This document shows, one piece after another, positions 1-64,000 of a DNA stretch of 64,000 nt. Position 1 is the stretch's first letter. Each line of letters starts with the position of its first letter. The notes beneath the pieces are model-generated. The model did not search any database. It saw only the letters and a program-made list of their open reading frames with translations, and had not been told where the DNA came from. Location: the NCBI GenBank assembly GCA_003327435.1, contig QOQV01000007.1:1-64000 (forward strand), in the 5' to 3' direction. The DNA is from Ignavibacteriota bacterium. GTDB taxonomy: Bacteria; Bacteroidota; Ignavibacteria; UBA10030; BY39. The position numbers were made by a program, and so were the translations under genes.

Positions 1-128
1 AAGAAAAACAATACAAACAATGTTTTTTTTCATTAGAATCTCATTTGTTTTGACTTTACTTCCTCTAAATATATATCAAAGAACTATTTACAGCTATTTC
101 AGCCACACTTTTTGACTATTATACCCAT

Positions 129-400
129 CCTGAACGAGTCCGTCGGTAGATGGACGAGTGAAGAATCTGACTGAATGTAGTCAGTTGCTTCGCTAACGCT
201 CAGCATGACTTGCCGACTGTCTTTCTGAGAGAGTCCGTTGGTAAACGGACGAACGAAGAATCTGACTGAAGCACTATCAGATGTTTCGCTTCGCTCAACA
301 TGACAGGAAAGCGAATTCGCTTCATGTTTTTCTCGCAAAGAACGCAAAGGAAATCAACAAATATATCAGATGCTTCGCTAACGCTCAGCATGACAGGAAA
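129..400. repeat. Interspersed hairpin repeat, two full copies and one partial
   Basis: Two full copies (about 129-211 and 231-304) and a partial third (about 364-400) share a hairpin, the words GAAGAATCTGACTGAA and a tail like GCTTCGCTAACGCTCAGCATGACA. The hairpin arms are 138-144 with 149-155 and 233-239 with 244-250, each with a GGTA loop. The arms differ between copies but pairing is kept. The region also yields spurious short ORFs on both strands, which I do not call as genes. This looks like a non-coding interspersed element of the kind scattered between genes in this phylum; its function is unknown. Confidence 0.75.
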
Positions 401-674
401 CGAAAAGCCGATTCCTTACACTTTTTAACGGGAAAGATTCGACTCAACAAGAATCAACAAATCCAAAATCTCAAATATCAAATTTAAAATTACTCAGGTT
501 TAACAAAACAAGCCGTACAAGATTTGTTGCAATTTTATAATAACAAATACTCTTTAAAACTTAAAAAAACAACTTAATTTCATAATGTTTTCCTTTACTT
601 ATCCAAGGTATCATAACACAAATTTTGTTAATAACCCACCATTTTGATATATTTTATAAAACAATCGAGTTGAT
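401..674. other. AT-rich intergenic stretch
   Basis: No gene is seen between the repeat cluster and the start at 675. The part near 335-350 carries a CGCAAAGAACGCAAAGG word, and 455-490 is a low-complexity run rich in AAATC and AAAT. The promoter of the 675-6926 operon presumably lies in 540-670, but I could not pick out a convincing element. Confidence 0.4.
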
Positions 675-2384
675 ATGAAAAATTCTTACTTGAAATATTT
701 TTCTTACTTAATTTTTGTTTTCATTATTGCTGGTTGTAGTGGGGCAAAGGAAACAAATCAGGAAAAAACAACCATCATCAAAGGTGAAAATCGTGAGCGG
801 GCACTTGACCACTTCGTAAACGGCTCAATATATGACCAACAGGGCGACTATGCCAGAGCAATCCTCGAATACCAGGATGCATTACGATACGACAATGACC
901 CAGCTATTTATTATGCTCTGTCAAAGAGTTATGCCGCACTTGGTAAGATTGATCTTGGAATAGACGCTGCCAAAAACGCAATCAAACTTGACCCAAAGAA
1001 AAAGGAATATTACTTCAATCTCGCCGACTTATACTTGAGCTCAGGTGATCTATCAAATATGATAAATACATACAAACAAATTATCTCGCTTGATTCATCA
1101 GATTATAAAGCTTGGAATCAACTTGCCAGAATTTATCAAATATACAGAGATTATCAAAAAGCAATTGAAACTTATGAACAAATAGTTAAACGCTTTGGTC
1201 CTGAAACCGAAGTACTTTCTCAATTGTCGTTTTTATACTCACTACAGAAAAAACCTGAGCAGTCGATAATACTTCTCCGTCAGGTGTTGGAGCTGGAACC
1301 AGGTAATACCGATTTCAAAAAACAATTAGGCGGGTTATATGTCTCGATAGGAAATTTAGATTCAGCACTGACAATTTATGAGGATGTTGTTGAACAGCTT
1401 ACAACAGATGTAGAATCCAGAGCTGCCCTGTCGCATATTTATTTAATTAAGCAAAACTATGAAAAATTAGCTGAACAGTTTGATTTTATTCTAAAAGATG
1501 AGATTTTACCACTCGAATCACAATTAAGATATGCACAACTTGTTGCTTCTTTTATTCAAAAGGATTCAGCTGTTACGCCCTATGCATTACAACTTTTCGA
1601 AAAAATAAAAACTAAATATCCAGATGATTGGAGGCCTTATTTTTTCATTGGGTTAATTGCTTCCAGTATGAAAGATAATGATCTTGCTATTCAAAATTTC
1701 GAGGATGCACTTAAACTTGATAAATCTAATCCCGATCCATGGATTTATCTGGCTTCTTTATATTTCGAGAAACAAGAATATAGAAAAGTTATCGACTTAT
1801 TAAACCAATCACTACACCACATTTCTGAAGAGTTAAGAATCTATTTGCTAATGGGAATTTCGTATCAGAGGATTAATATTCTCGATAGTGCCGCACTAAA
1901 TCTCGAAAGAGCCTATCAGATAGACGAAAAAAACATAGATGTTATAACTTCTCTTGCTCTTGTATATGATGATCTTAAAAACTATGAAGAATCCGACAGT
2001 TTATATGAAAGGGGACTAAAACTCTATCCTGATAATCATCTCTTACTAAATAATTATGCATATAGTTTAAGTGTAAGAGGTCTACAACTTGAGCGAGCTT
2101 TGAAAATGTCGAAAAGGGCGCTTGAGCAACAACCTAAAAACCCTTCGTATCTGGATACGTATGGGTGGATTTTTTATCAACTTGGAAATTATAACGAAGC
2201 TCTGAGATACATCAAAGCTGCAATTGAAGAGGGTGAAGTAAGCGCAATTGTACTTGAACATCTTGGTGATGTGTATTATAAATTGGGCGATACCAATAAT
2301 GCTCTAAAATACTGGAAAGAAGCATACACAAAAGATAAAGATAACCAGGATTTAAAGAAAAAAATCGAAAAAGGGAGTTTGTGA
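675..2384 (+). CDS. TPR-repeat outer-membrane lipoprotein
   Basis: 569 residues. A hydrophobic N-terminus ends in a lipobox (IIAGC, Cys21), so it should be lipidated in the cell envelope. Almost all of the mature protein, from about residue 44 to 560, is consecutive tetratricopeptide repeats with the usual W/Y-x-x-L-G/A spacing, implying a scaffold for protein assembly. No catalytic domain is visible. Its last bases overlap the GTG start of the next gene, and it is the first of four tightly packed genes that end in an EnvC-like protein and a CHASE2 regulator. A TPR/DUF4292/EnvC order is familiar in Bacteroidota genomes. The lipoprotein and TPR calls are firm; the partner is unknown. Confidence 0.85.
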   Translation: MKNSYLKYFSYLIFVFIIAGCSGAKETNQEKTTIIKGENRERALDHFVNGSIYDQQGDYARAILEYQDALRYDNDPAIYYALSKSYAALGKIDLGIDAAKNAIKLDPKKKEYYFNLADLYLSSGDLSNMINTYKQIISLDSSDYKAWNQLARIYQIYRDYQKAIETYEQIVKRFGPETEVLSQLSFLYSLQKKPEQSIILLRQVLELEPGNTDFKKQLGGLYVSIGNLDSALTIYEDVVEQLTTDVESRAALSHIYLIKQNYEKLAEQFDFILKDEILPLESQLRYAQLVASFIQKDSAVTPYALQLFEKIKTKYPDDWRPYFFIGLIASSMKDNDLAIQNFEDALKLDKSNPDPWIYLASLYFEKQEYRKVIDLLNQSLHHISEELRIYLLMGISYQRINILDSAALNLERAYQIDEKNIDVITSLALVYDDLKNYEESDSLYERGLKLYPDNHLLLNNYAYSLSVRGLQLERALKMSKRALEQQPKNPSYLDTYGWIFYQLGNYNEALRYIKAAIEEGEVSAIVLEHLGDVYYKLGDTNNALKYWKEAYTKDKDNQDLKKKIEKGSL

Positions 2385-3136
2385 AGAATATCTGGAAAAA
2401 TTTTATTTTCGCCTTATTCGTTTTTCTCGCATCCTGTGCACCAACAAAGGAAACTTCTACTAAATTTAATAGAGCTGAAGATTTTGAAGAATATTTTAAG
2501 CAGAATATGAAAAACATTAAAACTTTTTATGGCACAGGAAATATTACAATCGAATCACCCGAGTTTTCAAATAATGCAAAGTGCAAAGTAAAAATTATTT
2601 ACCCGGATACCCTCTTTCTTGAATTAAAAGGAATATTCGGTATTTCCATCGGAATGCTTTTACTTAGAAATGAGGATTACATTTTCTATAATCAGATTGA
2701 AAACAAAATCATAACTGGAAATTTTAATACCCTAAATGAAAATCCATATTTAAATCTGAATCTTTCTACGAGAGAAATCATCGATTTTTTTGCCGGAAAA
2801 TTCTTTTACAATTATATAAACTTTAACTCATCACAGCTCATAAAAGATAACGGATACTACATTATAGAATCAAAAACAAATAATTTAAAAAAAAGAGTTT
2901 GGATAGATCCAGATAATCTAACTATTGATCGTGTTGTCGAATATAACGATCAAGATGAAAGTATTTTTGAAGGTATAGCAAAATTTTATGATAAAAAGCT
3001 GATGATGCCAACATGGATGCGTATCATCTTAAACTCCACACAAAGCAGTCTTACTTTAACATATAACGACATTCAGTTAAACAAAGAAATTGATCTGGAG
3101 ATACCGCAAATATTATTAAAAAAGCTAACACAATGA
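2381..3136 (+). CDS. DUF4292-type lipoprotein
   Basis: 251 residues from a GTG start that overlaps the stop of the TPR gene. The signal peptide ends in a lipobox (FLASC, Cys19). The rest looks like the DUF4292 family, whose fold resembles the LolA/LolB lipoprotein carriers: a run of beta strands with the words 'FYGTGNITIES' near the front and 'KKRVWIDPDNL' further on. DUF4292 proteins are usually next to EnvC-like genes in Bacteroidota, as here. It overlaps the following gene by four bases (ATGA). Role is inferred: possibly binding lipids or lipoproteins during outer-membrane or wall assembly. The DUF assignment is from recognition, not a search. Confidence 0.7.
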   Translation: MKNIWKNFIFALFVFLASCAPTKETSTKFNRAEDFEEYFKQNMKNIKTFYGTGNITIESPEFSNNAKCKVKIIYPDTLFLELKGIFGISIGMLLLRNEDYIFYNQIENKIITGNFNTLNENPYLNLNLSTREIIDFFAGKFFYNYINFNSSQLIKDNGYYIIESKTNNLKKRVWIDPDNLTIDRVVEYNDQDESIFEGIAKFYDKKLMMPTWMRIILNSTQSSLTLTYNDIQLNKEIDLEIPQILLKKLTQ

Positions 3137-4314
3137 AATTTTGTTTAAAATACATAATCGTCGTAATGTTATTTTTGACAGCATATGCAGGTGACAATGA
3201 TATAAAGAAAAAGCAGAGTGAATTACAAAAACTTCAGAAAGAGATTAATTTATGGGAACAGAAATTAGAAAATCGACAGAAAAAAGAGAAAGCCACACTT
3301 GAACTTTTAGACACCTACGATCAACAACTAGTTGCTCTAAGGAAGTTGATCAAAAATTTGAGAGAAAGTCAAAAATCACTTGAGAGGGAAATTGATAATA
3401 CAAAATTCAAAATAGGTGAAATTGAGAAGAAATTAAGTTTCATAAAGAAACAATATACAAATTATGTTATTAATGCTTACAAGCATGGTAAAATTTACGA
3501 TCTGGAATTACTTGTAACAGCAAAGTCATATAATCAATTATTAATTAGATCAAAATATTTACAAAAGTTTTCGGAATATCGAAAAAGGGATATTCAAAAA
3601 ATTGGGGAAAAGTTTGAAGAGCTACAAAAGCAACAGAATATTTTAGAAAATCAGCTTGTAGAATTAAATCAACTGCTTCAGAACAAAGCAACCGAAGAAA
3701 AGCGATTAATAGCCAGATCCGAAGAGAGAAAAAAAATATTAACACAAATAAAAAGGGATAAACAAAACTTTCAAAAGGAACTGGAAAGAAAAAGGAAAGC
3801 AGTTAAAGATTTAGAGAATTTGATAACCAAGTTAATTGAAGATGAGGAAAAAGAGAAAGATATAAAAACAACATACTCTGAATCGGCAGCTGGAATTTTT
3901 GAAATCAGAAAAGGAAAACTTCCCTGGCCAGTTAAAACAGGTAAGTTAATAGGAAAATTTGGTATTCAACAACACCCAGTTCTAAAAACTTACTCGAATA
4001 ATACCGGAATTGATATTGCTGTACCACCGGGTACAAATGTTCATGCAATCGCAGACGGTGTTGTAGCAACTATATGGTGGTTGCCCTCTTATGGAAATCT
4101 CATAATAATAAATCATTTTAACAATTATCGAACAGTTTACGCTAATTTATCTGAAATTGATGTTAATGAAGGTGATAAAGTAACCGAAGGAACAATTATC
4201 GGTAAAAGTGGAGAATCAATCAACGGTGCACAGATTCATTTTGAAATCTGGAAAGGTCGTGAAAAACAAAATCCCGAAGTATGGTTACACCCACAGGAAT
4301 TCGCTAAGAGATGA
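3133..4314 (+). CDS. EnvC-like murein hydrolase activator (degenerate LytM/M23)
   Basis: 393 residues: signal peptide of about 19, a long lysine/glutamate-rich coiled coil (about 20-250) and a C-terminal LytM/M23 domain (about 265-385). Active M23 enzymes bind zinc through HxGxD and HxH. Here the first motif reads NTGID (about 289-293), with Asn for His, and the last reads QIHFEIW (His369), with Gln for the first His. This loss of zinc ligands, together with the coiled coil, is the signature of EnvC, which activates periplasmic amidases rather than cutting peptidoglycan itself. No amidase gene is in the window. Four-base overlaps join it to both neighbours. Confidence 0.85.
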
Positions 4315-6926
4315 AAAGTAAAGAAGCAAAATTTACTCTCATTACACTTTTTGTCTTAATTGTTCTTTCATATATTTTTTCAGGAGTTTTCTTTACGCTG
4401 GATAAACACCTTCTCGATTTAAAATTCAAACTACGTGGTGAAATCCCAATCGATTCATCTACAATCATTCTTTACCTGGATAATGATGATATTAACGCAC
4501 TTGGAGGATTACCTTTAAAAAGAAACTATTACGCACTCGCAGTAAATATTCTAAACGAGTTAAATGCTAAAGTAATTGGTCTTGATGTAGCATTAACAGA
4601 GCATAGCATCGATAAACCTGAATATGATGAGGTTTTGACTAAAACTGTCGGTGCTAAAAAGAATGTAGTACTCACAAGTTATTTCGATTCAATATCAGAA
4701 GAAGAACCTAATTTATCATTCAGATTACCTGAGGAGATTGGTTATAAAATAAACCCCTCAACAAAATTCTTTTCAGGTGAAAAACTAAATCTTCCATTTT
4801 TAGAACTTCAAAAAGCGGCATACTCAATTGGGCACGAAAATATCACAGAAGAGGGTAAAATTCCTTTATTCATAAGTCAAACAAACGGGCTTATGCCTGC
4901 ATTTGCTCTCGAACTCTTTCGAGCATTTGTTAACACAGAAAAAAGCAAACTAAAAATTCAAAACTCTGAATTGCTAATAGAGGCACAGGATAAATTATAC
5001 ACAATTCCTTTTGAAAAAAATGGTATTGTAAATCTAAACTATACTGGCGGAGCTAAAACTTTATTAGCAATACCTCTGGTTGAATTTTTACAAGCTTACA
5101 ATCTTTACAAAAAAGGTGGAATTACCGATATAGATGTAACTTCGGTCAAAAACAAAATTGTAATAATTGGTATTGTAGCTACGGGGCGAAGTGTATTTGT
5201 TAAATCTCCATTCTCCTCACAATATCCAGCCATAGGCTTACACGCAACTTTTATAGATAACATTCTTAAAAACAGATTCATATCTAAAATGCCAGTAATA
5301 CTGGAACTTTTTCTAATTTTGGTTGCAGCATTAATATTTTCCTATTTTACATATCGAGGTAACGAGTTAAAAACATTCATAGTTCTTTTAATATATTTCT
5401 TTTTTTATTTCATAATGTCACTACTTTTGTTTAGCATCTCCAATTTTGACCTTACAATTACCAGGCATTATATAATCCTGATAATTCAGATGATTTCGGT
5501 TGTGGTTTATAGAAATTATCTGGTAAAAGAGGAGGTACGCAATCTTGAAATTGAAAGAGATGCGATTCATAAGAAACTTCATGATCGTGAAGAAAAATTG
5601 ATCAAACTTCAAAACGAGTTAAGAAAAGCCGAGATGGAAAATGCTTTACAAAGAAAAGGTAAATTGGTAAACGAGATAAAGAAATTTGAGAAAGAAGTTA
5701 GCATATTAAAACTTCAAATTAATGAATACGAAAAATTGGCTCACATAACAGATAACTATGAGAACTTTGAAGGTATAATCTATTCAGCTACAAGTCCGAT
5801 GAAAAGTGTCGTTGAATTTTTAAAAAAGATTGCTGATAATGATTCGCCTGTATTAATACTTGGAGAAAGCGGAACAGGGAAAGAATTAATTGCGAGAGCA
5901 ATCCACAGAAAAAGCCACCGCTCAGATAAACCTTTTGTGGCTTTAAACTGTGGAGCTCTAACCGAAACCTTACTCGAAAGTGAACTCTTTGGTTACGAAA
6001 AAGGTGCATTCACTGGTGCAACTAAAGAAAAACCTGGACGATTTGAACTGGCAGATGGAGGAACTATCTTTTTAGATGAAATAGCTGAAACGAGTGAAGC
6101 CTTTCAGGTAAAATTATTAAGAATACTTCAGGAGGGGGAATTTGAAAGAGTGGGTGGAACAGAAACAAAAAAAGTTAATGTAAGAGTGCTTGCAGCTACA
6201 AACAAAAATATCATCGACAGCATTGATGAGAAAAAATTCAGACAGGATCTCTATTACAGATTAAGCGTATTTGTTATAAATTTACCTCCATTAAGAGAAA
6301 GAAAAGAAGATATTCCAATATTAGTAAAACATTTCATTGAACTTGAAAACAAAGATATGAAATGTTCCAGTGAAGTTGTCGAAGTTTTATTGAAATACCC
6401 ATTTAATGGTAATGTCAGAGAATTGCAGAGTATAATTAAAAGAGCTGTGGTGCTTGCCACATCTGAGAAGCGTAATTATCTAAAATTATCAGATTTACCA
6501 GAAGATATCCAGAAACTTCAGAAAAACAAGGAAGACCTTGCTGAACGAATCATGAAATCAATTAGGGAAAAAAAATTTTCAAAAAACTCAATCTCCGAAA
6601 CTGCAAAAGAGCTTGGGGGAATGAATCGAAGTACAGTCGCAGAATATTTCAGGGGTTATTGTTTTAAAACTATCGTGGAAAAAAATTACCATCTTGATGA
6701 TGCCATCTTAGAAATTGCCGATTCGATCGAACCCGAAATAATAAATAAGGTGAAAAAGAAGGTAATTGAATACCTCAAAAATGCTTTAGAGAATATCGAT
6801 AAAAATTTTAATTTAGAAACAAATTTAAGGAAAAACAGGGCAAAGTTTAAAAATTTACCCCAAAAATATCATTATTATCTTGAGGAAATAATTAAGCATT
6901 ATATAAAGGACGAGTTTAAAATATAA
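4311..6926 (+). CDS. Membrane-bound CHASE2 sensor / sigma-54 activator
   Basis: 871 residues. Order: one N-terminal membrane helix (about 8-28), an extracytoplasmic CHASE2 domain (about 30-325), three membrane helices (about 325-410), a coiled coil (about 410-480), then a sigma-54 AAA+ domain with Walker A GESGTGKE (about 518), the sigma-54 contact loop GAFTGA (565-570) and DEIAE. A Fis-like helix-turn-helix lies near 760-785 ([11 protein letters not shown]...RSTVAEYF), followed by an unusual tail of roughly 90 charged residues. It should sense an envelope signal and drive a sigma-54 promoter directly, with no separate kinase. It is last in an envelope operon, and a sigma-54 promoter lies 170 bases downstream. 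No receiver or histidine kinase domain is present. Confidence 0.9.
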
Positions 6927-6948
6927 AAATATGCTGGATAAAAAGCTT

Positions 6949-6979
6949 TCCGGCAGTTCCACCGTCAAATCCGGCAGTT
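6949..6979 (+). promoter_or_regulatory. Candidate enhancer: direct repeats for the sigma-54 activator
   Basis: The ten-base word TCCGGCAGTT occurs at 6949-6958 and again at 6970-6979. The start-to-start distance is 21 bases, two turns of the helix, so both copies face the same side. They lie about 115-145 bases upstream of the -24 element at 7095, the usual range for upstream activator sites, and directly after the activator gene. The repeat is G+C-rich against an AT-rich background. Binding is inferred. Confidence 0.55.
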
Positions 6980-7094
6980 AGATGACCTGAAACATAATAA
7001 GAATCACCATTTTAAATCATAAAAACCAACAAAATTAACCAAATTTAAACATTCCATTAGCAAATCCTAAAATTTAATAACTTTAATTTAAAAC

Positions 7095-7110
7095 TGGCAC
7101 GGGAATTGGA
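7095..7110 (+). promoter_or_regulatory. Sigma-54 (-24/-12) promoter
   Basis: TGGCACG at 7095-7101, four bases, then TTGGA at 7106-7110. The sigma-54 consensus is TGGCACG-N4-TTGCW, so the only departure is G for C in the -12 element, and the spacing is exact. The transcript would start near 7121 and leave a leader of about 148 bases before the ATG at 7269. It sits between the sigma-54 activator gene and the operon starting at 7269, its obvious target. Confidence 0.8.
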
Positions 7111-7158
7111 ATTATAATGCACATATGAAAAACAAACTACAAAACATAGAACAAAATT

Positions 7159-7225
7159 CCATCCCGTTGTCCACAAGTTTTGTTTTTTTAAATAATCGGG
7201 CTCGTGGGGAGAAACAGCGGGATGG
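7159..7225 (+). promoter_or_regulatory. Structured 5' leader hairpin
   Basis: Within the predicted leader, 7159-7170 (CCATCCCGTTGT) pairs with 7214-7225 (ACAGCGGGATGG) over twelve base pairs, one of them G-U. Inside it, CCAC at 7171-7174 can pair with GTGG at 7204-7207, leaving GGAGAA bulged on the 3' side. It ends 43 bases before the start codon. It has no T tract, so it is not a terminator as written. It could stabilise the message or be a protein or ligand site; I recognise no riboswitch class. A reading frame open through it from 7125 probably is not translated, since 7269 has the ribosome site and signal peptide. Confidence 0.55.
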
Positions 7226-7268
7226 TAAAGTTTATATAAAATCATGTATAAAAAATAAAGGAGTCGTT

Positions 7269-8243
7269 ATGCGCAATTTAAAAATCCCAACATTTATAAT
7301 ATTTATCCTATCAATTATATTTATAACTGGATGTCAGAAAGACACAATAGTGGATCCAGGTACAATAACTGAAGATGATTATCTAAAACAACAGGCAATC
7401 AGTGCAGAGGAAGTAGCGGGTTACATTCAAAACGAAGAAGTTTCGATTGAGGATGAATACGAAAAGGATATGAACTATGATGAATTTGGAATATTAAAGA
7501 CGACAGATCCCATCACACCAATCAAATGGGCACGAAAAATTGATAGAGTAGTAAAAACTTTGCTTGTTGAACAAATAAACGATACTATCAAAGTAGTAAC
7601 TATCGTAAAAGATATTTCCGGTAGATTTATTATCAAAGCCATTAAAGATTCCAATGGAATTACTGATACGGTAAGGATTATTAAGCCATACACATCTACA
7701 ATCACACGCAAGGTTAGATTTTTAAAAATAAACAACAACAACGATTTCAAGAAGAACTGGAAACCAATTGCCATTACATTAGTTGAAGGAAAAACGAATA
7801 CAAAGAATTTTATTATCTCGACTCTTGAAGTTATGACATCTGTTGATACTGCTACTATAACCGACCCACTGACTTATTGGGTAAGATTTGCACCTGGTAG
7901 AGGCGGCGTTTCACTTGTGAAGCCCGGCGATGCTTTCATTATCAGGGTAACTGTTACAAGCGAGAATCCACAAGCTGAATATGCCTGCTTAAGAACTGGT
8001 CTTGATTCTGGCTTTAAACGCCATCGTGCACGTTTCCAGATGGATTTGGTAAGTGAATCTGAATCCAACGGAATTTATACTCGAGTTTACCAAAAAGTGT
8101 TTGCTGCACGACTTCCAATGGGAATCTCTTTCGGGCATATGAATGCAATCGTAGATGTAATGTCCTATAACTCAATCAATGATGATTCTGCCCCTTATAT
8201 GAATTCGTTCTGGGGGATGCCTTATTTAGTAAAGAGATTTTAA
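7269..8243 (+). CDS. Lipoprotein of unknown function, first gene of sigma-54 operon
   Basis: 324 residues. The start at 7269 is chosen because it follows AAAGGAG by a few bases and begins a clear signal peptide with lipobox FITGC (Cys22); an in-frame ATG at 7125 would place 48 polar residues before the signal. After an acidic linker the protein is mixed beta-rich with no motif I recognise. 'ITPIKWARKI' and 'RFQMDLVSESES' suggest a beta-sandwich, but this is weak. It is the first gene after the sigma-54 promoter and structured leader, so it is probably made on an envelope signal. Function unknown. Confidence 0.75.
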   Translation: MRNLKIPTFIIFILSIIFITGCQKDTIVDPGTITEDDYLKQQAISAEEVAGYIQNEEVSIEDEYEKDMNYDEFGILKTTDPITPIKWARKIDRVVKTLLVEQINDTIKVVTIVKDISGRFIIKAIKDSNGITDTVRIIKPYTSTITRKVRFLKINNNNDFKKNWKPIAITLVEGKTNTKNFIISTLEVMTSVDTATITDPLTYWVRFAPGRGGVSLVKPGDAFIIRVTVTSENPQAEYACLRTGLDSGFKRHRARFQMDLVSESESNGIYTRVYQKVFAARLPMGISFGHMNAIVDVMSYNSINDDSAPYMNSFWGMPYLVKRF

Positions 8244-8258
8244 ACGTTTCAAATTCAT

Positions 8259-8304
8259 AACTCCTTTCCCGTCTTCAGCTCCTGCTGAAGGCGGGAAGTG
8301 AGTT
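8259..8304. repeat. 21-bp stem palindrome between two lipoprotein genes
   Basis: Arms 8259-8279 and 8284-8304 pair over 21 positions with one mismatch and two G-T pairs around a TCCT loop; the core is TTCAGC/GCTGAA inside CCCG/CGGG. Five Ts (8303-8307) close the right arm, and outer TTTCAAA/TTTGAAA can extend the stem. It could be a partial terminator, a message-stabilising hairpin, or a dispersed REP-like palindrome; its CTTCAGCTCCTGCTGAAG core resembles elements repeated across many genomes. It lies inside the presumed operon. Confidence 0.65.
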
Positions 8305-8339
8305 TTTGAAAGTAAAAACTATATAATTAAATTTAAACT

Positions 8340-9230
8340 ATGAAAACTTCAAAAATAACAACAATATTAATAAGCCTCTTGATATTGCTTAATGCATGTC
8401 AAAAACAAACGCCAGTTGAGCTGGTGGATAAAACCGATGATTCCAATTTGATAAATATCCAACCATTGCCACCATCGTTGGATTCCCTGTACCTGGTATC
8501 AGATGAAGATTCAAGTGGAAATATCGGCATGTTAAATACAAAATTCTTTGCCAAACTGGTGTATCAATCTATTCGAATAGATCGACCATTTCGAGCCGAC
8601 AGTTTCACAACTGCAGAAGCAATATTCTTCGATAACAAAAATCCTATACGACACAATAATCGTATTATTGCTTATCCATCGTTCGATATAGGAACTCTAA
8701 GATTTAATAATCAGATTATGAATAAATTTCAAAGAAGGATAATGATTCCATTAAGAGGTGATTCACTAATTGGTTTTAGATATCATTTGCGCAATGCTTA
8801 CGAGTATAACTACACTAATAGATGGTCAACAAATGGACAGGATTCCTTTCCACCTTTTGAATTCACAGTAAATGCCCCTCCACAGATTCGGATAACAAAT
8901 TTAGTGTCAGGCACGATCAACATTTCTGAACCACTATATATAAAGTGGAATTGTTCAAGCCCTGAAATCAACTTATTCATAAGCACTGAAGCCGGCAACC
9001 TGCTTCAGCGCCAGCTGATACCCATACTTCATCTCAGAATAAAAAACACAAAAGGGGAAATAACTATTCCTGTCAGAATACTTGAACTACTACCTGTGAA
9101 AAAATATTCTCGTTATATGTTCACATTTACTTCTGAATACAAATTTACAAGAGAAATTTCAGGATACTCAGAAAAAATTCTTATCTATTCTGCCTCAGTT
9201 CATAGTATAATGCTGAACTTACAACAATAA
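8340..9230 (+). CDS. Lipoprotein of unknown function
   Basis: 296 residues with a signal peptide and lipobox LLNAC (Cys20). The mature part is beta-rich. Near 180-260 the words 'NAPPQIRITN' and 'PLYIKWNCSSPEINLFIS' resemble an Ig-like or fibronectin-like sandwich of the kind found in surface lipoproteins of this phylum. No enzyme motif is visible. It follows the first lipoprotein of the sigma-54 operon after a 96-base gap that holds the large palindrome, and precedes a beta-barrel gene by five bases. It may be an outer-membrane partner of that barrel; this is inference from position. Confidence 0.7.
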   Translation: MKTSKITTILISLLILLNACQKQTPVELVDKTDDSNLINIQPLPPSLDSLYLVSDEDSSGNIGMLNTKFFAKLVYQSIRIDRPFRADSFTTAEAIFFDNKNPIRHNNRIIAYPSFDIGTLRFNNQIMNKFQRRIMIPLRGDSLIGFRYHLRNAYEYNYTNRWSTNGQDSFPPFEFTVNAPPQIRITNLVSGTINISEPLYIKWNCSSPEINLFISTEAGNLLQRQLIPILHLRIKNTKGEITIPVRILELLPVKKYSRYMFTFTSEYKFTREISGYSEKILIYSASVHSIMLNLQQ

Positions 9231-9235
9231 CACGG

Positions 9236-11254
9236 ATGAAAATATCTAGACTTAAAATTTTTGTAACTATCTCATATTTGATGTTCATAATAAATTACTT
9301 AACTTTTTCTCAGCATCTCGGCTCAAGTAGAAATATAGGAATTGCAGCTGCAACTTCTAATCCTTTAGATATAAATTCTATCGACTGGAATCCTGCAGGC
9401 TTAACATCTGTTGTAGATTGGAAACTAGAAATCTCAAATTTTATAACTCCAACAATTACTGGTTCAGGATTATCATTTCATAATTTCGGTATTGCAAAAA
9501 GATTTTCTGAAAAACACGCAATTGCATTAAAATATTCACCAGGTTCGAACCTGGAATTTGTCGTCCCAACTACATTCACATTCCTTGATGCTGATAATAA
9601 TCCAATTGTTGCAAATTTTGACAAAAAAATTTCTTATAATCAAATATATTCTCTTGGTTATGCTTCTAATATTTTAAATAACCTCTCAATTGGAGCAAGC
9701 ACAAGATTCTATGAAACAAAAATTTCTGAAACAAAATATTCGCTCGACACAAACAATATCATCAAAACTGAAATTCAGGACTATTCTTCAACACAATGGA
9801 GTATCGACATTGGTAGTATATATGAACCTTATCAAAACTTAAATTTCGGGATCGTGTTTAAAAACCTATTTGTAATAAGGGAAAGTGAATTCAACGAAAA
9901 TTATAAAACGTACCAACTAAAGTTCCCCAAAATTGTAAGATTGGGTCTATCTTACCAAACTCTCAATAATCTCCTTTTTTCATTTGATTTAGATTCAAAG
10001 AAAAATTTTAACTTTGGTGTAGAATTTCCTACAATAAATTTTTTAAAACTTAGAGGTGGCGTATATTCCAGTAACTTTAAGAAATTTGATGCAGGCACAA
10101 TCGGAATTGGACTTACCTATCAGAATTTTCAACTCGATTTAAGCTATTTAAAATTTTTCAACCAAACTAATAGAAAAGGTACATCCAATTTACAATCCTT
10201 TTATGAATCAAATTTTTTTGATATAGATTATAATTCTTTTACATCGGATAGGATATCCGTTTCTATCGGAATAAAGTTAGGCAAAATAAAAGAACAGCTT
10301 GTAAAAATTGAATATGTGGAGATATTTGGTGAAGTGTTTCCATCATCATATCAGACTTATGCATTTAGACCCATTGGAAAAGCCAGAATTAAAAACATAT
10401 CATCCAAACCTGTTGAAGTAAAAGTTAGCTTTTACATAAAGGATTTGATGGATGAACCAACGCAGTCAAGACCTTTAAAATTGCTTTCAGGGGAAAATGC
10501 AGAGGTTCCCATTTTTGCGATATTCAATAAGGCAATACAATTTGTAAAAAACTTTTCAATTCATGATGGAAATATATTTGTTTATGCAGAACCAACAAAC
10601 GAATTTGACGATCGTTATCAGACACCTGTAATTATCAGAGGGAGAAATGACTGGAATGGAGATGTATCGCAATTAAGATACTTCATCACTCCAGATGATC
10701 CGGAAGTTATGAAATTTGCACGCACCTCTATTCAAAAAAACATTAGGAATGATGCAACAACTTTATTATCAAAGTTTGAAAATGCAAAGATAATATTTAA
10801 TGAGCTATCGAGAATTATTACATATGTAAACGATCCCAACCAGAGCACAGATTTTGTACAATACCCGGCTGAAACATTGAATTTACACGGTGGAGATTGC
10901 GACGATATTACTGTATGTTACTCAGCTTTACTGGAAAGCATCGGAATTAAAGTTGCACTGATTGATGTAGTACCACCCGATAATCCAAAGAATGCACATA
11001 TATATTTGATGTTTGATACGGAAATTACCGTAGAAAATGCTGCATCAATCAGCGATAATTCAAAAAAGTATATCATAAGGAAAAATTCCGAAGGCAAAGA
11101 AACGGTCTGGATTCCAATAGAAACCACACAGCTCTCAAAAGGCTTTACAGAAGCATGGAATTATGCTGCGTCAGAATATTTTAATGATGCAGTTATAAAC
11201 AACGGCTTATCAAAAGGCTGGATTCGAATTGTTGATTTAAACCTAACATATTAA
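9236..11254 (+). CDS. Outer-membrane beta-barrel protein with transglutaminase-like domain
   Basis: 672 residues in three parts. After a signal peptide ending near FSQ, residues about 27-350 read like a PorV/FadL-type barrel: the start 'SSRNIGIAAATSNPLDINSIDWNPAGL' is typical, followed by alternating strands. Residues about 360-470 look like an Ig/CARDB module ('VEVKVSFYIKDLMDE'). Residues about 490-670 hold a transglutaminase-like core with 'GGDCDD' (Cys555) and 'NAHIYLMFD' (His588), the order expected for a Cys-His-Asp triad; the Asp is not certain. This places a papain-like fold at the cell surface or in the periplasm. The combination is unusual. It is the third gene of the sigma-54 operon. 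Confidence 0.75.
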   Translation: MKISRLKIFVTISYLMFIINYLTFSQHLGSSRNIGIAAATSNPLDINSIDWNPAGLTSVVDWKLEISNFITPTITGSGLSFHNFGIAKRFSEKHAIALKYSPGSNLEFVVPTTFTFLDADNNPIVANFDKKISYNQIYSLGYASNILNNLSIGASTRFYETKISETKYSLDTNNIIKTEIQDYSSTQWSIDIGSIYEPYQNLNFGIVFKNLFVIRESEFNENYKTYQLKFPKIVRLGLSYQTLNNLLFSFDLDSKKNFNFGVEFPTINFLKLRGGVYSSNFKKFDAGTIGIGLTYQNFQLDLSYLKFFNQTNRKGTSNLQSFYESNFFDIDYNSFTSDRISVSIGIKLGKIKEQLVKIEYVEIFGEVFPSSYQTYAFRPIGKARIKNISSKPVEVKVSFYIKDLMDEPTQSRPLKLLSGENAEVPIFAIFNKAIQFVKNFSIHDGNIFVYAEPTNEFDDRYQTPVIIRGRNDWNGDVSQLRYFITPDDPEVMKFARTSIQKNIRNDATTLLSKFENAKIIFNELSRIITYVNDPNQSTDFVQYPAETLNLHGGDCDDITVCYSALLESIGIKVALIDVVPPDNPKNAHIYLMFDTEITVENAASISDNSKKYIIRKNSEGKETVWIPIETTQLSKGFTEAWNYAASEYFNDAVINNGLSKGWIRIVDLNLTY

Positions 11255-11265
11255 GGAGTTTAAAA

Positions 11266-11967
11266 ATGAAAAAACTAAAAATTATTTGGTTGATACTTTT
11301 CGTCATAACAACAGATATATTTCCACAAATAAAGCTCATTTCTGTAAAAGGTGAAGTAAAAATCAGAAAAGGTGTTAGCGAAGAGTGGCAATCAGTAAAA
11401 CCAACTTCTTTATTGAATTTAGAAGATGCAATATCAATCGGTTTAAAATCCACTGCAGTAATTGAAATAGATGGGCAAAGAAAAATTACACTACCTGAAC
11501 AATCTATCGTTGAAATTTCTGATCTCCGTGAACTTTCGAAGGATGAGCTTTTATTAAAACTTGCGATGGATCGTATCCTCGCTGTACCTCAGCAGGACAG
11601 GAAAAATGATCTTATACCAGCACCCTCTGCTGTCATTCACGGTGAGAAAAAAAGCAACTCCGAGTTGGGGATAAAAAAACCAAATCATGATGTAGCAATT
11701 AAAACATTAAATGGAGCTAAGTTTTTGTATGGAAACAATTATTATGGCACCTGTGCGCTCAGAATTAAAGAAGTTTTAAGATTATATCCTGATTTACCCA
11801 AATCTACGGATTATAAAATTATGACTGCATTGGCATTAGAAAAAGCAGAACTCTATGAAGAAGCATTAAACGAACTATATTTACTAGACCCTGGAAACTT
11901 AACAGCTGAACAAAAATCGTTTGTTCAGAGCAAGATCGAAAAGTTAAAGAAAAAATTTAGCGATTAA
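11266..11967 (+). CDS. FecR-like domain protein with helical C-terminus
   Basis: 233 residues. It follows the barrel gene by eleven bases with a strong AAGGAG site. A signal peptide (about 1-20) is followed by a FecR-like beta region ('VKGEVKIRKGVSEEWQSVKPTSLLNLEDAISIGLKSTAVIEIDGQRKITL'-type pattern, about 24-80), then a linker and a TPR-like helical end (about 140-230). FecR domains often sit in periplasmic or surface sensor and scaffold proteins; there is no anti-sigma segment here. It closes the sigma-54 operon and ends base-to-base against a convergent gene. Confidence 0.65.
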   Translation: MKKLKIIWLILFVITTDIFPQIKLISVKGEVKIRKGVSEEWQSVKPTSLLNLEDAISIGLKSTAVIEIDGQRKITLPEQSIVEISDLRELSKDELLLKLAMDRILAVPQQDRKNDLIPAPSAVIHGEKKSNSELGIKKPNHDVAIKTLNGAKFLYGNNYYGTCALRIKEVLRLYPDLPKSTDYKIMTALALEKAELYEEALNELYLLDPGNLTAEQKSFVQSKIEKLKKKFSD

Positions 11968-12723
11968 TTATTTTCCAAGAAGCAATCTATCACCAAGATA
12001 TTTAGGTAATTTGGCTTCGTAAATTTTTGAAGCTGCCCTATCTACATCATATTCAGCCCTGATATTTTCATAAATCCAGTTTTCTGTATCAAAAACCCCG
12101 AAGCTTAAACGCCAGTCCAGATCCCTTGGCTGTCCAACACTCCCAACATTAATTATGTACTTATTTTCTTTATCAAGTGAGTATAGATAGGATACATAAT
12201 CTTTTTCTGTAACAATATTTGTAGGATGTATAGAACTTTTTTTATCTGAATCTGAAAATATTTCTGGTATATGAGAATGACCTATAAAGCAAATTTTATT
12301 CTCAAAATGTTTAAAACAAAATGTTGCTTCCTGAACATTTGTAATATAATACCACTTTTCTGGTTTGTAAGGAGATGAATGAACAAACATCAAATTTTCA
12401 ATAAAAATATTATAGGTCAGATTTTTAAAAAAATCTTTCTCATCGGATGATAAAATTTTGTGAGTCCAGAGTGCTGCTTCAGCAGCATACCGGTTAAAGT
12501 CGGAAATATTTGTGAGATCACAAGCAACCTGATCATGATTGCCAAGAACAATATACTTAATATTTTCCCTTGCAAGTTTAAGACATTCTTTAGGATTAGC
12601 ACCGTATCCTACAATGTCTCCCAGGCAAACAATCTCATCAACCTTTTTTTTAGATAGAATAAAAGATGATTTTTCAAGTGCTTCAAGATTTGAATGGATG
12701 TCGGATAAAATTGCGATTTTCAT
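11968..12723 (-). CDS. Metallophosphoesterase (YfcE/MJ0936-like)
   Basis: 251 residues with the calcineurin-like metal motifs in order: DIH (Asp8, His10), GDIVGYG, GNHD and a late GHSHIPE. This is the small, single-domain type close to the YfcE and MJ0936 phosphodiesterases. It should be a soluble two-metal phosphodiesterase; the substrate cannot be told from sequence. It ends exactly where the opposite-strand FecR-like gene ends, with no terminator between them, and stands alone on its strand. Confidence 0.85.
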   Translation of the reverse strand: MKIAILSDIHSNLEALEKSSFILSKKKVDEIVCLGDIVGYGANPKECLKLARENIKYIVLGNHDQVACDLTNISDFNRYAAEAALWTHKILSSDEKDFFKNLTYNIFIENLMFVHSSPYKPEKWYYITNVQEATFCFKHFENKICFIGHSHIPEIFSDSDKKSSIHPTNIVTEKDYVSYLYSLDKENKYIINVGSVGQPRDLDWRLSFGVFDTENWIYENIRAEYDVDRAASKIYEAKLPKYLGDRLLLGK

Positions 12724-12908
12724 TTTAGTTTCTATACTTTAATTACAATTTGCAGAAACATTTTATAAAATGCAAAGATAATTTGATCGATTGTTTTTTT
12801 AAAAAATTTGATTAAAATTAAGTAAGATAAAAAGTCCTCATACGAAAAGGATAATATCCCAATGATATAAATTATTTGAATGTATAACTTATTAAATAGG
12901 AGGAAGGT

Positions 12909-13501
12909 ATGAATAGAGCAATTGTTTTTATTACATTGATTTTACCAGTACTCAGCATATTTTTACCGATAGGATGTTAGAAAGCTTCCGTATATGATTT
13001 TGATTTGACGGCAACCTAATCCAATACGGGCCCCCTTTGAATTAACATTCAGCTATAGTGAGTAAATTGAAATAATAAATCATGGTAATTATATGGGGTT
13101 TGTGGTCTACATTTTAAGCGATACACTGAAAAAAATACTCAATTTATTACGATACAACACAGCAATCCAGAAATAGGTATGAATTAGAAGGTACCTGGTT
13201 TCCCACGATGGAGTGGTATGATTCTGTTCATACTTTATTTCGTGAATATAATTTTTTAGATTTCCCATTGAATATAATAGATACTCTTTGCTATTTGCCA
13301 GGCAGTTCTGTCATGATTCAGTTTCGCGATTCAACTATGATGGAGAAAAAAACCGTTTATGCTCAGCTCTCCTGCCAGGATATAGAATATCCGCCTGGAT
13401 TCTTGGAATTTTTAAATAGATTAAAATATTTTATATCAAAAATCACTCAATCCAAAAAATTTAGCAGGCTGTATCCTAACAAAGGGAAGATGAGAAATTA
13501 A
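12909..13501 (+). pseudogene. Decayed lipoprotein gene
   Basis: A good GGAGGAAGG site precedes ATG 12909 and a 23-residue signal peptide ending in lipobox LPIGC, but the next codon is TAG (12978-12980). The frame continues as KASVYDFDLTAT, then a shift is needed near 13009 into a frame reading PNPIRAPFELTFSYSE, a TAA (13063-13065), then MGFVVYILSDTLKK. A further shift in a seven-A run (13129-13135) leads into YSIYYDTTQQSRNRYELEG and on through the open frame 13208-13501. Joined, this gives roughly 195 codons. Two stops and two frameshifts point to a dead gene, not a single sequencing error. The family was not recognised. Confidence 0.7.
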
Positions 13502-13607
13502 ATTAATGATTCATTAAATCATACTTTGGTATGTTTTTTTTCTGAGTATTTACAAAACATTCGTCTCTTTGCATTTCATTCAGGATTTAATTATATTTAC
13601 TTGCTTA

Positions 13608-13640
13608 AAAAATCCCAATAAGTTGGGATTTTTAGCAAAT
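13608..13640 (+). terminator. Rho-independent terminator before tRNA-His
   Basis: AAAAATCCCA (13608-13617) pairs with TGGGATTTTT (13624-13633) around a six-base loop; the T run is part of the stem. It would end transcription from the decayed lipoprotein gene just before the tRNAs. Confidence 0.6.
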
Positions 13641-13642
13641 AT

Positions 13643-13717
13643 GGTGTCCATAGTTCAGTTGGTTAGAACGCCAGGTTGTGGCCCTGGAAGTCGAGGGTTC
13701 AAGTCCCTCTGGACACC
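13643..13717 (+). tRNA. tRNA-His (GTG)
   Basis: A full cloverleaf. The acceptor GTGTCCA/TGGACAC has the extra G-1 (13643) opposite C73 (13717), the hallmark of histidine tRNA. D stem GTTC/GAAC, anticodon stem CCAGG/CCTGG with loop TTGTGGC, T arm GAGGG-TTCAAGT-CCCTC. The 3' CCA is not encoded (the next bases are CGCA), unlike the tRNA-Glu that follows, so it must be added after transcription. Confidence 0.95.
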
Positions 13718-13772
13718 CGCAGGCTTTGGGATTTGTGATTTCAAGAACATTAATCCGAAACCCTGAAAATTA

Positions 13773-13848
13773 GCCCCCATCGTCTAGAGGCCTAGGACAC
13801 GAGCTTTTCAAGCTTGGAACACGAGTTCGAATCTCGTTGGGGGCACCA
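13773..13848 (+). tRNA. tRNA-Glu (TTC)
   Basis: Acceptor GCCCCCA/TGGGGGC, D arm GTCTAGAGGCCTAGGAC as in other glutamate tRNAs, anticodon stem CGAGC/GCTTG with loop TTTTCAA, T arm ACGAG-TTCGAAT-CTCGT, discriminator A and encoded CCA (13846-13848). It lies 55 bases after tRNA-His, probably in the same transcript. Confidence 0.95.
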
Positions 13849-13853
13849 AACAC

Positions 13854-13884
13854 AAACCTTGCTTTCAAAAAGCAAGGTTTTTTT
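13854..13884 (+). terminator. Rho-independent terminator of the tRNA transcript
   Basis: AAACCTTGCTTT (13854-13865) pairs perfectly with AAAGCAAGGTTT (13869-13880) around a three-base loop and is followed by more Ts. It ends 14 bases before the glycosyltransferase start. Confidence 0.85.
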
Positions 13885-13898
13885 ATATATTGAACACT

Positions 13899-15014
13899 AT
13901 GAAATCCAATAATCTTAATATAGCTCTGGTTCATGATTGGCTAACCGGTATGAGAGGAGGCGAAAAGGTACTTGAGGTATTGTGCGAATTATTCCCTGAT
14001 GCAACACTTTTTACATTGGTTCATAAAAAAAACAGCGTCTCACAAAAAATAGAAAAAATGAAAATAGTTACCTCTTTCCTGCAAAACCTGCCTAAAAGTC
14101 AAATTAAATATCAATACTATTTGCCAATAATGCCTCTTGCGATAGAAAAGCTAAATCTAAAAAATTTTGATATAATAATTTCAAGCAGCCATGCTGTTGC
14201 TAAAGGTGTAATTAAAAGAAATGATGCTGTTCATATCTGTTACTGTCATACTCCAATGAGATACATCTGGGATCAATATGAGAATTATTTTGGTCGGGAA
14301 AGAGCTGGATTTGCTGTACGCACCGCAATGAAGTTTGTACGAAAATATTTACAAAACTGGGATGTTGAATCCAGCAATAGAGTTGATCATTTTATTGCAA
14401 ATTCTAAGAATGTACAATCAAGAATAAAAAATATTTATAATCGCGAGTCATATGTAATATATCCACCAGTTGATACAGAAAAATTTAAGGTTTCTGAAAA
14501 AAACGGAGATTATTTTTTAGTCGTCTCAGCTTTAGTTCCATATAAGAGAATCGATATTGCAATCGAAGCATTCAACGAGCTAAATGAAAAGCTAATAATT
14601 GTTGGAATTGGAAACGAAATGGAAAAACTAAAAGCAATTGCAGGAAAGAACATTGAGTTTCATGGTTGGGTTGATGATCACAAACTATCAGAATATTATG
14701 AGAATTGTAAAGCTTTAATTTTTCCTGGTGAAGAAGATTTCGGTATTGTTCCACTTGAAGCGATGGCAACCGGAAAACCGGTCATAGCATATGCAGCTGG
14801 GGGTGCACTTGAAACTGTCATTGAATCAAACGAGTTAAAAACAGGAGTATTTTTTTATAAGCAGAATAAAAAGAGTTTAATTGAGGCTATTGAGAGGTTT
14901 AAAGCTGAAAATTTTGTGCCAGAAAAGATAAGGGCACATGCAGTAAGTTTCGACCGTAGTATATTTAAAGAGAGGATTGAGAGGTATATTAAAGAGATCT
15001 TAGAGACAATTTAA
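13899..15014 (+). CDS. Glycosyltransferase, GT4 family
   Basis: 371 residues from ATG 13899; a TTG nine bases upstream would add three residues and is less likely. A GT-B enzyme: the N-terminal half begins 'IALVHDWLTGMRGGEKVLEVLCELFPDA', and the C-terminal half has 'VVSALVPYKRIDIAIEAF' and the EX7E motif of retaining GT4 enzymes in 'GEEDFGIVPLEAMATGKPV'. Family members transfer mannose or related sugars to lipid-linked or surface glycans; the substrate is unknown. It follows the tRNA terminator and stands apart from other glycan genes, so it probably has its own promoter. Confidence 0.85.
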   Translation: MKSNNLNIALVHDWLTGMRGGEKVLEVLCELFPDATLFTLVHKKNSVSQKIEKMKIVTSFLQNLPKSQIKYQYYLPIMPLAIEKLNLKNFDIIISSSHAVAKGVIKRNDAVHICYCHTPMRYIWDQYENYFGRERAGFAVRTAMKFVRKYLQNWDVESSNRVDHFIANSKNVQSRIKNIYNRESYVIYPPVDTEKFKVSEKNGDYFLVVSALVPYKRIDIAIEAFNELNEKLIIVGIGNEMEKLKAIAGKNIEFHGWVDDHKLSEYYENCKALIFPGEEDFGIVPLEAMATGKPVIAYAAGGALETVIESNELKTGVFFYKQNKKSLIEAIERFKAENFVPEKIRAHAVSFDRSIFKERIERYIKEILETI

Positions 15015-15156
15015 TATAATTTATTATGCACTAATTCCAGATAAGTGATACAGAATTAATCATCTCGATTATTGACTTTAATTTCCTACTTCCTTATATT
15101 TTATTCAAAGATATCTTAATAATTAACTAAATGTCAAACTTATTTGAGGAGGGTTT

Positions 15157-15630
15157 ATGCCGATATCTGAAAAACTGCAAAAATTATTGCAGGAAGAAAA
15201 AGTTAAATACGAAATCCTGCCACATCCAAAAGCTTATACCGCACAAGAGGTTGCGCACTCACTTCATACATCTGGTAAGCAATGTGCGAAAGCTGTAATT
15301 ATTACCGTCGATGGGAAATATCATATGGCTGTTATACCCGCCCACCACAAAGTAAATTTGCAAAAAATCAAAGACATTTTAAAAGCAATTGACATTAAAT
15401 TAGCAAAAGAAGATGATTTAAGGACTTTGTTCCCTGATTCTGAATTAGGTGCAGAACCGGCAATGGGAAATCTTTACAATATGCCAGTGCTTATTGCATG
15501 GCAACTCGCTGAAAAAGAGGAAATAATTTTCAATGCGGGTTCTCACACAGAATGTATAAAGATGAATTACAAAGATTACGAAAAAATAACCAAACCAATA
15601 GTTGGAGATATATCGGATATTCCCCTGTAA
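15157..15630 (+). CDS. YbaK/ProX-type aminoacyl-tRNA deacylase
   Basis: 157 residues spanning the YbaK/EbsC domain: 'VKYEILPHPKAYTAQEVAHSL', a conserved Lys in 'GKQCAKAVII' and 'LGAEPAMGNLY' near the end. Family members hydrolyse mischarged aminoacyl-tRNAs (Cys-tRNA(Pro), Ala-tRNA(Pro)) in trans. It has a GAGGAGG ribosome site. It ends six bases from the convergent sucC, with no terminator visible. The exact tRNA cannot be told. Confidence 0.8.
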   Translation: MPISEKLQKLLQEEKVKYEILPHPKAYTAQEVAHSLHTSGKQCAKAVIITVDGKYHMAVIPAHHKVNLQKIKDILKAIDIKLAKEDDLRTLFPDSELGAEPAMGNLYNMPVLIAWQLAEKEEIIFNAGSHTECIKMNYKDYEKITKPIVGDISDIPL

Positions 15631-15636
15631 ATATTT

Positions 15637-16797
15637 TTATTTTATGGCTTGAGTAACTTTTTGTGCAGCTTCCTGCAAACTTTGAGCAACAGAAAAATTC
15701 AAGCCAGAATTATTCAGGATAACTGCCGCTTCTTCTGCATTTGTACCAGCCAGCCGTACAACAATTGGTACTGTTACATTTACTTTTTTAGCTGCTTCCA
15801 CAACACCTGTTGCAACACGATCGCAGCGAACAATACCACCAAAAATATTGATCAAAACAGCTTTAACATTTTTATCAGCTAAAATTATTTTGAAGCCATT
15901 TTCAACTGTTTCTGGATTGGCACCTCCGCCTACATCTAAAAAATTGGCTGGTTCACCACCAGCAAGTTTTATTATATCCATTGTTGCCATCGCCAAGCCA
16001 GCACCATTAACCATACAACCTACATTGCCATCAAGCTTGATATAGTTTAAATTATACTTTGATGCCTCTATTTCAAGTGGTTCTTCTTCATCAAGGTCAC
16101 GCATCGCTACAACATCTGGATGGCGGAAAAGGGCATTGTCGTCAAAATTCATCTTTGCATCCAATGCTAAAACTTTACCATCGGTTGTAATAACTAAAGG
16201 ATTAATCTCAGCCAGAGATGCATCCATCTCATCATATGCTTTATAAAGTGCTGTTAAAAACCTAACTCCATTTTTAAGTGCATCACCTTCAAGTTTTAGT
16301 GCAAACGCTAATTTTCTTGCCTGGAAATCCGAAAATCCTATTAAAGGGTCAACATACTCTTTAAAAATTAGTTCTGGAGTTTCTGCTGCAACTTTCTCAA
16401 TCTCCACACCACCCTCTGTTGATGCCATTACAACATTTCGAGAACGAGCTCTATCGAGTGTAATTCCAACATATAACTCTTTTGCAATACTTATTCCTTC
16501 CTCTATTAATAATCTTTTTACAATTTTCCCTTCAGGTCCAGTTTGATGTGTTACAAGTTTCATTCCTAACATTTGGCTTGCAAGGTTTCTGACTTCATCA
16601 ATACTTTTTGCAATCTTGACTCCACCACCTTTGCCTCTTCCACCGGCATGTATCTGTGCTTTAACTACCCAAACATTTCCGCCAATATTTTGAGCAACCT
16701 GAACAGCTTCTTCAACCGAAAATGCAACTGCACCTTTCGGTGTTGCAACATTAAATCGTCTTAAAATTTCTTTTGCTTGATATTCGTGGATTTTCAT
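15637..16797 (-). CDS. sucC: Succinyl-CoA synthetase (ADP-forming) beta subunit
   Basis: 386 residues, the normal length. An N-terminal ATP-grasp domain ('[16 protein letters not shown]', '[18 protein letters not shown]') is followed by the CoA-ligase domain with '[18 protein letters not shown]' and '[11 protein letters not shown]'. With SucD it converts succinyl-CoA, ADP and phosphate to succinate, CoA and ATP in the TCA cycle. The alpha subunit gene, often adjacent, is not in this window; mdh (46675) is the other TCA gene here. Divergent from the FKBP gene across 160 bases. Confidence 0.95.
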
Positions 16798-16957
16798 ATT
16801 TATTCCTTTATTTAAATATTAACAAAACTAAATATAAAATATGTAAAACTTAATTGCAAAAATTATTTGGAATTGGATAATTAATATTGTATTTTAAGCT
16901 GAATTAATTTTGGGATTTTGTATTATCCCGTTCAAATAATCAATAAAAGGATTTAAA

Positions 16958-17647
16958 ATGAAATATTTATTAGTTGTATTTGTTTCTTTGGGTTTTTTCG
17001 CCTGCCAGAGCAATACTCAGAATAAAGTACAATTGAAAACCCAAACTGATAGTGTAAGCTACACTATAGGTATGGATATCGGTAAAAATTTAAAGAATCA
17101 AAAGATTGAAGTTGTTCCCGAAGTACTGGCACAGGGAATCAAAGATATTCTGGATAGTAATCAAACACTTTTAACTGAAGAACAGGCACAGGAAGTAATA
17201 TCGGCTCTTCAACAGGAACTAATGGCAAAACATCAGGAGATGGTAGAAATGCAAAAAGAAAAGAACAAGAAAGCTGGTGACGAGTTTCTTGCAGAGAATA
17301 AGAAAAAAGCTGGCGTTATGACTCTACCCAGTGGCTTACAATATAAAGTACTAAAAATGGGTACAGGGGCAAAGCCAAAAGCTACCGATAAAGTCACAGT
17401 TCATTACAAAGGCACATTGATCGACGGTACAGAATTCGATAATTCATATACACGTGGCGAACCAGCTACTTTCGCTGTCAATCAGGTAATTAAAGGTTGG
17501 ACTGAGGCACTTCAACTTATGCCTGTTGGCTCAAAGTGGATTATTTATCTTCCTCCCGATCTCGCTTATGGAGAACAGGGCGCCGGTCAGGTAATTGAGC
17601 CAAACTCCACATTAATCTTTGAAGTTGAACTAATTAAGATAAATTAA
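16958..17647 (+). CDS. FKBP-type peptidyl-prolyl isomerase, lipoprotein
   Basis: 229 residues with a signal peptide and lipobox (FFAC, Cys16). Residues about 28-108 form the helical FKBP_N dimerisation domain ('YTIGMDIGKNLKNQ', then a charged helix), and 115-229 the FKBP domain ('TVHYKGTLIDGTEFDNSY', 'IYLPPDLAYGEQGAG'). It resembles FkpA and Mip, which fold envelope proteins. A terminator-like hairpin follows. Confidence 0.9.
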   Translation: MKYLLVVFVSLGFFACQSNTQNKVQLKTQTDSVSYTIGMDIGKNLKNQKIEVVPEVLAQGIKDILDSNQTLLTEEQAQEVISALQQELMAKHQEMVEMQKEKNKKAGDEFLAENKKKAGVMTLPSGLQYKVLKMGTGAKPKATDKVTVHYKGTLIDGTEFDNSYTRGEPATFAVNQVIKGWTEALQLMPVGSKWIIYLPPDLAYGEQGAGQVIEPNSTLIFEVELIKIN

Positions 17648-17670
17648 CCCTTTAGATATCTAATTCTTTT

Positions 17671-17712
17671 AAAGCCGATTTACATAACATTGTATATCGG
17701 CTTTTCTATTTT
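17671..17712 (+). terminator. Terminator after the FKBP gene
   Basis: AAAGCCGAT (17671-17679) pairs with ATCGGCTTT (17696-17704), with further possible pairing of ACA/TGT near the loop, followed by TCTATTTTT. It lies 24 bases after the stop codon. Confidence 0.8.
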
Positions 17713-17767
17713 TCTCTTCTTCACAATTCCAAATCACCATTCTTTATTAATTTGCATTTTATAAAAT

Positions 17768-17800
17768 AGTGTGTTATATTTTTAAAAAAAGTAACACGCT
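17768..17800 (+). promoter_or_regulatory. Candidate NikR operator (autoregulatory)
   Basis: AGTGTGTTA (17768-17776) and TAACACGCT (17792-17800) form an inverted repeat with 8 of 9 positions matching around 15 AT-rich bases. NikR tetramers bind such widely spaced palindromes (in E. coli GTATGA-N16-TCATAC). The right half abuts the nikR ATG, so binding would block transcription start or translation initiation of nikR and the gene after it. Confidence 0.7.
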
Positions 17801-18223
17801 ATGAAAAACAAATTAACACGATTCGGTATTTCAATGGAAGAGTCCCTTTTGAATCAATTCGATAAGCTTATTCTCGGAAAGGGTTACAATAACAGATCAG
17901 AGGCTATAAGAGATCTTGTTAGAGAAAAGATAGTCGAGGAAAATACTGAATATTCCAATCAAGAAGTTTTTGGAGCACTTGTATTTATTTATGATCACCA
18001 TAAAAGAGACTTAGAAAAGAACCTTTCTAACTTTCAACACGATTATTATAAAAACATTATTTCTACAACTCATGTACACATAAGCCACGATGAATGTCTT
18101 GAAGTAATAATCCTTAAAGGAAAAGCAAGTTTACTTAAAACAATTGCAGATCAATTACTTAGCTTCAAAGGTGTATTAAATGGAAAATTAACACTAACCT
18201 CAAAACTATATAAAACAAAATGA
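17801..18223 (+). CDS. nikR: Nickel-responsive regulator NikR
   Basis: 140 residues. The N-terminus (about 1-48) is a ribbon-helix-helix DNA-binding domain ('TRFGISMEESLLNQFDKLI', 'NRSEAIRDLVRE'); the rest is the ACT-like nickel domain. Ligands of E. coli NikR (His76, His87, His89, Cys95) are all present with a constant offset of four: His80, His91, His93 and Cys99, in 'STTHVHISHDECLEVIILKG'. It should repress in high nickel. The palindrome directly before its start suggests autoregulation. Its stop overlaps an upstream possible start of the next gene. Confidence 0.92.
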   Translation: MKNKLTRFGISMEESLLNQFDKLILGKGYNNRSEAIRDLVREKIVEENTEYSNQEVFGALVFIYDHHKRDLEKNLSNFQHDYYKNIISTTHVHISHDECLEVIILKGKASLLKTIADQLLSFKGVLNGKLTLTSKLYKTK

Positions 18224-18234
18224 AAGGAAACAAA

Positions 18235-18966
18235 ATGAAAAAAGTTATTCTAATTATCACAATTACTTTATTAGTTGTTTACAATTCATATGCATGTTTT
18301 GATACTTATCTATTCTTAAAAAAGTCATCAATGGTTTATCCTTACAAATCTTTTGCACTTGAACTAAATGGGGAATATTCTGTCAATAAAATCAAAAACC
18401 CCGGCGAGGACTCGTTTTTATCAAACGGTAACATTTATTATGGTATTGCAAAACGCTTATCTTTACAATTTTCAATTGGTTCAGATGAAAAACCAAGAGG
18501 TGAATATAAAATAGATATTTTTGGGCTTCGCGGTGTATATAATGTTTTCGCTTCAGAAAGCAATAATCATACGGCAGATTTTATTATAGAATATAGAGGC
18601 GGGTTTTCTGATTTCCTGGGTGATGTAGAATTTTCTGTTCCGAACATATTCCGTAATTCAGAGTGGACATATGTTGCACATCCAACAATAAATTACAATC
18701 TGAACGAAAAGAATTTTCAAATAGGAGCACATACGGGATTATTTTATAACTTTAATGATAATGGTATAATTGGAATAGGTGCAGAGTATTTAAGTCCACA
18801 GAGTGGCAGCTACTCTGGTACTCGCATTACAAAGAGCGAGTTTGCAACAAGTTTATTCTTTGGAGCAAATATCGGAAATACAATATTTATACAGAATGAG
18901 ATTGCAAAAGGACTGGCAAATTCAAGGGACTTTGGTTTTGCAGTTACGGTAAAATTTATTCAATAA
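18235..18966 (+). CDS. Small outer-membrane beta-barrel protein co-transcribed with nikR
   Basis: 243 residues from ATG 18235, chosen for its AAAGGAAAC site; an in-frame ATG at 18220 overlapping the nikR stop would add five residues. A signal peptide ends at about SYA, then the chain alternates polar and hydrophobic residues in 8-12 residue strands with aromatic edges and ends in a strand finishing 'FAVTVKFIQ', like outer-membrane barrels of 8-12 strands. The mature start 'CFDTYLFLKKSSMVYP' carries a Cys after the signal, so a lipoprotein cannot be excluded. Placement behind nikR suggests a nickel-linked role such as a channel or sensor. Family not recognised. Confidence 0.65.
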   Translation: MKKVILIITITLLVVYNSYACFDTYLFLKKSSMVYPYKSFALELNGEYSVNKIKNPGEDSFLSNGNIYYGIAKRLSLQFSIGSDEKPRGEYKIDIFGLRGVYNVFASESNNHTADFIIEYRGGFSDFLGDVEFSVPNIFRNSEWTYVAHPTINYNLNEKNFQIGAHTGLFYNFNDNGIIGIGAEYLSPQSGSYSGTRITKSEFATSLFFGANIGNTIFIQNEIAKGLANSRDFGFAVTVKFIQ

Positions 18967-18982
18967 AATTTAGGCAAATAAA

Positions 18983-19019
18983 AAACCCTGCTCTTTTATA
19001 AGGGCAGGGTTTGTTTTTT
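18983..19019. terminator. Bidirectional terminator between the nikR operon and csp
   Basis: AAACCCTGC (18983-18991) pairs with GCAGGGTTT (19004-19012) around a twelve-base loop. Ts follow on the right (GTTTTTTA), and the A run on the left serves as the T tract for the opposite strand, so it can end both the nikR transcript and the convergent cold-shock transcript. Confidence 0.85.
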
Positions 19020-19033
19020 AATTCAAACGATCG

Positions 19034-19234
19034 TTAGATCTTTGAAACGTTTGTGGCTTGGAGACCTTTTGGTCCGCGTTCGACTTCAAATTCGACGCGA
19101 TCGCCTTCGTTAAGATTTCTGTAACCGTCGCCCGAAATAGCTTTGTAATGTACGAATACATCTTCACCACTTGGACGTGTTATGAAACCATAACCTTTGG
19201 CTCCGTTGAACCACTTGACTGTTCCTTTTTCCAT
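19034..19234 (-). CDS. Cold-shock domain protein (CspA family)
   Basis: 66 residues from the ATG whose complement is at 19232-19234, preceded by AAGGATAAG; an upstream in-frame ATG would add twelve residues before the usual '[10 protein letters not shown]' start and is rejected. The RNA-binding motifs RNP1 (KGYGFIT) and RNP2 (VFVHY) are intact. It should be an RNA chaperone binding single-stranded nucleic acid. It lies behind a leader of up to about 260 bases rich in hairpins, as expected for temperature-controlled csp messages. Confidence 0.93.
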
Positions 19235-19279
19235 GGAACTTATCCTTTCATATCTGCTTAAAATACCCAAATAAACCAG

Positions 19280-19500
19280 GCATTCTAAGTATTATCCTCC
19301 CGATCCTCTGGGAGGTTGAGGTACTCCTGTTATACTGCTTTTATAACGATAATTTCTTGCTGAACTTCTTCTTCCCTATCTCAAAATAGGTTACGATTCT
19401 TTAATCAGCCCGATCGTTTAGCAAGATACTGTCCCCTCACGGTTACAATATCCTTCCTTTCGGAATCACAACGGTGTACTGTTGATTGCGTTTTCAATAT
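19280..19500 (-). promoter_or_regulatory. Structured G+C-rich leader upstream of csp, or separate small RNA
   Basis: Over 300 bases without a gene. The part from about 19285 to 19495 is clearly richer in G+C than its flanks. On the minus strand it can form several hairpins in a row: TTCC-GAAA-GGAA with a GNRA loop (19454-19465), ACGAT/ATCGT (around 19391-19416), CCTAT/ATAGG (19375-19390) and CCTCCC/GGGAGG (19296-19315), plus CTTGCT/AGCAAG at a distance. It most likely is the csp 5' leader, possibly a thermosensor. It matches no RNA family I know. Upstream (19501-19619) is pure AT-rich sequence that must hold the promoter. Confidence 0.55.
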
Positions 19501-19619
19501 AGGTATTATTTTTATCAATTCCTAATTTTTGAATTGAATTTTTTTAAATATTTTTAAAATTGCTCTTTTTCGTTTAATTTCAGTATATTTAAATGAATTT
19601 AATTTTAAAAATTACTTGA

Positions 19620-20159
19620 ATGTTTGAAAAAACCTTTGAAAAATTCGGAATAGTCTATTCTAAATTCATTTTTAGAAACGAGAAAGACCTTCAAAAAGAT
19701 CTGACAAATTTTATTTCAAGTGCTCAAAGAATATTACTGATATTACCGTCTGATTATGAAGATTCTCAAATTGCTTGTGCAGCTTTTAAAAATCTCAAAG
19801 AGAAACTGCAAAATGTTGATTTAACAATAATTGCTGAAGGCATTCGTGCAATTTCTCTAACTGATTCTTTTAAAACAAAAGTTATAAGGATTAGCGAAGT
19901 CCACATCAACAAATTTTTTCTACCAAGAAAAGTAATACTTGATAGAATTCAGGAATCCTCTTATGATGTTGCAATTGATTTGAATCTTGATTTCTTTCTA
20001 TATTCTGCTTATATTTGCAAAGTAGTTGGTGCAAAATACAGAATTGGTTTTACAAGTAAATATTCTGATTTATTCTTTAACATACAGTTTAATTTTAATA
20101 AAGCTCAAAAACCTATGGAGATATACTCGCAGTTGGTAGAATATTTGAAAAAGTTCTAA
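19620..20159 (+). CDS. Hypothetical protein, glycosyltransferase-9-like fold
   Basis: 179 residues, cytoplasmic, no signal. The segment 'SAQRILLILPSDYEDSQIACAAFKNLKEKL' and the later 'SSYDVAIDLNLDFFLYSAYICKVVGAKYRIGFTSK' recall the N-terminal half of family 9 (heptosyltransferase-like) proteins, where 'DVAIDL...' leads to a Rossmann strand. The C-terminal catalytic half is absent, so it is a short relative rather than an active transferase. It precedes the STAS gene by eleven bases and probably shares its transcript. Family placement is tentative. Confidence 0.6.
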   Translation: MFEKTFEKFGIVYSKFIFRNEKDLQKDLTNFISSAQRILLILPSDYEDSQIACAAFKNLKEKLQNVDLTIIAEGIRAISLTDSFKTKVIRISEVHINKFFLPRKVILDRIQESSYDVAIDLNLDFFLYSAYICKVVGAKYRIGFTSKYSDLFFNIQFNFNKAQKPMEIYSQLVEYLKKF

Positions 20160-20170
20160 TGGAGTTGTAA

Positions 20171-20506
20171 ATGAATTTTGAAACAAAAAAAGATGGTGAT
20201 ATTCTAATATTTACACTAAAAGAGAAAAAGCTTGATTCTTCTATTTCTTCACAACTTAAAGCAGAATTTCTGTTGCTTTGCAAAACAGAAAAATGTTCTG
20301 TTCTTGTTATTGATTTAAAATCTGTTCAATTCTGTGATAGTAGCGGTCTAAGTGCTCTCCTGATAGCACAGAGAACAATGAACAGCAAAAATGGTGAGGT
20401 AAGAATTGCAAATCTGAATAAATCAATAGAAAACTTAATGAAAATATCGCAACTCGATAGAATTTTTAAGATTTATAAGAGTACAAAATCAGCAATTAAA
20501 GGTTAA
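20171..20506 (+). CDS. STAS-domain anti-sigma factor antagonist
   Basis: 111 residues, a single STAS domain. The phosphorylation site is intact in 'IDLKSVQFCDSSGLSALL' (DSSG). In SpoIIAA/RsbV systems such a protein releases a partner switch when dephosphorylated. No kinase (RsbW/SpoIIAB-like) or phosphatase partner is near; they must lie elsewhere. It has a GGAGTTG site eight bases after the previous stop. Confidence 0.9.
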   Translation: MNFETKKDGDILIFTLKEKKLDSSISSQLKAEFLLLCKTEKCSVLVIDLKSVQFCDSSGLSALLIAQRTMNSKNGEVRIANLNKSIENLMKISQLDRIFKIYKSTKSAIKG

Positions 20507-20547
20507 GATGAAAATCCTCACACCCATTTCGGGGAGATAGTCATAGA

Positions 20548-21987
20548 ATGGGTTTATCCAGTTTAGATTATTTTATTATTCTTTTTTACCTTTTAGCCAT
20601 AGCTATATGGGGAATAATTTCTGGGGGAAAGCAAAAATCTACATTCGATTATTTCCTGGGAAGCAAAAAAATCCCATGGTGGGCAGTGTGTTTTGCAATA
20701 GTCGCAACCGAAACAAGTACTCTTACATTCATCAGTATTCCCGGTGTTGCTTATGCAACCAATCTAAATTTTCTACAATTAACTTTTGGTTATATTCTTG
20801 GAAGAATTTTCATTGCAATATTTTTCTTACCGGCTTATTATAAAGGAAGCGTGGAAACAGCATATAAGTTTTTAGAAAACAGATTTGGCATAAAAGTTCG
20901 AAAAAGTGCATCAGCCGTATTTATGATAACGCGCTTGTTCGCAGATGGCGTTCGTCTCTATGCAACAGCAATCCCAATCAAACTTATTACAGGTATCGAT
21001 TATCCCACTGCAATATTAATCACTGCAATAGCAACTTTGTTATATACTTACATTGGTGGAATTAAGGCTGTAATCTGGATGGATGTAATTCAAATGTTTG
21101 TCTATCTTTTTGGGGCAGGTGCAGCCATATTCGTACTATTTAAACAGTTAGATATAAACCTCCTCAGCATTTTAAACTCAACAGATTTAACTGAAAAAAT
21201 TTCCATAATCAATATTGGAATTGGAAATAATATACAAAATTTTTTCTCGATACCTTATACACTACCAGCAAGTATTATCGGTGGAATGTTCCTTTCAATG
21301 GCATCGCACGGAACAGATCAGCTTATTGTGCAAAGATTACTATCAACAGATTCTCTATCAAACAGTAAAAAAGCAATAATAACAAGTGGGTTTATCGTAC
21401 TGATTCAGTTTGCTATATTTTTGTTTATTGGTATTCTCTTATTCATGTTCTACAACGGAATTAAGATGGATCCAAATGAGGTTTTTACAAAATATATAAT
21501 TGAACATATCCCATCGGGTATATCTGGACTTATCATATCGGGGTTACTGGCTGCAGCAATGTCCACATTATCCGGTTCTATGAACTCGTTAGCTTCTGCC
21601 TTAATGTTTGATTTTCTAAAACCTAAATTCAATTTCTCAATTGAGAAAGAATTAAAATTGTCACGAATTCTTACTTTCGCATGGTGTTGCTTACTTGTAC
21701 TTTCTGCATTTCTTTTCATGAATACTACTAAAACAGTTGTTGAACTTGCTTTAAGCATTGCATCTTTCACATATGGTGGTATGTTAGGTTTATTTCTACT
21801 CGGCATCTTTTTTCAAAAAATTTCACAAATTGATGCTTTAATTGCATTTGCTTTGGGTATTGCAATTATGATCATCGTGATTTTATTTACAAAAATTGCA
21901 TGGACATGGTATATACTCATCGGAAGTTTTTTCACCATCCTTTCAGGGAATTTGAGTTCTTACACAAGAGTGTTCATAAAGAAATAA
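20548..21987 (+). CDS. Sodium:solute symporter (SSS family)
   Basis: 479 residues with about 13 membrane helices. The start 'LDYFIILFYLLAIAIWGIISGGKQKSTFDYFLGSKKIPWWAVCFAIVATETSTLTFISIPGVAY' is the SSS signature, and 'GTDQLIVQRLLSTDS' and 'GLLAAAMSTLSGSMNSLASA' carry the sodium-site residues. Substrate unknown (sugar, inositol or amino acid). It lies behind the STAS gene and just before a YgjP-like gene; a second SSS transporter follows at 22726. Confidence 0.9.
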   Translation: MGLSSLDYFIILFYLLAIAIWGIISGGKQKSTFDYFLGSKKIPWWAVCFAIVATETSTLTFISIPGVAYATNLNFLQLTFGYILGRIFIAIFFLPAYYKGSVETAYKFLENRFGIKVRKSASAVFMITRLFADGVRLYATAIPIKLITGIDYPTAILITAIATLLYTYIGGIKAVIWMDVIQMFVYLFGAGAAIFVLFKQLDINLLSILNSTDLTEKISIINIGIGNNIQNFFSIPYTLPASIIGGMFLSMASHGTDQLIVQRLLSTDSLSNSKKAIITSGFIVLIQFAIFLFIGILLFMFYNGIKMDPNEVFTKYIIEHIPSGISGLIISGLLAAAMSTLSGSMNSLASALMFDFLKPKFNFSIEKELKLSRILTFAWCCLLVLSAFLFMNTTKTVVELALSIASFTYGGMLGLFLLGIFFQKISQIDALIAFALGIAIMIIVILFTKIAWTWYILIGSFFTILSGNLSSYTRVFIKK

Positions 21988-21994
21988 TCTTTAA

Positions 21995-22669
21995 ATGAAA
22001 GTGATAATCGAAAAAATATTGTTCTCTTTTAGAAAATCATATTCACTCCAGGTAACAGAAAATGCAAGGTTAGTTATTAGAGTCCCATATGGTATCGATG
22101 AAAAAGAAATCAGAAATATAATTAAAAAGCATAAAAGGTGGATTCTAACAAAAATCAAATTAGCTCAACAAATTAAACAGAAAGTTAAAAAATACAATTA
22201 TGAAGAAGGGGAAAAATTTCTATATCTTGGAAATTCTTATCCACTAACTTTTACTAAAAATCAATCCGAACCAATCTTATTTGATAAAAAATTTCTAATA
22301 TCATCAGAGCATTCATCAAATGCTAAAAGTATTTTAATTAGCTGGTATAAGGAAAGAGCAAAAAATATTTTTCTTGAGAGAATCGAGTATTATGCAACAC
22401 TATATAATTTTAACTTCAGGAAGTTCCAACTGAGTTCTGCAAGGAAAAAGTGGGGTTCCTGCTCTGTAAATGGTGATATAAAAATTGCATGGCGCCTGGT
22501 TATGGCACCACTTGCTGCAATAGATTATGTTGTAGTACACGAACTCGCACATTTAAAAATAAAAAATCATTCAAAAGAGTTCTGGAGAATTGTCGCAAAT
22601 GTTTATCCAGATTACAAGATTCAGAGAGTATGGTTAAAAGAAAACGAACCTCTATTAAGGTTAACATAG
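21995..22669 (+). CDS. YgjP/SprT-like metallopeptidase
   Basis: 224 residues. The zincin motif HELAH is in 'DYVVVHELAHLKIKNHSKEFW', with a third His (NHS) and the typical 'KWGSCSVNGDIKIAWRLVMAP' before it. This is the YgjP (DUF45) family, distantly related to the WLM and SprT proteases; one member has been reported to act on UTP. It is seven bases after the symporter stop. Confidence 0.88.
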   Translation: MKVIIEKILFSFRKSYSLQVTENARLVIRVPYGIDEKEIRNIIKKHKRWILTKIKLAQQIKQKVKKYNYEEGEKFLYLGNSYPLTFTKNQSEPILFDKKFLISSEHSSNAKSILISWYKERAKNIFLERIEYYATLYNFNFRKFQLSSARKKWGSCSVNGDIKIAWRLVMAPLAAIDYVVVHELAHLKIKNHSKEFWRIVANVYPDYKIQRVWLKENEPLLRLT

Positions 22670-22725
22670 ATATTATTTTGTAAATCGATACTTTTTTTTA
22701 TACCTTTACTTAAAATTCTAAATTT

Positions 22726-24477
22726 ATGATGCAGCTTATTGACTGGTTACTTATCTTAACATATTTTATAATTTCTCTTTTGATAGGTATCTATTACTCA
22801 AAAAGGGCTGGAAGAAGTACGAGCGAATTTTTTCTTTCGGGAAGAAATCTGCCCTGGTGGCTGGCTGGCACCTCAATGGTTGCAACAACATTTGCTGCTG
22901 ATACACCTCTTGCAGTAACAGAACTTGTTACTAAAAACGGAATTGCTGGAAACTGGCTTTGGTGGAACTTTGTGTTCGGTAGTATGTTAACGGTTTTTTT
23001 CTTTGCTCGTCTCTGGAGAAGAGCAGGGGTAATGACAGATGTAGAATTTATCGAAATGCGCTATTCAGGAAAATCTGCTGCTTTTCTGAGAGGTTTTCGC
23101 GCACTTTATCTCGGATTGTTCATAAATTGCATAATTATGGGATGGGTAAATACCGCTATGGCTTCAATATTACACGGACTTTTCGGAATTGAACAATCAA
23201 GTGTAATTTTCTATGTAGCTTTAAGTATGCTCATTGTTGCGATTTATTCTGCCATATCAGGTTTGTGGGGGGTAGCAATGACTGATATGTTCCAATTCAT
23301 AATTGCAATGATTGGTACGACAATCCTCGCTATCTTTGTCCTATCCTTACCTGAAGTCGGTGGAATTGCCGGCTTGAAAAGTAAATTACCTGATTGGACT
23401 TTCAATTTTTTCCCTTCGATTCAATCAGTAAGTGATATTGGAATAGGAAGCGCTCTTGCACTTTCCATCTCATCTTTTCTTGCATATATTGGGATTCAAT
23501 GGTGGGCATCCTGGTATCCTGGAGCAGAGCCAGGTGGCGGTGGTTATGCTGCACAACGAATGATGTCAGCGAAGAACGAAAAACATTCTCTTCTGGCAAC
23601 ACTCTGGTTCACAATTGCTCATTACTGCATCCGTCCATGGCCATGGATATTGGTTGGACTCTCAACTTTAATATTATATCCAGAGCTTGATGATAAAAAA
23701 TTGGGATACATTTTTGCAATGCGGGACTTTTTGCCAACAGGTTTGCTCGGTTTGCTTGTTGCTGCTTTCTTTGCAGCTTATATGTCCACAATTGCAACTC
23801 ATCTCAATTGGGGAACATCTTATATAGTCAATGACTTTTACAGACGGTTCATCAAACAAAATGCTCAAGAAAAACATTATGTGCTTATTTCCAGAATCTC
23901 TACAATTATTCTTATGTTGGTATCTCTTTTAATTACTTTGTTTATCGAAACAATATCCGGTGCTTGGGCATTTATTATTGAGGCAGGTGCGGGCTTAGGC
24001 TTGGTATTAATCTTAAGATGGTACTGGTGGAGAATCAATGCCTGGTCTGAAATTTCAGCAATGATCGCACCTTTCATCGCTTTTGGGTATGTAAAATTTT
24101 TCACCAATATCAAATTCCCTGAATCACTCTACATGATTGTTTCTTTTACTACCATCGTCTGGATTGTTATCACATTCATTACAAACCCAACAGATTTTGA
24201 AACATTGAAAAAATTTTTTGTAAAAGTTCATCCGGGTGGGTTATGGAAACCAATTTCCCAGAGAGTACCTGATGTAGAACAGGATAAAGGTTTGATTTCG
24301 CTCGCTTTCGATTGGATTGCAGGAATTGTGTTAATCTATTCATCATTATTTGGTATCGGAAAGTTAATTTTTAATGAATATTATCAGGCACTTTTATTTT
24401 TAATTCTGGCACTTGTTTCTGGTTTGTTTTTATTTTCTCATATATCAAAATATGGTTGGGAAAAAATTGCTGAATAA
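22726..24477 (+). CDS. Sodium:solute symporter (SSS family), larger paralogue
   Basis: 583 residues, about 14-15 helices. It begins 'DWLLILTYFIISLLIGIYYSKRAGRSTSEFFLSGRNLPWWLAGTSMVATTFAADTPLAVTELV', the SSS pattern with Asp/Thr in place of the usual 'ETS' motif. 'PGAEPGGGGYAAQRMMSAKNE' and 'ATHLNWGTSYIVNDFYRRF' are typical of the subgroup annotated as sodium:proline or sodium/galactose symporters. Substrate unknown. An ATGATG start. It precedes the IMPase gene by 37 bases; the following hexuronate genes are on the other strand. Confidence 0.9.
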   Translation: MMQLIDWLLILTYFIISLLIGIYYSKRAGRSTSEFFLSGRNLPWWLAGTSMVATTFAADTPLAVTELVTKNGIAGNWLWWNFVFGSMLTVFFFARLWRRAGVMTDVEFIEMRYSGKSAAFLRGFRALYLGLFINCIIMGWVNTAMASILHGLFGIEQSSVIFYVALSMLIVAIYSAISGLWGVAMTDMFQFIIAMIGTTILAIFVLSLPEVGGIAGLKSKLPDWTFNFFPSIQSVSDIGIGSALALSISSFLAYIGIQWWASWYPGAEPGGGGYAAQRMMSAKNEKHSLLATLWFTIAHYCIRPWPWILVGLSTLILYPELDDKKLGYIFAMRDFLPTGLLGLLVAAFFAAYMSTIATHLNWGTSYIVNDFYRRFIKQNAQEKHYVLISRISTIILMLVSLLITLFIETISGAWAFIIEAGAGLGLVLILRWYWWRINAWSEISAMIAPFIAFGYVKFFTNIKFPESLYMIVSFTTIVWIVITFITNPTDFETLKKFFVKVHPGGLWKPISQRVPDVEQDKGLISLAFDWIAGIVLIYSSLFGIGKLIFNEYYQALLFLILALVSGLFLFSHISKYGWEKIAE

Positions 24478-24514
24478 TTTTGAAATTATTATAATTGAAT
24501 AAAAAGGAGATTAA

Positions 24515-25291
24515 ATGCTATATATTGCTATAGAAGCAGTAAAAGAAGCAGGTAAATTTCTAAAAAAAAATTTGGGAAAGGTCCGACAAATAGATTTAAA
24601 AAGTGGCCAGGAGAGAAACTTGGTCACTGAAATCGATAAAAAATCAGAAGAACTAATTGTTAGCATTATTAAAAAACATTATCCAAATCACGACATACTT
24701 GCAGAAGAAAGTGGAAGTAAACACGGAAGTAAATCAGATTATAGATGGATAATTGATCCATTAGATGGGACAACAAATTTTACACATGGGCTTCCGATTT
24801 TCTGTGTTTCTATTGGACTTGAAAAGCGAGGGGAGTTGATTTTAGGTGCAATTTATGATCCAAACTTAGATGAACTTTTTACAACCGAAAAGGGCAGAGG
24901 AGCATTTTTGAATGGAAGAAGATTAAGAGTATCTACAACCAAAGCATTAAAGGACAGCTTACTTGTAACAGGATTTCCATATAATATAACTGAAAATCCT
25001 GATCATTGTGTAGAGCACTTTGTAAACTTTCTAATGAGTGCGCAGGCAATTCGCCGAATGGGTTCTGCTGCGCTTGATTTAGCATATGTAGCAGCCGGCA
25101 GATATGATGGTTTCTGGGAAGTAAATTTAAATCCCTGGGATATGGCTGCTGGTGTACTTTTAGTTAAAGAGGCAGGTGGAGAAGTTACAAATTTCTCCGG
25201 TAAAGAATTAGATATTTACGGTAAACAGATTGTTGCCAGTAATCGATTAATCCATGAGGAAATGTTAGATGTATTAAAGAAAGCGAAGTAA
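24515..25291 (+). CDS. suhB: Inositol monophosphatase family protein
   Basis: 258 residues. The metal motifs are complete: 'LAEESG' (Glu), 'WIIDPLDGTTNFTHGLP' (Asp-Asp-Gly-Thr) and 'NPWDMAAGVLLVKEAGG' (Asp). It hydrolyses inositol-1-phosphate or similar sugar phosphates with magnesium. GGAG site eight bases ahead of the start. Convergent with eda, one base apart. The symbol follows the family; the real substrate is not proven. Confidence 0.85.
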   Translation: MLYIAIEAVKEAGKFLKKNLGKVRQIDLKSGQERNLVTEIDKKSEELIVSIIKKHYPNHDILAEESGSKHGSKSDYRWIIDPLDGTTNFTHGLPIFCVSIGLEKRGELILGAIYDPNLDELFTTEKGRGAFLNGRRLRVSTTKALKDSLLVTGFPYNITENPDHCVEHFVNFLMSAQAIRRMGSAALDLAYVAAGRYDGFWEVNLNPWDMAAGVLLVKEAGGEVTNFSGKELDIYGKQIVASNRLIHEEMLDVLKKAK

Positions 25292-25292
25292 A

Positions 25293-25958
25293 TTATTCCT
25301 TTTTTTGATTCATAGATCTTCTTGCATCCTGTATATTTTTTATCAATTGCTCAGCCCTTCTTGTAATTTCACCATAATTATTTTCCAAAATAGTTTTCAT
25401 ATCAAATAGATTGCTTCCAACACCAACAGCAGATGCGCCGGATAGAATCCACTCACCTACATTCTCGATTGTAACACCACCCGTTGGTACCAATTTGATA
25501 TCAGGAAAAGGTGCAGATAAATCCTTAAAATAACGAGGTCCTAATGAAGTTGCGGGGAAAACCTTGATCATATCTGCACCTGAATTCCATGCATTAAAAA
25601 TTTCAGTTGGAGTGAAACACCCCGGCATACAAACTACATCTGATTTGTTGCAAACTTTTATTATATCATAGTTTAAGATTGGGCTCACTATAAATTTGGC
25701 ACCTTTTGCAATTAGTTGTTCCACATCGAGAGAATTTGTTACAGTTCCTGCTCCAAGTATAATTGAATTTTTGAATTCTGAAACCAAATTAGCAATAATT
25801 TCTCGAGCATTTGGAACTGTCATAGTAATTTCAATGCATTTTATATTACCTTTGATGAGTGCATTTACGACATTCTGTATACAACTTTCATCTTTGAGTC
25901 GTATAACAGCAATTGCGCCGTTTGAAATAATTTTTTCGAGTGTTTCACTCCGGGACAT
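25293..25958 (-). CDS. eda: KDPG / KHG aldolase
   Basis: 221 residues, a class I aldolase barrel. The Glu motif is 'CIEITMTVPNAREI', then 'GAGTVTN', the Schiff-base Lys in 'DMIKVFPA' and the phosphate loop 'PTGGV'. It splits 2-keto-3-deoxy-6-phosphogluconate to pyruvate and glyceraldehyde-3-phosphate. It is third in a minus-strand set after a kduD-type dehydrogenase and an IolB/KduI-like isomerase, which gives it a hexuronate role. A KDG kinase is not in the window. Confidence 0.92.
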   Translation of the reverse strand: MSRSETLEKIISNGAIAVIRLKDESCIQNVVNALIKGNIKCIEITMTVPNAREIIANLVSEFKNSIILGAGTVTNSLDVEQLIAKGAKFIVSPILNYDIIKVCNKSDVVCMPGCFTPTEIFNAWNSGADMIKVFPATSLGPRYFKDLSAPFPDIKLVPTGGVTIENVGEWILSGASAVGVGSNLFDMKTILENNYGEITRRAEQLIKNIQDARRSMNQKKE

Positions 25959-25973
25959 TGAATAATTTATTGA

Positions 25974-26747
25974 TTATTTTTGAAATTCTGGTTGAACAAT
26001 TGAGCCACCCCATGCACGATCAATAATTTCTCTTCTTGCACAAAGCATCCATACAAAATTAATTGAATAACCCGGTATAGCAACATTTGGATGATAACCA
26101 CCTGAAATTACAACTGCATCGTTATCAAATACAGGAATAACATTTTCGGGAATACCGTTTCCCGAATAAAGCATCTGAATACCAAAAGCAGGTTTAGGCA
26201 TATCAAAATAAAGATATACTTCTTCACGGAATTCGGTATGCTGGTGTGGAGGCCAGCTTGTCCAGTTTCCTTTCTCACTAAATGTCACACCATTAAACAA
26301 TCTACCACCTTTAACATTATCACCAATTAGTGTGTACAATTCTCTTCGATCAGAATTTTGACCCAAACTCATATGAAGTTTCGGGTCATTCTTCACTTCA
26401 TCAAATCTTACATGTGCAAAAGTATATTTTTCGCTGACAGGTGCAGAACATTCAACCAAATCTAAATAGTTATCAGTAAATATTTTTACGGAAGTATTCC
26501 GGGGGACATAAATACCATCATATGGATTAACCTCGGCAGTATTATTTTCACTTATAATCCTGCCGTTACCGTGAAGACAAATAAAGGAATATTCTCTATC
26601 TTCAGTATTTATTTCTACAGTACTGGTATTTTTATTCAGAATTATTCTACCTACAGCCATTAGTGTAAGTAAAGAATTTTCTGGTGTGATTAATATTTTT
26701 CTACCTATGTGATTTGCGGTATTTCTGAAAACTATTTCTTTATTCAT
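25974..26747 (-). CDS. KduI/IolB-like sugar-acid isomerase
   Basis: 257 residues, a double-cupin protein of the KduI/IolB superfamily. The metal-ligand region reads 'GNWTSWPPHQHTEFREEVYLYFDMP', and a second metal His lies in 'VISGGYHPNVAIPGY'. The pattern is closer to IolB (5-deoxy-glucuronate isomerase) than to classical KduI. No other myo-inositol genes are present; the kduD-type neighbour and eda suggest it does the KduI step, isomerising 5-keto-4-deoxyuronate in pectin or alginate breakdown. Function inferred from neighbours. Confidence 0.75.
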   Translation of the reverse strand: MNKEIVFRNTANHIGRKILITPENSLLTLMAVGRIILNKNTSTVEINTEDREYSFICLHGNGRIISENNTAEVNPYDGIYVPRNTSVKIFTDNYLDLVECSAPVSEKYTFAHVRFDEVKNDPKLHMSLGQNSDRRELYTLIGDNVKGGRLFNGVTFSEKGNWTSWPPHQHTEFREEVYLYFDMPKPAFGIQMLYSGNGIPENVIPVFDNDAVVISGGYHPNVAIPGYSINFVWMLCARREIIDRAWGGSIVQPEFQK

Positions 26748-26778
26748 AAAGATTTTACTCCTTTATTAATGAATTAAT

Positions 26779-27534
26779 TTATCTTGCCAGCCAGCCACCA
26801 TCAACAACCAGAACATGACCGTTTACATAATCCGATGCGTGAGAAGATAGAAAGACCACAGCACCTTTAAGGTCATCTGGTGTGCCCCAGCGCTCGGCTG
26901 GTATTCTTTCAAGAATTTGTTTTGAACGAACAGGATCTTCGCGTAATGCCTTTGTATTATTTGTTGCCATATAACCAGGTGCAATAGCATTGATATTTAA
27001 ACCATATTTAGCCCACTCATTAGCAAGTGCCTTTGTAATTTGTGCTACAGCACCTTTACTTGCTGTGTACGATGGAACAAGTATACCACCCTGAAAACTC
27101 AAAAGCGAGGCAATATTAATTATCTTACCTTCCTTCCGTTTAATCATATCTTTTGCAACTGCCTGACTGAGGAAGAAAACTGATTTTGCATTAATTTGCA
27201 TAACTTCATCCCAGTCCTTTTCTGAAAAATCTATTGCTGGTGTACGGCGAATAATTCCAGCATTGTTTACTAAAATGTCTATTCTTCCATACTTTTCAAG
27301 TGCACTGTTAACAATCAAACCAATTGAATTCATATTCAAGAGATCTGCAACTACAGAATAAGCTTTTCTGCCTAACTTTAAAATTGCCTGTTCGGTTTCA
27401 GAGCTTGGCACAAGATCAACAAGCAGAAGATCAGCACCTGCCTCTGCGAGTCCGATACTCATACCCTGACCCAATCCGGTACTTGCACCTGTAACAATTG
27501 CAACTTTTCCTGTTAAATCAAATAAGCTGCTCAT
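26779..27534 (-). CDS. kduD: SDR dehydrogenase, KduD-type
   Basis: 251 residues with a complete short-chain dehydrogenase pattern: cofactor loop TGASTGLG, NNAG, the Ser-Tyr-Lys site in 'IASLLSFQGG...YTASKG', and the end 'DYVNGHVLVVDGGWLAR' found in KduD. It should interconvert 2-deoxy-D-gluconate type sugars, or 2-keto-3-deoxygluconate and 5-keto-4-deoxyuronate derivatives, with NAD(H). First gene of the kduD/isomerase/eda set, 31 bases from the next. Confidence 0.85.
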   Translation of the reverse strand: MSSLFDLTGKVAIVTGASTGLGQGMSIGLAEAGADLLLVDLVPSSETEQAILKLGRKAYSVVADLLNMNSIGLIVNSALEKYGRIDILVNNAGIIRRTPAIDFSEKDWDEVMQINAKSVFFLSQAVAKDMIKRKEGKIINIASLLSFQGGILVPSYTASKGAVAQITKALANEWAKYGLNINAIAPGYMATNNTKALREDPVRSKQILERIPAERWGTPDDLKGAVVFLSSHASDYVNGHVLVVDGGWLAR

Positions 27535-27628
27535 AGTAAACCTCTTAACAAATTAATATAAAGTGAAAATGAATTATGATTACTGTTTAAAATATAATTA
27601 TTTTCATAACTGCATCAAAATAAATTTA

Positions 27629-27847
27629 TTACTTTACTGCAACAATCTTTACTTTCGATTTCTCCCCTTTTATAATCTCAATTTGCGATTTACTTACATT
27701 AAAATAATGAGATAAAACTTCGATTAACGCTTTATTTGCTTTCCCTTCAATTGCAGGAGCTCGCAAATAAACTTTTAATCCATCACCAAACTTTTGAACC
27801 TCTTCCTTTTTAGAGTTTGCAACAACTTTCACATTAATTAATTTCAT
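27629..27847 (-). CDS. DUF167 (YggU) family protein
   Basis: 72 residues. The conserved pattern '[22 protein letters not shown]' and '[17 protein letters not shown]' identify the DUF167/YggU family, small cytosolic alpha-beta proteins of unknown function. It follows the methyltransferase gene one base apart on the same strand. Confidence 0.85.
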
Positions 27848-27848
27848 A

Positions 27849-28604
27849 CTAACGAAACGCTACAATTATTAAATCCTTTGACCTGTATTTTTCATAACCT
27901 TGACTCATACTTAGATCAGAGCTAAAATAAATCTTTCGATATCCGGCTTCCATTAAATATTTCTTGTGATCTTTCGACAAATAAGGCCTCAAAAGCACCT
28001 CTTCTAACAAACATCTTTGGCTATGTTTCATATCGACTACAAGCATAAAAAAATTAATGAAAATTTTATCATAATCATAAAAACGAATATATATTTTATC
28101 GTTGGCTAATTTAATATTTTGTATGGTTTCTCTTTCCTTTAATATTCTATCATAATTTAATTGTTGAACAATCAATACTCCACTGGGCTTCAAAAAACGA
28201 AAGAAGTTCTCATATATCCTAAATAAATCAGATGTTTTCAAAATATGCGGAACTGTATTACCCAGACAAAATATTGCATCAAATTTTTGTTTTAGATACT
28301 GATCAATATTTTTTAGATCACTGACGATAGTATTGATCTTCACATTCAGCTTACTTGCATTATGATTTAATTTTTTTACCATATCTTTTGAAATATCAAC
28401 AGCTGTTACCTTAACACCTGACTTCGCCAGAAGTATTGAGTAAATACCAGTTCCACAACCAGCATCAAGTGCCTCCTTAATATTGTATTTTTCAACCAAC
28501 TTTTCTATAATTAATCTTTGTGAGATTAGTCGTTCGTTAAAACTTGTAATATCATCGTAATCGCTTACAAATGCTGAGTAAAATTTTTTAATTTCCTTGT
28601 TCAA
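27849..28604 (-). CDS. Class I SAM-dependent methyltransferase
   Basis: 251 residues. Motif I is '[19 protein letters not shown]', followed by 'VTAVDIS' and '[15 protein letters not shown]'. Substrate unknown. It is paired with the DUF167 gene and divergent from the M24 peptidase gene across 65 bases. Confidence 0.85.
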
Positions 28605-28669
28605 GTTGAATCTCTCAAAATCTTTACTTAACTTTAAGTTAATTTAAACAAAATTTTGGAGAAAAACAT

Positions 28670-29848
28670 ATGAATTTAAAAAATATCCAATCTGCTCTTA
28701 GAAATCGTAATATTGATGGCTGGCTCTTTTACGATTTTCACAACCGGGATCAAATAGCATATCGTATATTAGGACTTGACTCTACAAAATTAGCCACACG
28801 CCGATGGTTTTATTTTATTCCTTCAAAAGGTGAACCTAAAAAACTTGTTCATACTGTAGAAAAATTCAAACTTGATCCTCTACCAGGTAAAAAATATGTT
28901 TATTTAGCATGGGAAGAACAGCATAAGCTATTAAGAAAAATTTTAGGTAGAAGCAAAAAAATAGCAATGCAATATTCTCCAAAAAACAATATTCCTTATA
29001 TCTCAATAGTAGATGCTGGTCTTTATGAGTTGATTCGTAGTTTTGGATATAAAATTGTTTCATCAGCTGATCTTGTTTCCGAATTCGAAGCCTTTATCGA
29101 CGAAAAAGGTTATGAATTACACATTAAAGCTGGGAAAAAAATTGAAAAAATTAAAAATGAAGCTTTTGACTTGATAGGAAGGTCGGTTAGAGAAAATTTA
29201 AATCTCAAAGAATATGATATCCAGCAATTTATCTTAAAGAGATTCGCAGAGGAAGGATTAGTTACACACGATGCACCAATTGTTGGGGTTAATGAACACC
29301 CTGCTGATCCACATTTTGAACCAACACTCGAAAACTCCCGCGTCTTTAAAAAAGGTGATACAGTTCTAATTGATTTGTGGGCAAAGCTGAATGTCCCGAA
29401 TGGAATTTACTACGACATTACCTGGGTTGGATATATAGGTGATAAACCTCCAGCTGAGTATGAAAAAATATTTAACATCGTAAAACAAGCACGAGATGCA
29501 GCTGTAAATTTTGTAATCGAAAGATTTGCTAAGAAAAAAATCTGTTACGGATGGGAGGTTGATGAGGTCTGCAGAAATGTAATTAAGAAAGCTGGTTACG
29601 GAAGATATTTCATTCACCGAACCGGGCATTCAATTGGAAGTGAGGTTCACGGTAATGGTGCTAACATTGACAACCTTGAGACTAAGGATGAACGACAACT
29701 TATGCCAGGGGCATGTTTTTCAATAGAGCCTGGCATTTACCTGGAAGGTAAAATGGCTGTAAGATCCGAAATTAATATGTTCATTAAACATAACGGTGAA
29801 CCAGTCGTAACTGGCGAAATCCAAAAAGAAATTGTACTAATCAAGTAG
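28670..29848 (+). CDS. M24 family aminopeptidase (Xaa-Pro type)
   Basis: 392 residues: an N-terminal creatinase-like domain (about 1-135), then the pita-bread M24 domain with dimetal ligands in 'VLIDLWAKLN' and 'YYDITWVGY' (Asp, Asp), 'HRTGHSIGSEVHG' (His), 'FSIEPGIYLEG' (Glu) and 'VRSEINMFI' (Glu). It should release N-terminal residues before proline. It is ten bases before a peptide-transporter-like gene. Confidence 0.85.
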   Translation: MNLKNIQSALRNRNIDGWLFYDFHNRDQIAYRILGLDSTKLATRRWFYFIPSKGEPKKLVHTVEKFKLDPLPGKKYVYLAWEEQHKLLRKILGRSKKIAMQYSPKNNIPYISIVDAGLYELIRSFGYKIVSSADLVSEFEAFIDEKGYELHIKAGKKIEKIKNEAFDLIGRSVRENLNLKEYDIQQFILKRFAEEGLVTHDAPIVGVNEHPADPHFEPTLENSRVFKKGDTVLIDLWAKLNVPNGIYYDITWVGYIGDKPPAEYEKIFNIVKQARDAAVNFVIERFAKKKICYGWEVDEVCRNVIKKAGYGRYFIHRTGHSIGSEVHGNGANIDNLETKDERQLMPGACFSIEPGIYLEGKMAVRSEINMFIKHNGEPVVTGEIQKEIVLIK

Positions 29849-29858
29849 TGAGGATAAA

Positions 29859-31121
29859 GTGGAAATTTCAAAAACTATTGAATCAATGAAATCTGGCTTT
29901 CAGAAGCAATTCTGGGTTGCCAACATATTAGAACTCTTTGAAAGATTTGCTTTCTATGGTACAAAAGCTGTATTAACTGTTTATCTTGCAATTAAAGTTG
30001 GACTTGGTGCTCAAGCTGCTGGAACACTGGCGGGTTTGTATTCTGGATTAATCTTTTCTCTACCGATAATAGCTGGTACATTTGTAGATAGATACGGCTT
30101 TAAGAAGACTCTTATGACTTGCTTTGCGCTTTTTTCAATTGGATATTTTCTAATTGGAATGGCTGGACTGGAATTTAGTCAAGTTTTCGTTAATCATATA
30201 GGAAAAACAACATATGTAACAATCGTACTATTATTAACAGCAGTAGGTGGCTCATTGATAAAACCCTGTATTGTTGGAACTGTAGCCAAAACAAGCAAAC
30301 CAGATGTAAAAGCTCTCGGTTATTCGATTTATTATACAATGGTTAATATTGGAGGTGCAGTTGGTCCAATACTTGCACTCCAGGTTAGAGAAAATCTCGG
30401 AATTGAATATGTATTAATTATGTCGTCTTTTACATCCTTTCTGTTATTCCTTGGGACTATAATATTTTTCCGTGAACCAGAAAATAATAATGAGTTAATC
30501 GAAAAGAGAACACTTGGAAAAGTTTTTATAGATATGATTCTTGTATTCAAGAATGTAAAATTTATCAGTTTTCTTGTAATTTTCTCTGGTTTCTGGATAA
30601 TGTTCTGGCAAATATTTTATTCTCTTCCCTTTTTTTTGATAAATGTACTAAAATTTGAAAAGTTCGAACTTATTGAAGCTGTTGGTCCATGGACAATTAT
30701 TTTTGCAACTATCCCAATTGCGGCATTAGTTAAAAAGTGGAAACCTTTTACAGCGATTCTTGTTGGATTTACAATTGCAAGCATATCCTGGCTCATGCTT
30801 GCATTATTCCAGAATGTTTATGTTGCAATCTTCACAGTATTTTTATTTGCTATTGGCGAAGCAACTCAAGCTCCAAGATTTTATGAATATGTTTCATCAC
30901 TTGCTCCAAAGGATCAGGTAGGAACATTTATGGGATTTGCTTTCCTTCCGGTTGCAATTGGTTCATTTGTAGCTGGGCCACTTGGAGGTTTTCTTGTACA
31001 CAACTTTTTAGAAATATCATATAGACCTACTTTTATGTGGCTAATAGTATCCGCAATAGGATTTGTTTGTATATTGTTTATGTATTTTTACAATCAATTC
31101 TTTATAAAAAAATCGAATTAG
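29859..31121 (+). CDS. MFS transporter, POT/peptide-like
   Basis: 420 residues from a GTG start, about 12 membrane helices. The start 'QFWVANILELFERFAFYGTKAVLTVYL' matches the POT (proton:oligopeptide) pattern with the ExxERF-type motif, and 'DRYGFKKTLM' is the MFS loop. Pairing with a peptidase for peptides with a proline second residue suggests peptide uptake. The family call is good; the substrate is inferred. Confidence 0.8.
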   Translation: MEISKTIESMKSGFQKQFWVANILELFERFAFYGTKAVLTVYLAIKVGLGAQAAGTLAGLYSGLIFSLPIIAGTFVDRYGFKKTLMTCFALFSIGYFLIGMAGLEFSQVFVNHIGKTTYVTIVLLLTAVGGSLIKPCIVGTVAKTSKPDVKALGYSIYYTMVNIGGAVGPILALQVRENLGIEYVLIMSSFTSFLLFLGTIIFFREPENNNELIEKRTLGKVFIDMILVFKNVKFISFLVIFSGFWIMFWQIFYSLPFFLINVLKFEKFELIEAVGPWTIIFATIPIAALVKKWKPFTAILVGFTIASISWLMLALFQNVYVAIFTVFLFAIGEATQAPRFYEYVSSLAPKDQVGTFMGFAFLPVAIGSFVAGPLGGFLVHNFLEISYRPTFMWLIVSAIGFVCILFMYFYNQFFIKKSN

Positions 31122-31125
31122 TGAA

Positions 31126-31890
31126 ATGAAAAACCTTTTTAACTATCTTGAATCTAACGGTATAATTTTAGTAAAGCATAATTCAAAATATCCAATTCTT
31201 TCACTTGAGCAGGTGATACTGGACCATCTCAAATATCAACTCCCTAAAAATGAGGTTAACCTCTTTATAAAAAAATTTCTTGAAGAGATGTATAAAAATA
31301 AATATGGCATTGAACATAATGGTTTAGGCAATTTGAGATGTATTTTATCGAGAAATATGTTTGCATCCTTATACTCACTAAAAATCCAGAAAACCCAAAA
31401 TAATAAACCTCTAAAGAAGTTACCAAAAAATTTATATTCAAAATTTGAAATTGAAGTTTATGATTTTATTTCCAAACAAAAAATTACGCCACAAAAATAT
31501 TTACAATATTTCTTTCAAACGCAAACCTCCAAATCGAGAAAAGAGCTTGAAAAAATTTTAAAGAGGTTACAGAGGGATTTCTGTATAGTGAAAGTTGGAC
31601 AGGATAAAAAACTCGGGCAATTATGGAAAATTGCCTGTAAATATGATGGTAGGTTAACAAAGAAGATTTTGAAATTATCTCGAAAAGAAGCTATCAAAAA
31701 TATAGTTTTTTATATTATAAAAAGTAGTAATGGAATTTCGAGACCACAAATTAAGAAGCTGTTAAAAAACATCGCAACCGGTGATGAAATTGATTTAGTG
31801 GTTACTTCTTTAATATTAAATAATCAAGTTGAGTTTCATAAAACTCTTGTAGTGAACGGTAAAAAAGCATTGATAGCGCAACAAAAATAA
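31126..31890 (+). CDS. Hypothetical protein with winged-helix-like regions
   Basis: 254 residues, basic, mostly helical, no signal. Two stretches (about 150-185, 'KSRKELEKILKRLQRDFCIVKVGQDKKLGQLWKI', and 205-245, 'GISRPQIKKLLKNIATGDEIDLVVTSLILNNQVEF') look like winged-helix DNA-binding units with a beta wing. The length and arrangement recall AlkZ/YcaQ-like glycosylase relatives, but no catalytic motif was seen, so this is only a suggestion. It is four bases after the transporter. Confidence 0.55.
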   Translation: MKNLFNYLESNGIILVKHNSKYPILSLEQVILDHLKYQLPKNEVNLFIKKFLEEMYKNKYGIEHNGLGNLRCILSRNMFASLYSLKIQKTQNNKPLKKLPKNLYSKFEIEVYDFISKQKITPQKYLQYFFQTQTSKSRKELEKILKRLQRDFCIVKVGQDKKLGQLWKIACKYDGRLTKKILKLSRKEAIKNIVFYIIKSSNGISRPQIKKLLKNIATGDEIDLVVTSLILNNQVEFHKTLVVNGKKALIAQQK

Positions 31891-31995
31891 GGCAGAACCC
31901 TCCCGGTGTTCTGCTCTAACACTTCAAACCGCTGATCTGAAGAGATCCACCCTGTCTCTGCTAATTCAGCTATTAGTGAATCTTTCAAATAACCC
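31886..31995 (-). ncRNA. Candidate small RNA with four tandem hairpins
   Basis: A G+C-rich island in AT-rich sequence after the gene ending at 31890. On the minus strand it offers four stem-loops in a row: CTAAT/ATTAG (near 31964-31979), AGAGA/TCTCT, CTTCA/TGAAG and finally GCAGAAC/GTTCTGC (31892-31914), which is followed by CTTATTTTTG and so reads as a terminator. A TATATTATAG sequence lies just upstream on that strand, near 31998-32012. I recognise no family; the SRP core (GGAAG/GCAGCC) is absent. Confidence 0.4.
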
Positions 31996-32228
31996 TTTCT
32001 ATAATATATATATCTACATTTAGGTGCTCTTGCGGAAAATTTTTAGGAATTTTTTTTAATATTTATATAAAATTGCTCAATTTAGTTAAAAAACGTAATT
32101 TTTTTTAACTTTTACAAAGACCAAATAAACAATCTATAGAAGGATATTAAAGTAAATTTCTTTATGATATGAGATAATCTAAACTCCTCCGATAAATTTA
32201 TCGAATTGTAGGATTTTAAAAAATAAGC
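31996..32228. other. AT-rich gap next to the restriction-modification genes
   Basis: About 230 bases with no gene between the candidate small RNA and the end of the restriction gene, consisting of A/T runs. It may carry the small RNA promoter on the minus strand. No transposon end or clear direct repeat was seen. Confidence 0.4.
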
Positions 32229-32767
32229 TTAATTACGCCTTTTTACAGGTAATCCAAGCCAAGCGAGAGGTAATTCATTAAATTTATAATGGCAATTAAC
32301 ACTCTGAATATATTCAAGAACATCCTTATATTCTGGTTTCCTAAACCAATCACTTAAAACATAAACATATTCTACCTTTAAACCTAAAGGAGTTACTAAT
32401 TTTAAATACTGTTTTCTTTTAAAATCACATGTTTGCAGTTTTTCGTCAACTGAGCCAGCAACCTGTTGATATTTAACTTCTATAATAAATAATGTTTCTC
32501 TAACTATTACGAGCATTGAATCGTCGGGTAAAAGTCTTTTTGAAATGATATTCTGCCATTTTATCTTATTCTCTTCCAAAAATTTATAAAATTCATATTT
32601 ACGAAAACATCTTGCAACCAATTTATTTTCGAAATACACATCGACTCCAGCTCTACCCTTTGATTTTTTCAATTTATAACCAGGAATTTTTTCAAGTAAC
32701 TTGTGTAGATCACTTCAAAATTTAATCCTGTTAATGTTTTTGACCCTCCAGACCCACCTTTTTTCAC
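32229..32767 (-). pseudogene. Type II restriction endonuclease (PD-(D/E)XK), frameshifted
   Basis: The C-terminal 147 codons (32672 down to 32229) hold a textbook nuclease core: 'PDDSMLVIVRETLFIIEVKYQ' gives PD...EVK, followed by 'GSVDEKLQTCDFKRKQYLKL'. The N-terminal part is present in another frame: GTG 32767 starts MKKGGSGGSKTLTGLNFE, then runs to a stop. A single missing base near 32714 would join it to 'SDLHKLLEKIPGYKLKKSKGRAG', giving about 180 residues. The GTG lies two bases after the methyltransferase stop. Either the gene is broken or the base is a sequencing error; an alternative is translation of the C-terminal part from TTG 32672. Confidence 0.8.
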
Positions 32768-32769
32768 AA

Positions 32770-33654
32770 TTATACTCCAAAAAGATTAAGACTATTATTT
32801 TTGTTTTTTATGTACTTTTGAATTCTTTTTACTGATAAATCTATATATTTTCGTTCAAGTTCAGAACCAACAAATAATCTGTTCAACTTTATTGCTGCAA
32901 GTCCAGTAGTTAAACTTCCTGAAAAGGGATCAAAAATTAAGTCATTTATCTTAGTGCTTGCTAAAATTATTCTTTCGAGAAGTTGAAGAGGTTTTTGAGT
33001 AGGATGTTTACCAAATTCTTTTTCTTCATCATTGGGAGCAGGAATTGTCCATATTGTTTTCATCTGTTTACCTCTATTTAATTTTTTCATATCTTCATAG
33101 TTAAAGACATGTTTTGAATCTTTATTCTTTGCAGCCCAAATTATGGTTTCAGTAGAATGTGTAAAATACCTACAAGAAAGATTGGGAGGAGGATTTGGTT
33201 TTTCCCATGTGATGTCATTCAATATTTTCATTTCTAATTGTTGCATAGCAAAACCAACCGAATATATAACATGATGAGTACCAGAAACCCAAATTGTGCC
33301 ATTCTGTTTTAAAAGTTTCTGACACCTTGATAACCAAGCAAGATTAAACTCATGGTTTTCTTTAATCCCCTTTGATTTATCCCACTCGCCTTTATCAACC
33401 TTTGCCATTTTCCCCGCATAACATGTAATTCCACCATTTGATAAAAAATATGGAGGATCTGCAAAAATCATATCAAAAATTCCTTCAGGATATTTTTCAA
33501 TCAAAATATCCATAAAATCAATACAATCAATTTGATAAATCCATACCCCATGTTCAACATCCTTAAATACACAATTCTCCTGAGGAAAATTTAAGTTTTT
33601 ATTATCTTTAATTTTATCCATTTTAAAATTTAATTCTTTATTAATCTCTTTCAC
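32770..33654 (-). CDS. DNA methyltransferase (beta-class, N6-adenine or N4-cytosine)
   Basis: 294 residues. Motif IV 'IFADPPYFLSNGG' comes first, followed by the target-recognition part, and motif I 'DLIFDPFSGSLTTGLAA' near the C-terminus: the beta order. DPPY favours adenine-N6. 'GKMAKVDKGEWDKSKG' after motif IV resembles the MboII/DpnA-type enzymes. An alternative start at Met12 is possible. It lies directly upstream of the frameshifted endonuclease, so its protection may now be unpaired. Confidence 0.9.
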   Translation of the reverse strand: MKEINKELNFKMDKIKDNKNLNFPQENCVFKDVEHGVWIYQIDCIDFMDILIEKYPEGIFDMIFADPPYFLSNGGITCYAGKMAKVDKGEWDKSKGIKENHEFNLAWLSRCQKLLKQNGTIWVSGTHHVIYSVGFAMQQLEMKILNDITWEKPNPPPNLSCRYFTHSTETIIWAAKNKDSKHVFNYEDMKKLNRGKQMKTIWTIPAPNDEEKEFGKHPTQKPLQLLERIILASTKINDLIFDPFSGSLTTGLAAIKLNRLFVGSELERKYIDLSVKRIQKYIKNKNNSLNLFGV

Positions 33655-33867
33655 AACTCATTCATATTTTTGTAATGGTACTAAGTTTAATAATATAATT
33701 TTATAGTGCCTTTCACTTATTCCAATTTATACTTTTTTTAAAAGAAAATCAAGAGTTTTATGAAACTTAGTTAGGTTACTTTTCTCTTAAATAAAAACTT
33801 TATACAACACATACTCCAAAAATATTCATAGAAATATTTTGTATATTATCTCAAAAAAAATCTTAAT

Positions 33868-34785
33868 ATGCCAGTAAAATCAAAAACTGCACTTGTTTTG
33901 GGTAGCGGTGGAGCCAGAGGTCTGGCTCACATCGGTGTAATAAAAATTCTCGAAAAATATAATATCCCAATAGATTTAATAGTTGGAACAAGTATTGGGG
34001 CTTTCATTGGTGCTTTCTACGCTGCTGGAATTAAATTATCTAAAATGGAAGAGCTCGCACTCGCAACAGATAAAAAATTTATTGCAAAGATGCTAATTCC
34101 GGGTATCTCTAAATCTGGTTTTATAGATGGAGAACAGATTAAAAATTATTTAAAAAATTTTCTGGATGATATAAAGATCGAAAATTTACATATCCCTTTC
34201 ATTGCCGTAGCCACAGACATTTTCACTGGCGAAGAAGTACTGCATACTAAAGGATCTGTCATTGATGCAATATTAACAAGTATTGCTATACCTGGATTAT
34301 TTAAACCCGTTCCTTATAAACAAAAATATTTAGTTGATGGTGGACTTGTTAATCCATTACCTGTAAATATAGCTAAACAATTTGGTGCAACCCGGGTTAT
34401 AGCTGTAAATGTTACACCAGAGCCCCGACAAATAAATGCTAATAAAGAAAATATCTTACACAGCAAGTTGAACCAGAAATTTATGGAGATTCGAAACAAA
34501 TTCAAAATTTTAGAACGAATCCAGATCAACTCTATTAAAACTCAAAACGATACTTTTTTACAGGCATACCCAAATGTTATCCAGACACTCCGACAATCTT
34601 TATCAATTATGGAAAACAAAATTCTTGAATTAAATTTAAAAAACGATCCTCCCGATGTGCTCATCAAACCAGATGTTAGAAAATATGATCTGCTCGCTTT
34701 CTATAAAGCAAAAGAAATTATTACTGCCGGTGAAGCTGCCACTCTTGACAAAATAAATTTGATAACCAGACTTTCAAAAAAATAA
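33868..34785 (+). CDS. Patatin-like phospholipase (RssA-like)
   Basis: 305 residues. The oxyanion loop is 'LGSGGARGLAHIG', the nucleophile is in 'GTSIGAF' (GxSxG) and the Asp in 'YLVDGGLVNPLPV', forming the Ser-Asp dyad. A short, soluble esterase or lysophospholipase of the RssA/NTE family; a C-terminal helical region (about 190-300) is extra. No signal peptide. It stands alone on this strand between minus-strand genes. Confidence 0.9.
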   Translation: MPVKSKTALVLGSGGARGLAHIGVIKILEKYNIPIDLIVGTSIGAFIGAFYAAGIKLSKMEELALATDKKFIAKMLIPGISKSGFIDGEQIKNYLKNFLDDIKIENLHIPFIAVATDIFTGEEVLHTKGSVIDAILTSIAIPGLFKPVPYKQKYLVDGGLVNPLPVNIAKQFGATRVIAVNVTPEPRQINANKENILHSKLNQKFMEIRNKFKILERIQINSIKTQNDTFLQAYPNVIQTLRQSLSIMENKILELNLKNDPPDVLIKPDVRKYDLLAFYKAKEIITAGEAATLDKINLITRLSKK

Positions 34786-34821
34786 ATTAAAAGAATTCCA
34801 TTTAAAAATTAGAGTAAATTA

Positions 34822-35919
34822 TTATTTAAAAGTTGATACATTATATTCAATTTCTTTCAAAAAGAATTTACCATAAACAAATTTTTCATCAGGATAATGC
34901 CAAACCCCATCACCCTCTGCTACGAGATTATAACCATTAAAACTTGCATATTTTTTAACAGGAGTAGAAAATGGATACTGTTTCATATCAGATACTGAAG
35001 TGCGATCATAAGATAAGAAATTTATTAACCTACCATCATCGTCGAAAAATAATGTTGCGGATATATCATTACCGCCATTAACAAATCTCGCTTTAACGGT
35101 GTTTTCATCAATGTATTCCCATTTAATCCTTTTATCAATTAAAGCAGCAGGCGCCATTAAACATATATCGTTGAAGTAAGTTACTGTTTCGGTTCTATTC
35201 ATTACTCCACCCGAATGCTGTTCAACTGGGAACAATCCAAAAAGTCGTATATCCATAGAAGCTTTCCCATTCACATATTTATGATAACCTGGTACAATAA
35301 TACCAAACATTTTTCCTTTCATAAAGAATAACCTGGCGGGTTCATCAAAAAAATTATACTGTTCAGAACGAAATGTAAACCAATCTTTACCTTTTCCTCT
35401 CATTTCTCCTTCCATAACTACTCTCATATTTTTAACTTTTGGTTTGTTTAAAACCCCTGCATATCTTAGATACCGCTGAACTGGAACCGGTAAAGCAACT
35501 AAATCTGAATCTGTCAATATCTCACCGGGAAAATATTTAGTATTAGAAATCTGGTACTCCACATCTGTTTTATATTGCTTCTCAAAATTGTAACTACCAT
35601 AACTCAAAACAGAAATTAATAAAATTATAATATTAGCTACGGTACCGAATTTAGCATCCTGCCAGAAAGTAGAAATTATAACCTGCGAAAAAACTATTGC
35701 AAATAATCCCAACATCCACCACTTATCAGGATAAATCCAGATTAGAACTCCCATAATTAAAAACAATAATCCAGAAATTAACCAGAAAAATCCTGTGATA
35801 CGACTAATTTCTTGTTTCAGTTGAGGAACATCTGCAATGTTAAAAGCTTTAACAAATCCTAAAAAGTGAATTAAACCATGAATTAAAACCAACAATGTGA
35901 ATATTATTTTCAAAATCAT
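34822..35919 (-). CDS. DUF6544-like membrane protein
   Basis: 365 residues. Four membrane helices lie in the first 115 residues ('ILKIIFTLLVLIHGLIHFLGFVKAF', 'FFWLISGLLFLIMGVLIWI' and two more), then a soluble beta-rich part with 'LPVPVQRYLRYAGVLNKPKVKNMRVVMEGEMRGKG' and 'YDRTSVSDMKQYPFSTPVKKYASFNGYNL'. This matches the DUF6544 pattern as I remember it. Function unknown. Confidence 0.65.
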   Translation of the reverse strand: MILKIIFTLLVLIHGLIHFLGFVKAFNIADVPQLKQEISRITGFFWLISGLLFLIMGVLIWIYPDKWWMLGLFAIVFSQVIISTFWQDAKFGTVANIIILLISVLSYGSYNFEKQYKTDVEYQISNTKYFPGEILTDSDLVALPVPVQRYLRYAGVLNKPKVKNMRVVMEGEMRGKGKDWFTFRSEQYNFFDEPARLFFMKGKMFGIIVPGYHKYVNGKASMDIRLFGLFPVEQHSGGVMNRTETVTYFNDICLMAPAALIDKRIKWEYIDENTVKARFVNGGNDISATLFFDDDGRLINFLSYDRTSVSDMKQYPFSTPVKKYASFNGYNLVAEGDGVWHYPDEKFVYGKFFLKEIEYNVSTFK

Positions 35920-35947
35920 ATTAAATTTACTTTTTTATTTTTAGATA

Positions 35948-37381
35948 TTATGCCGACTCCGGATAGTGCTTTCCATCATATGATGTTTTCCCGGGATGGA
36001 ATGGGAAGTATTCTTTCAAATTTATATCAAATCCCTGTACAGTGTATGTTCCTGTATGCTGATTCAATATATATTTTCCTTGATAATCATTTTTTACAAT
36101 TCTTTCAAGCATTTGAACAAATCTATCTACATCGTCCTCATTATTGTAACAACCAAAACTTGCTCTTACCATACCTGGCAAATTAGATTTGTCACCATTT
36201 TGAATTTGGGAAATTAACTGAAATTCCTCATCTTGGCTCAATTTTAATAGATGTTTCACATAAGGATGTGCACAGAAACAACCATTTCGAACACCAATGC
36301 CACCTTCAAAACTTAATATACTTGCAGTCAATGCGTGATGCATATTTTTAATGTTGAAAGGAATTACACCTACTTTATTTGCTAAATTGTTAGTATCTCC
36401 ATAAAGTTCAATGTCAGGAATTTTTTTCAATTTATTGTATGTATATTCAAGAAGCTTCTTTTCATGATCAGCAATATAATCCATAGAAAATTCTTGAAGT
36501 TGTAAAATTGCTCTTGCGAGTGCGACTCCGCCTATCACATTTGGACTACCAGCTTCTTCTTTAAACGGCGGATGAGTCCAGTAAACTTCGTCAAGAGTTA
36601 CAATTTCTACAACACCACCACCTACAATATCGGGATCTCCTTTTTCAAAAAACTGATTTGGACCGATAAGAACTCCTGTACCAAATGGAGCATACATTTT
36701 ATGAGCAGAAAAAGCAACAAAATCGATATGCTCATCACTCTCATCAGGTAGAACATCGAATCTGCGATGCGGGATCAATTGCGCTGCATCAACAAATATT
36801 TTAATACCATATCCGTGTGCGAGTTTAGCTATTTGATATATCGGATTTATATATCCAGTAATATTTGAAGCACCACTTATAGCAACAAGTTTGATGTCCC
36901 TGTAATGTTTTTTAATTAAATCTTCAAGATGATTTAAATCGAGATAACCCATAGAATCAGTCTTTACATGAATAACTTTTGCAAATTTCCTCCAGGGTAA
37001 ATCATTTGAATGATGTTCCATCATTGTCGTAATTACAATATCATCTCTCTCTAAACCGAGACGTGCAGCAAGTTTATTTACTGCTTCTGTAGTGTTTTTA
37101 ACAAATATAACAGTATTATTTTTTAGATTAGCATTTACAAATTTTCCTGCTATTTCATGCGCACTATCAAACAACTCAGTTGAAAGTAATGATTTAAAAC
37201 CTGTCCCACGATGAACACCTGAATAATATGGTAAAAAATCCCGGATGCAATTAAGCACGGACTTAAACGCTGGAGTACTTGCAGCATTATCCAGATATAC
37301 ATATTTCCTTTTTTGTCCGTCAAGACAAGGGACTTCAATATCAACACCTATGATTTGATCTCTTATGTGATTAAGATTCAT
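35948..37381 (-). CDS. Class V aminotransferase, cysteine desulfurase-like
   Basis: 477 residues, about 70 longer than SufS. The PLP motifs are clear: 'YLDNAASTPAFKSVL', 'IFVDAAQLIPHRRFDV' (Asp), 'FSAHKMYAPFGTGVLIG' (Schiff-base Lys), and near the C-terminus 'GVRNGCFCAHPYVKHLL', where a Cys sits in the position of the desulfurase nucleophile. The extra length follows this. It may supply sulfur for Fe-S clusters, or be a SufS-like enzyme of other function; no suf genes are nearby. Its start is ten bases from the end of xerD. Confidence 0.8.
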   Translation of the reverse strand: MNLNHIRDQIIGVDIEVPCLDGQKRKYVYLDNAASTPAFKSVLNCIRDFLPYYSGVHRGTGFKSLLSTELFDSAHEIAGKFVNANLKNNTVIFVKNTTEAVNKLAARLGLERDDIVITTMMEHHSNDLPWRKFAKVIHVKTDSMGYLDLNHLEDLIKKHYRDIKLVAISGASNITGYINPIYQIAKLAHGYGIKIFVDAAQLIPHRRFDVLPDESDEHIDFVAFSAHKMYAPFGTGVLIGPNQFFEKGDPDIVGGGVVEIVTLDEVYWTHPPFKEEAGSPNVIGGVALARAILQLQEFSMDYIADHEKKLLEYTYNKLKKIPDIELYGDTNNLANKVGVIPFNIKNMHHALTASILSFEGGIGVRNGCFCAHPYVKHLLKLSQDEEFQLISQIQNGDKSNLPGMVRASFGCYNNEDDVDRFVQMLERIVKNDYQGKYILNQHTGTYTVQGFDINLKEYFPFHPGKTSYDGKHYPESA

Positions 37382-37391
37382 AGAAAATTCC

Positions 37392-38330
37392 TTATGCTCT
37401 TGGATGATATGTTTTGTGAATTTCTATTAAATATTTTCTATCAATATGAGTATAAATTTCTGTGGTTGAAATATCGGTATGTCCAAGCATTTCCTGAACA
37501 GCTCTCAAATTTGCTCCACCTTCCAAAAGATGTGTAGCAAAAGAATGACGAAATGTATGTGGATGAACAACTTTATCAATTCCTGCTGCCCGAGTATATT
37601 TTGAAACAATTAACCAGATTGCCATCCTTGTAAGTGGCTTGCCCCGAACATTTAAAAACAATATATCTGTAGAGCGATAGTTTAATCTTCTTTGATTATC
37701 AATAAAAAATATTCGGGCTTCTTTCTGATATCTCTTAATCCAAGATATTGCTGCGCTTCCAATTGGCACAACTCTCTCTTTTGAACCTTTCCCATAAACT
37801 CTTACAATACCGAGTTCAAAATTAATATCTTGTTGTTTCAAGGTAATTAGTTCACTTACACGCACACCTGTTGCATACAATGTCTCTATAATTGCTCTAT
37901 CCCTTATACCATTCGGGTTGCCGGTATTGATAGAGTTTAATATTTTTTCAATCTCATTATAAGTTAGGACCTCAGGTAAATTTTTAGGCAGCTTTGGAAG
38001 CGATAAATTTTCTGTTGGATTTAATACTGCATATCCATCATTAACCAAAAATTTATGAAAACTTCTTATAGCTGAAATATTCTGTGAAATTGTTTTAGGA
38101 GATAGTAATAAATCGGACAACTGACGAACGAATTCTCTTACATCACTTTCACTAATTTTATCAGGATTAGAAATATTTTTTTCAGAAAGATAATTTATAT
38201 AATTTTTAATATCGTTTTTATATGAGAGAATTGTATTTTCAGATAGATTTTTTTCCAGTTCTAAAAAGTGGATGTATGATTTAAAAATTTCCTGTAAGCT
38301 AAACTCACTTATTTTCTTTTGTATTCTCAT
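37392..38330 (-). CDS. xerD: Tyrosine recombinase XerC/D
   Basis: 312 residues. N-terminal SAM-like domain (about 12-100), then the catalytic domain with Arg in 'YATGVRVSELI', Lys in 'YGKGSKERVVP', His-x-x-Arg in 'HPHTFRHSFATHLLEGG', then 'LGHTDISTTEIYTHI' with His and the Tyr nucleophile. It resolves chromosome dimers at dif sites. Its start overlaps the end of pgpH by 26 bases. Whether it is XerC or XerD cannot be settled here. Confidence 0.88.
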   Translation of the reverse strand: MRIQKKISEFSLQEIFKSYIHFLELEKNLSENTILSYKNDIKNYINYLSEKNISNPDKISESDVREFVRQLSDLLLSPKTISQNISAIRSFHKFLVNDGYAVLNPTENLSLPKLPKNLPEVLTYNEIEKILNSINTGNPNGIRDRAIIETLYATGVRVSELITLKQQDINFELGIVRVYGKGSKERVVPIGSAAISWIKRYQKEARIFFIDNQRRLNYRSTDILFLNVRGKPLTRMAIWLIVSKYTRAAGIDKVVHPHTFRHSFATHLLEGGANLRAVQEMLGHTDISTTEIYTHIDRKYLIEIHKTYHPRA

Positions 38331-40605
38331 CTGAACCTGTTAGTGTTTCAATACTTTGTGGCTGAACATTTTCTTCAGTTTTTGGTTCCTGAGAACCTTG
38401 AGCTACTTCTAAGATTTTTTCTTTCTCTTCTTTTTGCGGATATTGAATTCTTTGATGATAAGTGCCAATCAATACATTAAGGAATGCTTCTTTTATTTTT
38501 GTAAGATCTTTTAAAGTGAGGTTACACTCATCAAGTTCACCTTCAATAAATCGCATTTTAATCCTTTCATCAATTGCTGATTCAAGTCGCGGTGCGGTTA
38601 GATCCGGTAAACTCCTTGTAAAAGCTTCCACTATATCCGCCAGCATTACAATAGCTGTTTCCTTTGATTGAGGTTTTGGTCCTGGATAACGATAATCAGC
38701 TTCATTAACTTCGTTTTTTGATTTGCGTGCAGCAGCCTGCTTAAGGGCTCTGTCATAAAAATAAGAAAGTCGTGTGGTTCCATGATGTTCTGGAATAAAA
38801 GCAATTACTTCCTCCGGAAGTCCATATTCTCTTGCAAGTTCAATTCCGTCTTTCACATGTGCAATAATTATTCGTGCACTCATTCTTGGAGTTAATCTCT
38901 GATGTTTGTTCTTCTTTTGGAATTCATTCTCAATAAAATATTCCGGTTTTGTAGTTTTCCCAATATCGTGATAATAGGCACCAACCTTTGCCAGTATTGG
39001 ATTTGCGTTTATAGCAAATGCTGCTGCTTCAGCTAAATTTCCCAGTACCATACTATGATGATAGGTGCCCGGTGTGCTTTCTCTTAAAAGTTTCAATAAA
39101 GGATGATTTGGATCAGTAAGTTCCATCAATGTCAAATCTGTTGTCACATTAAAGGATTTTTCAAAAAAGATCAATAATCCGTAAGTTAGGATCGGTGAAA
39201 ATATCGAATTAATTAAAACAAGACCAAGATTTTGAGCTATATTTGAAAAGCTATCGGATCTCTCAAGTCCAAATGCTAAAACGGAAAGAGCCAAACCTGA
39301 AAATATAAAAACCATTGATCTGAAAATTTGAGTTCTCTGTTTTATATTTCTAACTGTGTAAGCTGCAAGAGTGGCAGCAACTAACATTATTAAAGCCAAC
39401 TCATAATCATTTCCCCTCACGGCAGCGACAAGAAATGCCATAACCACACTACCAAAAAAAGCTAACCGTGAATCGTATATAATAGTAAGTAACATTGCAG
39501 ACGCAGGAAGAAAAATTAAGTATTGTACAGATATATCCGTGTTAAACTTTAAAGATAAATATGCAAAAAACACCTGTATCAAAATAACTATCGATATGAG
39601 AATTAATTTTTTATTGTTATGAAAAACTCTTTTTCTAAAAAGAAACAGATAAACTCCAAACAGCAACAATATTAATGCTGTGTGAAGAATATTGCCAATA
39701 AGTTTCGATAGAGCGCCTTTTTCATCTCCCTTTTCAGATTGAATTTTAGTTAATGATTCTAATTTGAGTTTTACATCTGAGGTAATTCTTTCGTGCTTGC
39801 TAATTATTTTCTCATTTTGCTGGACAAATCCAACTGTTCGAGGTACATTTTCCACTGCTGTAAGTATAAGCTTATCCGTTTCTTCCTGATCAAAAACGAT
39901 GTTCGGTTGTAGTAGATGTGATATTAAATTGTGAAATAATTCACGATACTTAGGAGTATCAAACTTCTTACTTAATTCTACATCAGCATACTTTAACGCT
40001 TGCTCAAAATCCCAAAACCTTTCAACCGGTAGGATCTCTTCAAAAACTCCTTTACGAACTGCTATATTATTCCTTTTAATTTTTTCTTTTGGAATATTCA
40101 ATATGCCATTGGCATAAACTTCTCTTAAGATTTTTTTTATTTCATTTTCAATGAAATCATAGTTATAAATTTTTTTAATCAACTTAACATTTTCATCATC
40201 CTGCAGTAAAGGTAGTTTCGCTAATATAGATGAATCCAACTCACTATTTCTGGAAGCAACATTATTAAAAATTCCCAACATTATTTTCAAGCTATCCTCA
40301 ACCATATCTATTTTTTTCTCATCGAAAACAAACACTGGATTTACTTTTTCTTTTGCTTCATTCACTTCCTTTTCATATTGCTCTTTATCTTTAAAGATTG
40401 GAAATGAGAAAGGTGCAATCAAATCGTTTGATGTCCAGATTGTACCTACTTTATAATCGTAAAGATACGATTCGGTTCTTGGAAACATCAAAACTATCAG
40501 AAAAACAAGAGTTACAGAAATGGCGATTTTGTATAAAACATTTTTGATTTGAAGATGTTTATCAGAATTCTCAAGAAATTTACTATTTTTAGCTGAAAAT
40601 GTCAT
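38305..40605 (-). CDS. 7TM-HD cyclic-di-AMP phosphodiesterase PgpH family
   Basis: 766 residues. One N-terminal helix, an extracellular 7TMR-HDED domain (about 60-290), seven membrane helices (about 300-490), then an HD domain with 'YHHSMVLGNLAEAAAFAI' and 'YYHDIGKTTKPEYFIENE' (metal His and HD). The tail is charged and rich in Glu and Gln. PgpH enzymes hydrolyse c-di-AMP and sense stress. Substrate assignment is by family. It shares a divergent region with dnaX. Confidence 0.88.
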   Translation of the reverse strand: MTFSAKNSKFLENSDKHLQIKNVLYKIAISVTLVFLIVLMFPRTESYLYDYKVGTIWTSNDLIAPFSFPIFKDKEQYEKEVNEAKEKVNPVFVFDEKKIDMVEDSLKIMLGIFNNVASRNSELDSSILAKLPLLQDDENVKLIKKIYNYDFIENEIKKILREVYANGILNIPKEKIKRNNIAVRKGVFEEILPVERFWDFEQALKYADVELSKKFDTPKYRELFHNLISHLLQPNIVFDQEETDKLILTAVENVPRTVGFVQQNEKIISKHERITSDVKLKLESLTKIQSEKGDEKGALSKLIGNILHTALILLLFGVYLFLFRKRVFHNNKKLILISIVILIQVFFAYLSLKFNTDISVQYLIFLPASAMLLTIIYDSRLAFFGSVVMAFLVAAVRGNDYELALIMLVAATLAAYTVRNIKQRTQIFRSMVFIFSGLALSVLAFGLERSDSFSNIAQNLGLVLINSIFSPILTYGLLIFFEKSFNVTTDLTLMELTDPNHPLLKLLRESTPGTYHHSMVLGNLAEAAAFAINANPILAKVGAYYHDIGKTTKPEYFIENEFQKKNKHQRLTPRMSARIIIAHVKDGIELAREYGLPEEVIAFIPEHHGTTRLSYFYDRALKQAAARKSKNEVNEADYRYPGPKPQSKETAIVMLADIVEAFTRSLPDLTAPRLESAIDERIKMRFIEGELDECNLTLKDLTKIKEAFLNVLIGTYHQRIQYPQKEEKEKILEVAQGSQEPKTEENVQPQSIETLTGSDENTKENK

Positions 40606-40701
40606 AATTTCAAAATAAAATATGATAAAGAATCATAAGATTTCCAAACATATAGTAATTTTCGAAAAAGTTTTTTATATTTAGATAAAATTAAAGTGAG
40701 T

Positions 40702-42396
40702 ATGAAATATTTAGTTACAGCAAGAAAATGGCGACCATTAAAATTTGAGGATGTGGTTGGGCAGGAGCATATAACAACCACACTTCGCAATGCGATTGCA
40801 CGAAATCGTATTTCGCATGCATATCTTTTCAGTGGTCCAAGAGGGGTTGGTAAAACTACAACAGCAAGAATCCTTGCAAAAGCTATAAATTGCCTAAATC
40901 CAAAAGACTTCAACCCCGATAATGAATGTGAAATATGTCTTGAGATTACTGAAGGCAGAAATATGGATGTGCTTGAAATTGATGGTGCATCCAATCGCGG
41001 GATTGAAGAAATTAGAAACCTTCGCGAATCTGTAAAATATGTTCCCACCAAAAACAAATACAAGGTTTATGTAATAGATGAAGTTCATATGTTAACGAAG
41101 GAGGCATTTAATGCACTCTTAAAAACATTAGAGGAACCTCCTGCGCATGTAATTTTCATATTTGCAACAACTGAAATTTTTAAGGTGCCCGCTACGATAT
41201 TATCTCGCTGTCAGCGCTTTGATTTTAGAAGAATTTCAACTGATGAGATAATGAAACATCTCCAATTGATTGCAAAAACGGAAAAAATAAAAATTGACGA
41301 CGATGCTCTACTTATTATAGCAAAAAAAGGCGATGGGTCGATGCGTGATGCGCAGAGTATTTTTGATCAGGTTGTATCTTTCTGTGGAAACGAAATAGAT
41401 ACCAAAAGCACAATTCAAGCATTAGGATTGGTGGACCAGGAAATTTTCTTTAGAACAACAGATATAATACGTAATAAAGATACAAAAGCAGCCATTGTAC
41501 TCGTAGACGAAATTATAACACAGGGTTATGACATAAAAGAATATTTATCAGGTTTGACCGAGCACCTAAGAAATTTCATTATCACAATTACAACCGGAAA
41601 TACCAAGCTAATCGAAGTTGCTGAAATCTATAAGAAAAAGTATGCAGAGGATGCAAAACATTTTAAGGAAAATGATCTACTGAGATTGATAAAAATTGTG
41701 ACTGAAGCACAAAACAGCATTAAATGGGATGTACAACCGAGATACAAGCTGGAATTAGCTCTTATTCAAATGACAAAACTCGATAATTCAGTAGAAATCG
41801 AAAAATTGCTAAATCAAATACAGGAATTAAAAAAAAAGTTCAGTAATGGGATAAAATTAGAGGGAAATGTATACGCATCAACACCTTCCAAGTATTCAGG
41901 TCCAGGTAATTTTGATGTTATAAAACCCATAATTCAAGATAAATCTGAGAACAATAATATTTTAACCCCTGATAGCAAGATACCTATAAAAGGCATAATA
42001 CAAGATTCACAAAATATGGCTTTTTCTTACACTCCGCTAAACATTCCACTTGAGAGGGCTATGGAGAAATGGCAGAATGTAGTTCAAATAGCGGGAAACG
42101 GAAGAGTTTTCTTTAAAAATGTACTCAGTGCTGCAAGAATCGTTGATTGTACGAATGGGGTTTTAAAAATTTCCTGTATGAACTCATCCCAACTTGACTT
42201 TATCAAGCAGAACAAAGATTATCTTACAGAATTAGCACAAAATATTTACGGTGCAAGACTGAAATTGGAAGCAATTGTTGATAGTACAATTCAGAAGGAA
42301 TCCGAGGAAGGAAAAACTGTAGTTGAAGAACATCAAATTATAAAGGAGTTAAAATCTAAGCTTGGTGCGGTAGAAATCTCCCCTGATAGTTATTAA
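40702..42396 (+). CDS. dnaX: DNA polymerase III tau/gamma subunit
   Basis: 564 residues from ATG 40702; a GTG at 40696 would add two residues. Clamp-loader AAA+ domains: Walker A 'GPRGVGKTT', Walker B 'YVIDEVHMLTKEAFNALLKTLEEPP', sensor 'FATTE' and SRC-type 'LSRCQRF'. The zinc module reads NC..NECEIC, with three Cys, and Ile where the fourth would be. Domain III ends near residue 365, then a linker and C-terminal tau-like part. An A9 run at 41829-41837 contains A AAA AAG in frame, with stops close by in both other frames. It overlaps the convergent larE by four bases. Confidence 0.93.
   Translation: MKYLVTARKWRPLKFEDVVGQEHITTTLRNAIARNRISHAYLFSGPRGVGKTTTARILAKAINCLNPKDFNPDNECEICLEITEGRNMDVLEIDGASNRGIEEIRNLRESVKYVPTKNKYKVYVIDEVHMLTKEAFNALLKTLEEPPAHVIFIFATTEIFKVPATILSRCQRFDFRRISTDEIMKHLQLIAKTEKIKIDDDALLIIAKKGDGSMRDAQSIFDQVVSFCGNEIDTKSTIQALGLVDQEIFFRTTDIIRNKDTKAAIVLVDEIITQGYDIKEYLSGLTEHLRNFIITITTGNTKLIEVAEIYKKKYAEDAKHFKENDLLRLIKIVTEAQNSIKWDVQPRYKLELALIQMTKLDNSVEIEKLLNQIQELKKKFSNGIKLEGNVYASTPSKYSGPGNFDVIKPIIQDKSENNNILTPDSKIPIKGIIQDSQNMAFSYTPLNIPLERAMEKWQNVVQIAGNGRVFFKNVLSAARIVDCTNGVLKISCMNSSQLDFIKQNKDYLTELAQNIYGARLKLEAIVDSTIQKESEEGKTVVEEHQIIKELKSKLGAVEISPDSY
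41829..41837 (+). promoter_or_regulatory. A9 slippery tract in dnaX (candidate recoding site)
   Basis: Nine As follow TT in codons Leu-Lys-Lys-Lys (TTA at 41827 is codon 376). They include the E. coli-type heptamer A AAA AAG in the zero frame. A -1 shift or one extra A leads to AAA GTT CAG TAA (stop 41844-41846); one A fewer leads to a TAA at 41852-41854. Either gives a product of about 380 residues that ends after domain III. An AGGA lies at 41822-41825. Confidence 0.65.
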
Positions 42397-43238
42397 CTTT
42401 TAAATTTTTGCTTCACCGTCTCGTCCAAAACTTCATTCATCGAACCTGATCTAAAACCTTCCAGATCAAGAGTTATATAAACAAAATCAAGTTCCTTGAA
42501 TTTTTTAACTAATGTGATTCTAAAATTTTCATCCAAAAAACGATATATTTCATCTCCACCAACTTCTATCCTTAGAGTTTTATCATCATGATGTCTCACT
42601 CTAAAATACTTAAATCCGTTGTCCCTTAAAAATGTTTCGGCTATGTCGATTTTTTTCAGTTTTTCTGGTTCTATTCTCGTCCAATAAGGAAACCGGGAAG
42701 ATAAACAGGCAAATGATTGCTTATCCCATGTAGGTAAATTTAGTATTCTTGAAAGTTCTCTGATATCATTTTTTGTAAATCCAGCTTCAAGAAGTGGCGA
42801 ACGCACATTATTCTCTTTTACAGCTTTTAAACCAGGTCTGAAATCTCCTAAATCATCCACATTTGTTCCATCTGCAATCCATTTAATATTTCTCCTCTGT
42901 GCAATTTCTGAAAGTTTGGTAAAGAGTTCTGTTTTACAATAATAACAACGATCAGGAGGGTTTTCTTTAAATTTCAAATTATCTGTTTCTTGGGTGTAGA
43001 CAACTTCATAAGGAGCACCCAAACTTCTAACAAATTGTTCAGCTTCTTCATACTCACGAGAAGGATAAGTTTCTGATTTACCGATCACAGCTATTACATT
43101 TGAACCAAGAGTATCGACTGCAACCTTTAGCAACAGAGTGCTATCTACTCCACCGGAAAAACCAATAACAACACTTTCCATTTCGTGCAAAATGAATTGG
43201 AGCTGAATGTATTTAGAATGAAGATTTTGATCCATCAT
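42393..43238 (-). CDS. larE: ATP-dependent sacrificial sulfur transferase LarE-like
   Basis: 281 residues. The PP-loop is 'VVIGFSGGVDSTLLLKVA', then 'YKETY'-like 'SETYPSREYEEAE', the Cys pair in 'NPPDRCYYCKTELF' and 'SFACLSSRFPYWTRI' near the middle. LarE adds sulfur to the nickel-pincer cofactor of lactate racemase-type enzymes. LarB, LarC and LarA are not in the window. The genome also has NikR at 17801, so nickel use is plausible. The ATGATG start directly follows the TPR gene stop on the same strand. Confidence 0.85.
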   Translation of the reverse strand: MMDQNLHSKYIQLQFILHEMESVVIGFSGGVDSTLLLKVAVDTLGSNVIAVIGKSETYPSREYEEAEQFVRSLGAPYEVVYTQETDNLKFKENPPDRCYYCKTELFTKLSEIAQRRNIKWIADGTNVDDLGDFRPGLKAVKENNVRSPLLEAGFTKNDIRELSRILNLPTWDKQSFACLSSRFPYWTRIEPEKLKKIDIAETFLRDNGFKYFRVRHHDDKTLRIEVGGDEIYRFLDENFRITLVKKFKELDFVYITLDLEGFRSGSMNEVLDETVKQKFKS

Positions 43239-44651
43239 TTATTCTTCTAAAAGTCGTAGAAGGTCAGTTAGCGATTTTACGCCGGGGAATTCAGATTCAA
43301 AAACCTTTCTTTGTTCAGGTTTGAGTTGAAACGAAGTTTTAAGGGCTTCAACACCCTCATTTAACTTACGCATCATAAAAAGAACCTTAGCTTTTCCATA
43401 ATAAGCTTCTGAAAAATCTGGCTTCAAGTTAATGCATCTATCATAATTTTTAAGCGCTATTCTGTAATAACCATATTCTAATAATATTTCTGCTAAATTG
43501 AATATAACCTGATAATTATCAGGTTCAATTTCCAATGCCATTTTATAACATATAAGCGCATCTCTCCACTTCCCAAGTTTGTATGATAATTCTGCTTTTT
43601 CACACCATAAATCAGGATCATCAGCAGAGTACTCAATTGCTTTGTCAATATCTTCCAGAGCTTTCCTGTACTTCTTTAAAATCTTATAACACTCACTTCT
43701 CTCAATATACGATTCATAATTTTCAGGGTCATATTCAATTGCTATACTATAACAATTAATTGCATCCTGCAATTCATTTAATTCCCTATGTACATTTCCG
43801 AGATTGTGCCATGTGTCAGAATCATCTCCATCTATCATTAAGCTTTTTTCATAACAATATTTTGCCTCAAGATAACGACCAATACTAAATAATACATTGG
43901 CTTTATTGTACCATGCAGGAGAAAATCCGTTATCGATTGAAATTGCCATATCGTAATAATCAAGAGCTTTTACAAAATTACCAAGTTTATTGTAGACAAT
44001 ACCACAGTTATACCAGGCATTGGAACTAAAAGGATCAATCTCAAGGCACTTTTCATAGTAATAAATTGCTTCGTCATATTTGCCATTCATATCATGACAA
44101 TATCCCAATTCATAAAATACAGATTTATTTCCACTTTCAAGTTTTAAAATATTTGTTAACACTTTTATTGCATCATCATATTTCGAAAGTTTTTCATATA
44201 CATAAGCTTGAGAGAGCATAATAGCTGTATTATCAGCTTCCTGTTCCAAGGCAATATCTAAGCAAGCAAGTGCTTCATTATATCTATTTAAATTTTCAAG
44301 TACAATAGATTTTTGTAGCCAGATGTCCACATCTGTAGGATCAAACTCTAAAGCACGATTGTAAGCTTCAAGTGCCTGTTCGTAAAGTTCAAGGTAAAAG
44401 TTCAAATCTCCTTTCGTTACCCACGCATCAAAGTCATAAGGATTCTTTTCTAACAATAATTCATTAAAGAACAGTGCATTTTCAAAATCACCATCTTCCA
44501 AAAAAAATTTTATAATGTTCTCGAGAGTCTCAATATCCAGTTTTCCATTACCTTCTTTGAGTTTCTCTCTTAAACTTTTATTATTTTCAGGATTCCAATC
44601 GTTATATTCATCAAAATCTTCGGAATCATCAAAATTGTTAAAGTCATTCAT
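43239..44651 (-). CDS. TPR-repeat protein
   Basis: 470 residues, acidic, no signal peptide, so cytoplasmic. After an Asp/Asn/Glu-rich start (about 1-35), roughly 12 TPRs run from about 45 to 440, with typical 'AWYNCGIVYNKLGNFVKALDYYDMAISIDNG' pattern. No enzyme domain. The stop meets the larE start, so the two are likely co-expressed; a role in larE function is not evident. Unusual in its regularity. Confidence 0.85.
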   Translation of the reverse strand: MNDFNNFDDSEDFDEYNDWNPENNKSLREKLKEGNGKLDIETLENIIKFFLEDGDFENALFFNELLLEKNPYDFDAWVTKGDLNFYLELYEQALEAYNRALEFDPTDVDIWLQKSIVLENLNRYNEALACLDIALEQEADNTAIMLSQAYVYEKLSKYDDAIKVLTNILKLESGNKSVFYELGYCHDMNGKYDEAIYYYEKCLEIDPFSSNAWYNCGIVYNKLGNFVKALDYYDMAISIDNGFSPAWYNKANVLFSIGRYLEAKYCYEKSLMIDGDDSDTWHNLGNVHRELNELQDAINCYSIAIEYDPENYESYIERSECYKILKKYRKALEDIDKAIEYSADDPDLWCEKAELSYKLGKWRDALICYKMALEIEPDNYQVIFNLAEILLEYGYYRIALKNYDRCINLKPDFSEAYYGKAKVLFMMRKLNEGVEALKTSFQLKPEQRKVFESEFPGVKSLTDLLRLLEE

Positions 44652-44732
44652 ATCTATTTACTCATTAATTTTATCAATTTTTATATAATATACAGAAAAA
44701 AAATTGAGCTTGTCAAGTTTTTATCAACAGGT

Positions 44733-46592
44733 TTACTTAACAAACAACATTTTCTTTATAATAACGATACTTTGACCTTTATTTAACACCTCTAATTTAC
44801 ACAAATAAACCCCACTTGCAAGATTTTTCGGGTAGAAAACAGCTCGATACCTCCCAGATTTTTGATTACCCGAGAACAACACCTTAACCTCTTTACCCAA
44901 GATATCATAAATCACCAATTTAATATTGGCTTCTTCCTGTAAGGAATATTCTATGTTTGTTTGAGCATTAAAAGGGTTGGGATAATTTTGATAGAGTTCA
45001 AAGTTTGAGACAATCCCATCACCGATTCTAAGAACATATTCCGATTTCAAAAGTGGTAACTCGATATATGAAGCATAATTTAAATTTGTACCAATAAAAA
45101 TTTCAGATTTCTTAAACACAGGAAAAACAAACGGATATTGACCCAATACTTGTCTATTGGTTTTATCAATATTTGTAATTTCAATTCGTATTCTGTTACC
45201 TTGTAGAAATTTATGAGAGTGAAAGTTACCCTTAATGTTAGCATTATATAGAACACCGGATGACAAATTTCTACCAACATAATTAATCCGTGTGATAAAA
45301 TATTTATTGCCTAAGCTGTCTTGTTCATATATCTGCAAATTAATGGGAACTTTATCGGCATTAGGAATAAAAAAGAATTGGGCTCGGGGTGCTCCAAACA
45401 TTAGAACATCTTCATTCAAAGGATCTGAGGTGAAGATAATTGTACTTTTCCCAAAAGCTGAATCGAATCTTGTTCCAGTAAAATTATCAGCATAAGCAGT
45501 TTCAAATGTATAGTTTGTATCCCTGTAATTATTCGCTAACAAAAAGAAAGAATTGGAAGATACTGGAAGTGAATATTTAATCGTACTATCAGGATGGAAA
45601 TAAAACTTATGATAAACTAACCTGTCGAATGGTAGTTCAGAAACTTCATTTCTTATCCACGAAAAGTAACCTAAAGAATCCATTGGAAGTCGACTGTAAG
45701 CATAAGTGTACATAGGTAAATCCAGTATTCCTGTATTAATCTTTTTCAAAAACTGATTGAACCATTGAGTTATCCACGAAAATTGATAGTACCACTCTTC
45801 TTCATATGAATCAGAAAAGTGCCCGCCAGTACCAAGGTACATCTTTTTGATGCCATTATATTGATTAAAGAAATCAATTCCACCCGAAGCTTCAAAATAG
45901 TGATCCTGATATTTTAAAAACAGCATTAACGGTATACTTTTATTCTGTAATTCTGATTGATTTAAATTTCTACCTGTCGGGAATAATGTATTAAGCGAAT
46001 CATAACAATCCTGTAAAAGCAAATTCCATAGTGTATCTCTAATTGGATGATACCTAACCTGCGGATTTTTTAATAGGACACCGAATGTCCTTTTAATTGC
46101 TCCCTGTTCAAAAAGATTAGATGCCCAATTGGGAATAATTACATCAGCAATCGCACAATTTGATAAAGAATCAGCAATAGACCAGAGGGCATGCAAGCCG
46201 CCTTGTGAACCACCGATTACACCGATTGAATTAGTATCCACAAAATCAAGATTTTCCACAAACTGGATAATTTCTTTTAAATCCTGTCTTTCTCTAACAG
46301 ACATAATTGTTGATAGTCCAGAAGATTTTCCATGGCCTCGAACAGAGTAACAGAGTGTAAAGTAATTACTGTATGCATATATACGTGCTGATGCTGTATC
46401 ACTATTTTTACTTTGTCCAAATCCATGTACAAATATCATAACAGGATACCCAGCAGGTGGAGGTGGTGATAAAGGAATGAAATAAGTTGCGTCCAGACTG
46501 TCTCCAGTAGTCAACGATATAAATAAATCCTGCCTTACTTGAGCAAAAAATAATTCAGGTAATAGGAATAGAAAAAGTAATTTTCTCATATA
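44733..46592 (-). CDS. Secreted S15/CocE-like alpha/beta hydrolase with type IX sorting domain
   Basis: 619 residues from the Met at 46592, chosen because 'MRKLLFLFLLPELFFAQ' is a clear signal peptide; the upstream Met would put 15 extra residues before it. The hydrolase domain has 'VMIFVHGFGQ', 'YSVRGHGKS' and the nucleophile in 'GVIGGSQGGLHAL', then a beta-rich part as in X-Pro dipeptidyl-peptidase/CocE proteins. The last 85 residues, from 'FELYQNYPNPFNAQTNIEYS' to 'IKKMLFVK', are a Por-type C-terminal sorting domain, so it should be exported by the type IX system and held at the surface. Confidence 0.88.
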   Translation of the reverse strand, partial: YMRKLLFLFLLPELFFAQVRQDLFISLTTGDSLDATYFIPLSPPPPAGYPVMIFVHGFGQSKNSDTASARIYAYSNYFTLCYSVRGHGKSSGLSTIMSVRERQDLKEIIQFVENLDFVDTNSIGVIGGSQGGLHALWSIADSLSNCAIADVIIPNWASNLFEQGAIKRTFGVLLKNPQVRYHPIRDTLWNLLLQDCYDSLNTLFPTGRNLNQSELQNKSIPLMLFLKYQDHYFEASGGIDFFNQYNGIKKMYLGTGGHFSDSYEEEWYYQFSWITQWFNQFLKKINTGILDLPMYTYAYSRLPMDSLGYFSWIRNEVSELPFDRLVYHKFYFHPDSTIKYSLPVSSNSFFLLANNYRDTNYTFETAYADNFTGTRFDSAFGKSTIIFTSDPLNEDVLMFGAPRAQFFFIPNADKVPINLQIYEQDSLGNKYFITRINYVGRNLSSGVLYNANIKGNFHSHKFLQGNRIRIEITNIDKTNRQVLGQYPFVFPVFKKSEIFIGTNLNYASYIELPLLKSEYVLRIGDGIVSNFELYQNYPNPFNAQTNIEYSLQEEANIKLVIYDILGKEVKVLFSGNQKSGRYRAVFYPKNLASGVYLCKLEVLNKGQSIVIIKKMLFVK

Positions 46593-46610
46593 AAATCTGA
46601 ATTTTTTCAA

Positions 46611-46651
46611 AAATAAAAAGAGCTGGCATATTTTCAAGATATGACCAGCTC
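46611..46651 (-). terminator. Terminator of mdh
   Basis: On the minus strand GAGCTGG...CCAGCTC pair (arms 46645-46651 and 46620-46626) with an inner CATAT/ATATG, followed by TTTTTATTTTT. It lies between the mdh stop and the hydrolase start. Confidence 0.85.
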
Positions 46652-46674
46652 CTAATTGAAAATCAATTATTATC

Positions 46675-47625
<951 letters not shown>

Positions 47626-47653
47626 TTAAAGAGCTTTTAAATTGTGATCTATA

Positions 47654-47711
47654 AAAACGAAAAAACCCGAAACAAATTAGTTCATCTCTAAGAACTGATT
47701 CTTTTCGGGTT
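47654..47711 (-). terminator. Terminator of rplU-rpmA
   Basis: On the minus strand AACCCGAAAAGAATCAGTTC and GAACTAATTTGTTTCGGGTT form a near-perfect long stem around a short loop (47664-47711), followed by TTTTTTCGTTTT. It directly follows rpmA. Confidence 0.9.
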
Positions 47712-47740
47712 ATATTGAAGAACTGATATTCTTGATTTTT

Positions 47741-47995
47741 TTAAGCAGGTACTATGCTTACCATTTTACGGGATTTCCCGTGACGCTCAAATTTTACCAC
47801 ACCGTCTGTTAGTGCAAAAATTGTGTCATCAGAGCCAAGGCCAACATTTTCACCAGGAAGAAATTTAGTGCCTCGCTGACGAACAATTATACTGCCCGCG
47901 CTCACTCTTTCACCGCCGAACCTTTTGATTCCAAGCCGTTGAGCATTACTATCGCGACCATTTCGGGAACTTCCACCACCTTTTTTATGTGCCAT
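47741..47995 (-). CDS. rpmA: Ribosomal protein bL27
   Basis: 84 residues starting [20 protein letters not shown], the typical bL27 start with no N-terminal extension to be cleaved. '[19 protein letters not shown]' and '[15 protein letters not shown]' are conserved. Its start is one base after the rplU stop. Confidence 0.97.
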
Positions 47996-47996
47996 A

Positions 47997-48314
47997 CTAA
48001 TTCTCCTTTTCTAATTTTGTGATTTCTATTTTAGTGTATTGCTGTCGGTGACCTCGACGAACACGATACCCTTTACGGCGCTTTTTCTTAAAAACAATTA
48101 CCGTGTCATCTTTCTCATGTCCAAGCACCCGTGCTTCCACACTAACACCTTTTAAAACAGGATTACCAATTTTAATCTCTTTCCCATCAGAAAAAAGCAA
48201 AACTTTATCAACTTTTATTTTGTCACCTTCTGCTTTAATAAGTTTTGGTACGTATAACTTTGCATTCGGACTTACTTTAAACTGTTGTCCCGCTATTTCT
48301 ACAACTGCAAACAT
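47997..48314 (-). CDS. rplU: Ribosomal protein bL21
   Basis: 105 residues: '[25 protein letters not shown]' at the start and '[22 protein letters not shown]' at the end are conserved bL21 words. First of the rplU-rpmA operon. The AT-rich stretch upstream must hold its promoter. Confidence 0.96.
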
Positions 48315-48730
48315 TTTAAAAATTCCTTAATTTGAGTAAAAATCTTACATTGAATTGCTTAAATCTACAAATTTTTTACATAAAGTCAAAATTTGGGAAA
48401 ATTACAAAATCCTAATCTCGTTTATTGTTGATTCTCATGGTCAAGAACGATAAAAATGTACAGATCATTGCAATATGAGAAATAATGCTCATATTTGTTA
48501 TGGTTTTCACATATTCAATAAAAATTTAATAATGAAAATGCATAATTAATTTTTATCACTTTACTATTTAAAACTTAAAACAGATTGTTTTTTTGTATTA
48601 CATTTTTAAAGAATCATATATATTTCACTTTGCATTTGCAATTATATCTTTTTAAATTGATATGGAATAGAAATCTTTTACTATTCTATTGCTTAATTAT
48701 ATCAGACTTTTTAGGCAAAAAGGTACATTT
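48315..48730. other. AT-rich gap between rplU and lipoprotein gene
   Basis: Over 400 bases with no gene. It must carry the rplU promoter (minus) and that of the gene at 48731 (plus). One perfect inverted repeat stands out: AATATGAG (48472-48479) and CTCATATT (48488-48495) around eight bases, possibly an operator. GAATAG/CTATTC near 48664-48686 is a weaker one. No T tract follows either. Confidence 0.45.
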
Positions 48731-49429
48731 ATGTTAAAACAGATATTAAAAATATTTTTCCTTTCGTTAGTAGTAGTTTCATGCAAAGATGAAAAGCCAA
48801 CACCATACAAAGTTGAGGATGATACATACGATGTTGACAAATTTGGAATTCCTAAATTTGTTAATTTAAACTACATTGAGCTTGATAAGATTCATCGCAT
48901 TTCAAAATTTCGATCTTCTGTCGGGCACAATTACTCTGACGATTTCGAATTCTGCAGAAGTATGAAACACTACTTCGAACCAAAAAGCAATATTGACTGG
49001 TCGAGTGTGAAAATATTTTCACCTATAAGTGGAACTGTTTTCAGAATAAATCAGGAATGGGCTGGAACACAATTACATATTAAATCAAAAGATTATCCTG
49101 CTTTTTATTTTATAATCTTTCATATCAACTTAAGCGATTCTCTCAAAGTCGGTGATGTATTAAGTGCTGGAAATGAAATCGGAACACATATCGGTTACCA
49201 AACCATGTCCGATATTGCAATTGGTGTAAATACTCCCAATGGCTGGAAGCTAATTTCATATTTCGAGGTTTTAACTGATTCACTATTTCAAAAATACCAA
49301 AATCGCGGAGTTAACTCAAGAAACGACTTTATTATTACAAAAGAAGCCCGTGATGCCGATACATTAAAATGCAGCGGAGATACATTTTTAAATGTTGGTA
49401 CAATTGAGAACTGGGTTGTACTTGAATGA
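48731..49429 (+). CDS. Lipoprotein with degenerate M23-like domain
   Basis: 232 residues from ATG 48731, chosen because 'MLKQILKIFFLSLVVVSC' is a signal peptide with lipobox; a TTG at 48689 would add 14 residues before it. The middle ('VKIFSPISGTVFRINQEWAGTQLHIKSKDYP', 'LKVGDVLSAGNEIGTHIGYQ') has the duplicated-hybrid beta pattern of M23 peptidases. 'VGHNYSDDFEFCRSMKHYF' before it includes a His but no HxGxD, and no HxH follows. So probably a non-catalytic envelope protein. Function unknown. Confidence 0.65.
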   Translation: MLKQILKIFFLSLVVVSCKDEKPTPYKVEDDTYDVDKFGIPKFVNLNYIELDKIHRISKFRSSVGHNYSDDFEFCRSMKHYFEPKSNIDWSSVKIFSPISGTVFRINQEWAGTQLHIKSKDYPAFYFIIFHINLSDSLKVGDVLSAGNEIGTHIGYQTMSDIAIGVNTPNGWKLISYFEVLTDSLFQKYQNRGVNSRNDFIITKEARDADTLKCSGDTFLNVGTIENWVVLE

Positions 49430-49629
49430 ACAAAATATAGTTGAATTAAGACAGCACAGGAGGCTTTTTCGCATTTTTGCAAAATATGATAATTTTGCCA
49501 TTTTTAACTGAAATTTATGCAATAAATTGCTTTCAGCTAAAAAATTTATTATATTTTATGCGAAAATTACTTATTTTTACATTATTTCAATGAATACCTC
49601 CATAAATATTCATACCATAAGGATTTGAA

Positions 49630-52263
49630 TTGGGCAAGTTTTTTTATTTTGTTATAACATATTTCCTTTTTTTTCTATACACATCACAAAGTGAGGCACA
49701 AATATTTCAGAGAACTACAATAAAGTTCTATGAAAATGGACAACCCACTTTTACTGGTACCGACGCAGGAATGTTCCCAGATTCCCCAACCCGTACTAAA
49801 ATTGATTTATCCGGATACTGGCTATACACAATAGATGGTAAATCCTGGCAAAATGTTCAGATACCATCAGCTTATGATTATGAGGGAGAGGTAATATTCC
49901 AGAGAAAATTTGAAATTAAAAAAGAGATGCTCGAGCGGTATAACTTTTTTCTGGTGGCTTATGGAATTAATTATCAATGTGAGATACACATTAATGGTAA
50001 TTTCATCACAAGGCACATTGGAGGTTACTCCTCATTTATTGCAACAGTTAGAGAAAATGTGCTACAAATCGGAAATGAGAACACAATAAAAGTTATTGTT
50101 AATAACGAACTGAACACTGTATCCACAATTCCATTGCGTCATCAGGTTGATGGATGGAAAAACTATGGTGGCATTTTCAGGGATATTTACTTACTTGCAA
50201 CACCTAAAATTTTTGTAAATGAGCCAAACATCAAATCAGAAATTTCTTCAGATTATAAAAATGCTAAATTAAAAATTAAATTTTCCATCGAAAATACAGG
50301 CTTCACATTACCAGATGAAGATAAATCAAAAAATATCCACCTTGCACACTATGTTGAGGTTTTTGAAAAATTCAATGATATCCCAGTTAGTAAAAGTACT
50401 CTCATCCCTGTAGATGTCCCCCCAAAAAAAATTAAAGATTATTCACTGGATTTATCTATATCAAACCCTAAACTATGGTCTCCTGAAAATCCCGAACTTT
50501 ATATAATAAAACTTTACATTGTAAAAGTAGATGGAAAAGAAATAATTCCATTGGATGTATATATCGCAAATTATGGAATTAAAGACCTTCGCATTAAAGA
50601 TTCCGAAATTTTATTAAATGGCAAATCAATTTATTTAAATGGTGTACTTTATAATGAACAGCATCCTTTTTATGCTTCAGCATTGACATATGAGCTAATG
50701 GAAAAGGACATTGTAAAGATAAAAAATTCAGGAGCAAATTTAATCCGATTTCTTCATCCACCACATCCATATTTTATAAATTTATGCGACAGATACGGTT
50801 TATTAGTGATGGAGGATTTACCTCTGAATCAAATCCCGGCAAACATTCTAAAAAAAGAATATTACCTTAATCTCGCTTCAGATTATCTTAAAGACATTAT
50901 CGCAAGAGATAAAAACAGCGTCTCAGTCCTTGCATATGGTTTGGGAAACGAGGTCGAACTAACCAAAGAAACCGAATCTCTTATAAAACAATATTTATCA
51001 CATTTAAGATTAATAGTTAAAAATATCGACGATAGACCGGTTTATCTTTCTGCCCTCTTACACTGGAATCTAAACGAAATTAAATCCGAACTCAACATTT
51101 TAGCTATCAACATTTATCCTCAAGGAGAAGAATATTTCAGCAACCTTAAATCCATTTTAATGGATATAAGAATGAAACATCAGGATAAAGTTATTATTGT
51201 GGGTAGATACGGCAAAGAGATAAATCCCGAGAACAAAAACGGATATAGTGATCAAAATTCTGTCGAGTATCAAGCCTGGTATGCCTGGCAGATTTATAAC
51301 ACAATCAAAGAATCAAAATTTTCAGGCAGTGTGTTCTGGGCATACAACGATTGGATTTCCGATAGACCTTCTTTAATTTCTTCATCGGGTAACCCATATC
51401 TAAAAGCAATGGGAATGGTAAGTATAAATAGAAACCCACGTATTGTGTATGATGTTATCCGCAACATATTTAATAATGAAAAAATTACAGCCATACCCGT
51501 CGGTAATTATGCCCCAGCTTCACCTATGATTTATGTGATTTTGGGTTTGATTATTTTAATAACTATCGCTTTCTTTTACAATAGCAATCGTAGATTTAGA
51601 GAAAATATAAACCGCTCGATGTTCAGAACATACAACTTCTTTGCAGATGTAAGAGATCAAAGAATAATTCCGATAAGCCATACTTTTTTCCTTGTTGTAC
51701 TCTTTTCTGTAAATTTTGCTGTTATCATTTCCAGCATAGCATTGAACTTCCGATATAATCTATTTATCGACAATATCCTAACACAGTTTTTAACCGATCC
51801 ACTAAAAACTTATCTTGTAAAACTAATCTGGAATCCTACAAAATTTATAATCCATTTTTCGATTATAATCTTTTTAAAGTTTTTAATTATTATATTATTG
51901 ATAAAATTCATATCCTTATTTACAAGGGTAAAGGTATATCTCTACCATATTTTCTCAATTACTGTCTGGGCATTTGTTCCAACTATTGCACTTATGCCAT
52001 TAGCAATGATATTGTTTAGAATTATCATTGAACCAGTATACCTTTATATCTCGCTTATAATAATTTTTTTGATATTAATAATTTCTATCTTTAGATTATT
52101 TAAAGGTATCTCAATTATATTTGATGTTTCAACATTTAAAGTTTATGCGTTAGGAATTTTAATAATCATATTGATTGCAGGAATTACTGCAAGTTACCTT
52201 GAACAAACAAAATCTACATTTGTATTTTTAAAATATTTTATTGAGACACGCAATATATTCTAA
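49630..52263 (+). CDS. GH2-like protein fused to polytopic membrane domain
   Basis: 877 residues from TTG 49630 (AAGGA site; no earlier start before a stop). A signal peptide is followed by GH2 domains: a jelly roll (about 50-200), an Ig-like part and a TIM barrel (about 310-620) with 'YNEQHPFYASALTYELMEKDI', 'IRFLHPPHPYFINLCDRYGLLVMEDLP' and acid/base Glu441 in 'GLGNEVEL'. Where the nucleophile Glu would be (EYG in related enzymes) the chain reads VGRYGKE, with Arg526. The last about 240 residues contain six membrane helices, five of them like a Yip1 domain. Activity doubtful. It abuts smc with no gap. Confidence 0.8.
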   Translation: MGKFFYFVITYFLFFLYTSQSEAQIFQRTTIKFYENGQPTFTGTDAGMFPDSPTRTKIDLSGYWLYTIDGKSWQNVQIPSAYDYEGEVIFQRKFEIKKEMLERYNFFLVAYGINYQCEIHINGNFITRHIGGYSSFIATVRENVLQIGNENTIKVIVNNELNTVSTIPLRHQVDGWKNYGGIFRDIYLLATPKIFVNEPNIKSEISSDYKNAKLKIKFSIENTGFTLPDEDKSKNIHLAHYVEVFEKFNDIPVSKSTLIPVDVPPKKIKDYSLDLSISNPKLWSPENPELYIIKLYIVKVDGKEIIPLDVYIANYGIKDLRIKDSEILLNGKSIYLNGVLYNEQHPFYASALTYELMEKDIVKIKNSGANLIRFLHPPHPYFINLCDRYGLLVMEDLPLNQIPANILKKEYYLNLASDYLKDIIARDKNSVSVLAYGLGNEVELTKETESLIKQYLSHLRLIVKNIDDRPVYLSALLHWNLNEIKSELNILAINIYPQGEEYFSNLKSILMDIRMKHQDKVIIVGRYGKEINPENKNGYSDQNSVEYQAWYAWQIYNTIKESKFSGSVFWAYNDWISDRPSLISSSGNPYLKAMGMVSINRNPRIVYDVIRNIFNNEKITAIPVGNYAPASPMIYVILGLIILITIAFFYNSNRRFRENINRSMFRTYNFFADVRDQRIIPISHTFFLVVLFSVNFAVIISSIALNFRYNLFIDNILTQFLTDPLKTYLVKLIWNPTKFIIHFSIIIFLKFLIIILLIKFISLFTRVKVYLYHIFSITVWAFVPTIALMPLAMILFRIIIEPVYLYISLIIIFLILIISIFRLFKGISIIFDVSTFKVYALGILIIILIAGITASYLEQTKSTFVFLKYFIETRNIF

Positions 52264-55200
52264 ATGTATCTATCTAAAATTGAAATATTTGGATTTAAAT
52301 CCTTTGCACAAAGTGTGAATCTGACATTTGATTCTGGAATCACTGCCATCGTTGGACCAAATGGTTGTGGGAAGACAAACATAGTAGATGCTATCAGATG
52401 GGCGTTAGGTGAGCAACGATACAGTACTCTCCGTTCAGATAAAATGGAAGATGTGATATTCAACGGTACGAAAAACCGAAAACCTCTTGGTATGGCAGAG
52501 GTTTCAATCGTAATTGAAAACACTAAAGGTATACTTCCCACCGAGTACTCCCAGGTAACCGTTACAAGAAGAGTATATCGTTCAGGAGAAAGTGAATATT
52601 TACTAAACAAAGTCCCCTGCAGGTTAAAAGATATTCTGGATCTTTTTATGGATACCGGAATGGGAGCTGATGCTTATTCCGTTATTGAATTGAAGATGGT
52701 TGAAACAATATTGAGTGATAAAACTGATGAACGTAGACGACTTTTTGAAGAAGCTGCAGGTGTTACAAAATATAAGCATCGAAGAAAAGCTGCCTATAAC
52801 AAACTCGAAAGTGTTCAACAGGATTTGATGCGCGTCAACGACATAGTTAAAGAAGTTCAAAAAACAGTTAACGCACTCGAAAGACAATCTAAAAAAGCAG
52901 AACAATACAACGAGTTATCCCAAAAACTGCGGGAGCTGGAAATAGATTTACTCGAGCATGAATACGCTTACCTGCACAAAAAATTAATTCCACTTCAAGA
53001 AAAATTTAACCAGACAAAAACTGAAAAAGAAAAAATTGAAAAATTCTTGTTAGAGCAGGATAATCAAATTGACCAGATGCGACTTGAAGTTGGGGATATC
53101 GAGCATAAATTAAACGAGCTTTTAAGAGAAACTTCTCGAATTACAGGCGAAAAACATAAAATTGAAGAACTAATAATTATTGGCAATCAGAAAATTGATG
53201 CATATAAAGCCAATATTGAAAGATATGAAAAAGAAAAAATTGATTTACAGAATCAACAACATAAACTTGAAGAAAACAAATCTCGACTACTCTTAGAAAT
53301 ATCCAACAATTCAACAATCCTAAAAAATGTTCAGGCAAAATTTGAAAATTTACAGAATGAATTCAATAAAATAAGTAACGAATTAAACTCAAAAGAATCT
53401 CAACTGCAGAACTACAACAACGAGTTGATTTCCTTAATCCACGAGATTGCACAAAAAAACGGTGAGAAACAGTTAATTGAAGAAAAAATTGAAAATATCC
53501 GTCGACTAATTGAAAGAGCGCAAGAGGATAGCACATATTTTGAAAACGAAATCCACAAGTGTGAAAAGGAAGTTGCTGAATTAACATCAAAAGATAAATT
53601 GTTACACAAAGAATTCGCAAAAGCAGAGTTAGAGCAGAACCAGATTGAGGAGAAAATTCAACAATTAAAATCTGAACTTGAAGAGTTACAAACACAAGAA
53701 CTAAACTTAAGGAACGAACTAAACCGAATATCCACCAGAATAGAATTTATCACAGGACTTGTAGAAAAGAAAGAAACCCATCAGGCAGTAGCTTTTCTGA
53801 TTAACGATTATAAAAAATTTCCTATCGTAGCGGATCTCATCAATACTGAACCAAAGTATCGTCTTGCATTACAAACTGCACTTGGCGAAGCTGCTAATTA
53901 TATCGTAGTTCAGGATGAAAACGAAGCGCTCGAAGCCGCAAACTTTCTTGAGAAACATCAAAAAGGTAAAGCAGTGTTCATATGCCTTAACCGAATTCCT
54001 CAAGTTAAAAGATTAAATAAGCTCAAGAAAAATACTTTCCTGTGGGCTGATCAAGTAATTAGAGTTGATGAACCGTATCGGGAACTTGTAAATTATCTTT
54101 TAGAAAATGTTGTAATTGTAGATGATATTAATAAAACTCCCGATTCGCTACTTGGAGTTACTTTTGTTTCAATAGATGGTAGTATAAAAACGACAGGAGG
54201 AATAATTAGAGCAGGAAGTAATGTTGATCAGGAAAATCTTCTGATTGGCAAGAACGAAATGCTCGAACAACTTAATGTTGATAAAAATCAACTCAACCAG
54301 CAGATTGCCGAAATTCAAATAGAGAAAGAGAAGAAAGAGAAGGAGATTGAAGCTCTAAATCTAAAACTGGCAACTGAAGAAGTAAAAAGTATTGAAAAAG
54401 AAATGGCATCTGTTGAAAGGCAAATTGCTCAATATGAATATGAGAAAAGTCGTGCTCAAAATTCACTGGACCGAATTAAAGAAGATCTTGAAGAACTAAA
54501 AACAGAACTTACCACAGTTGAGACAAGTTTAAACGAGCTCTTACCAACAATAAAAAAACTTGATGAAGATAAAATTTCAGTAGAAGCAGCAGTTACAAAA
54601 TTTAACAACGAAATAAAAGAAATCGTTAACAGCAGAAACGAGCTTGCAAAAGAAATTAATGAAACAGAGATAAATTTAATTAACATACAGAATACAAATA
54701 AAAATTTAGAATTAGAATTTGAACGGGATAATCAAACAATTGAAAACATAATATTAACACTTCAGATAAGGGATGAAGAGATAAAAAACGCACATAAGGA
54801 AATTGAAAGAATTGCACAGGAATTACAGGAAAACGATAACAAAATTAGCTTAATAAATGAAAATTTAAACAGAGTTGAGCAGGAAAAACAAACTGTTGAA
54901 CAAAATTATAACAATAAACGAAGCGAAATACACAGAATAGAACTCAAACTCAAGGATGATAGAAGAACTTACGATGATTATGTGGGCAAGTATTACGACT
55001 TGGAGATGAAAATTCATGAAGTCAACCAAAATTTACAGCATATTATTGAAAGAGCCAAGAACGAATTTGAAATTGAAATTCAATTAAAGGAATATCCTGA
55101 GGATGAATGGGTCGACTTTGCAGCCAAGCGTGAAGAAGTCCGACAAATCAAAGAAAGGTTGAAAATGCTCGGTGCAATTAACTTTGCCGCTTTCGATGAA

Positions 55201-55806
55201 TATAAATCTGAGAGTGAGCGTTTGACATTTATGACACAGCAAAGAGATGATTTGATAGAAGCCGAGCGCACATTAATTAATACAATTGAGGAAATCAACA
55301 ATACTGCACAAAAGAAATTTCTTGATACATTTGAAAAAATCAGAGAAAACTTTATCAAAACATTTAAGAGCTTATTTGATGAAGGTGATGAATGTGATCT
55401 ACGGCTTGAAGAGGGACAGGATCCACTGGAAGCCCGAATCGAGATTATTGCCAAACCAAGAGGTAAGCGACCAACTTCAATTGATTTACTTTCTGGTGGT
55501 GAAAAAACATTAACAGCTATTGCACTACTGTTTGCAATTTACTTAGTTAAACCAAGTCCTTTCTGCATATTAGACGAAGTTGATGCACCACTGGACGATT
55601 CGAATATAGATCGATTTACCAGAATATTAAAAAAATTCTCTGACAACACACAGTTCATCGTTGTAACTCATAATAAGAGGACTATGGAGTCTGCAAACGC
55701 AATTTATGGAGTTACAATGGAAGAGGAGGGCGTGTCAAAAATTGTAACGGTACGTTTTAATGAAGAAGAAAAAGTTCGTTCAGCATCAGTAGCAACAGGA
55801 TTTTAA
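52264..55806 (+). CDS. smc: Chromosome segregation protein SMC
   Basis: 1180 residues, usual length. Walker A 'GPNGCGKTNIVDAIRWALGEQ' near residue 32, two long coiled coils, a hinge at about 500-660 ('AVAFLINDYKKFPIVADLI', 'GGIIRAGSN'), then the signature 'LSGGEKTLTAIALLFAIY' (about 1077) and Walker B 'FCILDEVDAPLDDSNIDRF'. It compacts and orients chromosomes with ScpA/ScpB, which are not in the window. It starts directly at the end of the GH2-like gene. Confidence 0.97.
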   Translation: MYLSKIEIFGFKSFAQSVNLTFDSGITAIVGPNGCGKTNIVDAIRWALGEQRYSTLRSDKMEDVIFNGTKNRKPLGMAEVSIVIENTKGILPTEYSQVTVTRRVYRSGESEYLLNKVPCRLKDILDLFMDTGMGADAYSVIELKMVETILSDKTDERRRLFEEAAGVTKYKHRRKAAYNKLESVQQDLMRVNDIVKEVQKTVNALERQSKKAEQYNELSQKLRELEIDLLEHEYAYLHKKLIPLQEKFNQTKTEKEKIEKFLLEQDNQIDQMRLEVGDIEHKLNELLRETSRITGEKHKIEELIIIGNQKIDAYKANIERYEKEKIDLQNQQHKLEENKSRLLLEISNNSTILKNVQAKFENLQNEFNKISNELNSKESQLQNYNNELISLIHEIAQKNGEKQLIEEKIENIRRLIERAQEDSTYFENEIHKCEKEVAELTSKDKLLHKEFAKAELEQNQIEEKIQQLKSELEELQTQELNLRNELNRISTRIEFITGLVEKKETHQAVAFLINDYKKFPIVADLINTEPKYRLALQTALGEAANYIVVQDENEALEAANFLEKHQKGKAVFICLNRIPQVKRLNKLKKNTFLWADQVIRVDEPYRELVNYLLENVVIVDDINKTPDSLLGVTFVSIDGSIKTTGGIIRAGSNVDQENLLIGKNEMLEQLNVDKNQLNQQIAEIQIEKEKKEKEIEALNLKLATEEVKSIEKEMASVERQIAQYEYEKSRAQNSLDRIKEDLEELKTELTTVETSLNELLPTIKKLDEDKISVEAAVTKFNNEIKEIVNSRNELAKEINETEINLINIQNTNKNLELEFERDNQTIENIILTLQIRDEEIKNAHKEIERIAQELQENDNKISLINENLNRVEQEKQTVEQNYNNKRSEIHRIELKLKDDRRTYDDYVGKYYDLEMKIHEVNQNLQHIIERAKNEFEIEIQLKEYPEDEWVDFAAKREEVRQIKERLKMLGAINFAAFDEYKSESERLTFMTQQRDDLIEAERTLINTIEEINNTAQKKFLDTFEKIRENFIKTFKSLFDEGDECDLRLEEGQDPLEARIEIIAKPRGKRPTSIDLLSGGEKTLTAIALLFAIYLVKPSPFCILDEVDAPLDDSNIDRFTRILKKFSDNTQFIVVTHNKRTMESANAIYGVTMEEEGVSKIVTVRFNEEEKVRSASVATGF

Positions 55807-55812
55807 ACAAAT

Positions 55813-56535
55813 ATGTTAAAAATTTACATAGATTTTGATGGCACAATTTCAATAGGTGATGTTGGCTATAAATTATTTCTTCATTTCGCTGGAGATAAAA
55901 CTAATAAAATCGTAGAAAATTATATAAATGGAAAATTAACCGCAATAGAATTTTATGAAGAATTAATAAAAGCTTGCGGTGCTATTTCATCCACAGATTT
56001 ATTTTCGTTCATTGACGTTCAGAAGATAGATACAACTTTTTTAGATTTCTTGAATTTTTGCTCAACAAAAAATCAAAACGAAAAAGTTTTGGACCTCTTT
56101 GTTGTTAGTGATGGATTCGATTTATACATTGAAAGAATTCTAAAAAAATATCAAATTAGTAATTTGAAATTTTTTGCAAACAAATTAAAAATTCAGGATA
56201 ACGGAAAATTAACAGCTGAATTCCCTTACACAGATGAAGAATGCACAAAATGTGCATGTTGTAAAAGAAATCATTTATTAACTTTATCAGCGGATGAAGA
56301 TATAATTGTTTATATTGGAAACGGATTTTCGGATCAGTGTGCAGTAAACTTTGCGGATATTGTGTTTGCTCGTGATAAGCTTCAAACTTACTGTCAGGAA
56401 AAAAATATATCTTACTACCTTTATACAAATTTCAATGATGTAACAAAACGATTAGAGGAAATATTACAGCGCAAGAGAATTCGCAAGCGCCAACAAGCTG
56501 AATTCAACAGAAGAGAGGTTTTCATATCAGGATAA
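55813..56535 (+). CDS. HAD-IB phosphatase (MtnX/SerB-like)
   Basis: 240 residues. The nucleophile motif is 'IYIDFDGTIS' (Asp7, Asp9), motif II/III 'VVSDGFDLYIERIL', and 'VYIGNGFSDQCAVNFADIVFAR' supplies the late acid residues. A CTKCACCKRNHLL stretch with four Cys precedes it, as in MtnX-type proteins. A small cytosolic phosphatase; the natural substrate is unknown. Six bases after smc. Confidence 0.82.
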   Translation: MLKIYIDFDGTISIGDVGYKLFLHFAGDKTNKIVENYINGKLTAIEFYEELIKACGAISSTDLFSFIDVQKIDTTFLDFLNFCSTKNQNEKVLDLFVVSDGFDLYIERILKKYQISNLKFFANKLKIQDNGKLTAEFPYTDEECTKCACCKRNHLLTLSADEDIIVYIGNGFSDQCAVNFADIVFARDKLQTYCQEKNISYYLYTNFNDVTKRLEEILQRKRIRKRQQAEFNRREVFISG

Positions 56536-56536
56536 T

Positions 56537-57160
56537 ATGGATATAAGAAAAACTCTTTTTAAATATCGCAGTTATACTCCAATTCCGTTTTTAGTTTTGA
56601 TGATTATTTATGCCAAGCCAACAATTAGCAGTATATTGATTGGTTTAGTTTTAGTTATTCTTGGTGAATTTTTGAGGTTATGGGGTGTATCTATAGCTGG
56701 AAGTGAAACCCGCACAACTAAAGAAGTTGGTGGTTCTAACCTGATTACAAGCGGTCCGTTTGCATATGTTCGAAACCCCCTCTATCTCGGCAATATTATT
56801 ATCTATCTTGGAGTGGGAATTATGTCGCTTGCAGCTTTCCCAACTTTAACTCTCATCACCCTATTATACTTCATATTCCAATACTATATGATTGTAAGTT
56901 TGGAAGAAGAACATTTGCTTAATGTTTATGGTGACGAATATAAACAATATAAATATTATGTTCCAAAGTTCTTACCAAATTTTAAAAAATACCGACTTAC
57001 AAAAGCGAATCAACCACAACTGGATTGGATTAAAGGATTGAAATCTGAAAGACGCACCTTGCAAGCAATAATTATAATTGTACTGACGATTTTGATTATC
57101 TGGTTCTTACAAAATCAGGCTCAGATTAAATTATTTTCAGAAATTTTCGGCTTGAGGTAA
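56537..57160 (+). CDS. Isoprenylcysteine carboxyl methyltransferase-like membrane protein
   Basis: 207 residues, five or six membrane helices. The conserved C-terminal part is clear: 'LITSGPFAYVRNPLYLGNIIIYLG' and 'SLEEEHLLNVYGDEYKQYKYYVPKFLP', the ICMT/PEMT methyltransferase signature. The natural acceptor in bacteria is unknown, perhaps a lipid or quinone. One base after the HAD gene; lpxB follows two bases on. Confidence 0.85.
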   Translation: MDIRKTLFKYRSYTPIPFLVLMIIYAKPTISSILIGLVLVILGEFLRLWGVSIAGSETRTTKEVGGSNLITSGPFAYVRNPLYLGNIIIYLGVGIMSLAAFPTLTLITLLYFIFQYYMIVSLEEEHLLNVYGDEYKQYKYYVPKFLPNFKKYRLTKANQPQLDWIKGLKSERRTLQAIIIIVLTILIIWFLQNQAQIKLFSEIFGLR

Positions 57161-57162
57161 AA

Positions 57163-58284
57163 ATGCGTTTAATGATTATTGCTGGAGAAGCTTCAGGAGA
57201 TATGCACGGTGCAGCTGTTGTCAAAGTTTTAAAAAAAATAAAACCAGATATTGAGATTTTTGGTATAGGCGGTGATAAGATGAAAAAAGAAAGTGTACAA
57301 CTAATATATCACATTGATGAGCTGGCAATTATGGGTTCGTGGGAAGTTGTTAAAAAGCTACCCACAATTCGCTCGATAAGCAAAACATTAGATGCACTCT
57401 TAATTCATAAAAAACCTGATGCGGTTTTGCTAATAGATTATCCCGGATTTAATCTGCGATTTGCAGAAAAAGCACATAATTCAGGTATTAAAACTTTCTA
57501 TTATATTTCTCCACAAATCTGGGCATGGAACTTTAAAAGAATAAACAAGATTAAAAAAATTGTAGACAAGATTTTTGTAGTATTTGAATTCGAAGAAGAG
57601 ATATATAAAAAAGCTGGTATTAATGTTGAATATGTAGGTCATCCTATTCTGGATATTATTGAGCAACCATTGGAAAAAAGCGATTTTTATAAAAGATACG
57701 GACTCGAAAAAAATAGACCAATAATTGGGTTGTTCCCGGGTAGCAGATATCAGGAAGTTGATAAAATTCTACCAACTATGTTAAATGCTGCTCGCGAACT
57801 GGAAACAAATTTTTATGCACAAATCGTAATTGGTGCAGCTTCAGTATTTGAATGTGATTATATCAAATCTTTCTTGGATGAAGATTCAAATGTAAAAGTG
57901 CTACAATATGCAACATACGACTTAATGAAAAACTGTGATGTTGCAATCGTTACGTCTGGAACAGCGACTTTAGAATTAGCATATTTCAATACTCCGATGG
58001 TTATTGTTTACAAAACCTCCTTTTTGACCTATTTAATCGGAAAATTGCTAATAAAAATTAAAAATATTGGCTTGGCTAACATTGTTGCTGGAAAACAAAT
58101 CGTACCTGAACTTATTCAGCACAGGGCTAGTGCTAAAAATATTGCAAACGAATGTGCTAAATTTCTGAAAGATGAAAATCTTAGAAATCTGGTATCTTCT
58201 GAATTAAAAATTGTTGGCACAAAGTTAGGAAAACCTGGCGCCTCAACTAAAGTAGCTGAATCAATTTTAAAGTCATTATCGTAA
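57163..58284 (+). CDS. lpxB: Lipid-A-disaccharide synthase
   Basis: 373 residues. 'MIIAGEASGDMHGAAVVKVL', 'DAVLLIDYPGFNLRFAEKAH', 'YYISPQIWAWNFKRI' and 'GLFPGSRYQEVDKILPTML' are LpxB words. It joins UDP-diacylglucosamine and lipid X to form the lipid A disaccharide. lpxK follows directly, so the pair makes and phosphorylates the same product. Confidence 0.95.
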   Translation: MRLMIIAGEASGDMHGAAVVKVLKKIKPDIEIFGIGGDKMKKESVQLIYHIDELAIMGSWEVVKKLPTIRSISKTLDALLIHKKPDAVLLIDYPGFNLRFAEKAHNSGIKTFYYISPQIWAWNFKRINKIKKIVDKIFVVFEFEEEIYKKAGINVEYVGHPILDIIEQPLEKSDFYKRYGLEKNRPIIGLFPGSRYQEVDKILPTMLNAARELETNFYAQIVIGAASVFECDYIKSFLDEDSNVKVLQYATYDLMKNCDVAIVTSGTATLELAYFNTPMVIVYKTSFLTYLIGKLLIKIKNIGLANIVAGKQIVPELIQHRASAKNIANECAKFLKDENLRNLVSSELKIVGTKLGKPGASTKVAESILKSLS

Positions 58285-58285
58285 A

Positions 58286-59311
58286 GTGAAAACACTAAGA
58301 ATAATTTTACTACCTTTAAGCTTAATTTATACTTTAGTAATCTTAATCAGAAATATGTTCTTTGATATAGGAATCTTTAAAACCAGAAAGATTGATATAC
58401 CTGTCATTTCAGTCGGAAACATAACGGTCGGTGGCACAGGAAAAACACCAATTGTTGAGTATCTGATAAACTATCTGCAGACAAAAAATATGAAAGTAGC
58501 GGTAGTTAGTCGCGGATATAAAAGACAATCCAAAGGATTAGTTATTGTATCAGACGGCAAAATTGTAAATCCTGACCCAGCAGTGTGTGGTGATGAACCT
58601 TTACAAATTGCAAGGAAATTCCCTAATGCAATAGTTCTGGTAAATGAGAACAAATTTGTAGCGTCAAAACTTGCGAAAGATAAATATTGTGCTGATATAA
58701 TAATCTTAGACGACGGTTTTCAACACAGAAAGTTATTCAGAAACCTGGATATAGTAATTCTGAAAAATTCCAATTCTACCTATGATAACTTACTTTTACC
58801 ATCAGGAAATGCGCGTGAACCGATAATTTCACTTAAAAGAGCAGATTTTTTATTATTACCTGACGGTAACTTTGATCAAAATACGATTAATAAGTTTCAT
58901 GATAAACCATATGCGACATTTAAATATCAAGCAATTGGTTTAAAATCCGTATTTGGAAACAAAACAATTAATTTGGATTTAGCAAGATATAAAAAATGTT
59001 ATGCATTTTGTGGTACGGGTAATCCCGAATCATTTTATAATACCTTAACTGAAAATGAATTAAAAATTCAAAAAATTAAAATTTTTAGTGATCATCATTT
59101 TTACACTGAAGCCGATCTCAAAAAAATAATAAAAGAATCAAAAGAACTTGGAACCGAGTATATTATTACAACAGAGAAAGATGCAATAAAGCTGAATAAA
59201 TTTTATGAAAAATATAAAGATGTTGAAATCTACTATTTAATAATAAAAATTAAATTTATTGAGAACGAAGAAAAATTTTTAAACAAAATAGATAAACTAA
59301 TTAAAGAATAA
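58286..59311 (+). CDS. lpxK: Tetraacyldisaccharide 4'-kinase
   Basis: 341 residues from a GTG start one base after lpxB. One membrane helix, then the kinase P-loop '[18 protein letters not shown]', '[10 protein letters not shown]', '[11 protein letters not shown]' and '[21 protein letters not shown]'. It phosphorylates the lipid A disaccharide at the inner membrane. Confidence 0.93.
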
Positions 59312-59334
59312 TAAAAAACGGAGAATTAAGTATT

Positions 59335-62073
59335 ATGGCTAAAAAATATGTGTATTATTTTGGTGGTAAAAAAGCTGAAGGGCGTGCAGATATGAAAGCC
59401 CTCTTAGGCGGTAAAGGTGCAAATCTTGCTGAAATGGTCAATCTTAAACTTCCAGTTCCACCTGGATTTACAATCACAACAGAGGTTTGTACTTATTACT
59501 ATAAAAACAAGAAGAAGTATCCGAAAGAATTAAAATCACAGATTCAAATTGCACTGAAGAAGGTGGAAAAAGAGATGGGTGCTCGATTTGGTGACCCGGA
59601 TAATCCACTTCTCGTTTCTGTTCGTTCCGGAGCAAGAGCTTCAATGCCCGGGATGATGGATACAATTTTAAATCTGGGTTTGAACGACACCACTGTTCAG
59701 GGATTGATTGCAAAAACTCAAAACCCAAGATTTGCATATGATTCTTACAGAAGATTTGTTGCGATGTATGGTGATGTAGTCCTTGGCTTGAAACCCAAGA
59801 CCAAAGATGAGCATGATCCATTCGAGGAAATTCTTGATAATAAGAAAAAAGAAAAAGGCGTTTCACTTGATACAGAACTTAATGCTGAAGATTTAAAGGA
59901 TTTAGTACAACTTTTCAAAAAAGCTATAAAAGAAAAAACAGGACACGACTTTCCTGAAGACCCAATGGAACAGCTCTGGGGTGCGATTGGTGCTGTGTTT
60001 GGTTCGTGGATGAATGAAAGAGCAATTGCATACAGAAAGATGTACGACATTCCAGAATCATGGGGAACAGCAGTTAATGTACAAGCAATGGTATTTGGAA
60101 ATATGGGAGAAGATTCTGGAACAGGAGTTGCATTTACTCGCGACGCTGCAACTGGAGAAAATTACTTCTATGGTGAATATCTGATGAATGCACAGGGCGA
60201 AGATGTTGTAGCAGGAATTAGAACACCGTTGCCAATTTCCAAACTTGCTGAATCAAATCCTATCATATACAAAGAACTTGATAAATACAGAAAAATTCTT
60301 GAAAAGCATTACAAAGATATGATGGATATAGAGTTTACAATACAACAAAACAAACTTTATATTCTGCAATGCCGTGTTGGTAAACGAACAGCCTTCGCCG
60401 CAATGAAAATTGCAGTCGATATGGTAGGGGAAAAACTTATTGATGAAAAGGAAGCTCTCTTAAGAATTGAGCCAGACCAGTTGAATCAATTATTAAGACC
60501 TGTATTTGATAGAAAAGAAAAAGAAAATGCAATAAAAGGTGGAAGATTACTTACAACAGGTTTAAATGCTGGTCCTGGTGCAGCTTCCGGTCGTGTGGTT
60601 TTCAATGCACCTGATGCGGAAGAATGGCGAAAAAGAGGTGAAAGAGTAATTCTTGTCAGAATTGAAACTTCACCTGAAGATATAAAAGGAATGAATGCAG
60701 CAGAAGGTATTCTAACAGCAAGAGGTGGTATGACATCACACGCTGCCCTGGTTGCACGACAAATGGGTAAAGTGTGTGTAGTTGGATGCTCAGCTCTGAA
60801 CATCGATTATTCTTCAAGGACAATTCAAGTTAACGGTCGTGTAATCCGAGAAGGTGATTACATCTCGCTTGATGGAACAACAGGTGAAGTAATCCTTGGA
60901 GAAGTTAAAACCAAACCATCAGAAGTCCTACAGGTTTTGATTGAAAAATCTTTAGATCCGGAGAATGCACCGATTTATCAGCTTTACCAAAAAATTATGA
61001 AATGGGCTGATAAATATAGAGTATTGGGTGTAAGAACCAACGCTGATCAACCAGATCAGGCAGCAGCTGCTGTAGCTTTCGGCGCTGAAGGTATTGGGCT
61101 TTGCCGCACGGAACATATGTTTTTTGGCGAAGGGAAAATTGGCCCTATGCGCGAGATGATACTGGCTGATACTTATGATGAAAGAAAACAAGCCCTTGCA
61201 AAGCTACTACCTCTTCAAAGAAAAGACTTTGAAGGTATATTCGAAGCAATGAATGGCCGACCGGTCACCATCAGAACGATTGATCCACCCTTGCATGAAT
61301 TTTTACCACATGAAGAGAAAGAACAGCGTGAACTTGCACAACAAATGGGCATAAGCTACGAAAAAGTAAAACAAAGAGTTGATTCTCTTCATGAGTTCAA
61401 TCCAATGTTAGGATTTCGTGGTTGCCGACTCGGTATAATTTATCCAGAAATCACTGAAATGCAGGCACGCGCTATTTTCGAAGCTGCTGTAAATGTACAA
61501 AAAAGAGGTATTCCAGTAAAACCTGAAATTATGATCCCTCTCGTTGGAAACGTCAAAGAACTTCAATTACAGGAAGAACTCGTCAGGAAAGTTGCAAACG
61601 ATGTAATGCGAGAAAACAATGTGAAAATCAATTATCTTGTAGGTACAATGATTGAAGTTCCAAGGGGTGCAATTACAGCAGATGAAATTGCAAAAGTAGC
61701 AGAATTTTTCAGTTTTGGAACAAACGACTTAACTCAAACTACACTTGGTGTAAGTCGCGATGACGCTGGAAGATTTCTGATACCGTATGTTGAGATGGAA
61801 ATCTATCCAGCAGATCCTTTTGAAGCGTTAGATCAGAGAGGTGTTGGAGAATTAATGAAAATTGCTGTACAAAAGGGCAAATCCGTACGACCCAAGATTA
61901 AACTTGGAATATGTGGTGAACATGGTGGTGAACCAAGCTCAATTGAATTCTGCCACAAAATTGGCTTAGATTATGTCAGTTGTTCTCCATATAGAGTTGC
62001 TATAGCTCGTCTGGCAGCAGCAAGAGCAGCACTATTAAACAAAGCTCCCAAAAAAGCCAAGAAAAACAAATAA
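59335..62073 (+). CDS. ppdK: Pyruvate phosphate dikinase
   Basis: 912 residues, three domains: ATP-grasp ('[21 protein letters not shown]'), the phosphohistidine domain with '[16 protein letters not shown]' (His469), and a PEP-binding barrel with '[12 protein letters not shown]' and '[14 protein letters not shown]' (Cys). It converts pyruvate, ATP and phosphate to PEP, AMP and pyrophosphate, useful in both directions. Complete length, good GGAG site. Confidence 0.96.
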
Positions 62074-62091
62074 TAAAATAGGATTCAGATT

Positions 62092-63129
62092 ATGAAACTA
62101 TCAGATTTTAAGTATCCTCTGCCAAGGAATTTAATAGCAAAATATCCAGCGGCTCAGAGAGATGCATCCAAATTGATGGTCGTAAATCGTACAAACGAAA
62201 CCATCGAAATTAAAAAGTTTTCTGATATCGTTGAATACTTTAAAAAGGGCGATGTTCTTGTGCTGAATGATACAAAAGTATTTCCTGCTCGTCTGTTCGG
62301 AAGAAAGGAAAAAACAAATGCTAAAATTGAATTTCTATTACTTCGCGAACTGAACAAAGAAGAAAAGCTGTGGGATGTAATAGTTGAACCAGCCCGCAAG
62401 GTGAGAATTGGTAATAAAGTGTACTTCGACGATGGCCGTCTTGTATGCGAAATTGTTGATAACACCACTTCAAGAGGCAGAACAATCAGGTTTATTACAA
62501 ACGAAGACCTCTATAAAATATTTGAGAGAATTGGCTATATGCCATTACCGCACTACATCAAACGTGAATCAGAAGAACTTGACAAACAAAGATATCAAAC
62601 TGTATATGCAAAAAATGTTGGTTCGGTGGCAGCTCCTACAGCCGGGTTACATTTTACGAAAAAATTGCTATCACAAATCGAAAATAAAGGTGTTAAAATT
62701 GCATATGTTACTTTACATATTGGACTTGGTACTTTTAGGAAAGTTGAAGTGGAAGATCTATCAAAGCATAAAATGGATTCTGAATATTTTGAGATTAGTG
62801 AAGCAACTGCAAAAACAATCAACAAGACCATTGAAAATAAAGGTAATGTTTTTGTATGCGGGACTAGTACAGTGCGTGCTCTCGAATCTTCGGTCACAAC
62901 TCAGGGTTTTGTTAAACCATTTAAAGGTTGGACCGATAAATTTATTTATCCCCCTTATAGCTTCAAAGTAGTAAATAAAATGATAACGAACTTTCACTTA
63001 CCAGAATCTACACTTTTAATGATGGTGTGTGCTTTTGGTGGATACGATCTTATTATGAATGCTTACAAGAAAGCCATCAAAGAGGGTTTGAGATTCTATA
63101 GTTACGGTGATGCTATGCTTATATTATAA
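62092..63129 (+). CDS. queA: tRNA preQ1 ribosyltransferase-isomerase QueA
   Basis: 345 residues. 'FKYPLPRNLIAKYPAAQRDASKLMV', 'GDVLVLNDTKVFPARLFGRK', 'APTAGLHFTKKLL', 'HIGLGTFRKVEVEDLSKHKMDSEYFEIS' and 'TNFHLPESTLLMMV' are QueA words. It turns preQ1-tRNA into epoxyqueuosine-tRNA with SAM as ribosyl donor. 18 bases after ppdK. Confidence 0.95.
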   Translation: MKLSDFKYPLPRNLIAKYPAAQRDASKLMVVNRTNETIEIKKFSDIVEYFKKGDVLVLNDTKVFPARLFGRKEKTNAKIEFLLLRELNKEEKLWDVIVEPARKVRIGNKVYFDDGRLVCEIVDNTTSRGRTIRFITNEDLYKIFERIGYMPLPHYIKRESEELDKQRYQTVYAKNVGSVAAPTAGLHFTKKLLSQIENKGVKIAYVTLHIGLGTFRKVEVEDLSKHKMDSEYFEISEATAKTINKTIENKGNVFVCGTSTVRALESSVTTQGFVKPFKGWTDKFIYPPYSFKVVNKMITNFHLPESTLLMMVCAFGGYDLIMNAYKKAIKEGLRFYSYGDAMLIL

Positions 63130-63141
63130 TTATCTTTCTGT

Positions 63142-63840
63142 ATGAACTTGAATGTTGTAACTATCATAGTCGCCGCTGGAATTGGTAAAAGATTCGGCGG
63201 CGACTTACCAAAACAATTCCTGAAGTTGAAGGACAAAACTATTCTTCAACTATCAATCGAAAAATTTTGTAATTCCAACAAAATCAGAAATATTATCGTT
63301 GTTGCTCATAAGGATTATTTATTAGAAACAAAACAAATTACAGACAAAATAAACACCACGATTACTATTCAAATTATAGAAGGAGGTAAAGAGCGACAGG
63401 ATTCAGTTTGGAATGGAATTCAAGAAGCAGTTAAATCTTCACCGGATATAATTTTAATTCACGATGCAGTCCGACCTTTTGTATCAAACGCACTTGTCGA
63501 TAAAATAATCGAAGCCTCGAAAACTTATAAAGCTGCAATACCAGCTATTCAAATAAAGGATACTGTTAAACTTAAAGAAGGGGATTTTTTTACTAAAACT
63601 TTAAATAGGGACACAATATTTGCAGTACAAACCCCTCAAGGCTTTGAAACCTCTTTGATTACTTCAGCATACAAGCAAGCATTCGATGAACAATATTATT
63701 CAACCGATGATGCCAATCTTGTAGAGAGATTGGGTATTAAGGTAAGATTCGTTGAGGGTGAACAAACAAACATCAAAATCACAACAAAAGAGGATTTTGA
63801 ACTTGCTCAATTTATGATATCCCAGTATGTCAATAAGTGA
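63142..63840 (+). CDS. ispD: 2-C-methyl-D-erythritol 4-phosphate cytidylyltransferase
   Basis: 232 residues. 'IIVAAGIGKRFGGDLPKQFLKLKDKTIL' (CTP loop), 'GGKERQDSVWNGI' and 'ILIHDAVRPFVSNALVD' are IspD motifs. It makes CDP-methylerythritol in the MEP isoprenoid pathway. Twelve bases after queA, so likely the last gene of the run from smc on. Confidence 0.95.
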   Translation: MNLNVVTIIVAAGIGKRFGGDLPKQFLKLKDKTILQLSIEKFCNSNKIRNIIVVAHKDYLLETKQITDKINTTITIQIIEGGKERQDSVWNGIQEAVKSSPDIILIHDAVRPFVSNALVDKIIEASKTYKAAIPAIQIKDTVKLKEGDFFTKTLNRDTIFAVQTPQGFETSLITSAYKQAFDEQYYSTDDANLVERLGIKVRFVEGEQTNIKITTKEDFELAQFMISQYVNK

Positions 63841-64000
63841 TAATATTTTATTATCTTGTATTTGGAGATTTTAGGATTAAAAACTTTTTGATTTTAGATT
63901 ACTGGATTTTGCATTCTGTTTTTTGTTTTGGAGTAGTAGTGTTAAATAATTCAATTTTTAAGCCCATCTTTACTTTTTTTCATCGTGAGTTATAATCAGA
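63841..64000. other. AT-rich tail after ispD
   Basis: No gene or clear terminator hairpin is visible. A GTG at about 63940 could start a very short frame, but it ends within 20 codons and is not called. Confidence 0.4.

Follow-up and report, generated by a model that had tools for sequence, protein, structure and literature searches.

A predicted CHASE2-containing sigma-54 activator with a putative paired operator, promoter and leader RNA at a cell-surface operon of an Ignavibacteriota bacterium

The locus lies in a 64-kb stretch of DNA from an Ignavibacteriota bacterium, the whole of which is referred to here as the window. The gene of a predicted sigma-54 activator is followed on the same strand by two short repeats, a sigma-54-like promoter, a putative leader RNA and four genes (7269–11967), which are treated as one operon. 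The features are as follows:

675–4314, forward strand: genes 5' of the activator, encoding a TPR protein, a LolB-like DUF4292 lipoprotein and an EnvC-like M23 protein (syntenic in relatives)
4311–6926, forward strand: activator gene, 871 aa (Pfam scan and translation)
6948–6958, forward strand: upstream repeat 1, TTCCGGCAGTT, proposed activator site (exact match; conserved in orthologous loci)
6969–6979, forward strand: upstream repeat 2, ATCCGGCAGTT, proposed activator site (21 bp after repeat 1; 21–22 bp in orthologues)
7095–7110, forward strand: sigma-54 -24/-12 promoter, TGGCACG-N4-TTGGA (motif search; counterparts in orthologous loci)
about 7121, forward strand: predicted transcription start, placed from the -24/-12 site
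7156–7227, forward strand: putative structured leader RNA in the 5' UTR, a 12-bp covarying stem with a large loop (model R1, E 1.1e-11, the window sequence being itself one row of this model)
7269–8243, forward strand: operon gene 1, lipoprotein-like, 324 aa, without a Pfam family (orthologues)
8265–8298, forward strand: strong terminator-like hairpin in the gap separating genes 1 and 2 (most relatives examined have a hairpin of another sequence here)
8340–9230, forward strand: operon gene 2, lipoprotein-like, 296 aa (orthologues)
9236–11254, forward strand: gene 3, 672 aa, PorV/PorQ-like barrel with a C-terminal transglutaminase-like domain (Pfam and alignment, both domain matches being below the curated cut-offs)
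11266–11967, forward strand: gene 4, FecR-like periplasmic protein, 233 aa (assigned by eye, no Pfam match; orthologues)

The activator begins with a CHASE2 domain (PF05226, residues 16–342, E 3e-36) followed by transmembrane stretches, the latter read by eye, as is expected of a CHASE2 receptor. A Sigma54_activat AAA+ domain (PF00158, residues 493–656, E 5e-70), an AAA lid (residues 662–742) and a C-terminal helical domain containing a helix-turn-helix (HTH) complete the protein. The GAFTGA motif expected for interaction with sigma-54 and the Walker A and B motifs are present in the translation. Together with the Pfam matches this bears out the preliminary description, in which the gene ending at 6926 was said to encode a GAFTGA-type activator. 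Judged by its domains, the protein is not a generic activator: a predicted membrane sensor of the CHASE2 type is joined to the sigma-54 AAA+ domain.

An AlphaFold2 model of the last 145 residues (mean pLDDT 91.9) consists of an HTH plus additional helices. This C-terminal domain belongs to no Pfam family, and HTH_8 is absent among the matches listed for 32 of its members. Comparison with PDB sequences gave no match at E <= 0.05, and a fold search against the PDB returned nothing significant (best matches at E > 2). A Fis-type HTH, as in the NtrC/NifA subfamily, was rejected on these three results. Searched with a profile of the domain, 37 of 396 genomes from a sample spanning the phylum gave matches, with essentially a single copy in each and mostly within open frames of about 740–900 codons; CHASE2 and the AAA+ domain are likewise present in those distant members that were checked. 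In the plasmid collection searched, no record covers 80% of the activator, and the best matches include its central part only, in NifA and other sigma-54-dependent regulators. One activator match (L025, genome G002) is truncated by the end of a contig and has an internal TAG and TAA, which could reflect a pseudogene or an assembly problem.

Downstream of the activator gene, TCCGGCAGTT occurs exactly at 6949–6958 and 6970–6979, offset by 21 bp, and has no further exact copy in the 64 kb. The promoter site at 7095–7110 reads TGGCACGGGAATTGGA, and nowhere else in the window is TGGCACG-N4-TTGC matched with one mismatch or fewer. The GG and GC elements of a -24/-12 promoter stand 10 bases apart, with the single mismatch in the -12 GC itself (its C is replaced, giving GG instead of GC); TTGGA at -12 is frequent among relatives. 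Every base claimed for the two repeats and their 21-base spacing, and for a promoter one base off the consensus, was found in place. The consensus derived from comparison, TTCCSGCAnTT, is a direct repeat longer than the motif first proposed. The search for other repeat pairs that had been suggested as a check found this pair to be unique in the 2.63-Mb genome with up to three mismatches allowed. A looser pattern search gave one extra match with two mismatches, at 24383, which was rejected as lying within coding sequence. The operon is the sole target found in the source genome.

The block TPR, DUF4292, M23, activator, gene 1, gene 2, PorV/transglutaminase and FecR is kept in many relatives, and full-length activators are present across the order. 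Orthologous loci, 42 in named genomes, were located through the PorV/transglutaminase protein; their record titles read Ignavibacteria, Bacteroidota or Chlorobi. In 36 of the 41 loci whose upstream sequence is long enough, gene 1 is preceded by a pair of TTCCSGCA-like repeats whose spacing of 21 or 22 bp is that expected of phased upstream sites. A TGGCAY-N5-TT site follows 60 to 138 bp 3' of the pair in nearly all pair-bearing loci, in a table that includes by-eye corrections. The pair is not clear in a few loci (L070, L089). Conservation of the repeats in relatives retaining both genes, the other check suggested with the preliminary description, is thus found. The pattern TTCCSGCA-N11..15-TTCCSGCA was counted in 98 genomes of the order: it has about 57 matches, most of them at the orthologous intergenic position, compared with 5 for a reversed control pattern.

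The distance from repeat 2 to the -24 element is clustered (60–62, 72–74, 82–84, 94–98, 105–110, 114–119, 127 and 138 bp). These values recur at steps of about 11 bp (Rayleigh R 0.65 at 11.1 bp, reached by about 5e-5 of uniform draws), in a test for which related loci were collapsed by hand and some promoters chosen by eye. The fit at 10.5 bp is poorer (R 0.43). Of six extra regulon sites, three do not fit this phase.

In three genomes (G010, G059, G038) the operon lies apart from the activator gene and still has the pair and the promoter, and neither is found 3' of the activator gene. The repeats of Ignavibacteriaceae are TTCAGGCR or TTCCATGCA; here the two copies have altered in parallel, with the 21-bp spacing kept (by eye). 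At the corresponding place, the activator HTH of this family reads SHSS..NRT..SEN, versus SRSS..NRGTVAEY elsewhere. Sequence comparison establishes that the elements exist, that they are conserved and linked to the operon, and that the operator varies jointly with the HTH.

Gene 1 could also be read from 7125 as a 372-aa frame. This start was rejected because the lipoprotein signal begins at 7269 and the matching frame of the closest relative stops before gene 1. Gene 3 joins a PorV/PorQ-like barrel and a transglutaminase-like domain in a single protein, which is kept with the operon. Most of the relatives examined likewise have a hairpin in the interval from gene 1 to gene 2, though of a different sequence; L037 is an exception. 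The hairpin at 8265–8298 may limit read-through into genes 2–4, and therefore these genes could be expressed below the level of gene 1.

A putative second target gene encodes a predicted type IX-secreted protein with CarboxypepD_reg and Por_Secre_tail. This T9SS-cargo-like gene is the fifth of the operon, after FecR, in G004, G024 and G005. In G003, G049, G030 and G022 it is located elsewhere with its own pair and promoter; in the source genome and its closest relative it also lies elsewhere, with neither pair nor promoter. In family f5 the regulon may be larger. Extra operator pairs with a sigma-54-like site were observed 5' of other genes in G086 and G008 (L151, L152); the pair at L152 precedes a gene for a beta-lactamase-fold protein with a secretion tail.

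Two alternative explanations of the promoter region were weighed against these data. The sigma-54-like site could be a chance match, in which case an ordinary sigma factor would drive the operon and the repeats would have another role. The sole mismatch does hit the critical -12 dinucleotide, and sigma-70-like hexamers are found nearby, at chance level. Against this, TGGCAY-N5-TT recurs about 60 to 138 bp 3' of the pair at nearly all orthologous loci, and the genome has the rpoN gene (PF04552, E 1.4e-57, an open frame of 483 residues) on which the preliminary description depended. A chance match is hence extremely improbable. Control of the operon by some other sigma-54 activator, or by an unrelated repressor acting on the repeats, would reduce the CHASE2 activator to a mere syntenic neighbour. 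At least 15 places in the genome resemble the AAA+ domain and could supply another activator. This explanation is nevertheless quite improbable, since the operator sequence changes along with the activator's own HTH, the gene block and the sites are conserved jointly across the order, and genomes carry essentially a single member of the C-terminal domain family.

The reading preferred here is that the CHASE2 activator binds the repeats and switches on the cell-surface operon through sigma-54, which is considered very probable on the sequence evidence. The preliminary description had proposed that the activator drives the 7269–11967 operon, and this proposal is supported by the conserved sites, the linkage to the operon, the joint HTH change and the second, putatively co-regulated gene. 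The binding of the activator, looping, the start site, the signal and the regulation of the operon are predictions. The CHASE2 domain would sense some envelope or extracellular signal. The C-terminal HTH could then bind the two TTCCSGCAnTT repeats, which lie two helical turns apart 3' of the activator gene, and DNA looping would carry the AAA+ ring to the RNA polymerase–sigma-54 complex at 7095–7110. ATP-driven opening would allow transcription from near 7121. The transcript would contain the hairpin leader, followed by the coding regions of two lipoprotein-like proteins, the PorV-like transglutaminase protein and the FecR-like protein.

The leader lies between the sigma-54 promoter and gene 1. 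Among the 98 genomes of the order, 14 have a match to R1; they belong to the source's genus and to family f2, and the leader is 5' of gene 1 in each of the 14. Extension to 391 sampled genomes of the class added just one weak match. Twelve stem pairs are kept almost throughout, and changes on both sides occur in 9 of 15 stem pairs, compared with 2–4 for slid controls; fitting of the alignment to the model favours structure, but the pattern could be seen before any fitting. The stem is rich in G-U pairs on the mRNA strand, and the loop of family f2 is nearly invariant (AAUCACRUGCGGGCRU). Rfam gave chance-level matches only for the window leader and none for six relatives. An extra copy of the leader in G020 (L137:1501–1568) is situated between a gene for a predicted type IX-secreted protein and a TPR gene, and has no operator pair.

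The hairpin at 7156–7227 could instead be a DNA-level element providing extra activator sites, since the TGCGGG of the f2 loop is the reverse complement of that family's six-base operator core CCCGCA. The operator of the source's genus has CCGGCA, yet the loop there is not TGCCGG. The stem covaries, and the opposite strand scores far lower. Extra DNA operators are disfavoured by the strand-specific G-U pairing, and this explanation is unlikely. As an RNA, the leader would be regulatory or stabilising. It is possible, as a tentative extension, that the same envelope operon is under two layers of control: a CHASE2–sigma-54 activator whose DNA-binding domain is of an undescribed type, and a cis-regulatory leader RNA of an equally undescribed class, the near-invariant loop of which would bind a ligand or protein and so gate expression.

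By the features tested, the system is a predicted sigma-54 enhancer system outside the Fis-type HTH subfamily. It resembles NtrC/NifA-type systems in the GAFTGA AAA+ domain, the -24/-12 promoter, the paired sites about 60–140 bp upstream and the adjacent operon. It differs from them in the membrane CHASE2 sensor, in the C-terminal domain, which is not a Fis-type HTH, and in the direct-repeat operator TTCCSGCAnTT.

A CHASE2 sensor genetically tied to a FecR-domain envelope protein is also known from the Burkholderia BiofilmReg operon, which encodes a CreB-type regulator, a LysM-FecR protein and a CHASE2 histidine kinase (PMC5192318). There CHASE2 belongs to a histidine kinase acting on a response regulator (PMC5192318), whereas in the present system it is part of the sigma-54 activator itself. 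The signals perceived by CHASE2 domains are unknown, as stated for the Burkholderia system (PMC5192318). With a one-protein CHASE2 receptor and a single located target promoter in the source genome, such a signal could be tested by a reporter.

The predicted targets (lipoproteins, outer-membrane or secreted proteins) agree with the view of sigma-54 as a controller of the bacterial exterior (PMC3162934), and the envelope genes adjoin the activator gene here, as in that picture. The main text of PMC3162934, searched for 'Bacteroid' and 'CHASE', mentions neither, and the literature search found no paper joining CHASE2 with sigma-54 or enhancer-binding proteins. The comparison yields a predicted regulon in Ignavibacteria and their relatives, a type of DNA-binding domain that Pfam does not cover, and a leader RNA with covariation that is not in Rfam.

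The leader shares a covarying stem, a conserved loop and a position between promoter and ribosome-binding site with riboswitches, protein-binding leaders and stabilising 5' hairpins. It differs from them in matching no Rfam family and in having been found only in two families of the order. The sigma-54 enhancer principle is already known; the combination of sensor, activator, operator and leader is new.
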